From an uncultured Clostridia bacterium (GTDB lineage Bacteria > Bacillota > Clostridia > Oscillospirales > Acutalibacteraceae): a DNA stretch of 64,000 bases. Shown here in pieces: positions 1-64,000 of this stretch. The DNA lies in assembly GCA_946555465.1 (NCBI GenBank), contig CAMNST010000001.1, positions 1 through 64,000 on the forward strand, in the 5' to 3' direction. Every line of letters starts with the position of its first letter. Within the stretch, counting starts at the first letter, position 1. The notes beneath the pieces are model-generated. The model ran no database searches and had not been told where the DNA came from. It saw only the letters and a program-made list of their open reading frames with translations. The translations under genes and the position numbers were made by a program.

Positions 1-42
1 TTTGAAAATACTGAAATCGTAAACACAGCAGAAAATGCATAA
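1..42 (+). CDS. C-terminal end of an upstream gene (partial)
   Basis: Frame 1 is open from the window edge and reads 13 codons (FENTEIVNTAENA) to TAA at 40-42. A rho-independent terminator follows about 45 bases later, as expected for a real gene end. The fragment is too short to assign a function. Confidence 0.45.
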   Translation, partial: FENTEIVNTAENA

Positions 43-87
43 TAAAACAGTATTTAATTGAGATTATGTAAAGTATATATTTAAAAA

Positions 88-121
88 GGGAAAGGATACC
101 TTTTAGGTATCCTTTCTCTTT
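88..121 (+). terminator. Rho-independent terminator of the upstream gene
   Basis: A perfect 10-bp stem AAAGGATACC / GGTATCCTTT (91-100 and 105-114) with a short T-rich loop is followed by TCTCTTTGTTT. It separates the partial upstream gene from the next transcription unit. Confidence 0.75.
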
Positions 122-201
122 GTTTAGCATAACTGTTCAAATGAATTTATTGTATAAATGCTCAGTTTGCCGCAGCGTTATAATCTTTTTCAATAATATA
201 A

Positions 202-231
202 TTGATTGATTATTCTTGCTTATGTTATAAT
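202..231 (+). promoter_or_regulatory. SigA-type promoter for the GH123-like/lar operon
   Basis: TTGATT (202-207), an 18-base spacer and TATAAT (226-231) with an extended -10 TG (223-224). It lies about 50 bases before the start at 284. The 122-201 stretch before it shows no gene. Confidence 0.6.
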
Positions 232-283
232 AGGGATAAATTACAGTCAATCAGATAAAAAAGATAAAACGTGAGGATGGATT

Positions 284-2137
284 ATGAAACTGAAATTTTT
301 TAATAACAACACTGTATCCGATAAGGATGTTTCTCAAAGAATATATAATTTTGAGGATTTTGATGCAGTATATGTTAATGCTTCGGACCGGTATCAGCAG
401 AAGGACTATGACAGAATATTAAGTACTGAGCAGAAAAAAAACATCAATTTATGGGCTTGGAAAAATGATAAGGCAGAGGCTGAATTTGCAATACTCTGTG
501 CCGATACAGATCTTGCAGATGTTTCTGTTAAAGCATCGGATTTAGTTGGTGACTCAGCCATCCTCCCGTCTTCACTTGTTAAACTTTCATTTATAAAAGA
601 GGTTAAGGCGTTCACCGGTCATGCCGGCTGGTATGCCAATAATCCGGCAAATATAATGCCGCGGGGTGAAAGAGAATATTTTCCTGAGGTTATTTATTCT
701 GGTGATCCTGTGTCGGTAAGTAAAAACAAATTTCAGTTAGTATGGGCAGAAATAAGCGTGCCGGAAAATGCTTCAGCGGGAATTTATCATGGCACAATTA
801 AAGTTTCTGCTGAAAACACCGACAAAACAGTTAATCTTGACTATACTTTTGAGGTGTTGGATATAACAATGCCAAACCCTGAAAATTATTTGTTCGATGT
901 AGAATACTGGAGTCATCCGTATAATGTGGCATATTATTACGGCACAGAGCCTTTTTCAGATGAACATCTAATAATTTTAAAACAGCATATGACAACCTAT
1001 AAAAATCTTGGAGGTCATGCAATTACTGCAAGCATAGTTGAAGAAGCGTGGGGTGGACAGACGTATGGTTTTGGCAGAGATATTCACTATCCTTCAATGA
1101 TAAAATGGATAAAAACTGCCGGCGGTGAATGGAAGTTTGATTATACTCATTTTGATAAGTGGGTGCAATTAAATAAAAGTATAGGTATTGCCGACAAAAT
1201 TATATGCTACAGTATGATGCCGTGGAAAAATGTTATAAGATATTATGATGAATCAAAGCAAAAAGAAGTAAAGATAAAAGTTAATCCGGCGAATAAAGAA
1301 AAGTATAATAAGATTTGGCTGCCGTTTCTTAAAGCATTTATTGGGCATCTTGATGAAATGGATTGGTTTGATTATACATATATGGGCTTTGACGAGCGCC
1401 GCAATATGGAAACTGCACTTGATTTAATTTCAACGGTAAAAAATAGAAATGGCTGTTCACTGAAAATATCAGCGTCATTTAATGATTTTAAACATAATGA
1501 ATCCATTTTTAACAGGCTTGATTATGCCTCGGTCGGACTTGAGCAAATCAGAGATAATCTGCAGGATTTTAAGGATCAGGTGCAGTTAAGGCGTGACAAT
1601 AAAAAAGAAACCACGATGTATACAGCAACAGAGCATGTTCCGAACAGTTTTACAAAGTCGGTTCCTGTTGAAAGTTATTGGTCAATTCTGTTTGCAGGCT
1701 CGTTAAATGCAACCGGATTTCTGCGCTGGGCGTATGATGCGTGGGTTGCCAATCCTTTAGAAGAGTCAACACACTGGTCTTTTCCGTCAGGTGACTGTTT
1801 TCTTGTTTATCCGTCATTCAGAGAGGATAAAGAGCAAAAAAGCAGATTTTCGCTGCGTCTTGCAAAACTTGACGAGGGTGTGCGCGATGTTAATAAACTC
1901 TATAAAATGCGTGAAACTTTACCTGAAATTTCTGATGAAATTGAAAAGTTATTTTCTGAAATCAAAGGCTGTGAAGAAAACAGTTATGAATTTTATACAA
2001 TGAGAAGAACAAATATCTGGGGACGTACGGCAAAATGGCTTACTGAATGCGGAAAGAATGATATGATATCCGATATGCAGAAAACAAAACAGAAAATTTA
2101 TGAAATTTCAAAACGATATTGTGATACTGTAAAATGA
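284..2137 (+). CDS. GH123-like glycoside hydrolase with C-terminal DUF4091 domain
   Basis: This 617-aa protein has no signal peptide and so is probably cytoplasmic. Residues from about 70 to 200 form a beta-sandwich-like N-terminal region. The middle resembles the GH123 (beta-N-acetylgalactosaminidase) barrel, with the acidic pair Asp370-Glu371 in GFDERR where GH123 enzymes carry the catalytic Asp-Glu. The C-terminal part (RWAYDAW near residue 482, then SGDCFLVYP) is typical of DUF4091. A GTGAGGA ribosome site sits 6 bases before the ATG. larE follows after 12 bases, so they are probably cotranscribed. The substrate cannot be read from the sequence; a cytosolic hexosaminidase-type activity is an inference. 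Confidence 0.75.
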   Translation: MKLKFFNNNTVSDKDVSQRIYNFEDFDAVYVNASDRYQQKDYDRILSTEQKKNINLWAWKNDKAEAEFAILCADTDLADVSVKASDLVGDSAILPSSLVKLSFIKEVKAFTGHAGWYANNPANIMPRGEREYFPEVIYSGDPVSVSKNKFQLVWAEISVPENASAGIYHGTIKVSAENTDKTVNLDYTFEVLDITMPNPENYLFDVEYWSHPYNVAYYYGTEPFSDEHLIILKQHMTTYKNLGGHAITASIVEEAWGGQTYGFGRDIHYPSMIKWIKTAGGEWKFDYTHFDKWVQLNKSIGIADKIICYSMMPWKNVIRYYDESKQKEVKIKVNPANKEKYNKIWLPFLKAFIGHLDEMDWFDYTYMGFDERRNMETALDLISTVKNRNGCSLKISASFNDFKHNESIFNRLDYASVGLEQIRDNLQDFKDQVQLRRDNKKETTMYTATEHVPNSFTKSVPVESYWSILFAGSLNATGFLRWAYDAWVANPLEESTHWSFPSGDCFLVYPSFREDKEQKSRFSLRLAKLDEGVRDVNKLYKMRETLPEISDEIEKLFSEIKGCEENSYEFYTMRRTNIWGRTAKWLTECGKNDMISDMQKTKQKIYEISKRYCDTVK

Positions 2138-2149
2138 AAAGGAGCCGAT

Positions 2150-2905
2150 ATGGACGGAAACATAAGCAGTAACATCGAAAACTATCTTAATAAATATGAA
2201 TGTGCGGTTGTTGCTCTGTCCGGCGGGGTTGATTCGGCGGTTATGCTTTTGCTTGCAAAAAAGTTCTGTAAAAAGGTGTTTGCCCTATTTGTAAAAAGTG
2301 AATTTCAGCCGCAGTTTGAACTTGATGATGCTTTTGAAGTCTGTTCAAATCTTGGTGTTGATTTGAATGTTTTAAATATCAGTGTGCTCAATGATAAAAA
2401 TATAACATTAAACCCTTCAAACCGGTGTTATTACTGCAAAAAATTAATTATGAGCGCAGTTAAAAAATTCGCAGAGAAAAATAATTGTGATATAATATTT
2501 GACGGAACAAATGCTTCTGATGATATTGAAGAAAGAGCAGGTTACCTGTCGCTGAAAGAACTGGGAATTCTATCTCCGCTTCGCATTTGTAATGTAGATA
2601 AAAATCAGGTGCGTGCCATTGCAAAAGAAAATGGTTTGCATATTTACGGCAAACCCTCCTATGCCTGTCTTGCTACACGTATACCCGGTTATATGCATAT
2701 AACCGATACTTTGCTGAGAAAAACAGAGTGTGCGGAAAATGAGTTGTTTTCATCAGGATTTACGGATTTCAGAATAAGATATGAAAACGAAACCTCAGCA
2801 AAAGTTCAGTTATCTGAAGATGATATGAAACTGTATCATTCCAATGAGAAAATATTAAATGTTTTATATAAATATTATAATAAAATAACAGTTGAGGAAC
2901 GATAG
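2150..2905 (+). CDS. larE: LarE, ATP-dependent sulfur transferase for nickel-pincer cofactor
   Basis: A 251-aa PP-loop protein of the LarE family, which adenylates the pyridinium dicarboxylate nucleotide made by LarB and inserts sulfur to form the thiocarboxylates that later hold nickel. The PP-loop SGGVDS is at residues 24-29. There is a CYYC pair at 93-96 and a Cys at 173 (SYACLATR). That three-cysteine layout fits the iron-sulfur-using LarE subgroup rather than the single sacrificial-cysteine type; this subgroup call is an inference. An AAAAGGAG site precedes the ATG, and larB begins 3 bases after the stop. Confidence 0.9.
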   Translation: MDGNISSNIENYLNKYECAVVALSGGVDSAVMLLLAKKFCKKVFALFVKSEFQPQFELDDAFEVCSNLGVDLNVLNISVLNDKNITLNPSNRCYYCKKLIMSAVKKFAEKNNCDIIFDGTNASDDIEERAGYLSLKELGILSPLRICNVDKNQVRAIAKENGLHIYGKPSYACLATRIPGYMHITDTLLRKTECAENELFSSGFTDFRIRYENETSAKVQLSEDDMKLYHSNEKILNVLYKYYNKITVEER

Positions 2906-2908
2906 CCA

Positions 2909-3655
2909 ATGAATAAAATGCAACTGAAAAACATGCTTGATGATGTTGCGGCCGGCAAAATAACAAGTGATGAAGCCATAATGAAAATGAAGACTGAGCC
3001 GTATGAAAATTTAGGTTTTGCCAAGGTTGATCATCACAGATCGGTTCGTCAGGGGGCTGCCGAGGTGATTTACGGCGAATGCAAAACGGGTGAACAAATT
3101 CTGAAAATTATTTGTTCAATGCTCAATAACGGCGAAAAGTCAGTTTTAGTAACAAGGCTTAATGAAGATAAAGCAAATTATCTGAAAGAGAAAATAAACA
3201 TAAAATATGACAGCGTTTCAAAAACGGCGGTTGCAGGTGAAACCGAAATTAAAGCCGCCCACGGAAAAATAGTTGTTGTTACCGGCGGAACAAGTGACAT
3301 TCCTGTTGCAGAAGAGGCAGCCCTGACTGCTGAATTTTATGGGAATAAAGTTCTGAGAATTTATGACGTAGGTGTTGCAGGAATTCACAGGCTTTTTGAC
3401 AATGCCGGTGACCTGGCAGATGCAAAGGTGATTGTTGCTGTTGCAGGTATGGAGGGTGCACTGGCAAGTGTTGTGGGAGGTATGGTTGACTGCCCCGTTA
3501 TAGCAGTGCCTACAAGTGTTGGATACGGCGCTAATTTTAAAGGTCTTTCTGCTTTGCTTTCCATGCTGAATTCCTGCGCCAGCGGAGTCAGCGTTGTTAA
3601 CATTGATAATGGTTTCGGTGCCGGTTATATTGCAAGTATGATTAATAAAATTTAA
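2909..3655 (+). CDS. larB: LarB, nicotinate adenine dinucleotide carboxylase/hydrolase
   Basis: A 248-aa protein of the LarB family, related to PurE-type AIR carboxylases. LarB carboxylates nicotinic acid adenine dinucleotide at C5 and releases AMP, the first step of nickel-pincer nucleotide synthesis. Visible motifs are DHHR at 41-44 with the following RQGAAEVIYGE, the VVTGGTSDIPVAEEA segment, and the glycine-rich PTSVGYGANFKGLSAL near the C terminus. It lies between larE and larC with gaps of 3 and 10 bases, so the three proteins are almost certainly made from one message. Confidence 0.92.
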   Translation: MNKMQLKNMLDDVAAGKITSDEAIMKMKTEPYENLGFAKVDHHRSVRQGAAEVIYGECKTGEQILKIICSMLNNGEKSVLVTRLNEDKANYLKEKINIKYDSVSKTAVAGETEIKAAHGKIVVVTGGTSDIPVAEEAALTAEFYGNKVLRIYDVGVAGIHRLFDNAGDLADAKVIVAVAGMEGALASVVGGMVDCPVIAVPTSVGYGANFKGLSALLSMLNSCASGVSVVNIDNGFGAGYIASMINKI

Positions 3656-3665
3656 TGGTGTCAAT

Positions 3666-4859
3666 ATGAAAATTCTGTATTTTGAATGTAATATGGGTGC
3701 AGCGGGCGATATGATTATGTCTGCACTGTGGGAACTTATTGAAGACAAAGAGAATACACTTCAGAAAATAAATCATATCGGTTTGCCTGATGTAAAAGTG
3801 TTATTTGAGGATAGAATCAGCAGCGGTATTAAAGGTACTCACGCAAGGGTGATTATAAACGGCACTGAAGAGGGCTCTTCTCCAAATAATCATATTCACA
3901 GAACGCTTAATGATATTTATGAAATAATAAACAGTCTGAATATTCCGAAACATGTCTGCGAAAATGCAAAGAAAGTATACAGCAGTATTGCGGCGGCAGA
4001 GGGCAGTGTTCACGGTTGTGATGCATCTGTTGTTCATTTTCATGAAGTGGGAATGATGGATGCAATTTGCGATATTGTAATTTCGCTTTTTCTGCTCGAT
4101 ATTATAAATCCGGATAGAATAATTTCTTCGCCTGTGAATACAGGCTGCGGCAGTGTGAAATGTGCGCATGGCGTTCTTCCTGTTCCTGCACCTGCAACTG
4201 CAAAACTGCTTGAAGGCATTCCTTTTTATAAAAGTGATGATATCTGCGCTGAACTCTGTACACCTACAGGTGCAGGACTTCTGAAATGCATTTCAGATGA
4301 TTTTTTGCCTATGCCTGTGATGAAACTGAAACGCGCGGGGTATGGACTTGGCAGCAGAGAGTTTGACAGGCCTAATTGCCTGCGCGTTTTTATGGGTGAG
4401 GCTGAAAACTGTGATGAATATGTATGCGAACTGGCATTTAATATTGATGATATGACTGCCGAAGAAATTTCATATGTATGTGAAAAAATACTTGAAAATG
4501 GTGCATGCGACGTTTTTCAGACCCCTGTTTATATGAAGAAAAACCGCCTTGGCAGTCAGATAACTGTAATCTGCAGGCTCCAGGATAAAGAGCAGATGAT
4601 TCAGTTTATTTTTGAATATACTTCCACAATCGGCATAAGAGAATATAAATGCAGCAGATATGTTCTTGAAAGACATATAGAGGAAAAAGATACATATTTC
4701 GGTAAAATAAGAATGAAAACATCCTGCGGATACGGTGTATCCAAGTTAAAATATGAGTATGATGATATAAAAGAGATTGCCGATGAGAAAGGTATTTCTT
4801 TCCAAAAAGTTAACAAAATATTGCGAAAATCAGATTTAACAACAACAGATAGTATTTGA
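3666..4859 (+). CDS. larC: LarC, nickel insertion protein for nickel-pincer cofactor
   Basis: A 397-aa protein with the LarC N-terminal signature (YFECNMGAAGDM) and a C-terminal region (IGIREYKCSRYVLER) corresponding to the LarC2 half. LarC is a CTP-dependent cyclometallase that inserts nickel into the dithio-dicarboxylate mononucleotide. In Lactobacillus plantarum larC is split and joined by a programmed frameshift; here one uninterrupted frame encodes both halves. It is the last gene of the lar cluster. No lactate racemase (larA) client lies in the window, so the cofactor must serve an enzyme encoded elsewhere. Confidence 0.92.
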   Translation: MKILYFECNMGAAGDMIMSALWELIEDKENTLQKINHIGLPDVKVLFEDRISSGIKGTHARVIINGTEEGSSPNNHIHRTLNDIYEIINSLNIPKHVCENAKKVYSSIAAAEGSVHGCDASVVHFHEVGMMDAICDIVISLFLLDIINPDRIISSPVNTGCGSVKCAHGVLPVPAPATAKLLEGIPFYKSDDICAELCTPTGAGLLKCISDDFLPMPVMKLKRAGYGLGSREFDRPNCLRVFMGEAENCDEYVCELAFNIDDMTAEEISYVCEKILENGACDVFQTPVYMKKNRLGSQITVICRLQDKEQMIQFIFEYTSTIGIREYKCSRYVLERHIEEKDTYFGKIRMKTSCGYGVSKLKYEYDDIKEIADEKGISFQKVNKILRKSDLTTTDSI

Positions 4860-4950
4860 TTTTGAACCGCTACACAACTTGTAATATATAAAAATTTAAT
4901 AATATTTACAATTTGTTCATAAAATAAGGGCGTTTTCGGCAAATTTATTG

Positions 4951-4979
4951 TTGAAATTTAATAGTGATGATGTTATACT
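4951..4979 (+). promoter_or_regulatory. SigA-type promoter with extended -10
   Basis: TTGAAA (4951-4956), 17 bases, TATACT (4974-4979), preceded by TG at 4971-4972. It lies 30 bases before the TTG start at 5009, separating this gene from the lar operon. Confidence 0.7.
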
Positions 4980-5008
4980 ACTAATAGACTTAAAAGGGGG
5001 TTACTGCC

Positions 5009-5878
5009 TTGAGTAAAGAAGAAAATAAAGCAAAAAAACTTGCTAAAAAAGAAGCAAAGCAGGAAAAAAAAGCGGCAAAGGCTGAAGTTGCTGCAGCCAA
5101 GGCAAAGGCTAAGGCTGAAAAAAAACACCAGAAAGCTTACAATGATTTTGTTAAAGACACAGAAAAGAAAAATCAGAAGTTAAAGGCTAAGGCTGCTCAG
5201 GAAGGCAAAGAATTTGTTCCTATTGCTATTCCTACTGTTGATGCTTATCAGTCAAAAAATGAAATTAAGTCTGAAAAGGCAATGGAAAAAGCATACGCTA
5301 AGTATGTTGCTAAAGTTGAAAAGAAAAATGCAAAAACCGAAAAGAAGTGTGCAAAGAAAGGAAAGCCTTATGTTCCGGCGGCAATTCTTACGGAAGAAGA
5401 ATTCAGAAACAGTGCGGCAAGTGAAAATAAGGCAGGTAAAATTATTTTAACAATAATTCTTATTCTCCTTATTTGGTTCCTTATTTACTTTATGGTTATG
5501 TTTATAAGTTATCAGTATGTTCCGTCTCACGAAGAAACAACTGCTTCCGAAGCCGGTGATCCTGCTGTTTATGAAACATATTCAAATCCGCACGAAATAA
5601 CCACTACACCTGATTACAGCATTGCAGATGCAAAGCGTTTCTTAAAGCAGGTTCTTAAAGATAACTGGTCAGATCTCGGTTACAGCAGTGACCCGTCAAA
5701 CAGTGCAATTTCTTATAATAATAAGATGGCTACCGTAAACGGCGCAGATTGTTATATGTTCACTTGTGAAGGCAAAACATATGCCGTTGCAGTTAAACTT
5801 TCTGCAGCATATTATGCTCATAATGGTGAGTATACTCCTCTTACATTCAACGAAACAGATGTTTTGTTTGATAAATAA
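5009..5878 (+). CDS. Lys/Ala-rich single-pass membrane protein with a 52-residue internal duplication
   Basis: This 289-aa protein is not a family I recognise. The start is TTG, chosen because AAAAGGGGG lies 8 bases upstream and a strong promoter precedes it. Residues 1-40 are almost all Lys, Ala and Glu. Two related blocks follow with an exact 52-residue offset: KAYNDFV (42-48)/KAYAKYV (94-100), EKKN (52-55)/EKKN (104-107), and FVPIAIPT (69-76)/YVPAAILT (121-128). One membrane helix spans about 144-168. An acidic, Thr/Ser-rich linker and a roughly 90-residue C-terminal domain follow, probably outside the cell. A terminator follows, so it is probably monocistronic. A role in envelope or nucleic-acid binding would be guesswork. 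Confidence 0.8.
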   Translation: MSKEENKAKKLAKKEAKQEKKAAKAEVAAAKAKAKAEKKHQKAYNDFVKDTEKKNQKLKAKAAQEGKEFVPIAIPTVDAYQSKNEIKSEKAMEKAYAKYVAKVEKKNAKTEKKCAKKGKPYVPAAILTEEEFRNSAASENKAGKIILTIILILLIWFLIYFMVMFISYQYVPSHEETTASEAGDPAVYETYSNPHEITTTPDYSIADAKRFLKQVLKDNWSDLGYSSDPSNSAISYNNKMATVNGADCYMFTCEGKTYAVAVKLSAAYYAHNGEYTPLTFNETDVLFDK

Positions 5879-5925
5879 TTATTAAAAAGTAAAACCCTTC
5901 TTCTTAGTAAGTGGGTATAGTAACG

Positions 5926-5966
5926 AAAAATAAACCAAAGGACAATATTGTTCTTTGGTTTATTTT
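5926..5966 (+). terminator. Rho-independent terminator
   Basis: AATAAACCAAAG and CTTTGGTTTATT arms close a loop of about 12 bases, with flanking A and T runs that would let it act in both directions. Confidence 0.7.
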
Positions 5967-6018
5967 ATGCTATTATTTAATTGACAGATATATTGTAATT
6001 TGCAGCGGTGATGAATGA

Positions 6019-6489
6019 ATGGAAAAAACAATAATTGAATTATTAGAGATTCAAAAAGTTGACAAAGATACGGAAATGGTGGATAGTTTGCTGGATTTCG
6101 TTGAAAATTTTTCATGGTTAGAAGTTAAAGACCATACTTTGTATACGATTAAAAATTGGGCCTTTGAGGAATGGGAAACTCCCTTTGTAGCAACAATATG
6201 CGGACGCATTGTAGGAATGGTAACTATTATGAAATCTGACTATTATCCATTACCTGAGATATATCCATGGATATCAACTTTATTTGTAACTGAAGAATAT
6301 CGTGGCAAAAAAATTAGCGGAAAACTCATTGATTTTGCAAATAAATATGCAAAAGAGATTGGTTTTGACAGGACATATATCCCGACAGAATTTGTTGGTT
6401 TATACGAAAAATATGGTTATTGCTACATTAAGGATATTGTGAATTATGGTAACAGTATTGACCGTCTGTATGCTAAAGAATTAAAATGA
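6019..6489 (+). CDS. GNAT-family N-acetyltransferase
   Basis: 156 aa. The acetyl-CoA fold is visible from about residue 50: a central beta strand with PWISTLFVTEEYRGKKISGK, matching GNAT motif A (the R/Q-x-x-G-x-G/A pyrophosphate loop, here YRGKKISGKL), and a C-terminal GLYEKYGYCYIKD matching motif B (FYxKxGF). The substrate is unknown. The ribosome binding site is weak (GCGGTGATG). The gene is followed 39 bases later by a small pyrophosphatase-like gene on the same strand, with which it probably shares a message. Confidence 0.8.
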   Translation: MEKTIIELLEIQKVDKDTEMVDSLLDFVENFSWLEVKDHTLYTIKNWAFEEWETPFVATICGRIVGMVTIMKSDYYPLPEIYPWISTLFVTEEYRGKKISGKLIDFANKYAKEIGFDRTYIPTEFVGLYEKYGYCYIKDIVNYGNSIDRLYAKELK

Positions 6490-6528
6490 CTGCATTCGTT
6501 TAATTCCAGTTTGTGAGGGCGTGGTAAG

Positions 6529-6873
6529 ATGCAAAATAATAGAGAATTTTGGGAAGCATTAGATGAATTGGTTACCAATTCAGAAATTGTAATTGATAGA
6601 CCAAAAGGAACCGCACATCCAAAGTATCCTGATTTCATTTACAGAGTTGATTATGGGTATTTGAAAGGTACATCATCTATGGATGGTTCAGGGATAGATG
6701 TATGGGTTGGAAGCGGCGAAAAAAAGATTGATGCAATAATGTGTATTGTTGATTTGATGAAAAGAGATTCGGAAATCAAAATTTTAATTGGCTGCACAGA
6801 AGAAGAAAAACAAATCATATATCAAACCCATAATGAAACAGAATGTATGAAAGGTATTTTTATTCGACGATAA
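6529..6873 (+). CDS. Small inorganic-pyrophosphatase-like protein
   Basis: 114 aa. The segment IDRPKGTAHPKYPDFIYRVDYGYLKG followed by SSMDGSGIDVWVGS resembles the core of family I soluble pyrophosphatases (YPxNYGYxxxT and DGDPLDVLV), but the protein is about two thirds of the usual length and lacks the DxDPxD acidic cluster. Related short proteins are commonly annotated as inorganic pyrophosphatase in clostridia. Catalysis of pyrophosphate hydrolysis is therefore uncertain. It lies downstream of a GNAT gene and ends at a bidirectional terminator. Confidence 0.65.
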   Translation: MQNNREFWEALDELVTNSEIVIDRPKGTAHPKYPDFIYRVDYGYLKGTSSMDGSGIDVWVGSGEKKIDAIMCIVDLMKRDSEIKILIGCTEEEKQIIYQTHNETECMKGIFIRR

Positions 6874-6909
6874 ATTATTCCGGTTATTGTTTTAAATGTA
6901 TAAAAAAGT

Positions 6910-6950
6910 ATAAGCCGTAATGAATTCATTTTCATTACGGCTTTTGTGGT
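6910..6950. terminator. Bidirectional terminator between convergent genes
   Basis: AAGCCGTAATGAA (6912-6924) pairs with TTCATTACGGCTT (6931-6943). A T-rich tail lies on the + side and an A run (6903-6907) gives the U-run for the - strand. It ends both the small pyrophosphatase-like gene and the PFL-family gene. Confidence 0.75.
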
Positions 6951-6966
6951 TTTATTATGTCTGAAA

Positions 6967-8322
6967 TCAGTTTTTAAGGCTGTGAAGCGGTGCAGGAATT
7001 TTTCCGCCCCTGTTAATAAATTGTGCAGGTGATTTTGTATTGATGTTCATTACAGGTCCGCTTCCGAGAAGACCGCCGAATTCAAGTTCGTCTCCGATTT
7101 TTTTACCTACTGCCGGAATAACTCTCACTGCAGTGGTTTTACCGTTTACCATGCCGATTGCGGCTTCGTCTGCGATAAGACCGCTGATTACTTCGGCTGT
7201 TGTATCTCCCGGTACAACTATCATATCAAGACCGACGGAGCAGACTGCTGTCATAGCCTCAAGTTTTTCTATGGTGAGTGAACCCGCTCTTGCGGCATCT
7301 ATCATGCCGGCATCTTCAGAAACTGGGATAAAAGCACCTGAAAGACCGCCGACGCTTGAAGACGCCATAACGCCGCCTTTTTTAACTGCGTCATTCAGCA
7401 TTGCAAGGCATGCTGTTGTTCCGCATGCGCCGCATTGTTCAAGACCGATTTCTTCAAGAATATGTGCTACCGAGTCACCGACAGCGGGGGTCGGTGCAAG
7501 TGAAAGGTCAACTATGCCAAAAGGAACACCAAGGCGTTTTGAAGCCTCAACACCCACAAGTTGACCCATTCTTGTAACTTTAAATGCGGTTTTCTTAATA
7601 AGTTCTGCAACTTCATTTATTGAATATTCAGGATGTTTTGATACGGCGCTTCTTACAACACCGGGGCCTGATACACCGACGTTGATAACGCAGTCAGGTT
7701 CTGAAACACCGTGAAAAGCACCTGCCATAAACGGATTGTCTTCAGGTGCATTGCAGAAAACAACAAGTTTGCCCGGACCGATACATTCTCTGTCTTTGGT
7801 TAATTCGGCTGCTTCTTTGACTTTCTGACCCATAATTTTAACGGCATCAAGGTTTATACCCGCCTTAGTTGAACCAATGTTTACGGAAGAACAGATATGG
7901 TCTGTCTGTGCAAGTGCTTCGGGAATGGAATTGATAAGTTCAAGATCACCTGCGGCAAAGCCTTTCTGAACCAAAGCACTGTAACCGCCGATAAAATTTA
8001 CACCTATTGTGTTTGCCGCTTTTTCAAGGGCAAGCGCATATTTTACGGGATCTCCGCCGCTTATGCCTGCAAGCATCGAAATCGGTGTTACGCTTACCCT
8101 TTTATTGATAATCGGAATACCGTATTCCTTTTCAATCTGTTCACCGGTTGAAACAAGGTTTTCTGCTTTGGTGCAGATTTTGTCATATACTTTTGAACAG
8201 GCTTTATCAATATCAGTATCAGCACAGTCAAGCAAAGAAATGCCCATTGTTGTTGTTCTGATATCAAGGCATTCGTCCTGTATCATTCTTATTGTTTCAA
8301 GAATATCATTCGTGTTAATCAA
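6967..8322 (-). CDS. PFL family protein (UPF0210/DUF711)
   Basis: 451 aa, a full-length member of the widespread UPF0210 family, described as pyruvate-formate-lyase-like by fold but of unproven function. It shows family-typical glycine-rich blocks ([25 protein letters not shown]) and [22 protein letters not shown] near the C terminus. The start is a TTG preceded by TTAGGAGG about 9 bases upstream; no better in-frame ATG is near. It is the second gene of a two-gene operon with an ACT-domain protein 13 bases upstream, an arrangement conserved across Firmicutes that suggests amino-acid-responsive control. Confidence 0.88.
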
Positions 8323-8335
8323 GGATTTTTACCTC

Positions 8336-8605
8336 CTAAATTCTGTGCATTGAATTGAAAATATCTTCATGCATTGCATGTATTGAAAGATTATTTTCTT
8401 CGCCGTATTTAGTAAGTTCGTCTGAAAATTTTGTAAATTCAACCGTACTTTCAGATATATTTGCCATCATAATCATACAAAACATATCTTCCATAATTGT
8501 CTGTGAAACTTCTGTAATATTAATATGGCTTTTTGCGCAAATACCGGAAACTTCAGCAAGTATTCCCACTGTGTCTTTTCCGACAACTGTAATAACTGCT
8601 CTCAT
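8336..8605 (-). CDS. ACT domain-containing protein (UPF0237)
   Basis: 89 aa, a single ACT domain: MRAVITVVGKDTVGILAEVSG is the first strand and the Gly-rich ligand turn, followed by ICAKSHINITEVSQTI. ACT domains bind amino acids and regulate partner enzymes; GcvR-like proteins share this form. GGAGG lies 6 bases before the ATG. It is upstream of the PFL-family gene, its likely functional partner. Confidence 0.9.
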   Translation of the reverse strand: MRAVITVVGKDTVGILAEVSGICAKSHINITEVSQTIMEDMFCMIMMANISESTVEFTKFSDELTKYGEENNLSIHAMHEDIFNSMHRI

Positions 8606-8774
8606 AATGATCCTCCGAAAAACTATAAAATTATGCTTTTATAAATAACTGTAGAAATTATAACAGAGTGGCAGACTTTTTTCAATAAAATATAAAAAAT
8701 ATATTTTAATTTTAAATATTATGTGATAAAATGTAAATATTCTGATTACCAAAGCAGATATGAAAGGAATAAAA

Positions 8775-9590
8775 TTGAAATTCAGAAATATATCCGATAT
8801 GCATACGCACAGCGAGTGCAGTTTTGACGGCAATGATTCCTGCGATGCGCTTTGCGAAAGTGCAATAAATAAGGGCGCTTTTGCAATAGCAATTACCGAC
8901 CACTGCGATATTGACGGCAATGATATAAATGCCGATAAATTATGCAGCGAGCAGTTTGAAAAGGTCAGTCTTGCCGCAGAAAAGTATGCAGGTAAAATTA
9001 ATGTTATTAAAGGTCTTGAAATAGGCCAGGGAATATACAGAAAAGAGCAGACAGAGCAAATTATAAAAAATTATGATTATGATTTTATTCTAGGCTCTCT
9101 TCATAATCTTGAAAATATGGAGGATTTTTATTTCCTCGATTATAAAAAGCATGATGTCGACGCTCTTCTGACAGCGTATTTTGAAGGTTTGCTGGAACTT
9201 TGCGAATGGGGTGCTTTTGACTCGCTCGCACATCTTACTTATCCGCTCAGATATATTGTTGCAAGAGAAAAAATTCATGTTGATTTAAATAAATACCGTG
9301 ATATTACCGATGCGGTATTTGAAACGCTTGCAAAAAATAAGAAAGCGCTTGAAATTAACACATCAGGTCTTTTTATGGATATGAAAGACACGCTGCCTAA
9401 TATTGAATTTGTAAAAAGATTTAAGAAAATCGGCGGAGAATATATTACAATAGGTTCTGATTCACACTATGCTGACCGGATTTGTCAGGGTGTTGAACAG
9501 GGCCTTGAAATTGCTTATAAGGCAGGTTTCAGAAAAACTGTTATTTACAGAAATCACGAACCTGTTTCAATTACAATAGATGAGGTGTAA
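8775..9590 (+). CDS. PHP-domain histidinol-phosphatase-like phosphoesterase
   Basis: About 271 aa. The PHP metal site begins with the HxH motif in DMHTHSECSFDG, continues with ITDHCD and GLEIG, and ends with GSDSHYADRI. The fold and length match HisJ-type histidinol phosphatases (L-histidinol phosphate to histidinol), although no other his genes are nearby, so another phosphoester is possible. I prefer the TTG at 8775 because GAAAGGA lies 6 bases before it, whereas the in-frame ATG at 8760 has no ribosome site. The Lrp gene starts 2 bases after the stop. Confidence 0.8.
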   Translation: MKFRNISDMHTHSECSFDGNDSCDALCESAINKGAFAIAITDHCDIDGNDINADKLCSEQFEKVSLAAEKYAGKINVIKGLEIGQGIYRKEQTEQIIKNYDYDFILGSLHNLENMEDFYFLDYKKHDVDALLTAYFEGLLELCEWGAFDSLAHLTYPLRYIVAREKIHVDLNKYRDITDAVFETLAKNKKALEINTSGLFMDMKDTLPNIEFVKRFKKIGGEYITIGSDSHYADRICQGVEQGLEIAYKAGFRKTVIYRNHEPVSITIDEV

Positions 9591-9592
9591 CT

Positions 9593-10075
9593 ATGGAAAA
9601 ATTACTTGAAATTGTTGAAAAAAATCCGCGTCTCTCAAATAAAGAAATAGCGGCTATGCTTGATACAACAGAACAGGCGGTTGAAGAAAAAATCCGTGTT
9701 TATGAAGAAAGCGGAATTATCAGGGGTTACCGTGCGATGGTTGACCGCGAAAAGGTTACATCTGACAGTACTGTTACCGCTCTTATAGAAATAAAAGTTC
9801 AGCCTAAATTCAATCATGGTTTTGATGAACTTGCCCAGCGTATTTCAACTCTTGATGAAGTTGAAGCCGTTTATCTTATGAGTGGAGGATTTGATCTTTG
9901 CTGTATTGTTTCAGATAAATCTTTTCAGGAAGTTGCAATGTTTGTTGCAAACCGTCTTTCACCTATGGACAGCGTTGTTTCAACTGCAACTCATTTTATT
10001 CTCAAAAAGTATAAGGATCAGGGTGTATTCTTTACAGAGAAAATTAAAGATGATAGGGGGAACATTTCCCTTTGA
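9593..10075 (+). CDS. Lrp/AsnC-family transcriptional regulator
   Basis: 160 aa. The N-terminal winged helix-turn-helix (LSNKEIAAMLDTTEQAVEEKI, about residues 14-35) is followed by the IRGYRAMVD linker and a C-terminal RAM/AsnC ligand domain (VEAVYLMSGGFDLCCIV). These proteins usually sense an amino acid as octamers. The next gene is a class I aminotransferase whose original TTG start (10072) overlaps this stop codon, so the two are translationally coupled and the regulator probably controls amino-acid metabolism and its own operon. Confidence 0.9.
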   Translation: MEKLLEIVEKNPRLSNKEIAAMLDTTEQAVEEKIRVYEESGIIRGYRAMVDREKVTSDSTVTALIEIKVQPKFNHGFDELAQRISTLDEVEAVYLMSGGFDLCCIVSDKSFQEVAMFVANRLSPMDSVVSTATHFILKKYKDQGVFFTEKIKDDRGNISL

Positions 10076-10158
10076 TTAACTATGACGAATTTTTAAATCC
10101 AAGCGTTGTGGATATAAAACCAAGCGTAATAATAAAATTTTTCTATTTTGCCGTGTAA
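10072..10158 (+). other. Interrupted N-terminal coding segment of the aminotransferase
   Basis: A TTG overlapping the lrp stop opens a frame that reads LINYDEFLNPSVVDIKPS, the expected N terminus of this aminotransferase family, then VIIKFFYFAV and a TAA at 10156-10158, in frame with the rest of the enzyme. The family consensus here is close to PSGIRKFFDIA.E. At least eight codons differ by a change to T (GGA to GTA, AGA to ATA, GAT to TAT, GAA to TAA, ATG to TTG). This is either decay or a base-calling artefact. Confidence 0.75.
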
Positions 10159-11259
10159 TTGTATTTTGTTATTTCTCTGGGTGTGGGTGAGCCTGTTTTT
10201 CTGACCCCGTGGCATATCAGACAAACGGCCATAGATACCCTTGACCGCGGCACTACAAGATATACTGCCAATGCAGGACTTATTCAGTTAAGAGAAGAAA
10301 TTTCTGCTTTTTATGAAAGAAAATACAACGCAAAATATGACCCCAAAAGTGAAGTTATGGTAACAGTCGGCGGTTCGGAAGGTATTGATATGTGCATTCG
10401 TTCCATGATTTGCCCTGGTGATGAGGTTATTGTTGTTGAACCTTCATTTGTCTGTTACAAACCTATTGTTGAAACCTGCGGCGGTACGGCAGTCGTTGTT
10501 GAAACAAAAAATGAAAATAATTTTAAATTAATGCCCGAAGAACTTGAAAGTGTTATAACAGATAAAACAAAACTTCTTGTTCTTCCTTTCCCGAATAATC
10601 CGACAGGTGCAGTAATGCGTGAGGATGATTTGGCTGCCATTGCAGATGTTATTATTAAACATAATATCTTTGTTTTGTCAGACGAAATATACAGCGAACT
10701 TACATACGGTAGCAGTAAACATGTTTCTGTTGCTTCCATAATTGGTATGAAAGAGCGAACCGTTGTAATAAATGGTTTTTCAAAAACATATTCAATGACG
10801 GGCTGGCGCCTTGGCTATGCACTCGGACCGTCTGCAATTATTACGCAGATGACAAAACTTCACCAGTATGCCATTATGTCTGCTCCGACAACATCTCAGT
10901 ATGCTGCTATAGAGGCGCTGAGAAACGGCGAAAAAGATATTGAAAAAATGCGTGATGATTATGATATGCGCCGCCGCTTTACCGTAAATGCTTTTCGTGA
11001 AATCGGTCTTGACTGTTTTGAGCCCGAAGGGGCATTTTACCTGTTTCCGTGCATAAAATCAACCGGTCTTTCGTCAGAAGAATTCTGCGAGAAACTGATT
11101 ATGAGCAAGCGTGTTGCTGTTGTACCCGGCAACGCATTCGGTGACAGCGGCGAAGGGTTCATTCGTGTTTCTTATTGTTATTCGATTGAGAATATTAAAG
11201 AGGCAGTAAGACGTATCGGCGAATTTATAAAGGAAATAAAAGAAACTAATGGAAATTAA
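10159..11259 (+). CDS. Class I/II pyridoxal-phosphate aminotransferase, 5' end disrupted
   Basis: 366 aa from the first possible start after the in-frame stop; the intact gene would run from 10072 (395 codons). PLP-enzyme motifs are complete: GGSEGIDMCIRS, FPNNPTGAV, SDEIYSELTYG, and the Schiff-base lysine in GFSKTYSMTGWRLGY. The usual GEPDF near the N terminus reads GEPVF, part of the same T-substitution cluster that produced the stop. Relatives act on aromatic or other hydrophobic amino acids. As written, the protein lacks about 29 N-terminal residues that shape the active-site entrance, so activity is doubtful unless the stop is a sequence error. The stop codon overlaps ispE by 11 bases. 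Confidence 0.8.
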   Translation: MYFVISLGVGEPVFLTPWHIRQTAIDTLDRGTTRYTANAGLIQLREEISAFYERKYNAKYDPKSEVMVTVGGSEGIDMCIRSMICPGDEVIVVEPSFVCYKPIVETCGGTAVVVETKNENNFKLMPEELESVITDKTKLLVLPFPNNPTGAVMREDDLAAIADVIIKHNIFVLSDEIYSELTYGSSKHVSVASIIGMKERTVVINGFSKTYSMTGWRLGYALGPSAIITQMTKLHQYAIMSAPTTSQYAAIEALRNGEKDIEKMRDDYDMRRRFTVNAFREIGLDCFEPEGAFYLFPCIKSTGLSSEEFCEKLIMSKRVAVVPGNAFGDSGEGFIRVSYCYSIENIKEAVRRIGEFIKEIKETNGN

Positions 11260-12121
11260 AGTAAAGGCTTATGCCAAAATCAACTTGCTGCTTGATATTA
11301 TCTGCAAAAGAAATGACGGCTATCATGATCTTTTTATGATAATGCAGAGTATCGGTTTATACGATACAGTAACGGTGAGTGAAACTAAATCAAAAGACAT
11401 CACGATTTCCTGCAATATTGATGATATTCCGCTTGATGAAAAAAATATTGCCCACAAGGCGGCAACTGCATTTTTTAAGGAAACCGGAATAAAGAACAAA
11501 GGAATAAATATTGATATAGTAAAAAGAATTCCTCACGCTGCAGGTCTTGCAGGCGGCAGTGCCGACGGTGCCGGTGTTCTTGTTGCGCTTAATGAACTTT
11601 GCGCTTCAGGTTTAACTGATGATGAACTCTGTAAAATCGGTGTTAAAATCGGTGCAGATGTTCCTTTCTGCATAAAGGGCGGAACGCTTCTTGCCCAAGG
11701 AATCGGCGATGTTTTAAATAAGGTGAAACCGTTAAGAAAATGTTATATTCTTATCGCAAAACCTCAGTGCGGTGTCAATACGGGATTTGCTTACGGTCAG
11801 TTTGATGAGCACGGAAAAGTTCATACACCTGATAAATTCGGTATGCTCTGTGCTTTGCAGAACAGAGATTTAAAAGATATCTGCCTTAAGATGGAAAATG
11901 TTTTTGAGCAGTTTATCGATGTGCCTAATAAGGTTGATATCAAAGATATAATGCGTTCAAACGGTGCACTTGGTGTTTGTATGAGCGGCAGCGGACCTAC
12001 CGTTTTCGGAATTTTTGAAGAAAAAGAAAAGGCTGAAACAGCGGCCGGTGAACTTAAAGGTCTTGCAAAAGATATTGCCGTTACGGTTCCTGTTTCAAAA
12101 GGCTGCAAAATCTGCCGTTAA
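11249..12121 (+). CDS. ispE: IspE, 4-diphosphocytidyl-2-C-methyl-D-erythritol kinase
   Basis: 290 aa GHMP kinase. It phosphorylates CDP-methylerythritol in the MEP isoprenoid pathway. Visible motifs are the N-terminal KVKAYAKINLLLDI, the ATP loop HAAGLAGGSADGAGVL, and the C-terminal GVCMSGSGPTVFGIF. The ATG overlaps the aminotransferase 3' end by 11 bases, implying translational coupling. A short hairpin terminator follows. Confidence 0.93.
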   Translation: MEIKVKAYAKINLLLDIICKRNDGYHDLFMIMQSIGLYDTVTVSETKSKDITISCNIDDIPLDEKNIAHKAATAFFKETGIKNKGINIDIVKRIPHAAGLAGGSADGAGVLVALNELCASGLTDDELCKIGVKIGADVPFCIKGGTLLAQGIGDVLNKVKPLRKCYILIAKPQCGVNTGFAYGQFDEHGKVHTPDKFGMLCALQNRDLKDICLKMENVFEQFIDVPNKVDIKDIMRSNGALGVCMSGSGPTVFGIFEEKEKAETAAGELKGLAKDIAVTVPVSKGCKICR

Positions 12122-12130
12122 AAAATAACT

Positions 12131-12166
12131 GCTCTCTGCTGAATGTTTTGTCAGAGAGTGGTTTTG
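12131..12166 (+). terminator. Probable rho-independent terminator after ispE
   Basis: CTCTCTG (12132-12138) pairs with CAGAGAG (12152-12158) across a 13-base loop, followed by TGGTTTTGTATTT. The U-run is imperfect, so read-through into the dehydrogenase 16 bases on is possible. Confidence 0.5.
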
Positions 12167-12181
12167 TATTTGGAGAAAATT

Positions 12182-13204
12182 ATGGAATATAAGAATAAAA
12201 AATTTATTGATGAATTTAAGAATATAATAGAAAATAATAATGTTAATAAAATTCTGTTTGTATCAAGCCGGGAATATGACCGATATGGTTATAGAAAATG
12301 CATTGACGAGATGGGTGTTTCTGTTGTATCATTCAGTGATTTTGAACCCTGTCCGGAAGTATCTTCTGTAATGAAAGGTGTTGAAATTCTAAACGGCGAA
12401 CAGTGTGATTTTATTGTTGCAGTAGGCGGCGGAAGTGCTGTTGATGTTGCAAAGGGAATTAAGTATTATGCAAAGTCTGATATAAAAATTCTTGCTGTTC
12501 CTACAACTGCAGGTACAGGGGCCGAGGTAACCCGCTTTGCTGTTCTTTATAATAAAGGTGATAAAGAATCCGTAAGAAGTTGGGATATTATTCCTGAATT
12601 TGCAGTTTTCGATTATACTTCGCTTTCATCACTTCCTCATTACCAGCGTGTTGTGACCGGTCTCGATGCATTTGCCCACGCACTTGAGGCTTACTGGTCT
12701 GTCAACGCAACAGATGAAAGCCGTGAATATTCAGAAAAATCTCTTGAACTTTTTAACGAATATTTTGCTGCCTATCTTGAAGATGACAAAAATGCATATG
12801 AGCCGATGATGAAATGCAGTGAACTTGCAGGCAGAGCAATTAATATTGCCCAGACAACTGCAGGTCACGCAATGAGTTACAAACTTCATAAAATCAAAGG
12901 TTTTGCCCATGGTCAGGCAGTGGCGATTGCTCTTGCATATATTTGGAAATATATGCTTGAAAACTGCAAAACGGCCGAACTTCAGATTCTTCTTGCCGAG
13001 GTTGAAATTATTTCGGGATATACACCTGAAAGTTTTATAGAATTTCTTAAAAAACTCGGTCTTTGCGATGATTTTCTGTTCAGCGAACAGGAACTGGAAG
13101 AATGTGTAAACGGTGTTAATGTTGAGCGAATGAATAATCATCCTATGACCTTTACCTTAAAAGATATTGAAAATATTTATCGCTCCTTTTTTATAATAAA
13201 ATAA
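12182..13204 (+). CDS. Iron-containing (group III) alcohol dehydrogenase
   Basis: About 340 aa starting at the ATG at 12182, where TGGAG lies 6 bases upstream; the frame is open further upstream without a ribosome site. The NAD(P)-binding AVGGGSAVDVAKG is near residue 80, followed by VPTTAGTGAEVTRFAV. Metal ligands are visible in GLDAFAHALEAYWS (Asp, His) and in TTAGHAMSYKLHK with GFAHGQAVAI. Members reduce small aldehydes or phosphonoacetaldehyde, or act on hydroxy acids; the substrate is not evident. It is followed by a strong terminator. Confidence 0.85.
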   Translation: MEYKNKKFIDEFKNIIENNNVNKILFVSSREYDRYGYRKCIDEMGVSVVSFSDFEPCPEVSSVMKGVEILNGEQCDFIVAVGGGSAVDVAKGIKYYAKSDIKILAVPTTAGTGAEVTRFAVLYNKGDKESVRSWDIIPEFAVFDYTSLSSLPHYQRVVTGLDAFAHALEAYWSVNATDESREYSEKSLELFNEYFAAYLEDDKNAYEPMMKCSELAGRAINIAQTTAGHAMSYKLHKIKGFAHGQAVAIALAYIWKYMLENCKTAELQILLAEVEIISGYTPESFIEFLKKLGLCDDFLFSEQELEECVNGVNVERMNNHPMTFTLKDIENIYRSFFIIK

Positions 13205-13207
13205 TTA

Positions 13208-13244
13208 AAGCATTGCTGAAAATATTTTCGGCAATGCTTTTTTT
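13208..13244 (+). terminator. Rho-independent terminator
   Basis: AAAGCATTGCTGAAAAT pairs with ATTTTCGGCAATGCTTT almost perfectly (one T-G pair), followed by TTTT. The T-run overlaps the -35 of the next promoter. Confidence 0.85.
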
Positions 13245-13273
13245 GACACACAGAATACATATGCCGGTATTAT
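13243..13273 (+). promoter_or_regulatory. Possible promoter of the two-component operon
   Basis: TTGACA (13243-13248) and TATTAT (13268-13273) with a 19-base spacer, longer than optimal, which could mean activator dependence. It is 26 bases before the GTG start. Confidence 0.4.
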
Positions 13274-13298
13274 CTTTTAACTGAAAGGAAGTGTTGAT

Positions 13299-13967
13299 GT
13301 GTTTTCCGTATTAGTGGCTGATGACGAAAAGAAAATAAGAGAAACAATTAAAGATTACCTTGCTGCCAAAGGTCTCATCATTCAAACCGCCTTTGACGGA
13401 ATGGATGCTTTGGAGAAATTTGAACAAGGCAATTTTGATTTGGTTATTCTTGACGTAATGATGCCAAGGCTCAGCGGTTTTGAAACCTGCAGAAAAATAA
13501 GAAAAATCAGCAAGGCGCCTGTTGTTTTTCTTACTGCAAAAGGTCAGGAACAGGATTTTCTGAGCGGTTACAACTGCGGCGGTGATGATTATATTGTAAA
13601 GCCTTTTCCGCTGTCTGTTCTTTATGAAAAATGTATTTCAATCATAAAACGCTACAAGGGAATAGACAGGGATAATGTTTTAAATTTGTGCGGTATAAGT
13701 CTGAATCTGAGCAGTTATAAACTTATGATAGACGGAAAAGATGTTGCCATACCGCATAAAGATTTTAAAATTCTTTATTATCTTATGGAAAACAAAAATA
13801 TTGTTTTAAGCAGAGATTTGATTTTAACCTATGTATGGGGATATGATTTTGACGGTGATGACAGAGTTGTTGATACCCATATTAAACGAATACGAAAACT
13901 TCTCGGTGAAAAATCAGGTTGCATTAAAACGATAGTCAATGCAGGCTATTCCTTTCAGGAGGTGTAA
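13299..13967 (+). CDS. OmpR/PhoB-family response regulator
   Basis: 222 aa with a GTG start (GAAAGGAAG 8 bases upstream). The receiver domain (1-120) has the acidic pair in ADDEKK, the phospho-acceptor Asp in LVILDVMMPRLSG (about residue 52) and the Lys in VKPF. The C-terminal winged helix includes RDLILTYVWGYDFDGDDRVVDTHI and the wing GYSFQEV. Its sensor kinase starts 2 bases downstream. What the pair senses is not evident. Confidence 0.92.
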   Translation: MFSVLVADDEKKIRETIKDYLAAKGLIIQTAFDGMDALEKFEQGNFDLVILDVMMPRLSGFETCRKIRKISKAPVVFLTAKGQEQDFLSGYNCGGDDYIVKPFPLSVLYEKCISIIKRYKGIDRDNVLNLCGISLNLSSYKLMIDGKDVAIPHKDFKILYYLMENKNIVLSRDLILTYVWGYDFDGDDRVVDTHIKRIRKLLGEKSGCIKTIVNAGYSFQEV

Positions 13968-13969
13968 CC

Positions 13970-15544
13970 ATGTTGAAAAAGAAAAATATTATGTGCCTTA
14001 TAACTTCGGTTATTGCTGTGCTTTATATTTTGTGCTGTATCATTCCGTTTGTAAACATACGTGCGGCACTAATCAATGCGTTTTCAGATACAATGATGGA
14101 TGTCAGTGACAGCATTAGTGATTATATTATCAGCGAGTACGAAGAAGAAAAATCAGGTGAAATTTTTTATAATATCAATCCCGAAGAATTAATTGCAGAG
14201 AATTCTTTTAATGATAAATTCCCTTATATCATTTATGTGTGCAATGAAAAAAATGAAATTATTGCCTGTACCGAAAATTGTATATCCTTTTATGAACCTG
14301 TATTTATTACTAAGCAGCGAGTGATTCGCTGTTTTCTTGATGAATATCTTACACCGCAGACAAGAAAACAACTGACTGATTTTCAAAACAGCAATGAAAC
14401 GTACAGTGGCCTGACATTCAAATATGTTGAGGACGACGAGAAGATTATACCCGTAACGCTGATTATAAATTATGAAAATAAAGGCGAAAAAGAGATTAAA
14501 TTTACCGATAATGTACCGACCGATCAGGTGCAGTTTCCGACTTTTGATATCAGTTTTTTCTTAGCAGATATCAATGACAAAGACTATCGCCACGGAGATT
14601 ACGAAGATATCCGAAATTTCTTTAAAAATGAAATGCAGGGCAAATATTCAGGCGAAAGTGCAGACTTTATGTTTGATATGGAAAACGGTCAGTTTGAGCA
14701 GATTCTCCTTTCCGGCGATGAGGGCTACAATGTTTATCTTTTCGGCAAAATGACTCCGTCAGTTTATGTATTTCACGATAATGCTTTTAAAGTTCAGATT
14801 GCAGCCATTTCTTTTGTATTTCTTGCACTGCTTATCGTTATTCTTGTGCTTACCGATTATATGTTTAAAAACAATCAGATGAAATCGGCAAAGTATAGTT
14901 TTGCAAATGCTGCGGCACACGAACTGAAAACACCGCTTGCGGTAATACAGAATCAGTGTGAATGCATTCTTGAAGGTATTAATGCCGAAAACAGTATGCA
15001 GTATGTGCAGTCAATTTATGAAGAATCTGTCAGAATGACACAACTTGTTCAGAAACTGCTTCAGTATAATTCGCTTGTATCGGGTATGAAACTTGTAAAG
15101 AATGCATGCGATTTAGGAATAATTACATCCAATGAAACCGATAAATACCGTGCGTATCTTTCTGATAAAAATCTGAATATAAAAATAATATCCGACAGTA
15201 ATTGCATTGTTAAATGCAATGGCGAACTTATTGCACTGGTAATTGATAATTTCCTTTCAAATGCAGTAAAATTTGCCGATAAAGACAGCGAAATAGTTGT
15301 TGTTTTAAAAAAACATAATGACAAGTGCCAGTTAAGTGTTTTTAATAAGGGAAAACCGATTTCAGCGGAAAACAAAAAGAATATATGGACGCTTCTTTAC
15401 AAAGAAGACGAGAGCAGAAAAGCGGATGGTGTTTCGGGCGGAATGGGTCTTGCGGTTTCAAAACAAATACTTGAACTCCATAATTATAAATACGGATATA
15501 TAAACAGCACGAACGGCGTTGAATTTTATTTTATTGCACAATAG
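13970..15544 (+). CDS. Membrane sensor histidine kinase
   Basis: 524 aa. Transmembrane helix 1 spans about residues 8-26 and helix 2 about 273-297, enclosing an extracytoplasmic sensor domain of roughly 245 residues with many acidic residues. The phospho-acceptor His317 lies in the H-box AAAHELKTPLAV. N-box (DNFLSNAVKFADKD) and G-box (GVSGGMGLAVSKQI) follow. The sensor domain matches no family I know. Partner of the response regulator immediately upstream. Confidence 0.9.
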   Translation: MLKKKNIMCLITSVIAVLYILCCIIPFVNIRAALINAFSDTMMDVSDSISDYIISEYEEEKSGEIFYNINPEELIAENSFNDKFPYIIYVCNEKNEIIACTENCISFYEPVFITKQRVIRCFLDEYLTPQTRKQLTDFQNSNETYSGLTFKYVEDDEKIIPVTLIINYENKGEKEIKFTDNVPTDQVQFPTFDISFFLADINDKDYRHGDYEDIRNFFKNEMQGKYSGESADFMFDMENGQFEQILLSGDEGYNVYLFGKMTPSVYVFHDNAFKVQIAAISFVFLALLIVILVLTDYMFKNNQMKSAKYSFANAAAHELKTPLAVIQNQCECILEGINAENSMQYVQSIYEESVRMTQLVQKLLQYNSLVSGMKLVKNACDLGIITSNETDKYRAYLSDKNLNIKIISDSNCIVKCNGELIALVIDNFLSNAVKFADKDSEIVVVLKKHNDKCQLSVFNKGKPISAENKKNIWTLLYKEDESRKADGVSGGMGLAVSKQILELHNYKYGYINSTNGVEFYFIAQ

Positions 15545-15593
15545 TTTCTTTTGTTGTATAATGGATAAGCAAATAAGGGTTAATCTTATTTGC
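15534..15593 (+). promoter_or_regulatory. Promoter and 5'-UTR hairpin of the ttcA-like gene
   Basis: TTGCAC (15534-15539), 17 bases, TATAAT (15557-15562), lying over the end of the kinase gene. Transcription would begin near 15569, where GCAAATAAG (15569-15577) and CTTATTTGC (15585-15593) form a perfect 9-bp hairpin directly before the AGAGG ribosome site. It may stabilise the mRNA 5' end or modulate initiation. Confidence 0.6.
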
Positions 15594-15608
15594 CCAGAGG
15601 TAGTGAAT

Positions 15609-16454
15609 ATGGCAAGAGAATTAACATTTGCTCAGAATGTTGAGCGCAGTATAATAAAAACTTACCGAAAGGATATATGGAATCCATTCGTTGAGGCATG
15701 CAAAAATTATAAACTTATTTCAGCGGGGGACAGAATAGCCGTGTGTATCAGCGGCGGAAAAGATTCTGTCCTTCTCGCCATGTGTATGAAACATCTTCAA
15801 AAACATTCGGATGTTCCTTTTGAACTCAGATTTATATGTATGGATCCGGGGTATAATCATGCCAATCGCCGCCAAATTGAAATGAACTGTGAAAAACTTG
15901 AAATTCCAGTGGAAATTTTTGAATCCAATATTTTTGATGTCACAACTTCAGCAGGCGGCTCACCCTGTTATCTCTGTGCAAGAATGAGACGCGGTCATCT
16001 TTATGCCAGGGCAAAAGAAATCGGCTGCAATAAAATAGCCCTTGGTCATCATCTCAGTGATGTTATTGAAACAACTCTTATGGGTATGTTTTACGGTTCT
16101 CAACTTCAGGCTATGCTGCCAAAACTGAAAAGCACAAATTTTGAAGGTATGCAACTTATACGGCCGCTTTACTGCGTAAACGAAAAGGCGGTAATAAAAT
16201 GGCGTGAATATAATAACCTCGAATTCATTCAGTGCGCCTGCCGCTTTGTTGATGAATACAGCAAAAGTCAGGATGGCATAGGTGAATCAAAGAGGCAGGA
16301 AATTAAATTTCTCATAGACGATTTAAAAAAGACAAATCCCGATGTTGAACATAACATTTTCAAGTCGATTCATAATGTCAAACTGGATACATTTATTGCC
16401 TATAAGCAAAAGGGAACAGAGCATTCTTTTCTGGAGGAATTTGAAGATGATTAA
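15609..16454 (+). CDS. TtcA-family tRNA 2-thiolation-type PP-loop ATPase
   Basis: About 281 aa from the ATG at 15609 (AGAGG 8 bases upstream); the frame is open further upstream but only over promoter DNA. The PP-loop is in CISGGKDSVLLA. A CxxC (PCYLCARMRRG) and a late CAC (FIQCACRF) match the three cysteines that hold the iron-sulfur cluster in TtcA enzymes, and GHHLSDVIETTLMGMFYG is the family's conserved central motif. TtcA makes 2-thiocytidine at tRNA position 32; clostridial relatives may modify other sites. It overlaps the HAD gene by 8 bases. Confidence 0.85.
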   Translation: MARELTFAQNVERSIIKTYRKDIWNPFVEACKNYKLISAGDRIAVCISGGKDSVLLAMCMKHLQKHSDVPFELRFICMDPGYNHANRRQIEMNCEKLEIPVEIFESNIFDVTTSAGGSPCYLCARMRRGHLYARAKEIGCNKIALGHHLSDVIETTLMGMFYGSQLQAMLPKLKSTNFEGMQLIRPLYCVNEKAVIKWREYNNLEFIQCACRFVDEYSKSQDGIGESKRQEIKFLIDDLKKTNPDVEHNIFKSIHNVKLDTFIAYKQKGTEHSFLEEFEDD

Positions 16455-17151
16455 GTGCATTGTTTTTGATGTGGGCAGAACTTTGATGGAATATGTTGAT
16501 ATGCCAAATGTCTGGACCGAATATTACCGAACTGCTTTTGAGTATGCAAACGAAAAGTTAAATCTTGCTTTTGATGCAGATAAAATAAACAGAGCGGTTG
16601 AAATTCTCCGTTCATTTAATCCGACAGTCAATTACCGTGAAAAAGAAATTTCACCAACAGTTATATTTGAAAATATAAAGAATGAACTTCAAATAAATGT
16701 TGATACCCAAAGGTTTATATCAGTATTTTTCGACTCGTTTCACTTTAAGGCAGTAATTTATTCTGATACGGTTGAAGTACTTAAAAAACTGAACGAAAAA
16801 GGTTATATTATTGCAACGCTTACCGATGTTGCAACGGGTATGCCCGATGAACTTCATAAAAGTTATTTTAAGGAACTGATGCCGTTTTTTGATATGTATG
16901 TTTCATCATCTTCCTGCGGTTTCAGAAAACCCAATCCTAAGGGTGTTTTTGATATTGCCGAGAAGTTTAATCTCAAAAAGAATGAAATTATTTTTGTGGG
17001 CGATGAGAAGAAAGATATGAAAACAGCAGAAAACTTTGGCTGTCTATCTGTTCTTATCGACAGAAAAAATCAGAATAATAACTATGGTCAAAACTTTACA
17101 GTTCATAATCTCAGCGAACTTTTAAATGTTTTGCAGGAAATTGGCTGTTGA
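16447..17151 (+). CDS. HAD-superfamily hydrolase
   Basis: About 234 aa from the ATG at 16447, inside the 3' end of the ttcA-like gene (CTGGAGG upstream). Motif I reads VFDVGRTL: the nucleophile Asp is present but the usual Asp two residues on is Gly, as in some HAD subgroups. Motif II/III and IV are visible as TLTDVATG, FRKPNPKG and FVGDEKKDM. Substrate unknown; probably a small phosphometabolite phosphatase. Confidence 0.82.
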   Translation: MIKCIVFDVGRTLMEYVDMPNVWTEYYRTAFEYANEKLNLAFDADKINRAVEILRSFNPTVNYREKEISPTVIFENIKNELQINVDTQRFISVFFDSFHFKAVIYSDTVEVLKKLNEKGYIIATLTDVATGMPDELHKSYFKELMPFFDMYVSSSSCGFRKPNPKGVFDIAEKFNLKKNEIIFVGDEKKDMKTAENFGCLSVLIDRKNQNNNYGQNFTVHNLSELLNVLQEIGC

Positions 17152-17256
17152 TTTTTATAATCATCTTTTCAGCGAAATCAATCTTTCCTATAAAGCGGGA
17201 AATGACATTCTCAATGACTATATTGATGATTAATCGTTTTATAAAATAATTTTTCA

Positions 17257-17282
17257 GGGAGGAGAAATCCTCCTTTATTTTT
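17257..17282 (+). terminator. Rho-independent terminator
   Basis: AGGGAGGA and TCCTCCTT (one G-T pair) close a GAAA tetraloop, followed by TATTTTT. It ends the ttcA-like/HAD transcript. The 200-base gap to the sigma gene shows no other convincing feature. Confidence 0.7.
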
Positions 17283-17353
17283 CGCAAAAAATAAAATTTA
17301 CTGTTAAGTTTTTGAAAAATAAAAAGTATTACTGGTGAAAGGAGGCAATTTTG

Positions 17354-17839
17354 ATGCTTCATCATGATGAAATGACCAAGATAATAAAGCGAAACAGCAA
17401 TATGGTATACAGACTGGCTTTTTCCCAGATGAAAAACAGGGATGATGCTAACGATGTATATCAGGATGTGTTTTTGCGTTTTATAAAAAGACAACCGCAA
17501 TTTGAAAATGAACAGCACGAAAAAGCATGGTTTATCCGTGTAACGCTCAACTGCTCAAAAACAAGTCTTACATCTTTCTGGAAAACCAAAGTGTGCGAAA
17601 TAGATGAAAGTTTTGAGGCACAGGAGGTTGAAAAAGAAGATTTGACTTTTGCTTTAAACAAACTTTCAAAAAAGTACAGAGCAGTTATTCACCTTTTTTA
17701 TTATGAAGATATGAGCATTAAAGATATTGCCCAAAGCCTTAATATCAGTGAAGGAAATGCAGGTATGATGCTTTCGCGTGCAAGAAAAAAACTGAAAGAA
17801 ATTTTAGAAAGGAAGAGCGAGTATGAAAAAAGAATATAA
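17354..17839 (+). CDS. ECF-type sigma-70 family RNA polymerase sigma factor
   Basis: About 161 aa, ATG at 17354 behind a strong GAAAGGAGG. Region 2 is in DANDVYQDVFLRFIKRQP and region 4 in DIAQSLNISEGNAGMMLSRARKKL, typical of extracytoplasmic-function sigma factors with no region 3. It overlaps the next gene by 17 bases; that gene encodes a membrane protein of anti-sigma type, so the factor is probably held inactive until an envelope signal arrives. Confidence 0.9.
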   Translation: MLHHDEMTKIIKRNSNMVYRLAFSQMKNRDDANDVYQDVFLRFIKRQPQFENEQHEKAWFIRVTLNCSKTSLTSFWKTKVCEIDESFEAQEVEKEDLTFALNKLSKKYRAVIHLFYYEDMSIKDIAQSLNISEGNAGMMLSRARKKLKEILERKSEYEKRI

Positions 17840-18746
17840 AAATATGTACAGCAAAATTGAACCTGACAAAAGTCTGCTCGAAGAAATTCTGAATAAAGTT
17901 GATGAAACAGAAAGCAGAAAATCGAATATGGTTTTCAAAAGAATACTTGCCGCTGCACTTTGCCTTGTTATTCTTTGTGCCGCCGGAGGAATAGGAAGCC
18001 GATATATAGACAAAGATGATCTGATTTCCCAAGAAAATACAACTGCTTATACCAATCAAAGCAATTTGAATTTTACGATTACTGCATATGCGAAAGATGA
18101 TGAAAGCAATATAAAAACCCTGAAAGAAAATATTTCAACTATCGTTGATTTTGAACTGATTGTTGCAGATATACGCGGCATGAGTGAAGAAGAGGTTGAG
18201 CGAAAACAAGATGAAATCCGTGCCGGATACGAAGATGAAAACGGCACAGAAACTTTCAGACGAAATTTTCAGAGACTTGAAAACGCAATAATAGGCAGAG
18301 CGGTATGGGATCATTTTGATATTGATGTTGAAAACCCTGATAATGTTGAAGAAATTAAAATCAGAAACGAAAGTGATTACGGATATATGCTTATAAAGGC
18401 ATCAGATATGCATTTTGATGACGCCGGCAACACTTTAATGGATATTGGATCGGATGGAGATGGTTTCGATAATGAGTTTATAAGAGGGAAAGAGGTTTCG
18501 CTTTCAGGTGCGCGTTTTGCAAAATGCAAAAAACTTAAGGATACCTGCGGAAATTTGTTTGAAATTGAGTGGAAAATGGATGATAAACTGTATCAGGCAA
18601 TAAATGCAAATCCTGATATGGATTTGAGCGAAATAAACGATACCGTAACCTTTATTGTCAAATATAAAGACGGAAGTATTGCGCAAAGCAAGATGAACGT
18701 TACTTTTACCGGTGACGGCAAAATGACTGTAATGATAACCGAATAG
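17823..18746 (+). CDS. Putative membrane anti-sigma factor
   Basis: 307 aa. A cytoplasmic N-terminal segment of about 38 residues, one membrane helix at about 38-59 (ILAAALCLVILCAAGGIG) and a roughly 245-residue extracytoplasmic region with no domain I recognise fit an RsiV/DUF4179-like anti-sigma arrangement. Function is inferred from its overlap with the ECF sigma gene and from topology. The segment shown as SIDKDD-like acidic stretches is rich in Asp/Glu. Ends at a terminator. Confidence 0.65.
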   Translation: MKKEYKNMYSKIEPDKSLLEEILNKVDETESRKSNMVFKRILAAALCLVILCAAGGIGSRYIDKDDLISQENTTAYTNQSNLNFTITAYAKDDESNIKTLKENISTIVDFELIVADIRGMSEEEVERKQDEIRAGYEDENGTETFRRNFQRLENAIIGRAVWDHFDIDVENPDNVEEIKIRNESDYGYMLIKASDMHFDDAGNTLMDIGSDGDGFDNEFIRGKEVSLSGARFAKCKKLKDTCGNLFEIEWKMDDKLYQAINANPDMDLSEINDTVTFIVKYKDGSIAQSKMNVTFTGDGKMTVMITE

Positions 18747-18756
18747 CAATAAAATA

Positions 18757-18782
18757 CCCCTTGCAGATTTCTCTGTAAGGGG
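18757..18782. terminator. Terminator between convergent genes
   Basis: CCCCTTGCAGA (18757-18767) pairs with TCTGTAAGGGG (18772-18782). The A-rich left flank gives a U-run on the minus strand; the plus-strand tail is weaker. Confidence 0.65.
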
Positions 18783-18806
18783 ATTTCTGATTATATATAA
18801 GTTTTT

Positions 18807-20213
18807 TTATTCTTCACCGTTCCAGCAGTATGTGCAGAGTTTTTCAGGACCTATACCCACCGATTCAATCATATCGTCAAGGCGGTGATAACGAAGTGAT
18901 GTGAAGTGAAGTGTTTCACAGATTTTATCAACCATTTTCTGATATTTTTCGCTGTCGGGGTTTGTATATTCCTTAAGTGTTTTTTCATCGGGGTCTTTGC
19001 CCTCAAGTTCTTTTATAACTCTGCGGGTGATAAGTTCCATTTCCGATGTTGAACGTGAGAAATTAAGGTATTTGCAGCCATATAAAAGCGGGGGACATGC
19101 AGGTCTGATATGAACTTCCTTGGCACCGCTTGCATAAAGAAATTCTGTTGTTTCGCGAAGTTGCGTTCCTCTTACAATAGAATCATCAATAAGAAGCAGT
19201 GATTTGTCTGCAATTAAATCATGAATCGGAATAAGTTTCATTTTTGCAATAAGGTTTCTTTTGCTCTGATGGGTAGGCATAAATGAACGGGGCCATGTCG
19301 GGGTGTATTTAACAAAAGGTCTTGAAAAAGGTACACCGGATTCATTCGCGTATCCTATTGCGTGGGCGATACCTGAATCGGGAACACCCGCAACGATATC
19401 AGGCTTAACATTGTCTCTTTTTGCGAGAGCCTTTCCGCAGTTGTATCTCATCTTTTCAACACTGATACCTTCGTATGATGATGACGGATAACCATAGTAA
19501 ATCCAGAGAAATGTGCAGATTTTCATATCTTTTCCGGGTGCAACAAGTGTTTTTACACTGTCGCTGTCCATAATAACAATTTCACCGGGCCCGAGTTCTT
19601 TATAATCTGTATAGCCAAGATTGAGGTATGCAAAACTTTCAAAACTTGCGCAGAATCCATCGTCTTTTTTACCGATAACAATCGGTGTTCTGCCCATTTT
19701 GTCTCTTGCGGCAAAAATGCCTTTAGGCGTTAAAATAAGCATACTGCACGAACCGTCGATAATTTCCTGGGCATATCTGATACCATCAACAAAATTATCT
19801 TTCTGATTGATTATCGCAGCAACAAGTTCGGTCGGATTGATGTCACCGTTTGCCATTTCAAAAAAGTGTGTGTTGGTTTTAATAATGTCGTTTACAATTT
19901 TGTCGGCATTGTTTATTTTGCCTACTGTGGTAATTGCAAATGTTCCGTGATGAGAACGCACAAGAATAGGCTGAGCCTCAAAGTCGGAAATACAGCCGAT
20001 ACCGAGAGTACCGTGCATTTCGTTTGACTCTTTTGTAAATTTGGTTCTGAAAGGAGCATTTTCGATGTTATGAATTGCTTTGTCAAAGCCGTTTTCTTTG
20101 CTGTAAACAGCCATACCCGCACGTCTTGTTCCGAGATGTGAATGATAGTCTACACCGAAAAATAAATCAAATACGCAGTCTGTTTTTGATGCAGCTGCAA
20201 AAAATCCGCCCAT
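18807..20213 (-). CDS. PurF-like phosphoribosyltransferase lacking the N-terminal catalytic Cys
   Basis: 468 aa, homologous along its length to glutamine PRPP amidotransferase. The N terminus is MGGFFAAASKTDCVFDLFFG; true PurF begins with (propeptide-)Cys-Gly, whose Cys1 releases ammonia from glutamine, and no Cys is there. The start is well supported (GTGAGG 7 bases upstream). The PRPP motif LLLIDDSIVRGTQ (339-351) is intact. Cys233, Cys380, Cys460 and Cys463 sit where the Bacillus subtilis enzyme holds its 4Fe-4S cluster. It is therefore probably a paralogue that uses free ammonia or does another job. No purine genes adjoin it. Confidence 0.8.
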   Translation of the reverse strand: MGGFFAAASKTDCVFDLFFGVDYHSHLGTRRAGMAVYSKENGFDKAIHNIENAPFRTKFTKESNEMHGTLGIGCISDFEAQPILVRSHHGTFAITTVGKINNADKIVNDIIKTNTHFFEMANGDINPTELVAAIINQKDNFVDGIRYAQEIIDGSCSMLILTPKGIFAARDKMGRTPIVIGKKDDGFCASFESFAYLNLGYTDYKELGPGEIVIMDSDSVKTLVAPGKDMKICTFLWIYYGYPSSSYEGISVEKMRYNCGKALAKRDNVKPDIVAGVPDSGIAHAIGYANESGVPFSRPFVKYTPTWPRSFMPTHQSKRNLIAKMKLIPIHDLIADKSLLLIDDSIVRGTQLRETTEFLYASGAKEVHIRPACPPLLYGCKYLNFSRSTSEMELITRRVIKELEGKDPDEKTLKEYTNPDSEKYQKMVDKICETLHFTSLRYHRLDDMIESVGIGPEKLCTYCWNGEE

Positions 20214-20321
20214 ATATATACCTCACTTATCCAATTTGTCCGATAAATATTATAGCAGAAACACTGCAAATGTAAAATAGAAATTGAATAGAAAATTATA
20301 CTAATTTTTATGTTATTTTTG

Positions 20322-20350
20322 TTGAATTAGACAACTTACTGTTTTATAAT
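20322..20350 (+). promoter_or_regulatory. SigA-type promoter for the GH43-like gene
   Basis: TTGAAT (20322-20327), 17 bases, TATAAT (20345-20350), 38 bases before the ATG. It lies back to back with the start of the minus-strand PurF-like gene. Confidence 0.7.
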
Positions 20351-20388
20351 GGTTGTATATTTAATAAAAATATAATCGGAGTAAATTT

Positions 20389-21345
20389 ATGCCTTATTTA
20401 TTTGCACATTTCAGAGAAAAACTTACCGTTGACGGTGAACAGGTTTATTTTTCAGTAAGTCAGAATGGTTATAATTGGGAACAACTGAATTCGGGAAAGC
20501 CGGTTATTACTTGCACCGACGGCGAAAAAGGCTGCCGTGATATTGAAATTGTCAGGCTTAAAGACGGAAGTTTTGTAATTATTGCAACAGATTTATGTAT
20601 TGTTAATCGTATGGATGAAAATCATAATGTTGACTGGAAAAAGGTCAACAGTTCGGGCAGCAAATGCCTTTCTGTCTGGAAAAGTGATGATTTAATTCAT
20701 TTTTCAAAACAGAAACTTGTTTATATGGGCAGAGATGATTTTGGCTGTCTCTGGGCACCTGAGGTGTTTTATGATGAGATAAATGACGAGTATCTTGTTC
20801 ACTGGGGCTCAACCGTAAAAGAAGATGCGTTTTCGCATATGTCAATCTACTGCTCAAAAACAAAGGATTTTGAAACTTTTTCGCACCCTGAACTTTTCTT
20901 TGCCAAAGATAATGAAATTCTTGATTCTCATATAACAAAAATTGGAAATACTTATCATCTTTTTTATAAAAACTCGGAAAATCCGTCAATGAATATGCAT
21001 GCAGTCTCCGCCTCTCTTTACGGAGAATATAAACATGATGATGAATTTGAAAAGTATATGTCAACACTTTACCGGCCCGGTTCTTATGAAGCCCCGACAA
21101 CGTTTGTTCTGCCCGATGGAAAATGGTGCCTTATGCTCGACTTTTTCGGATGTGAAAAAGAAAAAATGGGTTATGTTCCTTTTATTTCAAATGAGGTTGG
21201 AAATGCTGATTTTGTTTCGGCAAAAGAAAAGTTTTCTTTTCCGTATGGTTTTAAGCATGGCAGGGTAATAGAAATTACGAACGAAGAATATAAAAAAATT
21301 AAAGAGCATTATGCAAGTGAGGATTCAGATGAAGAGAATTTATAA
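20389..21345 (+). CDS. GH43-like beta-propeller glycosidase
   Basis: 318 aa, no signal peptide. It looks like a five-bladed propeller of the GH43/GH117 group: repeated short blades such as YFSVSQNGYNWEQLN, CRDIEIVRLKDG and SVWKSDDLIHF; LWAPEVFYDE carries a probable catalytic or substrate-binding Glu, and SHITKIGNTYHLFYKN supplies further propeller strands. These enzymes release arabinose or xylose from plant polysaccharide fragments; an intracellular oligosaccharide substrate is inferred from the missing export signal. The stop overlaps the next start by 17 bases. Confidence 0.75.
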   Translation: MPYLFAHFREKLTVDGEQVYFSVSQNGYNWEQLNSGKPVITCTDGEKGCRDIEIVRLKDGSFVIIATDLCIVNRMDENHNVDWKKVNSSGSKCLSVWKSDDLIHFSKQKLVYMGRDDFGCLWAPEVFYDEINDEYLVHWGSTVKEDAFSHMSIYCSKTKDFETFSHPELFFAKDNEILDSHITKIGNTYHLFYKNSENPSMNMHAVSASLYGEYKHDDEFEKYMSTLYRPGSYEAPTTFVLPDGKWCLMLDFFGCEKEKMGYVPFISNEVGNADFVSAKEKFSFPYGFKHGRVIEITNEEYKKIKEHYASEDSDEENL

Positions 21346-21649
21346 TAAATTGGTTCGTGACAACATTCCCGAAATTATAAAAAACAATAATCAGACAGCG
21401 GTTACAAAAATACTCAGTGACGAGGATTATAAAATCTGCCTTGAAAATAAACTGCGTGAAGAAACGGCAGAATATCTTGAAAGCGGTGAAGCCGCGGAAC
21501 TTGCCGACATTCTGGAAGTTGTTGAATCTTTAGGCAAACTTCAAAAACTCACATTGGATGATTTGATGAAAATAAAAACAGAAAAGCAAAAGAAAAACGG
21601 TGCTTTTGATAAAAGAATTTTTCTTGAAGAAGTGGAAGATAATGAATGA
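21329..21649 (+). CDS. MazG/phosphoribosyl-ATP pyrophosphohydrolase-like protein
   Basis: About 106 aa from the ATG at 21329 (GTGAGGA 5 bases upstream), inside the end of the GH43-like gene. It begins IYNKLVRDNIPEII, diagnostic of the COG4997 group, and has the all-alpha NTP pyrophosphatase pattern: KLREETAEYLES then AELADILEVVESL (E-x-x-E and E-x-x-D metal ligands). It probably hydrolyses a (modified) nucleoside triphosphate; the exact substrate is not evident. Confidence 0.8.
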   Translation: MKRIYNKLVRDNIPEIIKNNNQTAVTKILSDEDYKICLENKLREETAEYLESGEAAELADILEVVESLGKLQKLTLDDLMKIKTEKQKKNGAFDKRIFLEEVEDNE

Positions 21650-21699
21650 GTGTCTTCATTCATAAGAAGTTTATATATGCCTGAAAATAACAAATAACA

Positions 21700-21743
21700 A
21701 AAGTCACCCGTGCGGATTTATAACATCAACATCGGGTGACTTT
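21700..21743. terminator. Terminator between convergent genes
   Basis: AAAGTCACCCG (21700-21710) pairs with CGGGTGACTTT (21733-21743) around a 22-base loop, followed by TTATTTTATT on the plus side. Confidence 0.7.
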
Positions 21744-21749
21744 ATTATT

Positions 21750-22556
21750 TTATTTGTCTTCTTTCTGAAGAAGAATTCTGTCGTTATCAAAATCTTTATT
21801 CTCTTTTTCTTTATAGAGCGAGAGTAGATCGGGAACAGTCATTTCTTTTCTTGTATCGCTGTCAAGGTCAATAATGATTTCTCCGTTATCCATCATTATT
21901 GTTCTTGTTCCCGTTACAAGTGCCTGTGACATATTATGGGTAATCATCATTGTCGTTATATTATTATCTTTAACAATTTTATTTGTGATTTGCATAACTT
22001 TTTCGGCGGTTAAGGGATCAAGGGCAGCGGTGTGCTCATCAAGAAGAAGGAGTTTGGGAGTTACGATTGTGCACATAAGCAGAGTAACAACCTGTCTCTG
22101 TCCTCCTGAAAGAAGTCCTATTTTTGTTTTCATTCGGTCTTCAAGACCCATATTGAATTTTGAAACTTCCTCCTGAAACAGTTTATGCTTTTTCTTTCCC
22201 ACAGCCTGAGAAAGAAAACCCGAACCGGCACGCGAATAGGCAAGGGCAAGATTCTCCTCTATAGTCATATTTGGTGCAGTACCCTTCATAGGGTCCTGAA
22301 AAACTCTTCCTATAAGTTTGGCTCTTTTATGTTCCGGCATGAAAGAAATATCTTTGTTATCAAGCGTAATTTTTCCTTTATCCTGAAGATAAGTTCCGCT
22401 TATCATATTGAAAAGCGTTGATTTGCCTGCGCCGTTTGAACCGACTATTGTAACGAATTCACCTTTTTTCAGAGAAAGGTTTATATTTTTTAATGCAGCA
22501 TGCTCGTTTACTGTGTCTTTTGCAAATGTTTTTGAAATGTTAGTAAGTTCAAGCAT
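21750..22556 (-). CDS. ABC transporter ATP-binding protein (TrpZ-like)
   Basis: 268 aa. Walker A VGSNGAGKSTL, signature LLSGGQRQV, Walker B LLLLDEHTAALDP and switch ITHNM are all present. It belongs to the COG1101 group that pairs with COG4120 permeases and COG2984 binding proteins, the TrpXYZ-type systems. It overlaps the permease gene by 8 bases. Under control of the upstream tryptophan T-box, it probably powers uptake of tryptophan or a precursor. Confidence 0.88.
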   Translation of the reverse strand: MLELTNISKTFAKDTVNEHAALKNINLSLKKGEFVTIVGSNGAGKSTLFNMISGTYLQDKGKITLDNKDISFMPEHKRAKLIGRVFQDPMKGTAPNMTIEENLALAYSRAGSGFLSQAVGKKKHKLFQEEVSKFNMGLEDRMKTKIGLLSGGQRQVVTLLMCTIVTPKLLLLDEHTAALDPLTAEKVMQITNKIVKDNNITTMMITHNMSQALVTGTRTIMMDNGEIIIDLDSDTRKEMTVPDLLSLYKEKENKDFDNDRILLQKEDK

Positions 22557-23463
22557 TTTTCTTTGCCTCCTTTCTTACTTTCCCGTTTTCAATTTGTTTT
22601 TTGATTTCAGGAATCACAAGGGTGGCAGCAACTATAATTGCACATGTGAGTTTCATAAGGTTTTCGCTGTTTTTGCCGAAAAGTGAAACATCAATAACAA
22701 ATGCAACAATTATTTTGTAGATAACGGAACCTACAACAGCACTGATAAATCCGAGTGCAACATTCTTTTTGCCGAAAATTGCTTCGCCTATAATTACAGC
22801 TGCGAGACCGTAAATCAGCGTTCCGTTTGAAAAACTCTGATCTGATAAACCAAGGTAATGCGATATAAGTGCACCTGAAAGAGCAATGAGTCCGTTGGCA
22901 AGGGCAATGCCGAATATAAGCGAAAAATCAACATTTATTGATGATGCCTTTACCATATCAGGGTTGTCACCTGTTGCACGTATGCACAGACCGAGATGAG
23001 TTCTGAAAAATACGATAACAACAATGAGAACTGCAACACAAATTACCGCACCGATAATTAAACCGACAATTTTTTTGTCTGCACCTTTAATGTTGAGTGC
23101 TTTGAACAGTTTTGTGAAAACCGAATTGTCGTTAAAGTTCCGATTTGATGAACCGCGCACCATAAGGTTTATTGAGTACAGTGCACTCATCGTTATGATT
23201 CCGGCAAGAACAGGATGTACTTTTAATTTGGTTTGCAGAAGACCTGTTACAGTACCGGCGAGAACGCCGCATAAAAATGCTGCAATAAAACTCAAAAAAC
23301 TGAATCCTTGTGATGCAACAACTGCTGCCACTGCAGAACCAAAGCCGAATGAACCTTCGGTTGTAAGATCGGGAATGTCGAGTATTCTTAATGAAATATA
23401 AATGCCCAGAGCGAGAAGACCGTAAAGAAAACCTTCTTCAATGGCTGTAATATAGACTTGCAT
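22549..23463 (-). CDS. ABC transporter permease (TrpY-like)
   Basis: 304 aa integral membrane protein with about 8-9 hydrophobic helices, starting MQVYITAIEEGFLYGLLALG, the conserved start of COG4120 permeases (LivH-related fold). LDIPDLTTEGSFGFGSA is the family's conserved first loop. It works with the binding lipoprotein encoded 25 bases upstream and the overlapping ATPase downstream. Confidence 0.88.
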   Translation of the reverse strand: MQVYITAIEEGFLYGLLALGIYISLRILDIPDLTTEGSFGFGSAVAAVVASQGFSFLSFIAAFLCGVLAGTVTGLLQTKLKVHPVLAGIITMSALYSINLMVRGSSNRNFNDNSVFTKLFKALNIKGADKKIVGLIIGAVICVAVLIVVIVFFRTHLGLCIRATGDNPDMVKASSINVDFSLIFGIALANGLIALSGALISHYLGLSDQSFSNGTLIYGLAAVIIGEAIFGKKNVALGFISAVVGSVIYKIIVAFVIDVSLFGKNSENLMKLTCAIIVAATLVIPEIKKQIENGKVRKEAKKNA

Positions 23464-23488
23464 AATAGATTACCTGTAATTCGTTTGT

Positions 23489-24502
23489 TTATTTGTTTAT
23501 AATCTGAATTTCGTAGCCGATAGCATCTTTTAAAGGCGTTTCAATTCCGAGTGTTTCAGCAAGAGTGCCATTAAATGTGCAGTAGTCAACACCTACAACT
23601 TCAGATGGGATTTCTGTAATTGCTTTTCCATTTAAGAATTCAATGCATTTGTCTGCTGTTTTAGCGCCTATACCTTTATCATCAATAGCAAGAGTTGCAA
23701 GGCAGCCGCTGTTTACTGTTGTTGCAGATGAGCAGTAGGTAGGAATTTTTTCTTCTTCACAAATCTGTGCAAGCGTTGATACACCATCCTGAACAATGGC
23801 ATCGTTCGGAACAAAGATAACGTCGCATCCGTTTGAAATTAATGTTTCTGTTGCGCTTTTAACATCCGCTGATGTTTCAACGGTTGCACTTTCAAAAGCA
23901 ATGTTTTTTGTTGTTAAATATTCCTGAGCAGCCTCAACTGTATTTACTGCATTTACCTGCGATGTTGAATAGATGAAACCCCATTTTGTTACATCAGGTG
24001 TAATTTTATAGCCCATTTCAATAATATCCGAAACAGGGATTGCATTTGATGTTCCGGTTGCGTTTTTATCAGGTGTATTCATATCTGTAATTACCTGAGC
24101 CTCAACCGGTGCTGAAACAGCACAGAAGAAACAAGGTGTTTCTGACTGGAGGTTTACAAGTGTTTGTGTGCATGCTGTGCCGATTGTGAAAATTGCATCG
24201 TATGAGCCGTCGTCCATAGCGCTGATGATTGCTGTAAGTGCAGAAATATCGCCCTGAGCATCTTTGTAATCAAATGTTGCATTTTCATAACCGTTTGCTT
24301 TCATTTCTTCAATAATGCCGTCTTTCATATCAACAAAAGCACCGTTGGCACCGGTCTGAACAACTATGCCGAATTTTGATGCATCTGATGAAGATGCTGC
24401 AGAGTCATCACTCTTTTCTTTTGATGAGCATCCTGCAAATACAGTGCATATAAGCATTGCAGAAAGCAGAACTGCAAGTAATTTTTTCATTGCTTTTTTC
24501 AT
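23489..24502 (-). CDS. ABC transporter substrate-binding lipoprotein (TrpX-like)
   Basis: 337 aa. Signal peptide with lipobox FAGC (Cys25), a Ser/Asp-rich linker, then a COG2984 periplasmic-binding fold (GIVVQTGANGAFVDMKDGI, IFTIGTACTQTLVN, DVIFVPNDAIVQDG). This family includes TrpX, the tryptophan-binding component in streptococci. The Trp-specific T-box upstream supports tryptophan or a related indole compound as ligand. Confidence 0.9.
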   Translation of the reverse strand: MKKAMKKLLAVLLSAMLICTVFAGCSSKEKSDDSAASSSDASKFGIVVQTGANGAFVDMKDGIIEEMKANGYENATFDYKDAQGDISALTAIISAMDDGSYDAIFTIGTACTQTLVNLQSETPCFFCAVSAPVEAQVITDMNTPDKNATGTSNAIPVSDIIEMGYKITPDVTKWGFIYSTSQVNAVNTVEAAQEYLTTKNIAFESATVETSADVKSATETLISNGCDVIFVPNDAIVQDGVSTLAQICEEEKIPTYCSSATTVNSGCLATLAIDDKGIGAKTADKCIEFLNGKAITEIPSEVVGVDYCTFNGTLAETLGIETPLKDAIGYEIQIINK

Positions 24503-24514
24503 AATAGTTTCTCC

Positions 24515-25606
24515 TTAATTATTTTTATTATATTCTTCAAGCCTTTTAAAGGCGTTAAAAACCATTTCCTCGGAAATTTTGTAAGGATTGTGGTCGATAT
24601 CTTTCATTGCACAAACCATGGGAACAAGTTTATCAAGGTCATTTTCATTCATTTCAATATCAGCAAGACAGGTCGGCAGTGAAACTGATTTGTTAAAATC
24701 AAATATTGTTTTAAACATTTTTTCATCACCGTCTGTCAAAAGCAGAATAAGAACGCCGAATGCAACGATTTCACCGTGAAGATGCCTTTCCTCAATGTGC
24801 GGATAAGAAGTAAGTGCGTAAAACACAGCATGTGCAAGACCGGTATTATAGTCAATAATATGTTCTGCAGTTAAAAGAATTGATGCAATTCCTGTTGTTA
24901 CAACAACCGAAAGAATAACCTGTTCAACTTCAAAACTTGCTTTGCCTTCTTTAAAATCGGACAATGCTTTTGCACCATACTTCAGCAAGGGATAGAGGCA
25001 TAACTGACTTGTTGTTACGCCAAGATTGTGATAATGAACCAAATCTTCTCCACGACTGCTCATAACTGATTCAAAATATTTTGCATAAGTATCTCCCATA
25101 CCTGCCCAGATATATTTTGACGGAGATTTTGCAATAACCTCAGTGCATATGAAACAGTGTTTTGCAGGAGCGGGGAAGAAGAAGGGTTCTTTGAAAGAAG
25201 CGTCACGGTTATACATAATTGAAACAGATGTTGTTCCTGAGCAGTTTGACGCTATTGTCGGGAATGTAAAGATAGTTTTATCAAGTTTGAATGCAAGTGC
25301 CTTGCAGGTGTCAAGTGCTTTACCGCCGCCGACTGCAAAAATCATATCTGCATTTTTTACGGTTTCGTTATTCATCAGAATATCAACGTTTTCGTAACTT
25401 GATTCACCACCGTACCATATAAAATCGACTATTTCAACAGAAGTGTTTTTCGTGCTTTCGCATAGTTTTTCTTTAACTTTGCTTATTGCGGTTTTTCCGC
25501 CGATGCACACAGCCGTTTTTCCGAACGGCGAACATATCTCTTCTATTTTATCGTACACCTTATTGCCGATTGAATAACTTGGCAGGCATATGCTGTAATT
25601 TTTCAT
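24515..25606 (-). CDS. GldA-like iron/zinc alcohol dehydrogenase in a Trp-regulated operon
   Basis: 363 aa of the dehydroquinate synthase/iron alcohol dehydrogenase superfamily, closest in form to glycerol dehydrogenases: NAD loop FAVGGGKALDTCKA, metal ligands Asp in GMGDTYAKYFE, His in GLAHAVFYAL and His in HLHGEIVAFG. It is the first gene after the Trp T-box (GGAGAG site 7-8 bases before the ATG) and 12 bases ahead of the trpX-like gene. That context argues against simple glycerol metabolism and for a step linked to tryptophan, indole or the shikimate route; the reaction is unknown. Confidence 0.8.
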   Translation of the reverse strand: MKNYSICLPSYSIGNKVYDKIEEICSPFGKTAVCIGGKTAISKVKEKLCESTKNTSVEIVDFIWYGGESSYENVDILMNNETVKNADMIFAVGGGKALDTCKALAFKLDKTIFTFPTIASNCSGTTSVSIMYNRDASFKEPFFFPAPAKHCFICTEVIAKSPSKYIWAGMGDTYAKYFESVMSSRGEDLVHYHNLGVTTSQLCLYPLLKYGAKALSDFKEGKASFEVEQVILSVVVTTGIASILLTAEHIIDYNTGLAHAVFYALTSYPHIEERHLHGEIVAFGVLILLLTDGDEKMFKTIFDFNKSVSLPTCLADIEMNENDLDKLVPMVCAMKDIDHNPYKISEEMVFNAFKRLEEYNKNN

Positions 25607-25660
25607 TTGCCACTCTCCGTAAATGATTTTTATTGTTCTAAATTGTAATTTTGTATATTC

Positions 25661-25676
25661 GGCGGTTTTAACCGCC
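25661..25676. repeat. Perfect 16-bp palindrome in the leader
   Basis: GGCGGTTTTAACCGCC is a perfect inverted repeat between the T-box terminator and the ribosome site of the GldA-like gene. In RNA it would form a 7-bp hairpin; it may be an operator or an mRNA-stabilising stem. Confidence 0.5.
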
Positions 25677-25714
25677 AGCGCTTTCTAAATACCATTTTAT
25701 TCATTTGTCCTTTT

Positions 25715-25998
25715 AAAAATAAAAAACCTTGACAGTACGAATACTGCCAAGGACGAAATACATATTCCGCGGTGCCACCCTGGATTTATGGATAAACCAT
25801 ACGCTTTGCAAGATACAATCATATCTCCGACCACTCACGCAGGTCATCGCGTTACGGAATAATAAGCAATCTGCCGTTCACCGTACCCTCAGCAGTCCAT
25901 TTAACAAGCCGTTTAATGTTTCGTTTTCAGCACCCGAAACTCTCTGTGAATGCGTATCCTGTTTTTATCTCTGCCTCATCGGTTTGATATCAATTTTT
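25715..25998 (-). promoter_or_regulatory. T-box riboswitch, tryptophan specifier (UGG)
   Basis: On the minus strand the T-box signature GGGTGGCACCGCGG lies at 25780-25767. It is followed by a terminator (arms 25752-25742 and 25737-25727) with a run of six U at 25726-25721. Stem I has AGAGAG and a GGCAG/CTGCT closing helix; the trinucleotide before the unpaired A and that helix is UGG at 25899-25897, the Trp codon. Uncharged tRNA-Trp would stabilise the antiterminator and switch on the GldA-like/trpXYZ-like operon when tryptophan is scarce. Confidence 0.88.
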
Positions 25999-26002
25999 TA
26001 TC

Positions 26003-26031
26003 ATAATATCACGGAATATTCAATTTGTCAA
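26003..26031 (-). promoter_or_regulatory. Promoter of the Trp T-box operon
   Basis: On the minus strand, TTGACA (26031-26026), 17 bases, TATTAT (26008-26003). Transcription would begin near 25997, just ahead of Stem I. Confidence 0.75.
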
Positions 26032-26089
26032 TAAAAAACAAATAAAGTTTCATGCTTTTTATGCATAAATATGCAACTGAAAATACATC

Positions 26090-26118
26090 TTGTTTATTTA
26101 TTTACATTGTTATATAAT
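26090..26118 (+). promoter_or_regulatory. Promoter of the radical SAM gene
   Basis: TTGTTT (26090-26095), 17 bases, TATAAT (26113-26118), 15 bases before the ATG, giving a very short leader. It diverges from the T-box promoter. Confidence 0.55.
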
Positions 26119-26133
26119 TAATGTGGTGATTAT

Positions 26134-27210
26134 ATGGCAATATCGGTAATGCTTAAACCTTCTTCAAGTAATTGCAATTTAAAATGTGAATATTGTTTTT
26201 ATCATTCTTTGTCGGCGCAGCGAAGTGAGTTTTCAAAAGGAATGATGAGCAGCATAACTGCCCATGCAGTTATAACAAGTGCATTTGATTTTGCAAAGGG
26301 CAGCGATGTTTTTTTTACTTTCCAGGGCGGTGAACCGCTTCTTTCTGGAATTGATTTTTATATTGATTTTGTTGATTTTGTTAATAAAAATAATGAACTG
26401 AATTCTCCTGTGCATTATTGTCTCCAGACGAATGCAACACTTATTGATGACAAGTTTGCCCGCTTTTTTAAGGAGCACGCATTCCTTGTCGGCGTATCTC
26501 TTGACGGTGATGAAAGCCTTAATTTATACAGAAAATATCCGGACGGAAAAAACTCCTTTCATGATATTATAAAAGGAATTCAGTTGCTGAAAGATTATGG
26601 CGTAACCTTTAATATTTTGTCTGTTCTTACAAAAAATACTGCACAGAATTTTAAAAAGGCATACAGATTTTTCAAAGAAAATGATTTGCGATATATTCAG
26701 TTTATTCCGGGTTTAAGACCGCTTAAAGGTACATATGACGAAAATCTGTATATGGATTGCAGCGATTACAGTCAGTTTCTTACAAGATGTTTTAATATTT
26801 ATTATAATGATTTTATGCGCGGTGACTTTGTATCTGTGCGCTCGTTTGATAATTATATTGCTCTTGCAGGCGGGCAGAATGCCGAGCAGTGCGGAATGAA
26901 CGGCTGCTGTTCAACCCAGTTTGTTGTCGAGGGTGACGGCAGTGTTTATCCCTGTGATTTTTACTGCAGTGATGATTGGTTCCTCGGAAATATAAATGAG
27001 ATGTCTTTTTTTGATATGTATCACGGTGAAAAGGCAGTGCAGTTTATGAAAGAGTCTTTTAAACTGGACGAGGAATGCAAAAACTGTTCTTATTTTTATA
27101 TCTGCCGCGGGGGCGGATGCAAGAGGAACAGACAGGATAAAAACTATTGCGACGCTTATAAAAAATTTTTTGAGGCGTCTGAATATAAAATAAAACAAAT
27201 GAAAAGGTAG
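26134..27210 (+). CDS. Radical SAM/SPASM protein, anaerobic sulfatase-maturase-like
   Basis: 358 aa. The SAM cluster motif CNLKCEYC is at residues 15-22, inside LKPSSSNCNLKCEYCFY, the typical anSME start. TFQGGEPLL follows. The C terminus carries the SPASM cysteines (CGMNGCC, VYPCDFYC, CKNCSYFYIC, GGGCKR). anSMEs convert a Cys or Ser of sulfatases into formylglycine. No sulfatase is in the window, so the client is encoded elsewhere or is a different peptide. The following lipoprotein starts 6 bases downstream. Confidence 0.85.
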   Translation: MAISVMLKPSSSNCNLKCEYCFYHSLSAQRSEFSKGMMSSITAHAVITSAFDFAKGSDVFFTFQGGEPLLSGIDFYIDFVDFVNKNNELNSPVHYCLQTNATLIDDKFARFFKEHAFLVGVSLDGDESLNLYRKYPDGKNSFHDIIKGIQLLKDYGVTFNILSVLTKNTAQNFKKAYRFFKENDLRYIQFIPGLRPLKGTYDENLYMDCSDYSQFLTRCFNIYYNDFMRGDFVSVRSFDNYIALAGGQNAEQCGMNGCCSTQFVVEGDGSVYPCDFYCSDDWFLGNINEMSFFDMYHGEKAVQFMKESFKLDEECKNCSYFYICRGGGCKRNRQDKNYCDAYKKFFEASEYKIKQMKR

Positions 27211-27216
27211 AATGAT

Positions 27217-28092
27217 ATGAAAAAATTTACAGCGGTTCTTCTTTGTATAATTATGGCTGCAGGAATATTCTCTTCATGTTCAAATGGCGGAAAAGATAAT
27301 TCTGATTCCGGCGATATAACAATCACACTCGATTCTCATTATGCCGAAACTGACGAAAGCGTAAGCCGTGCATATGAAAAACTCTGCAATGCTGTTATTG
27401 CAGGTGAAAGCGAAGTTAAGTTCAATATCGGTATGTCAGGCGATGTAACCAAACTGTTTTATACCTGCTTTCCGCTTTACTCTCTTGTTTCTTCAATAAA
27501 TTATAATGAAGATTCAACCGGTTTTAAGATTGAATATTTTCATTCTCCTGAAGAACATAAAGAAATTGTAAGTCAGTTTAAAGAAAAAGTTGATTCAATT
27601 ATGGCTGAATGTGAATACGGCAAAGTGAATATTAATAGATATATATTCAATGTTTATCAGTATATGTGCAGCAATATTTCCGTTGATAACTCTGTTACGT
27701 CAACATATGAAACGATAATGCAGAGCAAAGGTGTTGCGGCATCCATCAATTCAATGTTTGAATATATTGTTCTTCTCGGCGGCGGTGAAGCAAGCCATGT
27801 GCTTAATTATTCCGGAGGCGGAAGTATGATTTCCCTTGTTAAATTTAATGGTTCTTGGCTTTATTTCGATGTTGCATCTGAAATTTCTGAAGATACAAAA
27901 GCACTTACTCGTTTTGCAATGGACAGAAAAAGAGCAGGTGCAAGTTATCACTTTACAGATGGTGAAGAAGTGTTTGCTGTTGATGACGGTTCTTACAGTG
28001 CACTTTCATCATCATCTTCATACACTGCCGAAGACGATAAAATAACTGTTTTGTGTGACGGCGAAACTGAGTTTGTGTTAAAATTCAACTAA
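27217..28092 (+). CDS. Lipoprotein with a degenerate transglutaminase-like domain
   Basis: 291 aa. Signal peptide with lipobox FSSC (Cys20). The stretch YETIMQSKGVAASINSMFEY aligns with the transglutaminase-like core in which the active Cys normally follows the Gly-Val (GVCxG); here it is Ala. The strand LVKFNGSWLYFDVA retains the Asp environment, but the catalytic His region reads SMISLVKF. It thus looks like a catalytically dead relative used for binding at the cell surface. The domain call is by pattern only. It shares an operon with the maturase-like gene. Confidence 0.65.
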   Translation: MKKFTAVLLCIIMAAGIFSSCSNGGKDNSDSGDITITLDSHYAETDESVSRAYEKLCNAVIAGESEVKFNIGMSGDVTKLFYTCFPLYSLVSSINYNEDSTGFKIEYFHSPEEHKEIVSQFKEKVDSIMAECEYGKVNINRYIFNVYQYMCSNISVDNSVTSTYETIMQSKGVAASINSMFEYIVLLGGGEASHVLNYSGGGSMISLVKFNGSWLYFDVASEISEDTKALTRFAMDRKRAGASYHFTDGEEVFAVDDGSYSALSSSSSYTAEDDKITVLCDGETEFVLKFN

Positions 28093-28120
28093 ATTTTTTA
28101 AACTATTGTCTGTTTTTTTG

Positions 28121-28149
28121 TTGCAATCATATATTAAACGTGTTATTAT
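28121..28149 (+). promoter_or_regulatory. Promoter of the GPH/MFS transporter gene
   Basis: TTGCAA (28121-28126), 17 bases, TATTAT (28144-28149). AAGGAGAG follows shortly before the ATG at 28183. Confidence 0.6.
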
Positions 28150-28182
28150 ACTATGGTAATGTTATGTTAAGGAGAGAAGTTT

Positions 28183-30624
28183 ATGGCAAAAAAAACATCT
28201 ATCAAATCGAATGTAACTTCGATTATTGATAATGTGAGGTACTATTGGAAAGAAGCCCCAAAAGGCAGATATATGTCATTTAAAGAGATTGTGGCATACG
28301 CCGGCGGCGGTATAGGTGCTTATTTCATTATTTCAATGGGCAGCGCCCTTGTCGTTTCAACAACAAATATGATTGTAGGCGGCGCAATCGGCGTTGGAGC
28401 AATGGATATGTATTATCTATATCTTATTTCAACGCTTGTCAATATTCCGCTTACTGCCGTGCGTGCTAATATGGTAGATAACACCAGAGGTAAAGGCGGT
28501 AAGTACAGACCTTATCTGTTGTCTATGGGAATACCCACTGCACTGATAGCGCTTGCATATGTGTGGTTTCCTTATGAAAGATTGGACACTGTTTTTACAG
28601 GGCAGATTCTTGGCAAAGACAGCGGTTACATAGTAACCTGTGCAGTTGTTTTGGTATTTAATCTTCTGCTTCAGTTTTTCTTTAATTTCTTTAATGATGC
28701 GTATACAAACCTTATCCACGTATTATCACCAAATACGCAGGAACGTACGGATGTACTTGCAATAAAGTCAGTGGTATATTCACTTGCTCCGTCAATTATC
28801 AATATCGTTCTTCCGATTATTGCTCAATTTGCAGCAAATAATAATCTTTACGATATTAAAGTTTACAGAATTGCATATCCTGCTTTTGCAATAATCGGTA
28901 TTCTTCTTACCATTGTTGTATTTGCAAATACGGAAGAAAAAATCGTTCAGGCAAAGACGCATACAATTCAGATTAGTTTTATTGATTCTTTCAAGGCCGT
29001 TGCTAAGAATAAATATTTCTGGATTATTGCGCTTGCAGGCTGGGTTGGGTTCCTTGAAACTGCCTACGGCAATATTTTATCATGGTCTTATAATTATGGT
29101 CATACCTGTTCGGGCGGTACGTTTGCACTTATTCAGACGCTTATCGGCAATGCATCTCTTTGGGGAATGCTTCTTGCTCCGTTCTGTATCCGCAAATGGG
29201 GTAAAAAGAAAGTTCTTATTGCAGTAAACTTTATGAATATCATTTGCATTTTGGCAATGATTATCAATATGCAGAGTATCTGGTGGCTCTTTGTATGCGT
29301 ATATTTCAACTGGCTTGTCGGTGCATTTGAGCAGATCACAACTCCTGCTATTCAGGCAGATATCCGTGACTACCAGCAGTACAAAACAGGCGAGCGTATC
29401 GACGGTATGTTTGCAACAGTAACCACCATCGGCGGTTTGGTTACACTTGCCACATCTGCTGTTATTCCTGCAGTTCAGAAATCATATGGCGTTTATGACG
29501 GAAATGGTTATGCAAAACCGTTTGATATTCTTGACGTAACAACGGGTGAACCCGGAATGCTTTACAGCCTTATGAAAGCGCTTATCATTATGGCAGCAGT
29601 CGGTGCATTCCTCAATATGGTTCCGTATTTCTTCTATGACTTTACCGAAAAGAAACAGAAGAGCGTTATCCGTGTTCTCCAGATTCGTGCTCTTTTTGAA
29701 GACTATGGCAACAATGCACTTAAAAACCGTCAGATTGTTGAGGCTATTGACCTTGTTAATAATGCAAGAGAAATGGCAGCAGCAACACCGAAAGACGTTT
29801 CAAAGAGTTCTTATAAAAATATTTCAGATAAATCAGAAAAGAAACTTGCTAAACAAGCATATAAAGAAGCACTTGCATTCAATGAAGAAATTGAAATTTC
29901 AAAATTCGTATGCGATGAACTTGATAAGTTTGATTCTGATTTGTTCAAGCACGAAGTTGCAGTTTATCAGGCTATCTATGATCAGGGTATTGAAGGTATC
30001 AAAAACATAGATCTTGATACGGTTCGCAAGGAACTTAAAAATGCAAAACGTCTTCCCAAAAATTCTCCGGAAGAAAAAGAATTCCGTAAGTTTGAAATTG
30101 AACTTGCAAAGAATAAGATTTCTGCAAAGAAAGCATATGATAAATATTATGGTTCAGTAAATGATTTTGCAGAGCCTGATATGGAAGAACTTACGGCTTT
30201 CTTTGATAAAGAAGATGAAGCGGATGTTAAAATATTTGAATTAACAGAAAAACTTTCGCTTGCTAAAAAAGAAAATGACAAAAATGCAGCAGCAGATATC
30301 AAGGCCCAGATTAAGGCTGTTACCGCTGAAAAGAAAGAAATTCAGAAACAGTCAAAAGTTATTATGGATGAATTTGCTAAATTCAACCGTGCTGCAAAAC
30401 CTTTCAACGAAGCAAAGAAAATGCTGCTTCAGCAGGAAAATTACAGCCACTTTGAAGAAATTGCCGCTCTTTATGATGATGCTAAAGTGAACGCTGACGA
30501 AGAAGACAGACTTCACGAAGAAGAAATGGCTAAGAAGCAGGCTGAAGAAAAGGCTGAACTTGAAAGACGTAAGGCTGAAAAGGCTGCTAAGAAAAATAAA
30601 AAAGCCGATAAGAAAAACAAATAA
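28183..30624 (+). CDS. GPH-type MFS symporter with a long charged cytoplasmic tail
   Basis: 813 aa. Residues from about 35 to 490 form about 12 membrane helices with GPH (melibiose-type glycoside-cation symporter) features: VRANMVDNTRGKGGKYRPYLL resembles the first conserved loop (SDRTRTRWGKFRPWIL), and DYQQYKTGERIDGMFAT the second. The last 320 residues are highly charged, helical and probably coiled-coil, ending in a Lys/Ala/Glu-rich tail (AEKAAKKNKKADKKNK). Ordinary GPH proteins have about 450-500 residues, so the tail is an unusual addition. The substrate is probably a sugar or glycoside. Confidence 0.85.
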   Translation: MAKKTSIKSNVTSIIDNVRYYWKEAPKGRYMSFKEIVAYAGGGIGAYFIISMGSALVVSTTNMIVGGAIGVGAMDMYYLYLISTLVNIPLTAVRANMVDNTRGKGGKYRPYLLSMGIPTALIALAYVWFPYERLDTVFTGQILGKDSGYIVTCAVVLVFNLLLQFFFNFFNDAYTNLIHVLSPNTQERTDVLAIKSVVYSLAPSIINIVLPIIAQFAANNNLYDIKVYRIAYPAFAIIGILLTIVVFANTEEKIVQAKTHTIQISFIDSFKAVAKNKYFWIIALAGWVGFLETAYGNILSWSYNYGHTCSGGTFALIQTLIGNASLWGMLLAPFCIRKWGKKKVLIAVNFMNIICILAMIINMQSIWWLFVCVYFNWLVGAFEQITTPAIQADIRDYQQYKTGERIDGMFATVTTIGGLVTLATSAVIPAVQKSYGVYDGNGYAKPFDILDVTTGEPGMLYSLMKALIIMAAVGAFLNMVPYFFYDFTEKKQKSVIRVLQIRALFEDYGNNALKNRQIVEAIDLVNNAREMAAATPKDVSKSSYKNISDKSEKKLAKQAYKEALAFNEEIEISKFVCDELDKFDSDLFKHEVAVYQAIYDQGIEGIKNIDLDTVRKELKNAKRLPKNSPEEKEFRKFEIELAKNKISAKKAYDKYYGSVNDFAEPDMEELTAFFDKEDEADVKIFELTEKLSLAKKENDKNAAADIKAQIKAVTAEKKEIQKQSKVIMDEFAKFNRAAKPFNEAKKMLLQQENYSHFEEIAALYDDAKVNADEEDRLHEEEMAKKQAEEKAELERRKAEKAAKKNKKADKKNK

Positions 30625-30636
30625 TTTTAATTAAAC

Positions 30637-30690
30637 AAATAACCTCGTTTCAGCATATTATGAAGTATGTAATGAAATGAGGTTATTTTT
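30637..30690 (+). terminator. Hairpin terminator whose 3' arm holds the next gene's Shine-Dalgarno
   Basis: AAATAACCTCGTTTCA (30637-30652) pairs with TGAAATGAGGTTATTT (30673-30688), with CATA/TATG extending the helix, then T residues. The GAGG at 30679-30682, 8 bases before the ATG at 30691, is the only ribosome site for the DUF3343 gene and is buried in the stem. Confidence 0.7.
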
Positions 30691-30906
30691 ATGGATTTAT
30701 ATATTAAGGTAGGCTCAATTACAAATGCTCAGCGCGGACAGAAACTTCTCAGAAAGTATGGCTACAAACCGCAGATAAAAAAAGTTGAAAATCCATCACA
30801 GACAGATGGATGCGGTTACGTTATTCGTGTAGCAGCGGACAGTGATGAGCCGGTTGAATTATTAAAAAAGAACAGAATTGAGGTCAGAGAGGCGGAGCGT
30901 AAATGA
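30691..30906 (+). CDS. DUF3343 family small protein (putative Se/S carrier-like)
   Basis: 71 aa. The conserved CG motif in QTDGCGYVIRVA matches DUF3343, a family often encoded beside cysteine desulfurases and proposed to carry selenium or sulfur; that role is not proven. The stop overlaps the start of the desulfurase-like gene (ATGA). Its ribosome site lies in the preceding hairpin. Confidence 0.8.
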   Translation: MDLYIKVGSITNAQRGQKLLRKYGYKPQIKKVENPSQTDGCGYVIRVAADSDEPVELLKKNRIEVREAERK

Positions 30907-32033
30907 TTTATCTTGATAACAGTGCTACCACCAATCCAAAACCCGCTTCTGTTCAGCGTGCAGCAGCAAATGCTGTAAAAATTTATAGTTTTAACAGCGG
31001 AAGAGGCGGATATTCGCAATCTGTTATGACATCACAGCAGATTTTTGATACAAGAAATAAGATATATGAAATGACAGGTTTTGAACCCCAGAACATTGCT
31101 TTTACCTCAAATTGTACACAGGCACTTAATATGGCGATAAAAGGCAGTATAAAGCAGGGGAGTCATATTATTATTTCAAATCTTGAACACAATGCTGTTT
31201 CAAGACCCGTTGAAACGTTAAGAAGAAAAGGCATTATTTCATATGATATAGCAGAGTATGATTATGATGATGCCAAAACGGTAAATAATTTTAAAAAACT
31301 TATTAAACCATCAACAAGTGTGATTGTCTGCACTATGGCATCAAATGTTTTTGGCTGCAGATTCCCAATAAGAGGAATCGGAAAACTTGCAAAGGAAAAC
31401 GGCATTCGAATGATTGTTGACGGCGCACAGGGTGTGGGCGTTTTTAAAATAAATAAAGATGAAGATTATGTTGATATCCTCTGCTGTCCCGGTCACAAGG
31501 GGCTTTACGGACCTTTGGGAACAGGCTTTATTGCCGTTGGAGATGATATTGAACTTGATACAATAATTGAAGGCGGAACAGGTTCATCTTCGCTTGATTT
31601 ATCGCAGCCTTCTTTCCTTCCCGACAGGCTTGAATCGGGTACTTTGAATAACAGCGGTATTATCGGGCTTGGTGCGGGTATTGATTTTGTAAACAGCAAG
31701 GGAATTGAAAAAATACACAGTTATGAGTTGTCGCTTATGGACTATGTTTATACGCATCTTTCAAAAAACCAGAAAGTCACTCTTTATACACCGCCTCCGT
31801 TTGAATATGAAACATCGCCGATTGTATCGTTCAACTATGATGATTACTCTTCAGAAAAAACTGCCGGAATTCTTGCCGATAAAGGTATATGTGTCAGGGG
31901 CGGTCTGCACTGTGCTCCGCTTGCCCACTCCGCTTTTTCAACGTCCGACAGGGGAACGGTAAGAGTAAGCCCATCTGTATTTACTACTCGCAGAGAATGT
32001 GAAATTTTTATAAACTATTTAAAAAAACTCTGA
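30903..32033 (+). CDS. Class V aminotransferase, cysteine desulfurase-like
   Basis: 376 aa, full length. It begins MIYLDNSATTNPKP, has the PLP lysine in CCPGHKGLYGPLG, the substrate-binding RGGLHCAPLAH with the active-site Cys, and C-terminal RVSPSVFTTRRE. This is group II (SufS/CsdB-like) chemistry: removing sulfur or selenium from cysteine or selenocysteine. Coupling to DUF3343 suggests the pair delivers S or Se to an acceptor. Confidence 0.88.
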   Translation: MIYLDNSATTNPKPASVQRAAANAVKIYSFNSGRGGYSQSVMTSQQIFDTRNKIYEMTGFEPQNIAFTSNCTQALNMAIKGSIKQGSHIIISNLEHNAVSRPVETLRRKGIISYDIAEYDYDDAKTVNNFKKLIKPSTSVIVCTMASNVFGCRFPIRGIGKLAKENGIRMIVDGAQGVGVFKINKDEDYVDILCCPGHKGLYGPLGTGFIAVGDDIELDTIIEGGTGSSSLDLSQPSFLPDRLESGTLNNSGIIGLGAGIDFVNSKGIEKIHSYELSLMDYVYTHLSKNQKVTLYTPPPFEYETSPIVSFNYDDYSSEKTAGILADKGICVRGGLHCAPLAHSAFSTSDRGTVRVSPSVFTTRRECEIFINYLKKL

Positions 32034-32097
32034 TAATTCGCTTTATTTATTCTTTTATCTATGGTAAAATAATAACACAAAAGTTTAAGGAGTTATT

Positions 32098-32967
32098 ATG
32101 ATTAGCCGGGTATCAGATTTCTTTAATAGAATACTAAGTGTCTTTTCCACTTTTTCTTTTACAGACTTTTTGGATATTGTAATGGTTGCTTTTGTAATTT
32201 ATATTTGTATTCGTATTATTCGCGAAACAAGAGCCATTCAACTTGCAAAAGGTCTTATTTATCTTGCTGTTATTTACGGTGTGGTAAATCTGCTTAATAT
32301 GGAAGCGTCAAGTTTTATATTCAAGTCGATTTTTTCCAATATTCTTATAATAGTTGTTGTTCTGTTCGGTCCTGAGATAAGGCATATTCTTGAGCAGGTT
32401 GGCCACGGTGCAACAACCAAAAGTCTTAAAACAATTATTCATCCCGGTATTGCAGTTGAACTTGCCGAGATAAGTGATGCGGTTGATGCCATCTGCAAGG
32501 CTTGTTCAAATATGAGTGATAAAAAAATCGGTGCGTTGATTTGTTTTGAAAATGAGACCCTTCTCGGTGATGTTATTTCAACAGGAACTGTTCTTGAAGC
32601 AAAAGCCTCAAGAGAACTGATTGAAAATGTATTCTTTCCCAAATCACCGCTTCATGACGGCGCCATGGTAATTCGCTCGGGAACAGTTTATGCTGCCGGC
32701 TGTATTCTTCCGCTTACAAAGAAAACAGTTTCCTCAGCCCTTGGAACACGCCATAGATCGGCAATCGGTCTGAGTGAACAGAGTGATGCTATAATCGTTG
32801 TTGTCAGTGAAGAAACCGGTGCAATTTCCGTTGCACGGGGCGGAGTTCTTGACAGAGATATTTCCGCGGGCGATTTGCGTGATATACTGATTACTGAGTT
32901 TGTAACAACAGGTTCTTCCTCCGATGATAAAATTGTTACTAAAATTGTAAGGAGGATGAAAAAATAA
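32098..32967 (+). CDS. cdaA: CdaA, membrane diadenylate cyclase
   Basis: 289 aa. Three N-terminal membrane helices (to about residue 80) and a DAC domain with DGAMVIRSG and the RHRSAIGLSE motif that bind the two ATPs. CdaA makes cyclic di-AMP, which controls potassium and osmolyte uptake and wall homeostasis. AAGGAG lies 7 bases before the ATG. The stop overlaps the start of its regulator (TAATG). Confidence 0.95.
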   Translation: MISRVSDFFNRILSVFSTFSFTDFLDIVMVAFVIYICIRIIRETRAIQLAKGLIYLAVIYGVVNLLNMEASSFIFKSIFSNILIIVVVLFGPEIRHILEQVGHGATTKSLKTIIHPGIAVELAEISDAVDAICKACSNMSDKKIGALICFENETLLGDVISTGTVLEAKASRELIENVFFPKSPLHDGAMVIRSGTVYAAGCILPLTKKTVSSALGTRHRSAIGLSEQSDAIIVVVSEETGAISVARGGVLDRDISAGDLRDILITEFVTTGSSSDDKIVTKIVRRMKK

Positions 32968-34265
32968 TGGCTGAAGAAACAAACAAAACAGATAAAAAGA
33001 AAAGTAATTTTTCAATCAGAAAACTTATTTATAATGATAAATATTTAATTATTATTTCTATTGTGTTGGCTGTTGTCATTTGGATTGCTACGGCAATGAA
33101 TCTTTCTCCGCAGACAAGCAAAACCATTTCGGTGCCGGTTACAGTTGATTTTACCGATTCTGCTGCCGAACAACTCGGAATAAAATGTTATGGTGATGAA
33201 ACAGTTGATGTTGATGTTACGGTAACCTGCAAAAAATATCTTGCAAAAGATATCAATGCCGATGATTTAAATGTTTATCTTCAGACAAATACGGTTACCA
33301 CCAAGGGAACTGCCGAGGTGCCTATAAAAGTTGAATCCAACGACAGTGCGGATTTTGAAGTCGTCAGTTATTATCCTACCGTTTACAAAGCCTATTTTGA
33401 CGTTGAAGACGAAAAAGTTATGGATATAAATGTGAACTATACGAATAACGATTTTGTGGCTGACGGTTATATTATGGGCGAACCGCTTTTAAGTACAACA
33501 TCTGTTACGGTAAAGGGCGCAAAAAGTTATGTTTCTCAGGTAAGCAAAGTTGTAAGTACGGTTAATTTTATAAATAAAATCAATTCGTCGGAAACTGTTG
33601 ATTTGGTGCTTTCTGCTATTGATAATTACGGTTCACCTGTTGATTATGTTTCAATCGAAACAGAAACGGAAAATCTTACGCTTACTGTTCCTGTGTTTAA
33701 ATCAACAGTTCTTGATGTTTCTGCGGCACTGACGGGAAAGCCAGCCGGAATAAATGCAAGCGATTTCAGCATTTCTTATAGTGTAAACAGAATTAATGCA
33801 GGTGTTCTTGAAGAGGCCAATATCGTAAAAGCAAATGTCGGCAATATTGATTTTTCAAAATTGACCGTCGGTGATAATGAATTTAAAATTAAAACTTCAA
33901 CGCTTGACAGTATTCTTGTTTTGGATGACATTGACGAAATAATCGTTAAGGTTAATGTTCCGGATAGTTACTCAACGGAAACAATGGGAATATCTGCCGA
34001 TAATGTCAGTATATCAAATGTACCTAAAGGCTATAATGTTAAGGTTTCACGCGTTAATGCAAGTGATGTTACCATTGTCGGAAGTCCGTCAGATTTGGAA
34101 GATTTGTCGCCGTCAAATGTTCTGCTGATTCTGGATATGGCAACATATAAAAAAGAAATCAAAGAAGGCATTCAGACCTTTAACGTAACCGCAAGTATTG
34201 AAAATTCCGATAAATGCTGGGTTTACGGAACTTATACCGTTGATGTGAATATAACAAAAGAATAG
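32967..34265 (+). CDS. cdaR: CdaR (YbbR-domain protein), regulator of CdaA
   Basis: 432 aa. One N-terminal membrane helix (about 23-41) and about four YbbR repeats outside the cell (for example ISVPVTVDFT, VPVFKSTVLDVSAALTGKPA, ISNVPKGYNVKV). CdaR binds and modulates CdaA. Often glmM follows; here a strong terminator ends the operon. Confidence 0.92.
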   Translation: MAEETNKTDKKKSNFSIRKLIYNDKYLIIISIVLAVVIWIATAMNLSPQTSKTISVPVTVDFTDSAAEQLGIKCYGDETVDVDVTVTCKKYLAKDINADDLNVYLQTNTVTTKGTAEVPIKVESNDSADFEVVSYYPTVYKAYFDVEDEKVMDINVNYTNNDFVADGYIMGEPLLSTTSVTVKGAKSYVSQVSKVVSTVNFINKINSSETVDLVLSAIDNYGSPVDYVSIETETENLTLTVPVFKSTVLDVSAALTGKPAGINASDFSISYSVNRINAGVLEEANIVKANVGNIDFSKLTVGDNEFKIKTSTLDSILVLDDIDEIIVKVNVPDSYSTETMGISADNVSISNVPKGYNVKVSRVNASDVTIVGSPSDLEDLSPSNVLLILDMATYKKEIKEGIQTFNVTASIENSDKCWVYGTYTVDVNITKE

Positions 34266-34310
34266 AAATAAACGATTTTAACAGATTTCTGTTAAAATCG
34301 TTTATTTTTT
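34266..34310 (+). terminator. Strong rho-independent terminator
   Basis: A 20-bp perfect stem (34266-34285 with 34288-34307) containing AACGATTTTAACAG, followed by a T-run. It isolates the cda operon from the NACHT gene. Confidence 0.9.
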
Positions 34311-34346
34311 TAGGATTTAAAATAATATGTCACTTTTTGCAAATTA

Positions 34347-34375
34347 TTGACACTACTAACTATTAACAAGATTCT
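34347..34375 (+). promoter_or_regulatory. Possible promoter of the NACHT gene
   Basis: TTGACA (34347-34352), 17 bases, GATTCT (34370-34375); the -35 is consensus, the -10 weak. A GGGGGA ribosome site precedes the ATG at 34403. Confidence 0.45.
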
Positions 34376-34402
34376 ACTTATTAATAGTTTGGGGGATTTA
34401 GT

Positions 34403-36241
34403 ATGAATGCATTAAGTTCAAGTGAAATATTTGAGGCGTCGATTTCAAAAGCCATAGATGAGGTTGTTAAAAAGAATTCTGTTAGAATATTTGATAAAGC
34501 CTTAGATTTCATTAAAGATGTAGGAAAAAAAGCAAAAGTGAATTATGGTTTTGCGTTTAAAAAGTATATTGAAAAGGCATATGAAAAATACAGTAAGGTC
34601 AAAACTATATTGTGCAGTGATGAACCTAAAGATTTATATAGTATTTATGAATATTGTGATTTAAAGTTTAAAAATGATGCTTTTTCTTGTAAAGATGTTA
34701 ATGATTTGTTGGATAAATCTCGTTATTCAATTGTACAGGGGACCGGCGGAATGGGTAAATCAACTATGTTAAAACACTTTTTTCTAAATGAATTATTAAA
34801 AGAAGATTTAATTCCGATATTTATTGAATTAAAGGCATATAATAATGATGAAACATTAATTGAATGTATGTATAGGTCAATGAATAATTTAGGTTTCTCA
34901 TTGCAAATTGAGTATTTTGAATATGCTTTGAAGGTAGGGTATTTCCTAATTTTATTTGATGGGTATGATGAAATGGATTCGGATTTAACCTTGAAATTTA
35001 ATAAAGAATTTGATGATTTTTGTGATATGTATGATAATAATTATTTTATTTTAACATCCAGACCGCAAGAAGATAATTTTGTCTTTTGGAATAGGTTTAC
35101 TGTTTATAAAACTCAACCGTTTACAAAGGATCAGGCACTAAATTTAATAAAAAAATTGGATTATGATGAAGAAACAAAATTAAAATTTCTTTATAAATTA
35201 GAACACGAACTTTATGATAAGCATACTTCTTTTGCATCAAATCCATTATTGCTAAATATAATGTTGTTAACATTCAATAGTTATGCGGATATCCCTTCCA
35301 AATTGCATATTTTTTATAACAATGCATTTGAGACGTTATTTAATAAACATGATGCTACAAAAGGCACATTTAAGAGGAAAATAAAATCGAATTTGTCATC
35401 TGATGTTTTCTCGAAAATATTTTCTGCGTTTTGTTTTAGAACATATTATAATAATGAAATTGAATTTACGTTGCAAACATTAAAAAATCATTTAAAAGTT
35501 ATTAATAATGGTTTAGCAGAAAGTGAAAAATTCAGTGAGGATAATTTTATTGATGACCTAACAAATGCTGTATGTTTAATATACAAAGATGGTAGAAACT
35601 ATAAATTTACTCATAGATCTTTTCAAGAATACTTTGTTGCGATTTTTTTGTCTAATCAAATTGATGAAAAAGCATCAAAGTTTTCAAAACTTTTGATTGA
35701 GAAAGATTTGGGGAGGTTATCTAATGATTCAACATTTCAAATGATGTTTGATATTAATCAGGAAAAATTTGAGAAATGTGTTGTATTACCTAAGTTAAAA
35801 GAGATAGAAAAAGATATCTGTGTGGATGAAGGTAAGTCTCTTGACAAATATTTTAATTACTTTTGTGTGAATATGCAAATATTTACAAGAAAGAATAATT
35901 ATTTTTTGCTTTTAGATGCGGATATAGAAGATAAAAGAAGAAAGCATAATTTATCTTTTTGTTTGTTATTGGATTCAATTTATTTTAATTCTAAAAAGAG
36001 TTATTTTAGAAAAAATTTAAAACCATCAAAACAAGTGCTTAAAGCAATGCATGATGTATCGAAAAAAGGCAATGATATTTCGAGAGAAAAAATAATGAAT
36101 TCGGATGAACCTATGTATGTTTTTTTAAGAGAGCAAAGTCCTTTTAGCGAATTTGTAAAACTAATATATAATCTGAAAGAAGATATAGAAGAACGATTAA
36201 GTAATGATTTAACTGGATTTGACGATTTGTTCAAAATATAA
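34403..36241 (+). CDS. NACHT-domain STAND NTPase, candidate antiphage protein
   Basis: 612 aa. An N-terminal helical region (1-105) precedes a NACHT module: Walker A GTGGMGKST (113-121), Walker B FLILFDGYDEM (181-191) and the ILTSRP sensor (216-221). The helical part ends in THRSFQEYFVAIFLS (His404 onward), a hallmark of NACHT proteins. The C-terminal third has no recognised sensor repeats. Bacterial NACHT proteins are known phage-defence factors, which makes this likely here; no effector domain is obvious. The gene is visibly more AT-rich than its neighbours and favours AT-ending codons, suggesting transfer. It stands alone between two terminators. Confidence 0.85.
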   Translation: MNALSSSEIFEASISKAIDEVVKKNSVRIFDKALDFIKDVGKKAKVNYGFAFKKYIEKAYEKYSKVKTILCSDEPKDLYSIYEYCDLKFKNDAFSCKDVNDLLDKSRYSIVQGTGGMGKSTMLKHFFLNELLKEDLIPIFIELKAYNNDETLIECMYRSMNNLGFSLQIEYFEYALKVGYFLILFDGYDEMDSDLTLKFNKEFDDFCDMYDNNYFILTSRPQEDNFVFWNRFTVYKTQPFTKDQALNLIKKLDYDEETKLKFLYKLEHELYDKHTSFASNPLLLNIMLLTFNSYADIPSKLHIFYNNAFETLFNKHDATKGTFKRKIKSNLSSDVFSKIFSAFCFRTYYNNEIEFTLQTLKNHLKVINNGLAESEKFSEDNFIDDLTNAVCLIYKDGRNYKFTHRSFQEYFVAIFLSNQIDEKASKFSKLLIEKDLGRLSNDSTFQMMFDINQEKFEKCVVLPKLKEIEKDICVDEGKSLDKYFNYFCVNMQIFTRKNNYFLLLDADIEDKRRKHNLSFCLLLDSIYFNSKKSYFRKNLKPSKQVLKAMHDVSKKGNDISREKIMNSDEPMYVFLREQSPFSEFVKLIYNLKEDIEERLSNDLTGFDDLFKI

Positions 36242-36302
36242 TAATCTTTTAGATTGATATAGAATTGTATAATTTATGCTACAATAGTAAATAGTTATAA
36301 AA

Positions 36303-36345
36303 AAATCCATCTTTGCCAATTTTTTAGCAGAGATGGATTTCTATT
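36303..36345. terminator. Bidirectional terminator
   Basis: AAATCCATCTTTGC (36303-36316) pairs with GCAGAGATGGATTT (36327-36340). Flanking A and T runs serve the NACHT gene on one side and rodA on the other. Confidence 0.8.
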
Positions 36346-36355
36346 ATAAGTGTAT

Positions 36356-37501
36356 TTATTCTGTATAAAACAGTGATTTGCTGTGCGATTTTGAAAATCT
36401 GTAAACGCTCATTTCAACACCAAGTGCAAGGTAAATACAAAGCGAAGATGAACCGCCTGCCGAGAAGAGCGGAAGTGTTATTCCAATACAGGGCAAAAGG
36501 GAAAGTTCCATTCCTATATTTATAAATATCTGTGAAAAGAGCATAACAGCAATTCCGCTGCACATAAGGTGGCCAACATTATCTCTTGCTCTCAGTCCGG
36601 TAAAAAGAATATGTAATGTTAAAGTCAGCAGTATGCCTATTGCGGCAAGTGTGCCGATATAACCGAATTCTTCACCCGCAACGGAAAGAATCATATCATT
36701 CTGATTTTCGGGAACAAGACCGCTTTGCGTTATGCTGCCGTTAAGATAACCCTGACCCAGCAAGCCGCCGCTGCCCATAGCAATTTTTGCGTTGTTTTGC
36801 TGATACAGCGTGTCCTTGAACTGGTCGGGATAAAACAGAGCAGTTATTCTTTCGCGCTGCAGTCCGTCAATAAGTTTTGTTTTCCACGCAACAATAAATC
36901 CAACCACGATTGCACAGATTCCTACTGCAAAGTAGCCGATATTTACTTTTGCAAAAAACAGCATTCCGATAAAAATTATCATAAATACAAGTGCCGAACC
37001 GGCGTCACCTGTTGCAAGAACAAGTACTATCGGCACTGCACCGTGAATTACAAGCGGCACGATTGTTTTTAAACGGTTTATTTTATCTTTAACCAAATCA
37101 AGATGATATGAAAAAGAAATTATAAAACCAACTTTAAGAAGTTCTGACGGCTGAAAGTAAAATATTTTTAAATCAATCCATGATTTTGCATCAGGTCTTG
37201 CAGGCGGCGCAACACCGAAAAACATTGTAAAAATCATAAGACCGATACAGCCGGCTGCAATAAGCGGCCATAGTTTTGAAATAATCTGGTAGTCAATATT
37301 TGAAACAATCATTGCAACGATAAATCCGCCTGTTACAGAAACCAGCATACTTCTTACGTCAGAAGAAATGATTTGTCCGTCACTCAGGTTTGAGTAGGTT
37401 GCGCTGTAAACCAATGAAAGTCCGTAAGCAGAGCCGAGCAGAGCGGTTAATACGGTTACATAATCTATTCCGCTGAAAAATCCTATTTTCTTTTGTTTCA
37501 T
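36356..37501 (-). CDS. rodA: RodA/FtsW-family peptidoglycan glycosyltransferase (SEDS)
   Basis: 381 aa with about 10 membrane helices. The SEDS signature is visible: FQPSELLKVGFIIS, the TGDAGSALVFMIIFIGML segment, the long loop GQGYLNGSITQSGLVPENQNDM (interrupted here by normal spacing) and GITLPLFSAGGSSSL near the end. SEDS proteins polymerise lipid II with a partner PBP; RodA rather than FtsW is inferred from form and the absence of division genes. GGAGG lies before the ATG. Confidence 0.88.
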   Translation of the reverse strand: MKQKKIGFFSGIDYVTVLTALLGSAYGLSLVYSATYSNLSDGQIISSDVRSMLVSVTGGFIVAMIVSNIDYQIISKLWPLIAAGCIGLMIFTMFFGVAPPARPDAKSWIDLKIFYFQPSELLKVGFIISFSYHLDLVKDKINRLKTIVPLVIHGAVPIVLVLATGDAGSALVFMIIFIGMLFFAKVNIGYFAVGICAIVVGFIVAWKTKLIDGLQRERITALFYPDQFKDTLYQQNNAKIAMGSGGLLGQGYLNGSITQSGLVPENQNDMILSVAGEEFGYIGTLAAIGILLTLTLHILFTGLRARDNVGHLMCSGIAVMLFSQIFINIGMELSLLPCIGITLPLFSAGGSSSLCIYLALGVEMSVYRFSKSHSKSLFYTE

Positions 37502-37537
37502 TGCATCCTCCTTTCAAACCCTCTGTATAACATTTAT

Positions 37538-37566
37538 ATTATAGTAAATTATATAACTCTTTTCAA
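37538..37566 (-). promoter_or_regulatory. Promoter of rodA
   Basis: On the minus strand, TTGAAA (37566-37561), 17 bases, TATAAT (37543-37538), about 37 bases before the ATG. Confidence 0.7.
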
Positions 37567-37605
37567 GTAAAGATTGAAATTATGAATATATTGCTAAAAA
37601 TGTGT

Positions 37606-37633
37606 TTGAATATTATTGCAAATATGATATAAT
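37606..37633 (+). promoter_or_regulatory. Promoter of the fhs operon
   Basis: TTGAAT (37606-37611), 16 bases, TATAAT (37628-37633), about 30 bases before the ATG at 37665. Confidence 0.6.
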
Positions 37634-37664
37634 ATCTTATCAGTTAATATGCAGGAGGAAAACT

Positions 37665-39332
37665 ATGTTATCAGATATCGAAATTGCACAGAACGCTCAA
37701 ATGAAAAAGATTGTTGATATCGCTTCCGAAATCGGCATTAAAGAAGATGAAATTGAACCTTACGGTCATTATAAAGCAAAAATATCCGACGATGTTATAA
37801 AAAGACTGCAGGATAAAGAAGACGGAAAACTTGTTCTTGTAACGGCAGTGAATCCAACACCGGCGGGTGAGGGAAAAACAACCGTTTCAATCGGTCTTGG
37901 TCAGGGTATGCATAAAATAGGAAAAAATGCAGTTATTGCACTTCGTGAGCCATCACTTGGCCCTGTTTTTGGTATAAAAGGCGGTGCAGCAGGCGGCGGA
38001 TATTCACAGGTTGTTCCTATGGAGGATATCAATCTGCATTTTACGGGTGATATGCACGCAATTACAAGTGCCAATAACCTTATGTGTGCAATTCTTGATA
38101 ACCATATTCAGCAGGGCAATGTTCTCGGTATTGACCAAAGAAGAGTATTAATTAAGCGCTGTCTTGATATGAATGACCGTGCGTTAAGAAATATTGTTTG
38201 TTCGCTCGGCGGAAAACTCAACGGCATTCCGAGAGAAGACCATTTTATAATAACGGTTGCTTCAGAAGTTATGGCAATTCTTTGCCTTGCTGAAGATTTG
38301 TTTGATTTGAAAAAGCGACTTGGCAATATTCTTGTTGCTTACACTTATGACGGCAAACCGGTTTACTGCCGTGATATTCAGGCAGACGGTGCAATGACTG
38401 TTTTGCTTAAAGATGCCATTAAACCTAATCTTGTTCAGACGCTTGAGAATACGCCTGTTATTATGCACGGTGGCCCTTTTGCAAATATTGCTCATGGCTG
38501 CAATTCAATCCGTGCCACCAAAACCGCTCTTAAACTCGGTGACTACTGTATTACCGAAGCAGGTTTTGGTTCGGATCTCGGTGCTGAAAAATTCCTTGAT
38601 ATCAAATGCAGATTTGCAGGTATTAAACCTTCATGTATTGTTCTTGTTTCAACTGTTCGTTCGATGAAATATAACGGCGGTGTTGCAAAGACAGAACTTA
38701 CGAAAGAAAATATGGCTGCACTTGAAAAAGGCAGTGTCAATCTTGGTGCTCATATTGATAACCTGAAAAAATTCGGTGTTCCGGTTGTTGTTGCAATAAA
38801 TCATTTTTATGCCGATACTGACAGGGAAATTGAATTTGTTAAAAACTTCTGCGAATCAAAGGGTGCAGACTTCTCCGTAACAAAATGTTTTGCAGAGGGA
38901 GGCGCCGGTTCAACAGATCTTGCAGAAAAAGTTGTCAAAGCATGTGAAAAAGAAAATAATTTCCATCATCTTTATGACCTTGATATGCCAATCTATGAGA
39001 AAATTGAAACTATCGCAAAAGAAATTTACGGTGCAGACGGTGTTGACTACACAAAAGAGGCTAAAAAGAGTATAGATGAATTTATAGAACTCGGTGCAGA
39101 CAAAATTCCTGTATGTATGGCAAAGACGCAGTACAGTCTTTCCGATAATCCGAATGCACTTGGCAGACCGGCAGGTTTCAGAATTACGGTTTCATCTGCA
39201 AGTCTTTCTAACGGGGCCGGTTTTATTGTGCTTCAGACAGGTTCCATAATGACAATGCCGGGTCTCTCAAAAACACCTGCTGCCTACAGCATTAATATTG
39301 ACGAAAACGGAAATACGGTAGGTCTTTTCTGA
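37665..39332 (+). CDS. fhs: Formate-tetrahydrofolate ligase
   Basis: About 555 aa from the ATG at 37665 (GCAGGAGG 7 bases upstream); the frame runs further up into promoter DNA. The ATP loop [37 protein letters not shown] and HFTGDMHAI are diagnostic. It makes 10-formyl-THF from formate, ATP and THF, feeding purine and one-carbon metabolism. Its TGA overlaps the tsaE ATG by one base. Confidence 0.96.
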
Positions 39333-39766
39333 TGAAAATTTTTGAAACAAACAGTTATGAAGAAACTGTTTCGCTGGCGCAGCGTATTGCGGAAGAGTTG
39401 CCGAAAGGCACGGTTATTGCATATATCGGCGGACTCGGTATGGGCAAAACCGCTTTTACAACAGGTCTTGTAAAAGGACTCGGAATCAGAGCAGATGTAT
39501 CATCGCCTACATTTGCAATATGCAATACCTATATCGGCAAAAATGACACATTGCATCATTTCGATATGTACCGTGTTGATGGCTGGGATGATTTGTATTC
39601 AACGGGATTTTTTGATTTTCTTGAATCAGATGATTATATTGCCGTTGAATGGAGCGAAAATATTTACGGTGCTCTGCCCGATGATACGATGATTGTCGAA
39701 ATTGAAAAATCAGGCGAAAATGCAAGATGTTTTAAAATCTACAAAAAATCAGAGGAAGAAAAATGA
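39332..39766 (+). CDS. tsaE: TsaE, tRNA t6A synthesis ATPase
   Basis: 144 aa P-loop protein: YIGGLGMGKTAFTTGLVKGL is Walker A, SPTFAICNTY and HHFDMYRVDGWDD follow, with VEWSEN near the end. TsaE works with TsaB and TsaD on threonylcarbamoyl transfer to A37 of ANN-decoding tRNAs. Starts within the fhs stop and overlaps tsaB (ATGA). Confidence 0.95.
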   Translation: MKIFETNSYEETVSLAQRIAEELPKGTVIAYIGGLGMGKTAFTTGLVKGLGIRADVSSPTFAICNTYIGKNDTLHHFDMYRVDGWDDLYSTGFFDFLESDDYIAVEWSENIYGALPDDTMIVEIEKSGENARCFKIYKKSEEEK

Positions 39767-40440
39767 TTTTATCTGTTGATTCATCAGCGGTTACCGCATC
39801 GGTTGCCCTGACCGACGGTGAAAAAGTTATAAAAAGTAAATTTGTCAATGCAGGTCTTACGCACAGTGAAACACTTTTGCCCATGATAAAACAGGTTATG
39901 CAGGGGCACACCTTTGACGAACTTGATGCCATTGCACTTACAGTTGGTCCGGGTTCTTTTACCGGTGTAAGAATTGGCGCCGCAACAGTTAAAGGCTTAG
40001 CATTTAATTTTGATATTCCATGTATTGCTGTTTCAACTCTTGAGGCAATAGCCTATAATTTTACAGATGAAAATGCTGTTATCTGTGCCGTTATGGATGC
40101 ACGCAGACTGCAGTTTTATAACGCTTTGTTTAAAGTTGAAAACGGTAATGTTAAAAGGCTTTGTGCAGACCGGGCAATATCACTTGAAGATTTAAAAAAA
40201 GAACTTGTTCACTATAAAAAAGTTATTATTGCGGGTGACGGTGCCAAACTCTGTTTCAACAATCTCGGTCTTGACAATGTTATGATTGCAGATGAAGACC
40301 GTATTTATCAGAATGCAGTCAATGTTTCAAAAGCCGCAGTTAATAAAGAAAAAATTTCAGCCTCGTCATTAATGCCTGTTTACTTGAGATTAAGCCAGGC
40401 AGAAAGAGAACTGAAACTAAAAAAGGAGACTAAAATATGA
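39763..40440 (+). CDS. tsaB: TsaB, tRNA t6A synthesis protein
   Basis: 225 aa ASKHA-fold protein: MILSVDSSAVTASVAL, then LTVGPGSFTGVRIGAATVKG. TsaB scaffolds TsaD and TsaE. The usual third gene (rimI or tsaD) is absent; rpiB follows with an ATGA overlap. Confidence 0.95.
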   Translation: MILSVDSSAVTASVALTDGEKVIKSKFVNAGLTHSETLLPMIKQVMQGHTFDELDAIALTVGPGSFTGVRIGAATVKGLAFNFDIPCIAVSTLEAIAYNFTDENAVICAVMDARRLQFYNALFKVENGNVKRLCADRAISLEDLKKELVHYKKVIIAGDGAKLCFNNLGLDNVMIADEDRIYQNAVNVSKAAVNKEKISASSLMPVYLRLSQAERELKLKKETKI

Positions 40441-40886
40441 TAGCAATCGGAAGTGACCACGCAGGATTTCCTCTTAAAGAGGAAGTAAAAACTTACCTTG
40501 ACGAAAGCAAAATAGATTATATAGATGTGGGCTGCTATACGCCCGAACGGTTTGATTATGCAATAAGTGCGCAGAAGGCTTGTGACAAGGTTGTTTCAGG
40601 AGAGTGCGAATTTGCAATTCTCTGCTGCGGAACCGGTGTAGGAATTTCTATGGCAGCGAATAAGGTTAAGGGTATACGTGCCTGCTGCTGTTCAGACTGT
40701 TTCAGCGCTAAATTTACAAGAGCACATAATGATGCCAATGTTTTATGCATGGGTGCAAGAGTAATCGGTGCAGGTCTTGCTCAGGAAATGGTTGAACTTT
40801 TCCTTAATACAGAATTTGAGGGCGGACGCCATCAGAATCGCGTAGATCAGATTATGGCCATTGAAAACGGCGAAAAACTATATTAA
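40437..40886 (+). CDS. rpiB: Ribose-5-phosphate isomerase B
   Basis: 149 aa RpiB/LacAB family: MIAIGSDHAGFPLKEEVK, the catalytic Cys in CCGTGVGISMAANKVKG and AHNDANVLCMGARV. It interconverts ribose-5-phosphate and ribulose-5-phosphate. Last gene of the coupled fhs-tsaE-tsaB-rpiB unit, followed by a terminator. Confidence 0.94.
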   Translation: MIAIGSDHAGFPLKEEVKTYLDESKIDYIDVGCYTPERFDYAISAQKACDKVVSGECEFAILCCGTGVGISMAANKVKGIRACCCSDCFSAKFTRAHNDANVLCMGARVIGAGLAQEMVELFLNTEFEGGRHQNRVDQIMAIENGEKLY

Positions 40887-40922
40887 TTTTAATTTAAGTG
40901 CATATTGCATATAATATTTCTC

Positions 40923-40952
40923 TTCCTGCCGATTTCCGGCAGGAAATTTTTT
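40923..40952 (+). terminator. Rho-independent terminator
   Basis: TTCCTGCCG (40923-40931) and CGGCAGGAA (40937-40945) with a 5-base loop and a T-run. Confidence 0.9.
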
Positions 40953-40970
40953 GAAAACAAAATACTAAAA

Positions 40971-41004
40971 ACCTATTGACAAAGTAGGTAATATAAAGTA
41001 TAAT
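40971..41004 (+). promoter_or_regulatory. Consensus promoter with an overlapping palindromic operator (Rrf2-type candidate)
   Basis: TTGACA (40976-40981), 17 bases, TATAAT (40999-41004). The palindrome ACCTA-N9-TAGGT (40971-40989) covers the -35 element, a position that would let a repressor block polymerase. Rrf2-family regulators such as CymR control cysteine genes in Firmicutes, so a CymR/CysR-like repressor is the inferred ligand. Confidence 0.65.
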
Positions 41005-41053
41005 GTAGACAACATATAAAACATATCAAAATTATATGTATTGGAGTAATGTT

Positions 41054-41125
41054 ATGCAGTTAAAATTTTTAGTATTATTAAGAAATAATTTCAGATATGG
41101 GCGAATGTGTTTTCGATGTTGCTGA
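41054..41125 (+). CDS. Cysteine-ended 23-residue leader peptide upstream of metY-cysK
   Basis: ATG at 41054 with TTGGAG 7 bases upstream. The 23 codons end in RYGRMCFRCC before TGA at 41123-41125, giving three Cys among the last five residues. It sits between the promoter and metY. Cys-rich leader peptides control sulfur genes in other bacteria through ribosome stalling when Cys-tRNA is scarce, so attenuation is the natural hypothesis. No clear terminator is visible after it; the control may act on metY translation or on RNA stability. Confidence 0.6.
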   Translation: MQLKFLVLLRNNFRYGRMCFRCC

Positions 41126-41171
41126 AAAAATTTTTATAATAACATTTTAAACACGAAAGGACCATATAATT

Positions 41172-42458
41172 ATGTCAGAATATAAATATCATTTTGAAAC
41201 ACTTCAACTTCACGTGGGTCAGGAAAATCCGGATCCCGCAACCGATTCAAGGGCTGTTCCGATTTATCAGACAACTTCTTATGTATTTAAAAATAGCGAT
41301 CACGCCGAGGCTCGGTTTAATCTTTCCGACCCGGGCAACATCTACGGCAGGCTTACCAATTCAACGCAGGATGTTTTTGAAAAAAGAATTGCGGCTCTTG
41401 AAGGCGGCACGGCTGCTCTTGCAACAGCATCGGGTGCGGCGGCCATTGCATATGTATTTCAGGCACTTGCCTTTGCAGGCGACCATATTGTTGCAGCGAA
41501 AACAATTTACGGCGGAACATATAATTATCTTGCCCATACATTTAAACAGTACGGTGTTGAAACAACCTTTGTTGAACCGGATAATCTGCAGAACTTTGAA
41601 AATGCAATAAGAGATAACACAAAGGCAATTTTTATTGAAACACTGGGTAATCCCAATTCAAATCTCATTGATATTGAAAAACTTGCCGATATAGCACATA
41701 AACACAATATACCGCTTGTTGTTGATTCAACCTTTGCAACGCCTTTCCTTTTAAGACCTATTGAATACGGTGCCGATATAGTTGTTCATTCCGCAACAAA
41801 GTTTATCGGCGGTCACGGAACAACTCTCGGCGGTGTTATTGTGGACAGCGGAAAGTTTGACTGGAAAAAGAGCGGTAAGTTTCCGCAGTTTTCACAGCCT
41901 AATGCAAGTTATCATGGTGTTAGTTTTGTTGATGCCGCGGGTGAGGCTGCTTTTGTAACATATATAAGGGCAATACTCCTTCGTGATACAGGTGCAACGC
42001 TTTCTCCGTTCAATGCTTTTATTCTTCTTCAGGGGCTTGAGACGCTTTCACTCAGAGTGGAAAGGCATGTTGAAAATACCAAAAAAGTAATTGAATATCT
42101 TCTTGCAAACCCTAAGGTTGAAAAAATAAATCACCCGAGTGTTGATGCAAGATATAAAGAATTATATAACAAATATTTTGAAAACGGTGCCGGCTCAATT
42201 TTTACTTTTGAAATAAAAGGCGGAGAAAAAGAAGCAAAGAAGTTTATAGACAGTCTGAACATCTTTTCTATTCTTGCAAATGTTGCAGATGTAAAATCGC
42301 TTGTTATTCATCCGGCAACTACAACGCATTCACAACTTAATGAAGAGGAACTTGCTGAGCAGAATATTAAGCCGAATACAATAAGGCTTTCAATCGGCAC
42401 GGAACATATAGATGATTTGATTCACGATTTGGAACAGGCATTTGCCGCACTTGATTAA
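41172..42458 (+). CDS. metY: O-acetylhomoserine sulfhydrylase (MetY-like)
   Basis: 428 aa PLP enzyme of the Cys/Met metabolism family. It starts YHFETLQLHVGQE, and has the PLP lysine in VVHSATKFIGGHGTTLGGV and the C-terminal ANVADVKSLVIHPATTTHSQ typical of MetY. It makes homocysteine from O-acetylhomoserine and sulfide. CACGAAAGGA precedes the ATG. Followed by cysK after 18 bases. Confidence 0.93.
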   Translation: MSEYKYHFETLQLHVGQENPDPATDSRAVPIYQTTSYVFKNSDHAEARFNLSDPGNIYGRLTNSTQDVFEKRIAALEGGTAALATASGAAAIAYVFQALAFAGDHIVAAKTIYGGTYNYLAHTFKQYGVETTFVEPDNLQNFENAIRDNTKAIFIETLGNPNSNLIDIEKLADIAHKHNIPLVVDSTFATPFLLRPIEYGADIVVHSATKFIGGHGTTLGGVIVDSGKFDWKKSGKFPQFSQPNASYHGVSFVDAAGEAAFVTYIRAILLRDTGATLSPFNAFILLQGLETLSLRVERHVENTKKVIEYLLANPKVEKINHPSVDARYKELYNKYFENGAGSIFTFEIKGGEKEAKKFIDSLNIFSILANVADVKSLVIHPATTTHSQLNEEELAEQNIKPNTIRLSIGTEHIDDLIHDLEQAFAALD

Positions 42459-42476
42459 TTTTTGGAGGAACATATT

Positions 42477-43403
42477 ATGGCAGTATATAAATCAATGCTC
42501 GAACTTGTGGGAAACACACCGCTTCTTGAAGCAGAAAAATTTTCAAAAGCAAATAATCTTGATGATAATATTCTTGTTAAACTGGAATATTTTAATCCTG
42601 CCGGTTCGGTAAAAGACAGAGTTGCAAAAGCAATCATTGAAGACGCCGAGCAGAGAGGAATTCTTAAAGAGGGCTCTGTTATTATTGAACCGACCAGCGG
42701 AAACACCGGTATAGGTCTTGCCGCAATCGCTGCAACAAAGGGCTACAGAATTATTATTGTAATGCCCGAAACGATGAGCGTTGAAAGAAGAACGCTTATG
42801 AAAGCATACGGTGCCGAACTTGTTTTAACCGATGGTGCAAAGGGCATGACAGGCGCTATTGCCAAAGCAGAAGAACTTGCAAAAGAAATTGATCATTCAT
42901 TTATTGCAGGTCAGTTTGTGAATCCTGTTAATCCTGCTGTTCACAAGGCAACAACAGGTCCTGAAATATGGAATGATACAAATGGAAAAGTTGATATTTT
43001 TGTTTCAGGTGTCGGCACAGGCGGAACCGTTTCGGGAACAGGGGAGTATCTTAAATCAAAAAATCCCGATATAAAGATTGTTGCAGTTGAACCTGCATCT
43101 TCTCCCGTACTTTCAAAGGGTGTTGCTGGCCCTCATAAAATTCAGGGTATCGGTGCAGGATTTGTGCCTGAAACGCTTAATACTGAGATTTATGATGAAA
43201 TTATTGCAGTTGAAAATGACGATGCCTTTTCAGCAGGCAGAGCGTTTGCAAGAAGTGAAGGCATACTTGTAGGCATTTCGAGCGGCGCTGCATTATGGGC
43301 AGCAAAAGAACTTGCAAAAAGACCTGAAAATAAAGGCAAGGTAATTGTTGCGCTTCTTCCCGATACCGGCGACAGATATCTCTCAACACCATTATTCAGT
43401 TAA
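42477..43403 (+). CDS. cysK: Cysteine synthase A (O-acetylserine sulfhydrylase)
   Basis: About 308 aa from the ATG at 42477 (TTGGAGGA 7 bases upstream). Motifs: LVGNTPLLE, the PLP lysine in [11 protein letters not shown], substrate loop [11 protein letters not shown] and phosphate loop [12 protein letters not shown]. It forms cysteine from O-acetylserine and sulfide. Cotranscription with metY and the cysteine-coded leader suggests joint control by cysteine status. Confidence 0.95.
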
Positions 43404-43415
43404 AATATTAAAATG

Positions 43416-43453
43416 AAAAGCCAACTCTCATTTAACGAGAATTGGCTTTTTTT
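43416..43453. terminator. Terminator between convergent genes
   Basis: AAAAGCCAACTCTC and GAGAATTGGCTTTT (one mismatch) with a short loop and a T-run on the plus strand. Confidence 0.75.
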
Positions 43454-43457
43454 CTGC

Positions 43458-45674
43458 TTAAAACAGTAAATCCGTTGTTTCGTATTTATCGTTTTGTGCA
43501 ATCGGGTTTCCGTCTTTATCCCAACTTGTTTCAAATGCTTTTGTATATTCACTGCCGTCGGCTGATTTATACTTTCCCGAATCTTTATCATATTTGATAT
43601 ATCCCGAATGATTAAAGCAGATATAACCGTTTGAATCTATGTAACAATTTTCGGCGGGGTAGAAATTATATTTTCTGTCGGTAATATAATACTCTTTTGT
43701 ATCGCCGACTGTGTGGGTTTCATCTTTTACCGTTTTGCTGTAAAAGTAATATTTTTTACCGTCGGAAGTGTAATAGGGGGTGTTATCGGGCTGGGGATAA
43801 AAATAACCGAGTTTATCATAATATCCGCCGTTGATACGAACTTTTTTCTGCCCGTCAGACCCGTTGAAATTAATAATATCAGGTGAATTGCTTATTCTTT
43901 CTGAAGTTATAAAGTTGCCGTATCTGTCATATGCATAAATTTCTTCATACGGCATGCCGATTAAAACAAAGTACCAGTTGTCAAAATGATATTTGGTATT
44001 CATATCGTAAGCGTCAAGAGCAAATTCTTTAAGATTGTCAAATCTGCTTCCGAGTATGCTTATACTGTCTTCAAATTCTTCTTTTGTTTTTTCCGGCACT
44101 TCAATATCCGAGCCGGTGAGTTCTGCTATCTCATAATTTGAAGAATTTGCATTTTTACATATAATTTTATATGTTTCATTAAACTGCGTGTAAAAGTTTT
44201 CGGTTTTTTCATCGGATTTTACAGCAGTTCTTTCATCAGTCATTTTAAAATCCTTTTCGCCGGTAACGTAAGAGTAAGTATACATGCAACTTTCAATTTC
44301 AGAAAGCGAAAAGTCGATATTCAGTCTGTAAGGTACAAGGTTTTTATAGAGATTATACTTTTCTTTTTCGCTAAAAGAGGTTATATCCGGTGAATATAAA
44401 ATATTTTCATTACCGTTTTTTAATTCAATAAATGATAATGAAATACTGTCAAGGCTGTTACCGAAAGTCTTCATAACAGGACAGAGCGTTATTTCGCAGA
44501 ATAACTGATTATAATAGTCTCTGTCAATATCGTTGTTCAGTCTGCTTTCAAAATATTCTGTATATAAATCAATATATGTATTATAGAATCGGTCAATTTC
44601 TGCCGGATCATTATAAATCTCACCTAAAGTTTCTTTGAATTTTTCTTTGTGGTTTTCAAAGTCTTCTTCATACCTTGCTCTTATTTCTTCCCGGCTTTCA
44701 ATGTTATTGAACGAAACGGAAATATCAATAAGATTATGCTCGTAACGATAACCTGTCAGTTCACCTTTATAATCAATTATTTCTCTGAAATCATAGTTGC
44801 TTTTACTGATTAACTCTGCAATTTCTTCTTTGGTGCTGCAATTTTCAGACAAAGCCAGAACATAACTGTAAGCATCTTTATATTCCTGTTTTATTTTGTT
44901 TAAATCAAAATAAGTTTTTACCGAAAAGAGAATACTGCATATAAGTGAAAATGCAAACATAACCATGCATATTCTGCTGCAAAAATTTTTTATTTTGTTA
45001 TCTGTTTTTGTGTTGGTCAGTTTTTTTACCCTAATAAAATATACCAGTGAAAAAAGTGCCGAAAGAAAGGCGAAAGATAATAATGCAAGAATAATGCCGG
45101 CAATTTTTTCTTCATTGGGGTAATTGGCCGGTCCTTGGATTTCTGTTTTAAAGATAAAATCAAAAAGATTTTTTATACTTTGCCCCATAAGTTTGTCGGT
45201 TTCAGTTAATATAAAATAGTTAAAAATACCTGCAGCAATAATGCTTATGTATGAAAAAATCAGGGGAAAGAGTTTGTTCCTTTTAAGTGCAAGAAAACAG
45301 TAACCGTAAATAAGAGCAAACGAAAGACACGATGAACCTAAAAAAAGACCTGTTGTGCCTGCATCGCCAAAGGCAAATTTTTTCAGCAGATAATAAATTA
45401 CACCGAAAATCAAAAGTATAACTGAAAGCAAAATTATGTCAAAAACAGGATTATAATAATCATTGTGAAGTTGGCTGAATTGTTCACGTATTTCATCTGC
45501 GTCACCCATTTCTTCGGTTGCCTTTTTTTCCGAAGTCTGATTATCATATCCGATTTCAGCATAAAAATCGGATTTTTCATCAATATGCTGCTGTAGTTCG
45601 GCAGATACTGATTTTTTTGTATTTAAGTCAAAAATTCTTTCAGTAACCCTGTCAATGTATTCATTTTTATTCAT
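43458..45674 (-). CDS. Large membrane protein with N-terminal HAAS-like domain, PadR-linked
   Basis: 738 aa. The first 75 residues (MNKNEYIDRVTERIF ... EEMGDADEIREQF) match the HAAS/DUF1700 helical domain seen in PadR-controlled membrane proteins. Six hydrophobic helices lie between about 90 and 290. The remaining 450 residues are hydrophilic and rich in Asp, Glu and Tyr, with C-terminal short repeats such as GSDGQKKVRINGGYY, YFYPQPDNTPYYTSDGKKY and NSYIDSNGYICFNHSGYIKY-like blocks, possibly beta hairpins. The protein is preceded by a padR gene 22 bases upstream. Function unknown. Confidence 0.75.
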   Translation of the reverse strand: MNKNEYIDRVTERIFDLNTKKSVSAELQQHIDEKSDFYAEIGYDNQTSEKKATEEMGDADEIREQFSQLHNDYYNPVFDIILLSVILLIFGVIYYLLKKFAFGDAGTTGLFLGSSCLSFALIYGYCFLALKRNKLFPLIFSYISIIAAGIFNYFILTETDKLMGQSIKNLFDFIFKTEIQGPANYPNEEKIAGIILALLSFAFLSALFSLVYFIRVKKLTNTKTDNKIKNFCSRICMVMFAFSLICSILFSVKTYFDLNKIKQEYKDAYSYVLALSENCSTKEEIAELISKSNYDFREIIDYKGELTGYRYEHNLIDISVSFNNIESREEIRARYEEDFENHKEKFKETLGEIYNDPAEIDRFYNTYIDLYTEYFESRLNNDIDRDYYNQLFCEITLCPVMKTFGNSLDSISLSFIELKNGNENILYSPDITSFSEKEKYNLYKNLVPYRLNIDFSLSEIESCMYTYSYVTGEKDFKMTDERTAVKSDEKTENFYTQFNETYKIICKNANSSNYEIAELTGSDIEVPEKTKEEFEDSISILGSRFDNLKEFALDAYDMNTKYHFDNWYFVLIGMPYEEIYAYDRYGNFITSERISNSPDIINFNGSDGQKKVRINGGYYDKLGYFYPQPDNTPYYTSDGKKYYFYSKTVKDETHTVGDTKEYYITDRKYNFYPAENCYIDSNGYICFNHSGYIKYDKDSGKYKSADGSEYTKAFETSWDKDGNPIAQNDKYETTDLLF

Positions 45675-45696
45675 AAATTCTCCTCATGCATTAATT

Positions 45697-46023
45697 TCAG
45701 GCGAAATGTAGAACCTTCCGGACAGTTACGGTAAATTCCTCAAATTCTTCGGTCTTATCCGCAAGCATTTTAAGTCCTTTTTTGGTTATATGGTAATACT
45801 TCTTTCTTCTGCTGCCTGAATTATCCCAATAACTTTCAAGCACATTTTCTTTTTCGAGTGAATGCAGAATAGGATAAAGAGTGCCTTCTTTAAGGCAAAA
45901 AACGTTTTCACTTCTTATTTCAAGTGCTTTAATAATTTTATATCCGTACATATCCTCGCTTTTTAAAACCGATAAAATCATAGTCGGAATTGTACCTGTT
46001 GAAAGGTCTTTGCTTATTTTCAT
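45697..46023 (-). CDS. PadR-family transcriptional regulator
   Basis: About 108 aa from the ATG at 46023 (GGAGG 7 bases upstream; the adjacent ATG at 46026 is closer). PadR winged helix: TGTIPTMILSVLKSEDMYGYKI, LKEGTLYPILHSLEKENVLES, and the wing SRRKKYYHITKKGLK. It probably represses its own operon; HAAS-domain membrane proteins are frequent partners. Confidence 0.9.
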   Translation of the reverse strand: MKISKDLSTGTIPTMILSVLKSEDMYGYKIIKALEIRSENVFCLKEGTLYPILHSLEKENVLESYWDNSGSRRKKYYHITKKGLKMLADKTEEFEEFTVTVRKVLHFA

Positions 46024-46052
46024 CATTTTACCTCCATAAAATAAATTATCAT

Positions 46053-46080
46053 CCATATATAGATATCCTATACATAGATG
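46053..46080 (-). promoter_or_regulatory. Candidate PadR operator
   Basis: On the minus strand, two similar blocks CTATGTATAG and CTATATATG separated by five bases lie 30-57 bases before the padR start. Such AT-rich dyads are typical PadR autoregulatory sites. Confidence 0.4.
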
Positions 46081-46109
46081 ATAACAAATTTATGCCGTTA
46101 TGTCAATCA

Positions 46110-47507
46110 TTACTCTTTTTCTTTGAGTTTTCTGCCCATAAGAACGCCCATAACGCTCGCCATCATAAGTCCTCTTGTCCAGCCCGATGAGTCACCGAGG
46201 CAGTGGAGGCCTTTGATATTGGTATCAAGGTTTTCATCCATTTTTACCTTGTTGCTGTAAAATTTAAGTTCAGGGCTGTAGAGAAGGGTTTCGGTTGATG
46301 CAAAACCGGGAACAACAATATCAAGCATTTTTATAAATTCAATAATATTCGTCATTGCGCGATAGGGCATTGCAGCAGTGATATCACCGGCAACCGCATC
46401 TTTGAGTGTCGGTTTAACATTGCTTTTGCTGAGTTCATGCTGCCATGTTCTCTTTCCGTCAAGTATATCGCCGAAACGCTGAACCATAATATGGCCCGCA
46501 CCAAGCATATTTGTGAGTTCGCCGACTTTCTGAGCATATTCAATGGGCTGGTTGAACGGTTCGGTAAAATTGTGGCTTACAAGAATGGCAAGGTTTGTGT
46601 TTGTGCTTTTTTTGTCTTTAAAACTGTGACCGTTTACAACAGCAAGATCATTGTCGTAATTTTCCTGGGCAACAAATCCTCCCGGATTCTGGCAGAATGT
46701 GCGCACCTTGTTTTTCCATGGTCTCGGATATCCGATTAATTTTGATTCATAAAGGGTTTCGTTAACCTTTTCCATAACTTCGTTTCGGCATTCAACACGA
46801 ACGCCGATGTCAACCGTTCCCGGCTTGTGGGCAATATGATGCTCTGCACACAGTTTTTCAAGCCAGTCTGCGCCTCTTCTGCCTGTTGCAATTACAACTT
46901 CATCTGCTGTAATTTCTTTATCATTGCCGTTGTCGTCAATAATTACACCTTTGCAGATTGTATCCTCAAGAATAATATTTCTGCATTCGGTTAAAAACAT
47001 CATATCAACGCCGTTTTCTGCAAGGTATGTCTGAATTTTATAATACAATTCCTGTGCTTTTTCTGTTCCGAGGTGGCGAATAGGACAGTCAACAAGTTTC
47101 AGTCCTGCTTTAATTGCATTTTTGCGTATTTCTTTAATTGCATCACCGGTGCCGACACCCTCAATTTTTGTGTCAGCTCCGAATTCAAGATAAATTTTAT
47201 CTGTATAGTCAATCAGTTCCTGCGCAAATTCTTCGCCTATGAGCATTGGCAAATCTCCGCCGACTTCATAACTCAGACTGAGTTTTCCGTCGGAAAATGC
47301 ACCTGCTCCTGAAAAACCGGTTGTAATTGCGCAACTCGGTTTGCAGTTTACACAGTGGCCTGTTTCGCTTTTGGGACAGTGCCTTTTTTCAACGGGTTTG
47401 CCCTTTTCAATTAGCAGTATTTTTTTCTTTGAGTTCAGTTTTTTGAGTTCAAGTGCCGTGAATATTCCTGCCGGTCCCGAACCGACAATTATAAGGTCAT
47501 AATCCAT
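46110..47507 (-). CDS. FAD-dependent dehydrogenase, COG2509 family
   Basis: About 465 aa from the ATG at 47507 (AAAGGAG 8-9 bases upstream). The FAD-binding DYDLIIVGSGPAGIFTALEL opens the protein, with KPVEKRHCPKSETGHCVNCKP containing four closely spaced cysteines, and GDSSGWTRGLMMASVMG at the C-terminal FAD site. Members are widespread in anaerobes, but their reaction is unknown. The frame is open upstream through the leader hairpin, by chance. Confidence 0.85.
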   Translation of the reverse strand: MDYDLIIVGSGPAGIFTALELKKLNSKKKILLIEKGKPVEKRHCPKSETGHCVNCKPSCAITTGFSGAGAFSDGKLSLSYEVGGDLPMLIGEEFAQELIDYTDKIYLEFGADTKIEGVGTGDAIKEIRKNAIKAGLKLVDCPIRHLGTEKAQELYYKIQTYLAENGVDMMFLTECRNIILEDTICKGVIIDDNGNDKEITADEVVIATGRRGADWLEKLCAEHHIAHKPGTVDIGVRVECRNEVMEKVNETLYESKLIGYPRPWKNKVRTFCQNPGGFVAQENYDNDLAVVNGHSFKDKKSTNTNLAILVSHNFTEPFNQPIEYAQKVGELTNMLGAGHIMVQRFGDILDGKRTWQHELSKSNVKPTLKDAVAGDITAAMPYRAMTNIIEFIKMLDIVVPGFASTETLLYSPELKFYSNKVKMDENLDTNIKGLHCLGDSSGWTRGLMMASVMGVLMGRKLKEKE

Positions 47508-47531
47508 ACTTTTATCTCCTTTAAACTGCAT

Positions 47532-47559
47532 AAAAAAAGACCGAACTGCAACAGTTCGG
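47532..47559 (-). terminator. Intrinsic terminator inside the leader of the COG2509 gene
   Basis: On the minus strand CCGAACTG-TTG-CAGTTCGG (47559-47541) is followed by TCTTTTTTT (47538-47532). It lies between the promoter and the ribosome site of its own gene, so it may work as an attenuator. Confidence 0.7.
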
Positions 47560-47589
47560 CTACTCGTTTTTTGCTCTCTATTGCATACC

Positions 47590-47618
47590 ATACTAACATG
47601 TTTTCGTAAATTTGTCAA
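47590..47618 (-). promoter_or_regulatory. Promoter of the COG2509 gene
   Basis: On the minus strand, TTGACA (47618-47613), 17 bases, TAGTAT (47595-47590). The leader to the ATG is about 75 bases and contains the terminator hairpin. Confidence 0.7.
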
Positions 47619-47686
47619 ATAATTCGTCTTTTGAGGTATAAAAACTGCATTTTTGATGGTTAAATTACTATTGGTTTTTCGAGAAC

Positions 47687-47715
47687 TTGCATAACTTATT
47701 TTTATCTGTTATAAT
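47687..47715 (+). promoter_or_regulatory. Promoter of the S26 peptidase/ABC operon
   Basis: TTGCAT (47687-47692), 17 bases, TATAAT (47710-47715), 31 bases before the ATG. Confidence 0.65.
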
Positions 47716-47745
47716 CAAAATAACTATTGTGACAGGAGTATCGTT

Positions 47746-48201
47746 ATGGATGAATTAAGTTCGCTTAAAGAAATACTTGATACGGTCGGAACTTATACGG
47801 GACTTACTATGGGAAGTTCCATGCAGCCTTTAATTCATCAGCAGCGTGACAATATCATTGTTGTTAAAAATAAAGGCAGGCTGAAAAAATATGATATTGC
47901 GGTTTATGTAACTCCTAAGGGTAAATATATTATGCACAGAGTTATCAAAGTTTGCGATGACCATTATGTTATTATCGGTGATAACCGAACAGAAAAAGAA
48001 TATGTTACAGATGATATGATTTGCGGCGTTCTTGCAGGATTTTATAAAAACGGAAAGCATTATATTGACTGTGAAAAGTCGAAGGCTTATAAATTATATT
48101 CCCGCTTATGGGTGGCGCTTTTACCGATAAGACCCATTATTGTTTTTGCGATGCGAGGATTCGGATGGATAAAAAAGCATATATTCAAAAAAGGAGTATA
48201 G
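47746..48201 (+). CDS. S24/S26-family signal-peptidase-like protein
   Basis: 151 aa. LTMGSSMQPLI carries the Ser nucleophile of S26 peptidases; IMHRVIKV has a His where bacterial enzymes have the Lys and ER/archaeal-type enzymes a His; VIIGDNRTE is the GDN motif. The C terminus is hydrophobic (LWVALLPIRPIIVFAM), probably a membrane anchor. The next gene, an ABC exporter, starts one base after the stop: such pairs process and export small peptides in Firmicutes. No precursor peptide is evident nearby. Confidence 0.8.
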   Translation: MDELSSLKEILDTVGTYTGLTMGSSMQPLIHQQRDNIIVVKNKGRLKKYDIAVYVTPKGKYIMHRVIKVCDDHYVIIGDNRTEKEYVTDDMICGVLAGFYKNGKHYIDCEKSKAYKLYSRLWVALLPIRPIIVFAMRGFGWIKKHIFKKGV

Positions 48202-48202
48202 A

Positions 48203-49894
48203 TTGAAAAATAAAAAAATCAACAGTGAATCGGATATGGCTGTTCTCAGATGGGTGTTTTCTGCCTGCAGAAAGCAGATACCGATTATTATATTTTTAAT
48301 TGCGGTTAATGCCGTTCATGGTGTTACATCGGTGTTTTTTGCCGGCTTTTCAAAAAAAGTTATTGATGCTGCAACCGTTGACGGCGGTGATTTCAACATT
48401 GTAATTAAATTTGCCCTTGCCCTTCTCGGTGTAGTAATTCTTCAAATGATTTTAAGTATTATAAGAAGTTGTGTTTCCGAAAGATGCAAGGCAAGAATTG
48501 ATATAATTCTGAAACGTCATCTTCTTGATCAGATTATGGCCAAGGACTATGCAAGTGTAACAAAATATCATACCGGAGAACTGCAGAACAGGCTTTTTAA
48601 TGATGTTAATGTTGTAAGCGACGGTTTTACAAAGATAATTCCTCAGTGCGTTTTCTTTGTAACAAAACTTATAAGTTCGCTTATTTATCTTATTGTTATT
48701 AACAAGATTTTTGCTTTGATTTTTGTTGTGGGCGGCTGTTTTGTTTTTGCTGTTACCCAACTTTTCAGAAAAACCTTAAAGCGTCTTCATAAACGCGTTC
48801 AGGAAACAGAAGGAAAAACACGTTCATTTATTCAGGAAACGCTTTCAAATCTTCTTGTAATAAAGGCTTTTGCTGTTGAGGATAAAATTGATGCGCATTC
48901 GGATGCCCTTCAGGAAGAGAATTTTATTGCAAAAATGAAACGTAGAAATTTCGGTATCTATGCCAATACCGGGCTTAATGCAGTTTTTAATGTAGGTACG
49001 GTATTTGCCGTCACTTTCGGCGCTTATGGAATTCTCAGACTCGGAATGACATACGGCACTGTAACTGCCATGATTCATCTTGTTGATCAGGTTCAGTATC
49101 CGTTTGCATCTCTTTCAAATGTTATGCCGCAGTATTTCTCGCTTATCGCTTCTGCAGAAAGGCTTATGGAAATTGATGACATTGAAGATGAGGGCAGTTT
49201 TAACGGTCAGAAAATTGATGTTGAGGCAGTATATGACAGGATGAAATCCATAGAATTTAACAATATCTCTTTTAAATATGACCGTGATGTTATTCTTAAT
49301 GAAACATCACTGACTGTCAATAAAGGCGATTTTGTTGCAATAATGGGAATTTCGGGAATCGGAAAAAGCACGCTTCTTAAACTTCTTCTCGGTGTTTTTT
49401 CTGTTCAGTCGGGTGAAATTTATATTGACTGTGAAAATGAACATATTCCTGTTGACAGATATACAAGAAAAATATTTTCGTATGTGCCGCAGGGCAATAT
49501 GCTTATTTCGGGCACAATAAAAGAAAATTTAACTTTTATCAATGATGATGTAACAGATGAGGAAATTGAACAGGCAGTAAAAATAAGTTGTGCAAAACAG
49601 TTTATTGATGAACTTCCGCTTGGTCTGGAAACAATTATAGGCGAAAAAGGTTTGGGGTTATCAGAGGGTCAGGTTCAAAGGCTTGCGATAGCAAGAAGCA
49701 TTCTTGCCAAATCGCCGGTTATTTTGCTTGATGAGGCAACATCGGCGCTTGATGATGCAACGGAAAGAGAATTTTTAACCAATCTCAGAAAACTGAAAGA
49801 TGTAACCTGTATTATAGTTTCGCATAAAAAGGCAGCACTTGAAATCTGCAATAAGCATATTCAAATTATAGATAATAGAATAGTGGAGGAATAA
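48203..49894 (+). CDS. ABC exporter, fused membrane and ATPase domains
   Basis: 563 aa with a TTG start (AAGGAG 6 bases upstream). Six membrane helices in residues 1-310, then ATPase: Walker A MGISGIGKSTLL, Q-loop VPQGN, signature LSEGQVQRLAIARS (first residue L instead of S-G-G-Q pattern, reading LSEGQ), Walker B VILLDEATSALDD and switch VSHKKA. Type IV exporter architecture, probably a homodimer. It follows the S26 peptidase gene and precedes a GH2 gene by 2 bases. Confidence 0.88.
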   Translation: MKNKKINSESDMAVLRWVFSACRKQIPIIIFLIAVNAVHGVTSVFFAGFSKKVIDAATVDGGDFNIVIKFALALLGVVILQMILSIIRSCVSERCKARIDIILKRHLLDQIMAKDYASVTKYHTGELQNRLFNDVNVVSDGFTKIIPQCVFFVTKLISSLIYLIVINKIFALIFVVGGCFVFAVTQLFRKTLKRLHKRVQETEGKTRSFIQETLSNLLVIKAFAVEDKIDAHSDALQEENFIAKMKRRNFGIYANTGLNAVFNVGTVFAVTFGAYGILRLGMTYGTVTAMIHLVDQVQYPFASLSNVMPQYFSLIASAERLMEIDDIEDEGSFNGQKIDVEAVYDRMKSIEFNNISFKYDRDVILNETSLTVNKGDFVAIMGISGIGKSTLLKLLLGVFSVQSGEIYIDCENEHIPVDRYTRKIFSYVPQGNMLISGTIKENLTFINDDVTDEEIEQAVKISCAKQFIDELPLGLETIIGEKGLGLSEGQVQRLAIARSILAKSPVILLDEATSALDDATEREFLTNLRKLKDVTCIIVSHKKAALEICNKHIQIIDNRIVEE

Positions 49895-49896
49895 AA

Positions 49897-51600
49897 ATGT
49901 TACCTACAAAATGGAGCAGAAGTTTTGACAGAGAACACCCCTTGCCGGAATACCCCAGACCTCAGTTTGTAAGAGACAGTTATATTAATCTTAATGGTAT
50001 GTGGAATTTTGCCATTAAACACACTGCCTCAATTCCTTTCAACTTTCCCGGAACAATAGTTGTTCCGTTTTCTCCCGAAACCGAACTCTCAGGTGTTTAT
50101 AAAACATTGGCAGCAGGAGATTATCTTTTCTATGAAAAGAATTTTGTTCTGCCCGAAGGTTTTAATAAAGGCAGAGTGTTCATTAACTTCGGTGCTGTAG
50201 ATCAGATTGCTACTGTTTTTCTTAATGATAAAATGGTTGGCGGGCATAAGGGCGGATATACTCCGTTTACCTGTGAGTTAACTGATTATATTCTTCCTGA
50301 AGGTGAAGAAAATCAACTTGTTGTAAGGGTGCAGGATTTTACCGACCGCAATTCGTATTCACGCGGAAAGCAGAAAACCAAACGCGGCGGAATTTGGTAT
50401 TCACCTCAAAGCGGAATCTGGCAGTCTGTATGGCTGGAATCAACGCCGAAAGAATATCTTGAAAGCGTAAAAATTACTCCCGACTATGATAATGCACAGG
50501 TTGAATTTGAATATTTCGGTACGGATGATGTTGAAGTTTTAATTTATGACGGTGATAATTTAATTGCCGACACTTCGGATAAAATTGTAAAAATACCCGA
50601 TTTTAAATCATGGTCGCCTGAATCTCCGTTTCTTTATGATGTTGTATTCAAAGCGTGCGGCGAGGAAATTAAATCCTATTTCGGTATGCGAAAGTTTTCT
50701 GTTGACACCGATTCCAAGGGATTAAAACGCCTGTTCCTTAATAACAAACCTTATTTTCACAACGGTCTGCTTGATCAGGGTTATTATCCGGACGGATTTC
50801 TTACCCCTCCGACAAACCAGGCTATGGAGAATGATGTTTTATTTGCAAAAAAAGCGGGTTTCAATATGCTGAGAAAGCATATTAAAATCGAACCGCTTCT
50901 CTGGTATCATTACTGTGATGTCAACGGTATTCTTGTATGGCAGGATATGGTTAACGGCGGTGGTGAGTACGGACTGGAAGTATCCGTAATCCCATTTATC
51001 GGAATTACTCTTGACGACAGAAATTACAGTCTTTTTCACAGAACAGACAAAGAGGGAAGAAACCTTTATTATCAGGAACTTGAAGAAACCGTAAACCATC
51101 TTTATAACTGCCCGTGCATTGCATTGTGGGTGCCTTTTAACGAAGGCTGGGGTCAGTTTGACAGTGAGAAGGCTTATAATAAGGTTAAAGAACTTGATCA
51201 TACAAGAGTTATTGATTCAACTTCAGGCTGGCATGATATGGGGCACAGTGATGTTATTTCAAAGCATATTTATTTCACGCCGATAAAAGTCAAGGCAGGA
51301 GACAGACCTTATTTGCTTTCGGAGTTCGGGGGTCTCGGGCTGAGAATACATAACCATACTTTTAATAACAAAATGTTTGGTTATAAAGTTTACCGTTCAA
51401 AGGATTCTTTAACTAAGGCGTATTCAAAACTTTATAACAATGTAATTATTCCACAAATCAAAGACGGTTTGTCGGCAACGGTATACACCCAGATTACCGA
51501 TGTTGAAGATGAACTTAACGGTCTTATGACTTATGACAGAGAAATTATCAAAATTGATATGGATGAACTAAAAAATATAAACGAAAGGGTAAAAATATAA
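49897..51600 (+). CDS. GH2-family beta-glycosidase
   Basis: 567 aa, cytoplasmic. N-terminal sugar-binding jelly-roll ([18 protein letters not shown]), immunoglobulin-like middle, and a TIM barrel with the acid/base Glu in [12 protein letters not shown] and the nucleophile Glu in [13 protein letters not shown]2 includes beta-galactosidase, beta-glucuronidase and beta-mannosidase; the short form without a C-terminal domain resembles uncharacterised clostridial members. Its TAA overlaps the cyclophilin ATG. Confidence 0.87.
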
Positions 51601-52160
51601 TGGCAAAAGCAATCATCAAAACCAACAAAGGAAATATGACTTTTATTCTTAATGAAACAGCAGCACCCAAGACTGTTGAAAATTTTGTAACCCATGCAAA
51701 AAACGGTTATTATGACGGGCTTATTTTTCACAGAGTTATAAAAGATTTTATGATTCAGGGCGGCGATCCGACAGGAACCGGCTGCGGAGGAGAATCCATA
51801 TGGGGCAAATCATTTGAAGATGAATTTTCCATTGATGCAAGAAATTATTACGGCGCGCTTTCGATGGCTAACAGCGGTCCTAATACAAATGGTTCTCAGT
51901 TCTTTATTGTTCAGGCTAAATCAGTTCCCGAGTCTCTCATTTCCCAAATGGAAGGTTTAAAAGACAATGGCTATCCGCAGGAGATAATTGATACCTATAA
52001 AGAACGCGGAGGAACACCGTGGCTTGATTTCCACCATACTGTTTTCGGTATGATTTGCGAGGGCGAAGATGTGCTTGAGGATATAGCAGCAACAAAAACA
52101 GGTATGGCTGACAAGCCTGTTTTTGATGTTGTTATTGAAACAATAGAAATAGAAGATTAA
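51600..52160 (+). CDS. Cyclophilin-type peptidyl-prolyl isomerase
   Basis: 186 aa, no signal peptide. Cyclophilin core: [37 protein letters not shown] and [17 protein letters not shown]. An insertion between residues about 106 and 140 ([17 protein letters not shown]) is common in clostridial forms. It catalyses cis-trans proline isomerisation in the cytosol. Confidence 0.93.
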
Positions 52161-52175
52161 TTCTGACAAATTAAA

Positions 52176-52214
52176 CCCCATTCACAGCTTATAATGTGAA
52201 TGGGGTGTTTTTTT
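52176..52214 (+). terminator. Terminator overlapping the spoIIGA translation start
   Basis: CCCCATTCACA (52176-52186) pairs with TGTGAATGGGG (52195-52205), followed by TGTTTTTTT. The GGGGTG in the 3' arm is the only plausible Shine-Dalgarno for the spoIIGA TTG at 52213, which itself lies at the end of the T-run. Confidence 0.8.
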
Positions 52215-53001
52215 GGTAATATATGTAGATGTTCTTTTTGTTGTAAATTTTTTTATTACATATCTGCTTCTCCTTTTCACCCGTCTTGTCACGAAGTCAG
52301 ACGCAAAAAGTTACAGACTGCTTTTATCTGCCTTTATCGGAGGGTGTTATTCGCTTGTGATACTTGCCGATGAACTTCATTTTATGCTGAATGTTCTTTT
52401 TAAAATTCTCATATCGGCAGTACTGGTGATTGTGGCGTTCGGGTTTAAAAGAGTGCTGTTTTTTGCAAAAACAATGGCAATCTTTTATTTTTCAAATATG
52501 CTTTTTTTGGGTGTTATATTTGCTGTATGGCTTGCATTTAAACCGGGTGGGGTTGTTATTAATAATGACACGGTTTATTTTGATATATCGGCAAAAATCC
52601 TTCTTATTGCTGCAGGGGCGGCCTATGTTATATCTGCATTGATAATAAAAATCCATAACCGAACAGCGGGCAAAGGTGAGATATATACATTGACTGTTTT
52701 TAAAGGGGAAGAAAAAATAACGCTCTTTGCTTTTGCTGACAGCGGAAACAAACTGAAAGAACCTTTTTCCGACTATCCTGTAATCATAGCAGACAGTTCA
52801 AAAATTTCTTTTGAAACCGAAAGAATTATTCCATATAACACAGTAGGGGGTGAGGGTTTGCTTAAAGCATTTAAGCCTGATAAAGTTGTTATTTCATCGG
52901 GCGGGAAGTCGTATGAAACGAGGAATGTTTATATAGCGATGTCCGAAATAGACTCAAAAGAATTTTCTGCAATATTAAATACGGAACTATTAAATATCTG
53001 A
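52213..53001 (+). CDS. spoIIGA: SpoIIGA, pro-sigma-E processing protease
   Basis: 262 aa. The N-terminal half has five membrane helices (MVIYVDVLFVVNFFITYLLL is the family start, which supports the TTG at 52213). The C-terminal aspartic protease domain has FADSGNKLKEPFS with the catalytic Asp. In the mother cell SpoIIGA removes the SigE pro-sequence. sigE follows after 10 bases, as in Bacillus and clostridia. Confidence 0.93.
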   Translation: MVIYVDVLFVVNFFITYLLLLFTRLVTKSDAKSYRLLLSAFIGGCYSLVILADELHFMLNVLFKILISAVLVIVAFGFKRVLFFAKTMAIFYFSNMLFLGVIFAVWLAFKPGGVVINNDTVYFDISAKILLIAAGAAYVISALIIKIHNRTAGKGEIYTLTVFKGEEKITLFAFADSGNKLKEPFSDYPVIIADSSKISFETERIIPYNTVGGEGLLKAFKPDKVVISSGGKSYETRNVYIAMSEIDSKEFSAILNTELLNI

Positions 53002-53011
53002 GGTGTTATAA

Positions 53012-53710
53012 TTGATTAAAAAAATTAAAGACATATTTTTAAGATTGTTTAAAAAACAAAAATGTTATTACATAAATGGTCCCGAAACTTTGCCTGCTCC
53101 GCTTAGTCTGAAACGTGAACAGGAAATTATGGAGGAACTGAAAAACGGCAATGAAACAAACAGAGAACTTCTTATTGTGCACAATCTCAGGCTTGTTGTT
53201 TATATCGCCAAGAAATTTGAATCAAAAACAACTTCAACCGAAGATTTGGTGTCTATCGGAACAATCGGTCTTATGAAAGCTGTAAAAACATTTAATCCCG
53301 AAAAAAACATTAAACTTGCGACTTATGCTTCACGCTGTATTGAAAATGAAATCTTAATGTATCTCAGAAAAATCAATAATGCAAAAAGTGAAGTATCATT
53401 TGATGAGCCGCTTTCGGTTGACTGGGACGGAAACGAACTTACGCTTCGCGATGTTCTCGGAACGGATCCCGATGATGTTTTTGAAGAGATTGAATATGAT
53501 GATGAAAAAAGACTTCTCAGAAAAACAGTTGAGCAACTTCCCGAAAAGGAACGCCGCCTTATGGTTATGCGTTTTGGACTTGACGGAAAAAAGGGGCAGA
53601 CGCAGAAACAACTTGCAGATTCCATGGGAATATCCCAGTCATACATCAGCCGTCTTGAAAAGCGTATTCTTGAAAAAATCAGAAACGAGATGTTAAGGCA
53701 GGCCGGATGA
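53012..53710 (+). CDS. sigE: RNA polymerase sporulation sigma factor SigE
   Basis: 232 aa with a TTG start (TGAGGTG upstream, overlapping the spoIIGA stop). The first roughly 25 residues form the basic, amphipathic pro-sequence ahead of YYINGPETLPAPLS. Regions 2 (STEDLVSIGTIGLMKAVKTF), 3 and 4 (QKQLADSMGISQSYISRLEKR) are complete. SigE drives early mother-cell genes, so the organism is genetically equipped to sporulate. The usual next gene, sigG, is missing here. Confidence 0.95.
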   Translation: MIKKIKDIFLRLFKKQKCYYINGPETLPAPLSLKREQEIMEELKNGNETNRELLIVHNLRLVVYIAKKFESKTTSTEDLVSIGTIGLMKAVKTFNPEKNIKLATYASRCIENEILMYLRKINNAKSEVSFDEPLSVDWDGNELTLRDVLGTDPDDVFEEIEYDDEKRLLRKTVEQLPEKERRLMVMRFGLDGKKGQTQKQLADSMGISQSYISRLEKRILEKIRNEMLRQAG

Positions 53711-53728
53711 ATTTTTATAAAATAAGAA

Positions 53729-53753
53729 AAAGGGGCTGTTATGCAGTCCCTTT
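53729..53753 (+). terminator. Rho-independent terminator after sigE
   Basis: AAAGGGGCTG pairs with CAGTCCCTTT (one G-T pair) around TTATG. Confidence 0.6.
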
Positions 53754-53766
53754 AATAATTCTTAAG

Positions 53767-53795
53767 TTGAAAAGCAGTTAAAGATGCAGTATAAT
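53767..53795 (+). promoter_or_regulatory. Promoter of uppP
   Basis: TTGAAA (53767-53772), 17 bases, TATAAT (53790-53795), with a 55-base leader. Confidence 0.7.
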
Positions 53796-53851
53796 AAATA
53801 AGAAAATCATGTGCGGCATATATTTATATAGTTTGATGAAGGAGTCAGAAT

Positions 53852-54685
53852 ATGGATTTTATTGAAATTTTAAAAATTATTTTTCTCGGAATTGTTGAGG
53901 GAATAACCGAATGGCTGCCGATAAGCAGCACCGGCCATATGCTTCTTGTTGATGAGTTTATTACGCTTAATATGAGTGAATCATTCAAAGAAATGTTTTT
54001 TGTTGTAATTCAACTCGGTGCAATTATAGCGGTTGTTGTTATGTTCTGGAAAAAAATGTGGCCTTTTCAGATTAAGGATAAATCACAGCCTGTAATAAAA
54101 AAAGATATATTCAGCATGTGGTTTAAAGTTGTTGTTGCCTGCGTTCCGTCTGCTGTTTTAGGCCTTCTTTTCGATGATTTTCTTGAGGCGCATTTCGGCA
54201 ACGCTGTAACAATAGCAGTCATGCTGATTGTTTACGGTATCGCTTTCATTGCAGTGGAGCAGTGGAATAAAAAGCGTACTCCGAAAGTTGAGAAACTGGA
54301 TGACATTTCTTATCTTACTGCTTTTGTAATCGGGCTTTTTCAGGTGCTTTCGATGATTCCGGGAACTTCGCGTTCCGGTGCAACAATTATCGGTGCTCTT
54401 CTTATAGGTGTTTCAAGAACTGCAGCAGCAGAATTTACTTTCTTTCTTGCAGTTCCTACAATGGTGGGTGCCAGTGCACTTAAACTTATAAAATTCGGAT
54501 TCGATTTTACATCATCTGAACTTATCGCTCTTGTGCTGGGTATGGCTGTTGCATTTGTTGTTTCGCTTGTATGTATTAAGTGGCTTATGAGTTTCATAAA
54601 GAAACATGATTTCAAATTGTTCGGTTGGTACAGAATCATTCTCGGAATAATTGTTCTTGCTTATTTTTTTGTATTTGCAGGATAA
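53852..54685 (+). CDS. uppP: Undecaprenyl-diphosphatase UppP (BacA)
   Basis: 277 aa, about eight membrane helices. Signatures [19 protein letters not shown] (acidic E and S/T motif) and [17 protein letters not shown] (catalytic Ser/Arg) are complete. It dephosphorylates undecaprenyl pyrophosphate on the membrane so that the carrier lipid can be reused for wall synthesis; it also gives bacitracin resistance when abundant. Confidence 0.96.
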
Positions 54686-54739
54686 AATTAACCTGATTAG
54701 TCTATTTACTTTTAATAAGACAACAGTTTTCGATTTTTA

Positions 54740-54768
54740 TTGACTAAAGTAATTTGTAATGATATAAT
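54740..54768 (+). promoter_or_regulatory. Promoter of the epimerase-like gene
   Basis: TTGACT (54740-54745), 17 bases, TATAAT (54763-54768), about 40 bases before the ATG at 54807. Confidence 0.75.
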
Positions 54769-54806
54769 ATTACGGTAAAATATAGTTTTACGTGGAGGTA
54801 AAATTT

Positions 54807-55826
54807 ATGAACGTTCTTATTTTCGGAGGTACAGGTCTTCTCGGATCTGCTGCCGCACAAATCTTTATTGACCGTGGTCACAAGGTAAAAACCATTGCTC
54901 TTCCTCCTCTTCCGGAAGGTGCTCCAATCCCTGAGGAAATGGAAATAGAGTTTGGAAACTTCCTTGAACTTACAGATGAAGAACTTGAAAAAGCAATGAC
55001 AGGTATTGACGCTTTTGTTTATGCAGCAGGCGTTGATGAGCGTGTTGAATTTCCTGCTCCTGTTTATGAAGCATACAAGAAATACAATATTGATCCTGTT
55101 GACCGCTGCCTTGCTATGGCAAAGAAATGCGGTGTTAAGAGATGCGTAGTTCTCGGCTCATATTTTGCTTGGCTTGCAAAGGCTCGCCCTGATATGCAGC
55201 TCTGCAAAAAGCATCCATACATAAAGTCACGTGTTGACCAGGAAGAAGTTGCTTTCAAATATGCAGATGAAAACATGGGTGTAGGTGTTCTTGAACTTCC
55301 TTACATTTTCGGCACACAGCCGGGCCGCCGTCCTGTTTGGGTAATTCTTATTGAACAACTTCAGAGATTTGAAAAAATGCCTTTCACTATGTATCCAAAG
55401 GGAGGCACTGCAATGCTTACCGTTCGCCAGGTTGGTGAAGCAATCGTTGGTGCTGCCGAGCAGGTTGAAGGTGCAAGAGCATACGGCATTTCTTGCTACA
55501 ATATGACCTGGAGAGAATTCCTTAAAATCGTTTACCGTGCAATGGACGGTATTCCTGACAGAAAGATTGTTGATGTTCCGAAATGGACATTCCAGGCTTT
55601 TGGTCTTGTAATGAGAAAAGATTATGCAAAACGTAATGTTGAATCAGGTATTGACCCTGTTGGTCTTGCAGATATTATGGGTATGAATCTCTTCATTCCT
55701 ACCGATGATACAAAAGAACTCGGATGTACTCCTGATGATATTGAATCAGCAATCTTTGATTCAATCAAACTTTCTAAAGATTCTTTTGAAGGCAAAGCAA
55801 AACTCCTTGAAATGAAGGGTGAATAA
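54807..55826 (+). CDS. NAD-dependent epimerase/dehydratase family (SDR) protein
   Basis: About 339 aa from the ATG at 54807 (TGGAGG upstream). The Rossmann nucleotide loop is LIFGGTGLLGSAAAQ; DAFVYAAGVDE follows. The expected YxxxK reads PYIKSRVDQEE, so the Tyr-Lys spacing is not canonical and catalytic competence is unsure. Members act on nucleotide sugars or related ketones. Base composition and strong promoter suggest high expression. Confidence 0.8.
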   Translation: MNVLIFGGTGLLGSAAAQIFIDRGHKVKTIALPPLPEGAPIPEEMEIEFGNFLELTDEELEKAMTGIDAFVYAAGVDERVEFPAPVYEAYKKYNIDPVDRCLAMAKKCGVKRCVVLGSYFAWLAKARPDMQLCKKHPYIKSRVDQEEVAFKYADENMGVGVLELPYIFGTQPGRRPVWVILIEQLQRFEKMPFTMYPKGGTAMLTVRQVGEAIVGAAEQVEGARAYGISCYNMTWREFLKIVYRAMDGIPDRKIVDVPKWTFQAFGLVMRKDYAKRNVESGIDPVGLADIMGMNLFIPTDDTKELGCTPDDIESAIFDSIKLSKDSFEGKAKLLEMKGE

Positions 55827-55844
55827 TTAAGTATTCTGATTCTG

Positions 55845-55876
55845 GAGACGGTTGTGAAACAGCCGTCTCTTTTTTT
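55845..55876 (+). terminator. Rho-independent terminator
   Basis: GAGACGGTTGT (55845-55855) pairs with ACAGCCGTCTC (55859-55869) around GAA, then seven T. Confidence 0.9.
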
Positions 55877-55879
55877 GCA

Positions 55880-56095
55880 AAAAAATAAAGACATTGAAAT
55901 TCAATGCCTTTATAATCCACCCAGCCGCCGCAGACTGACAATAACCTGCATCATAAAGCAGGTGGGTTTTACTCCGATCACTTTGTGCTACCAGCGTCCT
56001 GCAAAAGCAGGGAGGTCTGCATTCCCGTTTCACGGAAGATAAATCCCTATTAAAACGTGTTCGGGTTACTAAAGCCCACGGTTGTCGAGAAGGGC
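55880..56095 (-). ncRNA. ssrS: Structured small RNA, probably 6S RNA
   Basis: About 210 nt, transcribed leftward after the DUF1292 gene. It has no open frame but many paired elements: TTCCGTGAAACGGGAA, CCTGCTTTTGCAGG, ACCTGCTTTATGATGCAGGT, and a GCAGAC/GTCTGC helix joining 56020-56015 with 55935-55930. CTTTA near the 5' end pairs with TAAAG near the 3' end. A hairpin AAAGGCATTG/CAATGTCTTT and seven U end it. Size, position and the paired-end layout suggest 6S RNA, which sequesters SigA polymerase; I cannot run a covariance model, so identity is tentative. Confidence 0.55.
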
Positions 56096-56119
56096 AGATT
56101 TTTATTAACTTTTTATTTC

Positions 56120-56437
56120 TTATTGCTCAGGCTCGAAATATTCAACATCATATTTCTTTTCTACCATTGCCATGAGAATATCGGATACCTGTTCGTATTC
56201 AACTTCGTCTTCAATTTCGGCAAGGTATTCTTCATCGCCTTCATTTATAACTTTAAGAATGATAACTTCAAAATCACCGTCAATAATTTCCTCGTCGGTT
56301 TCATGATAACGGGTGATAGCAACATAAACATCTTCGTCTGTTTCATATCTTTCCAAAAGTTCAAACATGATTTCGTTTCCGTCTTCATCACTTACGCTGA
56401 TAATATCCGGTTCATAGTATTCTTCTTCTATAGCCAT
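56120..56437 (-). CDS. DUF1292 domain protein (YrzB family)
   Basis: 105 aa, very acidic. EPDIISVSDEDGNEIMFELLER and YVAITRYHETDEEI match the DUF1292 family found throughout Firmicutes near alaS and ruvX. Function unknown. It has its own promoter (next entry), and GAAAGG lies before the ATG. The putative 6S RNA follows 25 bases after the stop. Confidence 0.9.
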   Translation of the reverse strand: MAIEEEYYEPDIISVSDEDGNEIMFELLERYETDEDVYVAITRYHETDEEIIDGDFEVIILKVINEGDEEYLAEIEDEVEYEQVSDILMAMVEKKYDVEYFEPEQ

Positions 56438-56468
56438 TTATTCACACGCCTTTCAAAAGTTTAATACT

Positions 56469-56497
56469 ATTATATATTTTAAAAGCCGTTTCGTCAA
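56469..56497 (-). promoter_or_regulatory. Promoter of the DUF1292 gene
   Basis: On the minus strand, TTGACG (56497-56492), 17 bases, TATAAT (56474-56469). Confidence 0.7.
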
Positions 56498-56575
56498 TAG
56501 TAATTAATTGTAAGAATCAAAATATAACTACTAGGTGAAATAAACAAAAAAATATAAAAATGTGCAAAAATACTA

Positions 56576-56604
56576 TTGACAACTGACAAAAGATGTGCTA
56601 TTAT
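56576..56604 (+). promoter_or_regulatory. Near-consensus promoter of the large RNA
   Basis: TTGACA (56576-56581), 17 bases, TATTAT (56599-56604) with extended -10 TGC at 56596-56598. One of the strongest promoters in the window, yet no protein gene follows for 670 bases. Confidence 0.85.
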
Positions 56605-56610
56605 TTAGTT

Positions 56611-57210
56611 GAACAAAGGAGATAACCTTTAGGAAGCAGTTAAAGGATTATGATAAAGAAACACTTGTTCAAATTTACGTAAAGGAGGCTTGTCCGATGG
56701 ATCTTGAACCAGGTCAGACAAGCACCCGAGTTGTAATACAGTGAAATAATAACGGATTTATGTTTCGGCAGAGGTAAAACGGAATTACCTACGGAAACAA
56801 CGCTTTAAAAGTAATTATTAGTTATTTTGCAGGCATTGTATAATTACACCGGGTGCCAACAAAAATTAAATAGTTTATATATAGATATAAATTTTCGATT
56901 ATTAACCTGCAGATAATCTGTGGTAATAAACCATAAAATAATTAACTAGCACAGGTGAATTCCAATGGACTGATAAGAAAGCCTGAAAAGAAAAAACAAA
57001 TCAGGTTTCAGAATTTAATTAATAAAATTGTAAAGGGCTGAAAGATAGTTAAAATAAATATAATTAGAATGAATATGATGAATTTTAATAATATGGTATT
57101 TTAAGTGTTTTGAGGGCAGACCAATGTACTGATTAAATTATCGTTAAATAATTAATTAAAATTAAATAAGGTTAAAACTCTCGGTATGAATTTGCCGAGA
57201 GTTTTTTTCT
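56611..57210 (+). ncRNA. Large structured non-coding RNA, about 600 nt (ROOL/OLE/GOLLD-like candidate)
   Basis: No open frame. Helices I can trace: TTGAACAA (56609-56616) with TTGTTCAA (56665-56672) enclosing CCTTTA/TAAAGG; GCTTGTC (56688-56694) with GACAAGC (56717-56723); a long-range helix ACCCG, TGTAAT and ACAGTG (56724-56743) with CATTGT, ATTACA and CGGGT (56834-56854), enclosing AGGTAA/TTACCT; then a UUAUUACC-type hairpin near 56900 and CCTGA/TCAGG near 56982-57006. CCAATGGACTGAT (56962-56974) recurs as CCAATGTACTGAT (57121-57133). A terminator (CTCTCGG/CCGAGAG, then seven T) closes it. Length and organism fit ROOL best, but class membership is unproven. Confidence 0.8.
57177..57208 (+). 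terminator. Terminator of the large RNA
   Basis: ACTCTCGG (57177-57184) pairs with CCGAGAGT (57195-57202), followed by a T-run to 57208. The next promoter begins immediately after. Confidence 0.9.
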
Positions 57211-57238
57211 TGCTTATTTCGCTATGCTGTCATATAAT
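57210..57238 (+). promoter_or_regulatory. Promoter of uxaB-uxaA
   Basis: TTGCTT (57210-57215), 17 bases, TATAAT (57233-57238), 40 bases before the ATG at 57279. Confidence 0.6.
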
Positions 57239-57278
57239 GAAAAAAATTATGTTTAACACATATATAAGAGGACTTGTT

Positions 57279-58613
57279 ATGAAAAAAATTCTACAAATCG
57301 GCGAAGGTAATTTTTTGCGTGCGTTTGCTGAATATTTTATTCAGAATGCAAAAAATTGCGGTGAAGATTTAAGCATTTCAATATGCCAGCCAAGAAAAAA
57401 TACAAAGATTATTAATCTGCTTAAGGCTCAGAACGAAAAATATAATATTTATCTGAAAGGCAGAAAAAACGGAAAAATAGTGGATGAAACCGTCAAAATT
57501 GACTGTGTATCCGATTGCATTGACAGTGTCGGTGAATTTGAAAAGTTAAAAAAATTTTTTGTCAGCAATGATTTGAAAATTGTTATTTCCAATACTACCG
57601 AGGCTGGAATTTGTTTTAATTACGATGATTGTTTTGATGATTATCCCGATATATCTTTCCCTGCAAAAATAACTTATCTCTTAAATGAGCGTTTTGCAAA
57701 TGGGGCAGACGGTTTGATTTTTCTGCCTGTTGAACTTATTGAAGATAACGGAGACCGTTTAAAACAATGTGTTCTTGATTATGCAAAACTATGGAATTAC
57801 GGCAATGCGTTTATTTCTTATGTCAATGAAAAATGCTTTTTCTGCAATACACTTGTCGACCGTATTGTGACAGGTCACATTGACGGTGACAGCGATGCCT
57901 GCTCGGTGGCGTGTGAGCCGTATGCCAGTTGGATTATTGAGGCAGATGAAAAAGTTTTTGATACTATTCCTTTTGCAAAATATAACAGTGAAATCCAATT
58001 TTGCGAGGATTTAAAACCTTATCGTCAGCGCAAAGTAAAAATTCTTAACGGTGCCCATACAATTACAGTACCTGCTGCTTATATGTGCGGTTTTGATATT
58101 GTACGTGATGTTATGAATGATGGTCTTTTCAGTAAATATGTTAATCTCGGTCTTGATGAAATAAAATCTACTATTGCAATGCCTGAAGATGAACTGTGTG
58201 CATTTGCAGATTCTGTGAAAGAACGCTTTAATAATCCGTTTATTGACCATAAACTTTATGATATTTCGCTTAACAGTATTTCAAAGTTTAATACAAGATG
58301 CCTGCCGTCAATTATTGATTATATTGAACTTAATAATAAGTTTCCGAAAATTCTTACCTTTTCATTTGCTGCTTTGATAGCGTTTTATATACATAAAGGT
58401 TCTGACAGAACTTATGTTATCAATGACAGTGAATCAGTTTTAAACTTTTTTGAAAATATATCCGCTAATCCTGTTCAAACCGTTCTTTCAAATAAAAATT
58501 TCTGGGGACGGGATTTAACGGAAATTTCAGGTTTGAGCGATATTGTTTCAGATTACTATGAAAAAATCTGCACAAACGGAATTAAAAACGCAGTTGAAGA
58601 GGCAGTAAAATGA
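57279..58613 (+). CDS. uxaB: Tagaturonate reductase (UxaB)
   Basis: About 444 aa from the ATG at 57279 (AGAGGA 6 bases upstream). A long-chain polyol dehydrogenase: the N-terminal ILQIGEGNFLRAFAEYF is typical of UxaB, LPVELIEDNGDRLK and KVKILNGAHTITVPAAYM (catalytic Lys, Asn and His region) follow. It reduces tagaturonate to altronate with NADH in galacturonate breakdown. Overlaps uxaA by 4 bases. Confidence 0.9.
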   Translation: MKKILQIGEGNFLRAFAEYFIQNAKNCGEDLSISICQPRKNTKIINLLKAQNEKYNIYLKGRKNGKIVDETVKIDCVSDCIDSVGEFEKLKKFFVSNDLKIVISNTTEAGICFNYDDCFDDYPDISFPAKITYLLNERFANGADGLIFLPVELIEDNGDRLKQCVLDYAKLWNYGNAFISYVNEKCFFCNTLVDRIVTGHIDGDSDACSVACEPYASWIIEADEKVFDTIPFAKYNSEIQFCEDLKPYRQRKVKILNGAHTITVPAAYMCGFDIVRDVMNDGLFSKYVNLGLDEIKSTIAMPEDELCAFADSVKERFNNPFIDHKLYDISLNSISKFNTRCLPSIIDYIELNNKFPKILTFSFAALIAFYIHKGSDRTYVINDSESVLNFFENISANPVQTVLSNKNFWGRDLTEISGLSDIVSDYYEKICTNGIKNAVEEAVK

Positions 58614-60082
58614 GTATCCTTTATAAAATTAATTGTGATGATAATGTGGCGGTTGCCCTTGAACCTATAAAAAAAGGTGCGGTAATTCATGATATTGAGA
58701 TTCAGGATGATATCCCCTTTGGTCATAAGGTTTTGCTCGCGGATTTAAAAAAGGGTGATAAAATAATTAAATACGGCAATCCGATAGGCAGTCTTAAGTG
58801 CGATGCATGTGCGGGTTCTCATATTCACGAACATAATCTGAAAACAGATTTGAATGAGATTAAAACATATGATTTCAGTAAAAATGAAAATCTCTATCAA
58901 TATCAAAACACAGATTTATGTTTTGATGGATATGTAAGAGAAGACGGACGGACTGCTGTAAGAAATGAAATATGGATAATTCCTACCGTCGGCTGCGTAA
59001 ATAACACCGTTCGTGCACTTGAAAAAGCAGCGGCGAAAATGAATTTTGATGAATGCGACGGCGTGTTTGCTTATACGCATCCTTACGGCTGCAGCCAGAT
59101 GGGCTGTGACCAGGAAAATACACGAAAAATTTTGGCGTCGCTTATTAATCATCAGAATGCAGGCGGAGTGCTTGTTGTTTCTCTTGGCTGCGAAAATACA
59201 AATATTAAGGAACTAAAAAAATATCTGGGAAAAATAAATGAAAAGCGTGTAAAATTTTTGGTGCTTCAGGATAGTGAAGACGAAATGGAAGATGGAATAA
59301 AATTTCTTAAAGAACTTTATTCATATGTTAAAACATTCAGACGGCAGAAACTTTCCGCCGATAATCTGGCGGTAGGTTTTAAATGCGGAGGTTCTGACGC
59401 TTTCAGCGGTATTACAGCCAATGCACTGTGCGGCAAACTTACTGACAGGTTGGTTTCATTCGGTGCAAAGGCAGTTCTTACCGAAGTCCCTGAAATGTTC
59501 GGTGCAGAGCATATTCTTATGAAGAGAGCAGAAAATAAGCAGGTTTTTGATGCAATATCTGCAATGATAAATGCGTTTAAAAAGTATTTTGCAGACCATA
59601 ATCAGGAATGTTACGAAAACCCATCTCCGGGAAATCACGATGGCGGAATTACAACGCTTGAAGAAAAGTCACTCGGTTGTATTCAGAAGGGCGGAAATGC
59701 CGTTGTAACAGATGTTCTGGGATATGGCGATCACGTGAGAAAAAAAGGACTGACCCTTTTAACTGGGCCCGGTAACGATATTGTTTCAACAACAAATCTT
59801 ACCTGCGCAGGTGCCGATATAATTCTCTTTACAACCGGCAGGGGAACGCCTCTCGGTGCACCTGTTCCTACTGTTAAAATATCATCCAACAGCGAACTTT
59901 ACAGGAGAAAGAAAAATTGGATTGATTTTAACGCAGGTGACCTTATCGGCGATAATGATATTGAAACAACTGTTGACAGTCTTCTTTCTGAAATCCTCGA
60001 AATTGCTTCGGGAAGAAAAACAAAAAATGAAATGAATCATTACCGTGAAATTGCAATATTCAAAGACGGCGTTATTATGTAA
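58610..60082 (+). CDS. uxaA: Altronate dehydratase (UxaA)
   Basis: 490 aa, full length. The N-terminal SAF domain (residues 1-75) carries GSHIHEHNLKTDL; the UxaA core has GCSQMGCDQENTR, VGFKCGGSDAFSGITANAL and PSPGNHDGGITTLEEKSLGC with iron-binding Cys. It dehydrates altronate to 2-keto-3-deoxygluconate. With uxaB it forms the middle of the galacturonate (pectin) pathway; uxaC, kdgK and kdgA are not in the window. Confidence 0.93.
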   Translation: MSILYKINCDDNVAVALEPIKKGAVIHDIEIQDDIPFGHKVLLADLKKGDKIIKYGNPIGSLKCDACAGSHIHEHNLKTDLNEIKTYDFSKNENLYQYQNTDLCFDGYVREDGRTAVRNEIWIIPTVGCVNNTVRALEKAAAKMNFDECDGVFAYTHPYGCSQMGCDQENTRKILASLINHQNAGGVLVVSLGCENTNIKELKKYLGKINEKRVKFLVLQDSEDEMEDGIKFLKELYSYVKTFRRQKLSADNLAVGFKCGGSDAFSGITANALCGKLTDRLVSFGAKAVLTEVPEMFGAEHILMKRAENKQVFDAISAMINAFKKYFADHNQECYENPSPGNHDGGITTLEEKSLGCIQKGGNAVVTDVLGYGDHVRKKGLTLLTGPGNDIVSTTNLTCAGADIILFTTGRGTPLGAPVPTVKISSNSELYRRKKNWIDFNAGDLIGDNDIETTVDSLLSEILEIASGRKTKNEMNHYREIAIFKDGVIM

Positions 60083-60093
60083 TCATTATAATA

Positions 60094-60130
60094 AAAATGC
60101 TGCCACGGAAAAATCCGTGACGGCATTTTT
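60094..60130. terminator. Bidirectional terminator between uxaA and the GNAT gene
   Basis: AAATGCTGCCACGGA pairs with TCCGTGACGGCATTT with one mismatch, loop AAAA, T-run on the plus strand. Confidence 0.8.
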
Positions 60131-60564
60131 TACAGACGCTGAATATATGCGGTTTTTTCAATCTTATTATAGCCTGCTTTTTGATAAAATTTATGTGTGC
60201 TTCGCTTTTTTGAACCGGTCATAAGCATAATTTTGTAACAGTTGTTTTGTTCGGCGATTTTTTTAGCATAATTCAGGCATTGTGTCGCCAGTCCTCTTTT
60301 TCTGTGGGATTTATATGTTATGACATTTTCAATTACGGCATAGGGCTGCTGGTTGTGTGTAAGATTTGGTACGATCACACATACGCAGGAAGAAACAATT
60401 TTTCCGTCTTCCTCGCAGACAATAATGTGATGGTTCTTATCTTCAAGAATCGTATTCCATATTTCTCTTGAGTTTTCGTTATTCGGTATCGGGGGATTGT
60501 GATGTAATTCTGTATAAAGGCTGCTTAATCCTTCAAAATCGTTTTCATTTATTTCTCTTATCAT
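60130..60564 (-). CDS. GNAT-family N-acetyltransferase
   Basis: 144 aa. VIENVITYKSHRKRGLATQCL is GNAT motif A and STHKFYQKAGYNKIEKTAY motif B. The substrate is unknown. Its stop lies on the edge of the terminator shared with uxaA. Confidence 0.88.
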   Translation of the reverse strand: MIREINENDFEGLSSLYTELHHNPPIPNNENSREIWNTILEDKNHHIIVCEEDGKIVSSCVCVIVPNLTHNQQPYAVIENVITYKSHRKRGLATQCLNYAKKIAEQNNCYKIMLMTGSKKRSTHKFYQKAGYNKIEKTAYIQRL

Positions 60565-60606
60565 ATAAATTACCTCTCGGTTTGATTATATATTAATTAT
60601 GTTCAC

Positions 60607-60635
60607 TTGACAAGTTTTAATATTTTTGATAATAT
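60607..60635 (+). promoter_or_regulatory. Promoter of the valS T-box transcript
   Basis: TTGACA (60607-60612), 17 bases, TAATAT (60630-60635). Confidence 0.7.
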
Positions 60636-60641
60636 TATTTC

Positions 60642-60878
60642 AATATTTAACGGCTGTGACAAAAAGGAGTAATTTATTATTTTCTTTCAGAGAGTGTTCG
60701 GTTGGTGAAAGAACACAGAAAAGGTAAATGAAGGTAGTTTTCGAGCCGGCAGAGTGAAACTAAGTAGTTTTGTCCGTATTCCTGCGTTAAAGGATTGAGT
60801 GGCATTTTATAATGCAATTTGAGTGGTACCACGGAATTTTATGCTTTCGTCTCATTGTGAGATGAAAGCATTTTTTAT
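60642..60878 (+). promoter_or_regulatory. T-box riboswitch of valS, valine specifier (GUA)
   Basis: Stem I opens with CGGCT, closing with AGCCG at 60744-60748, contains AGTAA (opposite strand of the specifier loop) and CAGAGAG. The specifier reads GTA at 60734-60736, a Val codon, followed by a purine. The T-box element GAGTGGTACCACGGAA is at 60821-60836. The terminator arms ATGCTTTCGTCTCA (60841-60854) and TGAGATGAAAGCAT (60858-60871) with a T-run follow. Uncharged tRNA-Val lets transcription continue into valS. Confidence 0.92.
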
Positions 60879-60899
60879 TATTTTTAAGGAGATGCAGTT

Positions 60900-63530
60900 A
60901 TGGCAAAAGATCTTGCAAAACAATATAATCCCTCCGAGTTTGAAGACAGAACGTATAAATTCTGGATGGATAATAAGTATTTTCACGCAAAAGGCGAGGC
61001 TGACAAAAAACCTTACACAATCGTTATTCCGCCTCCGAACATCACAGGTCAACTTCATATGGGCCATGCACTTGACAATACCCTTCAGGATATTCTGATC
61101 AGATATCACAGAATGAACGGTTATGACACCCTTTGGCTTCCGGGAACAGACCATGCTTCCATCGCAACTGAAGCAAAGATTGTTGAGGCAATGCGAAAAG
61201 AGGGAATTACAAAAGAGGATTTGGGCAGAGAAAAATTCCTTGAAAGAGCGTGGGAATGGAAAGCACAGTACGGCGGAAGAATTATTGAACAGTTAAAGAA
61301 AATGGGTTCTTCATGTGACTGGGACAGAGAACGCTTCACTCTTGACGAAGGCTGTAATAAAGCAGTTGTTGAGGTGTTTAATAATCTTTATGAAAAGGGT
61401 CTTATCTACAGGGGAGAAAGAATTGTAAACTGGTGTCCGCACTGCCTGACATCCATTTCAGACGCTGAAGTTGAGTATGAAGATCAGGCAGGTCATTTCT
61501 GGCATCTTCGTTATCCGCTTAAAGACGGCAGCGGATATGTTGAACTTGCAACAACAAGACCCGAAACGCTTCTTGGCGATACTGCTGTTGCAGTTAATCC
61601 TAAAGATGAAAGGTATAAGGAGTTAGTCGGCAAAACGCTTATTTTGCCTGTTGTTCACCGTGAAATACCGATTGTTGCCGATGATTATGTTGAAATGGAT
61701 TTCGGAACCGGTGTGGTAAAAATTACGCCTGCCCATGACCCTAATGACTTTGAAGTAGGACTTCGTCACAACCTTGAAGTGATTGATGTAATGACCGATG
61801 ATGCTCATATCAAAGAGGGATGGGGCAAATACAGCGGTATGGACCGTTATGAGTGCCGAAAAGAAATTGTTAAAGACCTTGAGGCAGAAGGTGCTCTTGT
61901 TGAAATTGAAGATTACAGCCATAATGTAGGAACTTGCTATCGCTGCGGCACAACCATTGAACCCAAGGTTTCAAAGCAGTGGTTTGTTAAAATGAAACCG
62001 CTTGCAGGCCCTGCTATTGATGCGGTTAAAAATGATGAAACAAAATTTGTTCCTAAGAGATATGAAAAAACATATTTTCATTGGCTTGAAAATATTCGCG
62101 ACTGGTGCATTTCCCGTCAACTTTGGTGGGGTCACAGAATTCCTGCATGGTATTGTGATGACTGCGGCGAAATTACAGTAAGCCGTGAAACACCATGCAA
62201 GTGCGAAAAGTGCGGCAGTGAACACATTCATCAGGATCCGGATACGCTTGATACCTGGTTTTCATCGGCGCTTTGGCCTTTCTCAACAATGGGATGGCCT
62301 GATAAAACATCTGATTATGCAAAATATTATCCGACCAATACGCTTGTAACCGGTTATGATATTATTCCGTTTTGGGTAATGAGAATGATGTTCTCAGGTA
62401 TTGAGCAGACAGGCAAAGTTCCGTTTGATACAGTTCTTATTCACGGTCTTGTTCGTGACGAGCAGGGAAGAAAGATGAGCAAATCGCTCGGAAACGGTAT
62501 CGACCCTCTTCTTATTATTGACGAGTACGGTGCAGATGCCCTCAGATTTACGCTTGCAACAGGAAACTCACCCGGTAACGATATGCGTTTTTCGGATGAT
62601 AAGGTTAAGGCTTCAAGAAACTTTGCCAACAAACTCTGGAATGCTGCGCGTTTTGTTCTTATGTATCTTACCGATGACTTTAAGTATGACGGTTTGCCGA
62701 ATGACCTTGCGATTGAGGACAAATGGATTGTTTCAAAGGTAAATACACTTGCAAAAGAAGTTACAGATAATCTTGAAAAATTTGAACTCGGCATTGCAAT
62801 TCAGAAACTCTATGATTTTATATGGGATGTTTTCTGCGACTGGTATATTGAAATTGCAAAAATCAGACTTCAGGGCGAGGATGAAAATGCCAAGAATACG
62901 GCAAAAGGTGTTCTTGTTTATGTTCTCACCGATATTCTTAAACTGCTTCATCCGTTTATGCCGTTTATTACAGAAGAAATTTATCAGGCAATCCCTCATG
63001 ATACACCGTCAATTATGATTTCTGAATGGGTTAAGTTTGATGATAATCTTTCCTTTGCTGCCGATGAGGCAGAAATGGAAAAGATTATGAAGGCTATCCG
63101 TGCAATCAGAAACAGAAGAAATGAAATGAATATCCCACCGAGCAGAAAAGCAACCGTTTACGTTGAAACTGCATGTGAAGATACTTTCAGAAACGGCGTT
63201 CAATTTATTCAGCGACTTGCATCTGCAAACGAAGTTGTTATCGGTGCAGATGTATCTGAACTGGGAAATACCGTAACAATCATTACTGATGATGCAAAAA
63301 TTTATATTCCTATGGGCGATCTTGTTGATTTTGAGGCGGAAAGAAAGCGTCTTGAAAAAGAACTTGCCCAGTGTCAGGATAAACTTGATTTTATTATGAA
63401 AAAACTTTCCAATCCGGGATTTGTTAATAAAGCACCTGAAAAAGTTGTTGAACAAAATAAGGCAGATGCTGCAAAACTTGAAGAAAAAATTGCAAATATT
63501 AAAAATTCTATTGAAACGCTCGGACAGTAA
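60900..63530 (+). CDS. valS: Valyl-tRNA synthetase
   Basis: 876 aa class Ia synthetase. HIGH-type motif [13 protein letters not shown], editing domain ([15 protein letters not shown]), a zinc-type [16 protein letters not shown] and [15 protein letters not shown] motif [11 protein letters not shown], and a C-terminal coiled coil ([20 protein letters not shown]) that grips tRNA-Val. It charges tRNA-Val and edits threonine. AAGGAG lies before the ATG. folC starts in its stop codon, as in Bacillus. Confidence 0.97.
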
Positions 63531-64000
63531 TGAAAACTATGAAATATGAAGATGCATTAAATTTCATACTCCAAAAGCAAAGCCTCGGCATTAAGCCGGG
63601 GCTTGAGCGTATTCTTAAACTGCTTGAAAAAATGGGAAATCCGCATAGCGGTTTAAAAATTATTCATATTGCAGGTACCAACGGCAAAGGTACGGTTGCA
63701 AAAACAATAAATGACACTTTGATCGAAAAAGGCTGCAAAGTGGGTCTTTTTACTTCACCGTGGGTAACCGATTACCGTGAGCAGATTCAGATCAATAACA
63801 AAATGATTTCAAAAGGCAGTTTTGCTGAATATATAAAACTCTACAAAGAAAATGACTGCAGCGAATTTGAATTTTTAACTGCGATTATGTATAAATATTT
63901 TGCAGATGAAAAAGTTGATTATGCGGTTGTTGAATGCGGTATGGGCGGAAAAGGTGATGCAACAAATGTTGAAAAAAAGAACCTTGCGGTTATAACCTCA
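63530..64000 (+). CDS. folC: FolC, dihydrofolate/folylpolyglutamate synthase (partial, N-terminal 157 residues)
   Basis: Starts at the ATG overlapping the valS TAA (a second ATG lies three codons on) and runs in frame off the window edge. The Mur-ligase P-loop IHIAGTNGKGTVAKTI and the downstream GLFTSPWVTDYREQI are diagnostic, then VVECGMGGKGDATN. It adds glutamate to folates, and forms dihydrofolate from dihydropteroate in many species. Co-transcribed with valS. Confidence 0.93.
   Translation, partial: MKTMKYEDALNFILQKQSLGIKPGLERILKLLEKMGNPHSGLKIIHIAGTNGKGTVAKTINDTLIEKGCKVGLFTSPWVTDYREQIQINNKMISKGSFAEYIKLYKENDCSEFEFLTAIMYKYFADEKVDYAVVECGMGGKGDATNVEKKNLAVITS

Follow-up and report, generated by a model that had tools for sequence, protein, structure and literature searches.

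The window, a 64,000 nt stretch of DNA from an uncultured Clostridia bacterium (contig CAMNST010000001.1, positions 1 to 64,000), carries on its plus strand an element that comparative sequence data identify as a real RNA gene, both the gene and its architecture being well supported. It opens with a promoter of the form TTGACA-17-TATTAT with an extended -10 (TG), which fits 11 of 12 consensus positions (56576-56604) and has the same form in homologues, and it closes with a terminator-like site of the intrinsic type, predicted from sequence (57174-57212; the scripted match spans 57174-57205). The divergent neighbour is a gene on the minus strand for a DUF1292 protein (56120-56437; Pfam PF06949, E 4.8e-13), which served as a syntenic landmark. 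Just downstream of that gene, also on the minus strand, is a candidate 6S RNA (55910-56103) whose score of 33.5 bits lies below the Rfam gathering score of 46.4; homologues of this 6S RNA score above it in L010, L121, L122, L123 and L125. Further along the plus strand, a T-box leader (60647-60857; Rfam, 145 bits) precedes an 876-aa ORF (60900-63530) that by eye is like valyl-tRNA synthetase.

Using blastn, 23 of 60 genomes matched the RNA, including the window's own; all were of one genus, and no match was obtained in 23 other genera. The divergent DUF1292 gene, detected in 63 of the 80 genus genomes, proved a better handle than blastn for locating RNA loci. We read the DNA ahead of DUF1292 in 60 of these 63 genomes (G003, G069 and G077 were left out) and in the named relative L073; from 75 loci at the start, three without the DUF1292 gene (L009, L017 and L020) and 11 repeats were dropped, leaving 61. 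The RNA was present in 57 of the 61. Three of the other four loci (L024, L026 and L054) lie on contigs that end just before DUF1292, and in the genome of the fourth (L056) the RNA is present on another contig. The 57 homologues comprise 56 from the window's genus and L073 (Clostridium sp. CAG:217). From 43 of these sequences we built a covariance model, R1, of the core. It gave a single hit in each of 60 genomes out of the 80 of the genus; of the 51 genus genomes with at least 90% completeness and at most 5% contamination, 44 were hit. Named carriers are an uncultured Eubacterium, Ruminococcaceae UBA7030, Clostridium sp. CAG:217, Eubacterium RGIG3418 (goat reticulum) and Oscillospiraceae SIG610, and the carrier bacteria are known in part from animal guts. 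Two alignments were used, A1 with 50 of the 57 sequences and A2 (the basis of R1) with 43; the omitted rows have large inserts or divergent cores, and the covariation figures given below therefore hold for the chosen rows. Three loci (L063, L064 and L067) have approximately 230-350 additional bases, beginning with a GGTGGCTGGTAAATCGCAGGGT block, ahead of the leader ORF described below (uORF1).

The original prediction was of an orphan RNA with its own promoter and terminator, and both elements are conserved among the 57 homologues. The promoter form was matched by pattern in 56 of the 57 and recognised by eye in the remaining one (L045), and a script detected terminators in 53, with RNA lengths of 451-766 nt. 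Counts alone do not set such sites apart from chance in this region (9 promoter-like sites found against 8.3 expected and 1 terminator-like site against 0.7), and a second promoter-like site, on the minus strand, also scored 11/12; we take the promoter and terminator as real because they are conserved in homologues. The RNA is likely to be transcribed on its own, as a product of ~600 nt in the window, because terminators are so widespread among the homologues and no constant gene lies downstream. A mannitol dehydrogenase homologue follows in 8 of 20 loci, a count limited by short loci, and other sequence stands behind several terminators. A cis-acting leader or attenuator is not supported, no conserved gene having been found past the terminator in these loci. 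The setting on ordinary chromosome away from phage also held, in that the RNA had no blastn match in phage or plasmid collections; one 21-base pattern from its mini-ORFs likewise had no match in viral contigs.

The nested and long-range helices proposed earlier were borne out by comparison: helices P3, P4, P5 and a pseudoknot covary, and the single-sequence fold of -139.7 kcal/mol is far below that of 20 shuffles (z -4.97). Across the 43 chosen sequences, two-sided changes were found in 31 of the 43 proposed pairs, and 91.7% of cells were paired in the proposed structure, compared with 80.6% for shuffles and 31-43% for slid structures. The covariation score (0.361 versus 0.181) was reached by none of 500 shuffles, although with this tool relatedness alone can beat shuffles. 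RNAalifold, run on 50 sequences, independently recovered P3a and both parts of P4. Judged from these comparisons, the fold is under selection.

All elements of the predicted structure lie on the plus strand. P1 pairs GAACAA with TTGTTC (56611-56616/56665-56670) around a variable hairpin; in 50 of the 57 homologues GAAC has a GTTC no more than 130 nt away, with many pairs extended as GAACAA/TTGTTC or GAACTT/AAGTTC, a weak test because GTTC itself was searched for. P2 is a hairpin (GCTTGTC/GACAAGC; 56688-56723) whose loop contains the AUG of uORF1 and at whose foot lies the Shine-Dalgarno (SD) site. The 57 homologues have 25 distinct best P2 helices, such as GGCTGAA/TTCAGCC and GGTCAAATT/AATTTGGCC, a few of which are short and may be due to chance; the sequence of P2 has been replaced wholesale and its complementarity kept. 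P3 (56723-56855) corresponds to the three-segment helix that had been predicted between 56724-56743 and 56834-56854, and is made up of CACCCG/CGGGTG (56723-56728/56850-56855), GTAAT/ATTAC (56733-56737/56843-56847) and ACAGTG/CATTGT (56738-56743/56834-56839). These segments covary in homologues, helix 2 being weak (62.5% of cells paired), and they are continued by ATAAC/GTTAT (56749-56753/56821-56825), which as helix 3 says little because it hardly varies. The 5′ strand of P3 is mostly the second half of uORF1. P4 (56762-56798; helices 4 and 5) is formed by GTTTC/GAAAC and an inner GGTAA/TTACC, with an internal loop of conserved CGGCAGA and ACGG, and showed two-sided changes in all 10 counted pairs. 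The pseudoknot (56829-56910; helix 6) joins GCAGG (56829-56833) to CCTGC in the loop of P5 (56906-56910), with 98.5% of cells paired and two-sided changes in three of five pairs. P5 itself (GATTATT/GATAATC; helix 7), which showed two-sided changes in seven of seven pairs, occupies 56897-56934 together with a small P6 (GTGGT/ACCAT) that was read off the alignment.

The RNA had been described as without a usable frame. Long frames are indeed lacking, yet uORF1, an ORF of 15 codons (MDLEPGQTSTRVVIQ, TGA) at 56697-56744 on the plus strand led by the SD sequence AAGGAGG (56682-56688), is conserved in kind, as are two-codon ORFs at 56965-56973 and 57124-57132, and the description does not stand. An SD-led ORF of 10-19 codons was found at the place of uORF1 in all 57 homologues, with TAA (43), TAG (12) or TGA (2) as stop codon; the other two frames each run for 9 codons without a stop in 22 of the 57. 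Third-position bias is slight (1168 versus 962 and 959 in 22 aligned copies), so the peptide appears hardly constrained and is not what is kept. A script placed the uORF1 stop 0-7 nt before the AUAAC strand of P3d, or overlapping it, in 51 of the 57 homologues; a hand check found two of these to be false (L027 and L028) and two others to have been missed (L055 and L060), giving 51 again, and in the remaining six the stop is earlier or unclear. By this comparison, it is the position at which uORF1 ends, rather than its peptide, that is kept in most homologues. As regards conserved codons in place of compensatory changes, compensatory changes proved abundant, in keeping with a structured RNA, but the starts, stops and frames of the tiny ORFs are conserved besides, and 'structured noncoding RNA' is therefore only half of the description.

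Downstream of the core, the tail of the window RNA has two sites on the plus strand that resemble landing pads for ribosomes: AGGTGAATTCCA-ATG GAC TGA (56953-56973), with the two-codon ORF MD at 56965-56973, and GAGGGCAGACCA-ATG TAC TGA (57112-57132), with the two-codon ORF MY at 57124-57132. The rule GG-N3-7-(U/A)CC-R-A identified 134 such sites in the 57 tails, 1-4 per RNA; CC is part of this definition and so cannot be counted from that set. An AUG is present at 130 of the sites, three of which are uORF1 copies in long variants, and is missing from four. At 115 of the 130 AUG sites there are at most three sense codons, the AUG included, before a stop, compared with 53 and 15 in the other frames and 33 when the downstream sequence was base-shuffled; in 89 of the 130 a single sense codon separates the AUG from the stop, which is the form of a two-codon minigene. 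Over all 57 RNAs, 107 sites with an SD, an AUG and a stop within five were observed, versus 15.0 +/- 3.9 in 100 dinucleotide shuffles; the window RNA by itself is moderately unusual, at least two two-codon ORFs having occurred in 20 of 2000 shuffles. Under a slightly different rule, the stops of 134 short ORFs were TAA (103), TAG (21) and TGA (9). The second codon ends in C at 121 of 140 sites, and the 3′-most mini-ORF begins AUG-UAC in 44 of the 57 homologues. Neighbouring sites are spaced 45-56 nt apart in 41 of 77 cases and further apart in the rest, none being closer; a spacing of 45-56 nt would leave room for one ribosome at each site. With an AUG followed almost immediately by a stop, the RNA looks as though made for loading ribosomes without making protein.

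The tail sites also have a conserved context immediately ahead of the AUG. When only the SD core and the AUG were required, CC was found at -3,-2 in 107 of 107 short-ORF sites, preceded by U (79) or A (28) and followed by A (86) or G (21). CCRATG occurs in only one of 42 window genes, and the CC of the tail is therefore not the local start context. The 3′ end of 16S rRNA in the genomes of relatives is GGCTGGATCACCTCCTTTCT (no match was obtained in the genome of the window itself), and in our model AGGU and UCCR would pair with UGGAUCACCU of 16S rRNA, separated by a short bulge, and R could be A or G because it faces a U. When gene-like bases were substituted for the final four of the leader, the predicted pairing became weaker in 112 of the 113 distinct sites (from a mean of -10.7 to one of -8.1 kcal/mol), and with the last 8 nt shuffled the native predicted pairing was the better one in 94 of 113 (-10.7 versus -9.15 kcal/mol). 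Compared with a predicted -9.2 kcal/mol for 42 gene starts, tail sites would pair 1.5 kcal/mol better with UCCR (-10.7) and more weakly without it (-8.1). An SD-occluding GG..CC hairpin was disfavoured, as the commonest flanks would leave a U-U. According to PMC8708949, earlier work has ribosomes on strong-SD minigenes re-initiating without dissociation. Because tail SD cores are ordinary, mostly GAGG or GAGGU, that behaviour would apply here only if UCCR pairs; if the extended pairing is real, such re-initiation would suit a holding device.

We also looked for the RNA beyond the genus, using a pattern scan of 300 family genomes and 60 DUF1292-upstream regions in the order (L142 being only 514 bases). 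The pattern scan matched 13 genomes, three of them of the window's genus; six loci were read (L107, L113 and L114 were left out) and L119, which lies within a coding gene, was discarded. Scanning the order with a covariance model matched three of 295 genomes, two of which were of the window's genus; the hit in L086 (E 2.1e-5) is inside an unrelated reading frame and was also discarded. The same kind of RNA was found in the family genera g25, g26, g27, g28, g215 and g35, and in g47 and g67 of a second family (f26); for g35, no DUF1292 gene was seen within the 7 kb examined. Most of these RNAs have a leader ORF of approximately 17-20 codons, and their short ORFs are often MY. A promoter fitted the pattern in L126, L127, L129, L130, L136, L184 and L185 and was recognised by eye in L118. 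Terminators were assessed by eye, and in L122 and L123 neither a promoter nor a terminator could be established. On the RNA strand, the strict motif GG..UGA(G/U)UCCNA was present in 8 of 11 regions of family f1, one of two of f26 and none of 47 others, versus one of 60 regions on the opposite strand. In other genera the motif is often AAAGGnnUGAGUCCRA, nearer to the complement of GGAUCACCUCCUUU. Mini-ORF counts over the order regions gave 13 forward and 3 reverse hits, and the two forward loci outside both families are probably due to chance.

AAG or AAA replaces the AUG in copies from g215, g25, g26, g27, g28 and g35 (one AUG-less copy in g215 is AAAGGGTGAGTCCAAAG); many of these, though not all, have an in-frame stop within the next few codons. 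Such copies argue against a strict need for initiation. In g215, L122 (3600-6000) and L123 (1560-3450) have versions well over 1 kb in which pads with an AUG (GGAGGATAGTCCGATG..) occur alongside pads that lack it (GAAAGGGTGAGTCCAAAG..); several of the pads without AUG retain an in-frame stop. A different RNA beside DUF1292 was rejected in family f13, where the divergent neighbour resembles by eye an infC-rpmI-rplT operon: in L151, L152, L154 and L156 this apparent operon, with promoter and leader, takes the RNA's place.

By comparison, then, the homologues have in common a covarying pseudoknotted core, a uORF1 that overlaps P2 and P3, and a tail of one to four SD-led start-stop sites. From sequence alone we infer the function of the RNA in general, and with it that 30S subunits would bind, that translation of uORF1 and folding of the core would exclude one another, and that the RNA would act on the ribosome pool. 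Our main reading, to which we give a probability of roughly 0.45, is that the product of this gene is both folded and ribosome-binding, most likely a growth-state sensor or ribosome sponge that holds or counts initiating ribosomes. When free 30S subunits are available uORF1 would be translated, and the ribosome would open up P2 and the greater part of P3 before halting at the next helix; when initiation is scarce the core would fold. In the tail, 30S subunits would dock through the extended helix of AGGU and UCCR with 16S rRNA, and a two- or three-codon ORF would end elongation at once, leaving the ribosome tethered or re-initiating on the spot, so that the mini-ORFs would serve to stop the ribosome and not to make peptides. 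More tentatively, we suggest that the RNA may represent a new regulatory RNA class, a sponge for ribosomes and translational counterpart of 6S RNA, in which several 30S subunits would dock on the extended SD/UCCR helix over minimal ORFs and translation of the leader ORF would unfold the pseudoknotted core, thereby gauging free ribosomes. If ribosome binding is true, two bacterial families would have an RNA that acts directly on their capacity for translation, with minigenes as working parts of a dedicated RNA and not as a leader device before a gene. Two-codon ORFs can be toxic, which counts against a ribosome-loading reading.

Several other explanations carry lower weight. The function may instead reside in the folded 5′ core, through binding of a ligand, protein or RNA, with the ribosomes on the mini-ORFs forming only a coat that shields the tail from RNases or Rho. 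This is a possible reading of somewhat lower probability: the core is conserved and covaries, and ribosomes on minigenes may protect mRNA (PMC8708949), but the codon form, spacing and CC context of the tail are kept beyond what shielding would appear to need, and pad arrays in genus g215 are longer. We consider it unlikely that the tail is a decoy that titrates an antisense RNA or a repressor recognising SD-UCCR-AUG, with the stops averting wasteful translation. The rarity of CCRAUG at the genome's starts (the one gene in 42 noted above), as opposed to its universal presence in tail sites, would fit such a decoy, as would the retention of UCC in AUG-less copies; a self-pairing GG..CC recognition hairpin would be poor, however, since the commonest flanks leave a U-U. 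Less likely again is a dual-function messenger for the uORF1 peptide and a clade-limited basic peptide of 10 codons, such as MLRKFIVSKK. In its favour are the 10-codon ORF itself, which starts with ATG in 10 loci and TTG in six, and basic 14-codon ORFs in L122 and L123. Against this, third-position bias is weak in uORF1 and in the 10-codon ORF (442 versus 342 and 270 for the latter), the 10-codon ORF was found in only 16 of 57 loci and by a purpose-made filter, and two-codon products carry little information.

Kinship with ROOL, OLE, GOLLD or another known large ornate RNA is highly improbable. Their size, and the habitat given for ROOL in the original prediction, speak for it; against it, at gathering score Rfam did not hit the RNA and had a single hit anywhere in the window, the T-box leader at 60647-60857, and ROOL, OLE, GOLLD and raiA are absent from the 15 scattered weak matches at E <= 10. 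Rfam at gathering score likewise hit only 6S, tRNA, cobalamin and Gut-1 in 14 related loci. With no Rfam family matched, ROOL, OLE and GOLLD are left unsupported. The suggestion that this could be a new family is supported. To our knowledge, the functions of ROOL, OLE and GOLLD are unclear. PMC12286853 presents them as large structured bacterial RNAs, and the window RNA is likewise large, structured and bacterial; it differs from them in the SD-led ORFs of every homologue and in matching no Rfam family. In contrast to ROOL, described in the original prediction as often carried by phage or adjoining tRNA genes, the RNA has no tRNA gene in its window and no phage or plasmid match.

6S RNA sequesters RNA polymerase with growth state. 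The window RNA resembles it in being a stand-alone structured RNA, and a 6S RNA sits beyond the same DUF1292 gene; it is nevertheless a separate gene, has no RF00013 match at E <= 10, and has the ribosome as its proposed target. CsrB-type sponge RNAs are noncoding RNAs in which a short binding motif recurs several times, and a short motif is similarly repeated here, with the difference that it is a whole ribosome-binding site with start and stop codons. Two-codon minigenes are also known from the bar locus of phage lambda. Those of the axe-txe leader have the same succession of SD site, AUG, one sense codon and stop, but according to PMC8708949 they work in cis ahead of a gene, whereas those described here are arranged in tandem on an RNA that ends at a terminator and is followed by no constant gene. 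In the literature searched, no known RNA family was found to combine a covarying pseudoknot domain with a row of conserved start-and-stop ORFs. None of the paper titles and abstract beginnings describes such an RNA, a result that leaves absence from print unproven. A 2017 study is said to list 224 candidate structured RNAs.

Two further observations concern parts of these loci. The basic 10-codon ORF lies among the tail sites of L008, L012, L014, L015, L025, L042, L044, L046, L048, L050, L051, L053, L058, L063, L064 and L068, and in some of these its start is by eye inside a small hairpin. In L010 and homologues, a conserved stretch around AA-CUGAAUA lies 3′ of P3; it resembles AAAACTGAATA found 3′ of 16S in L186, L187 (16S-23S spacer), L189 and L191, though not in L188, L190 and L192, and is perhaps a boxA-like element.
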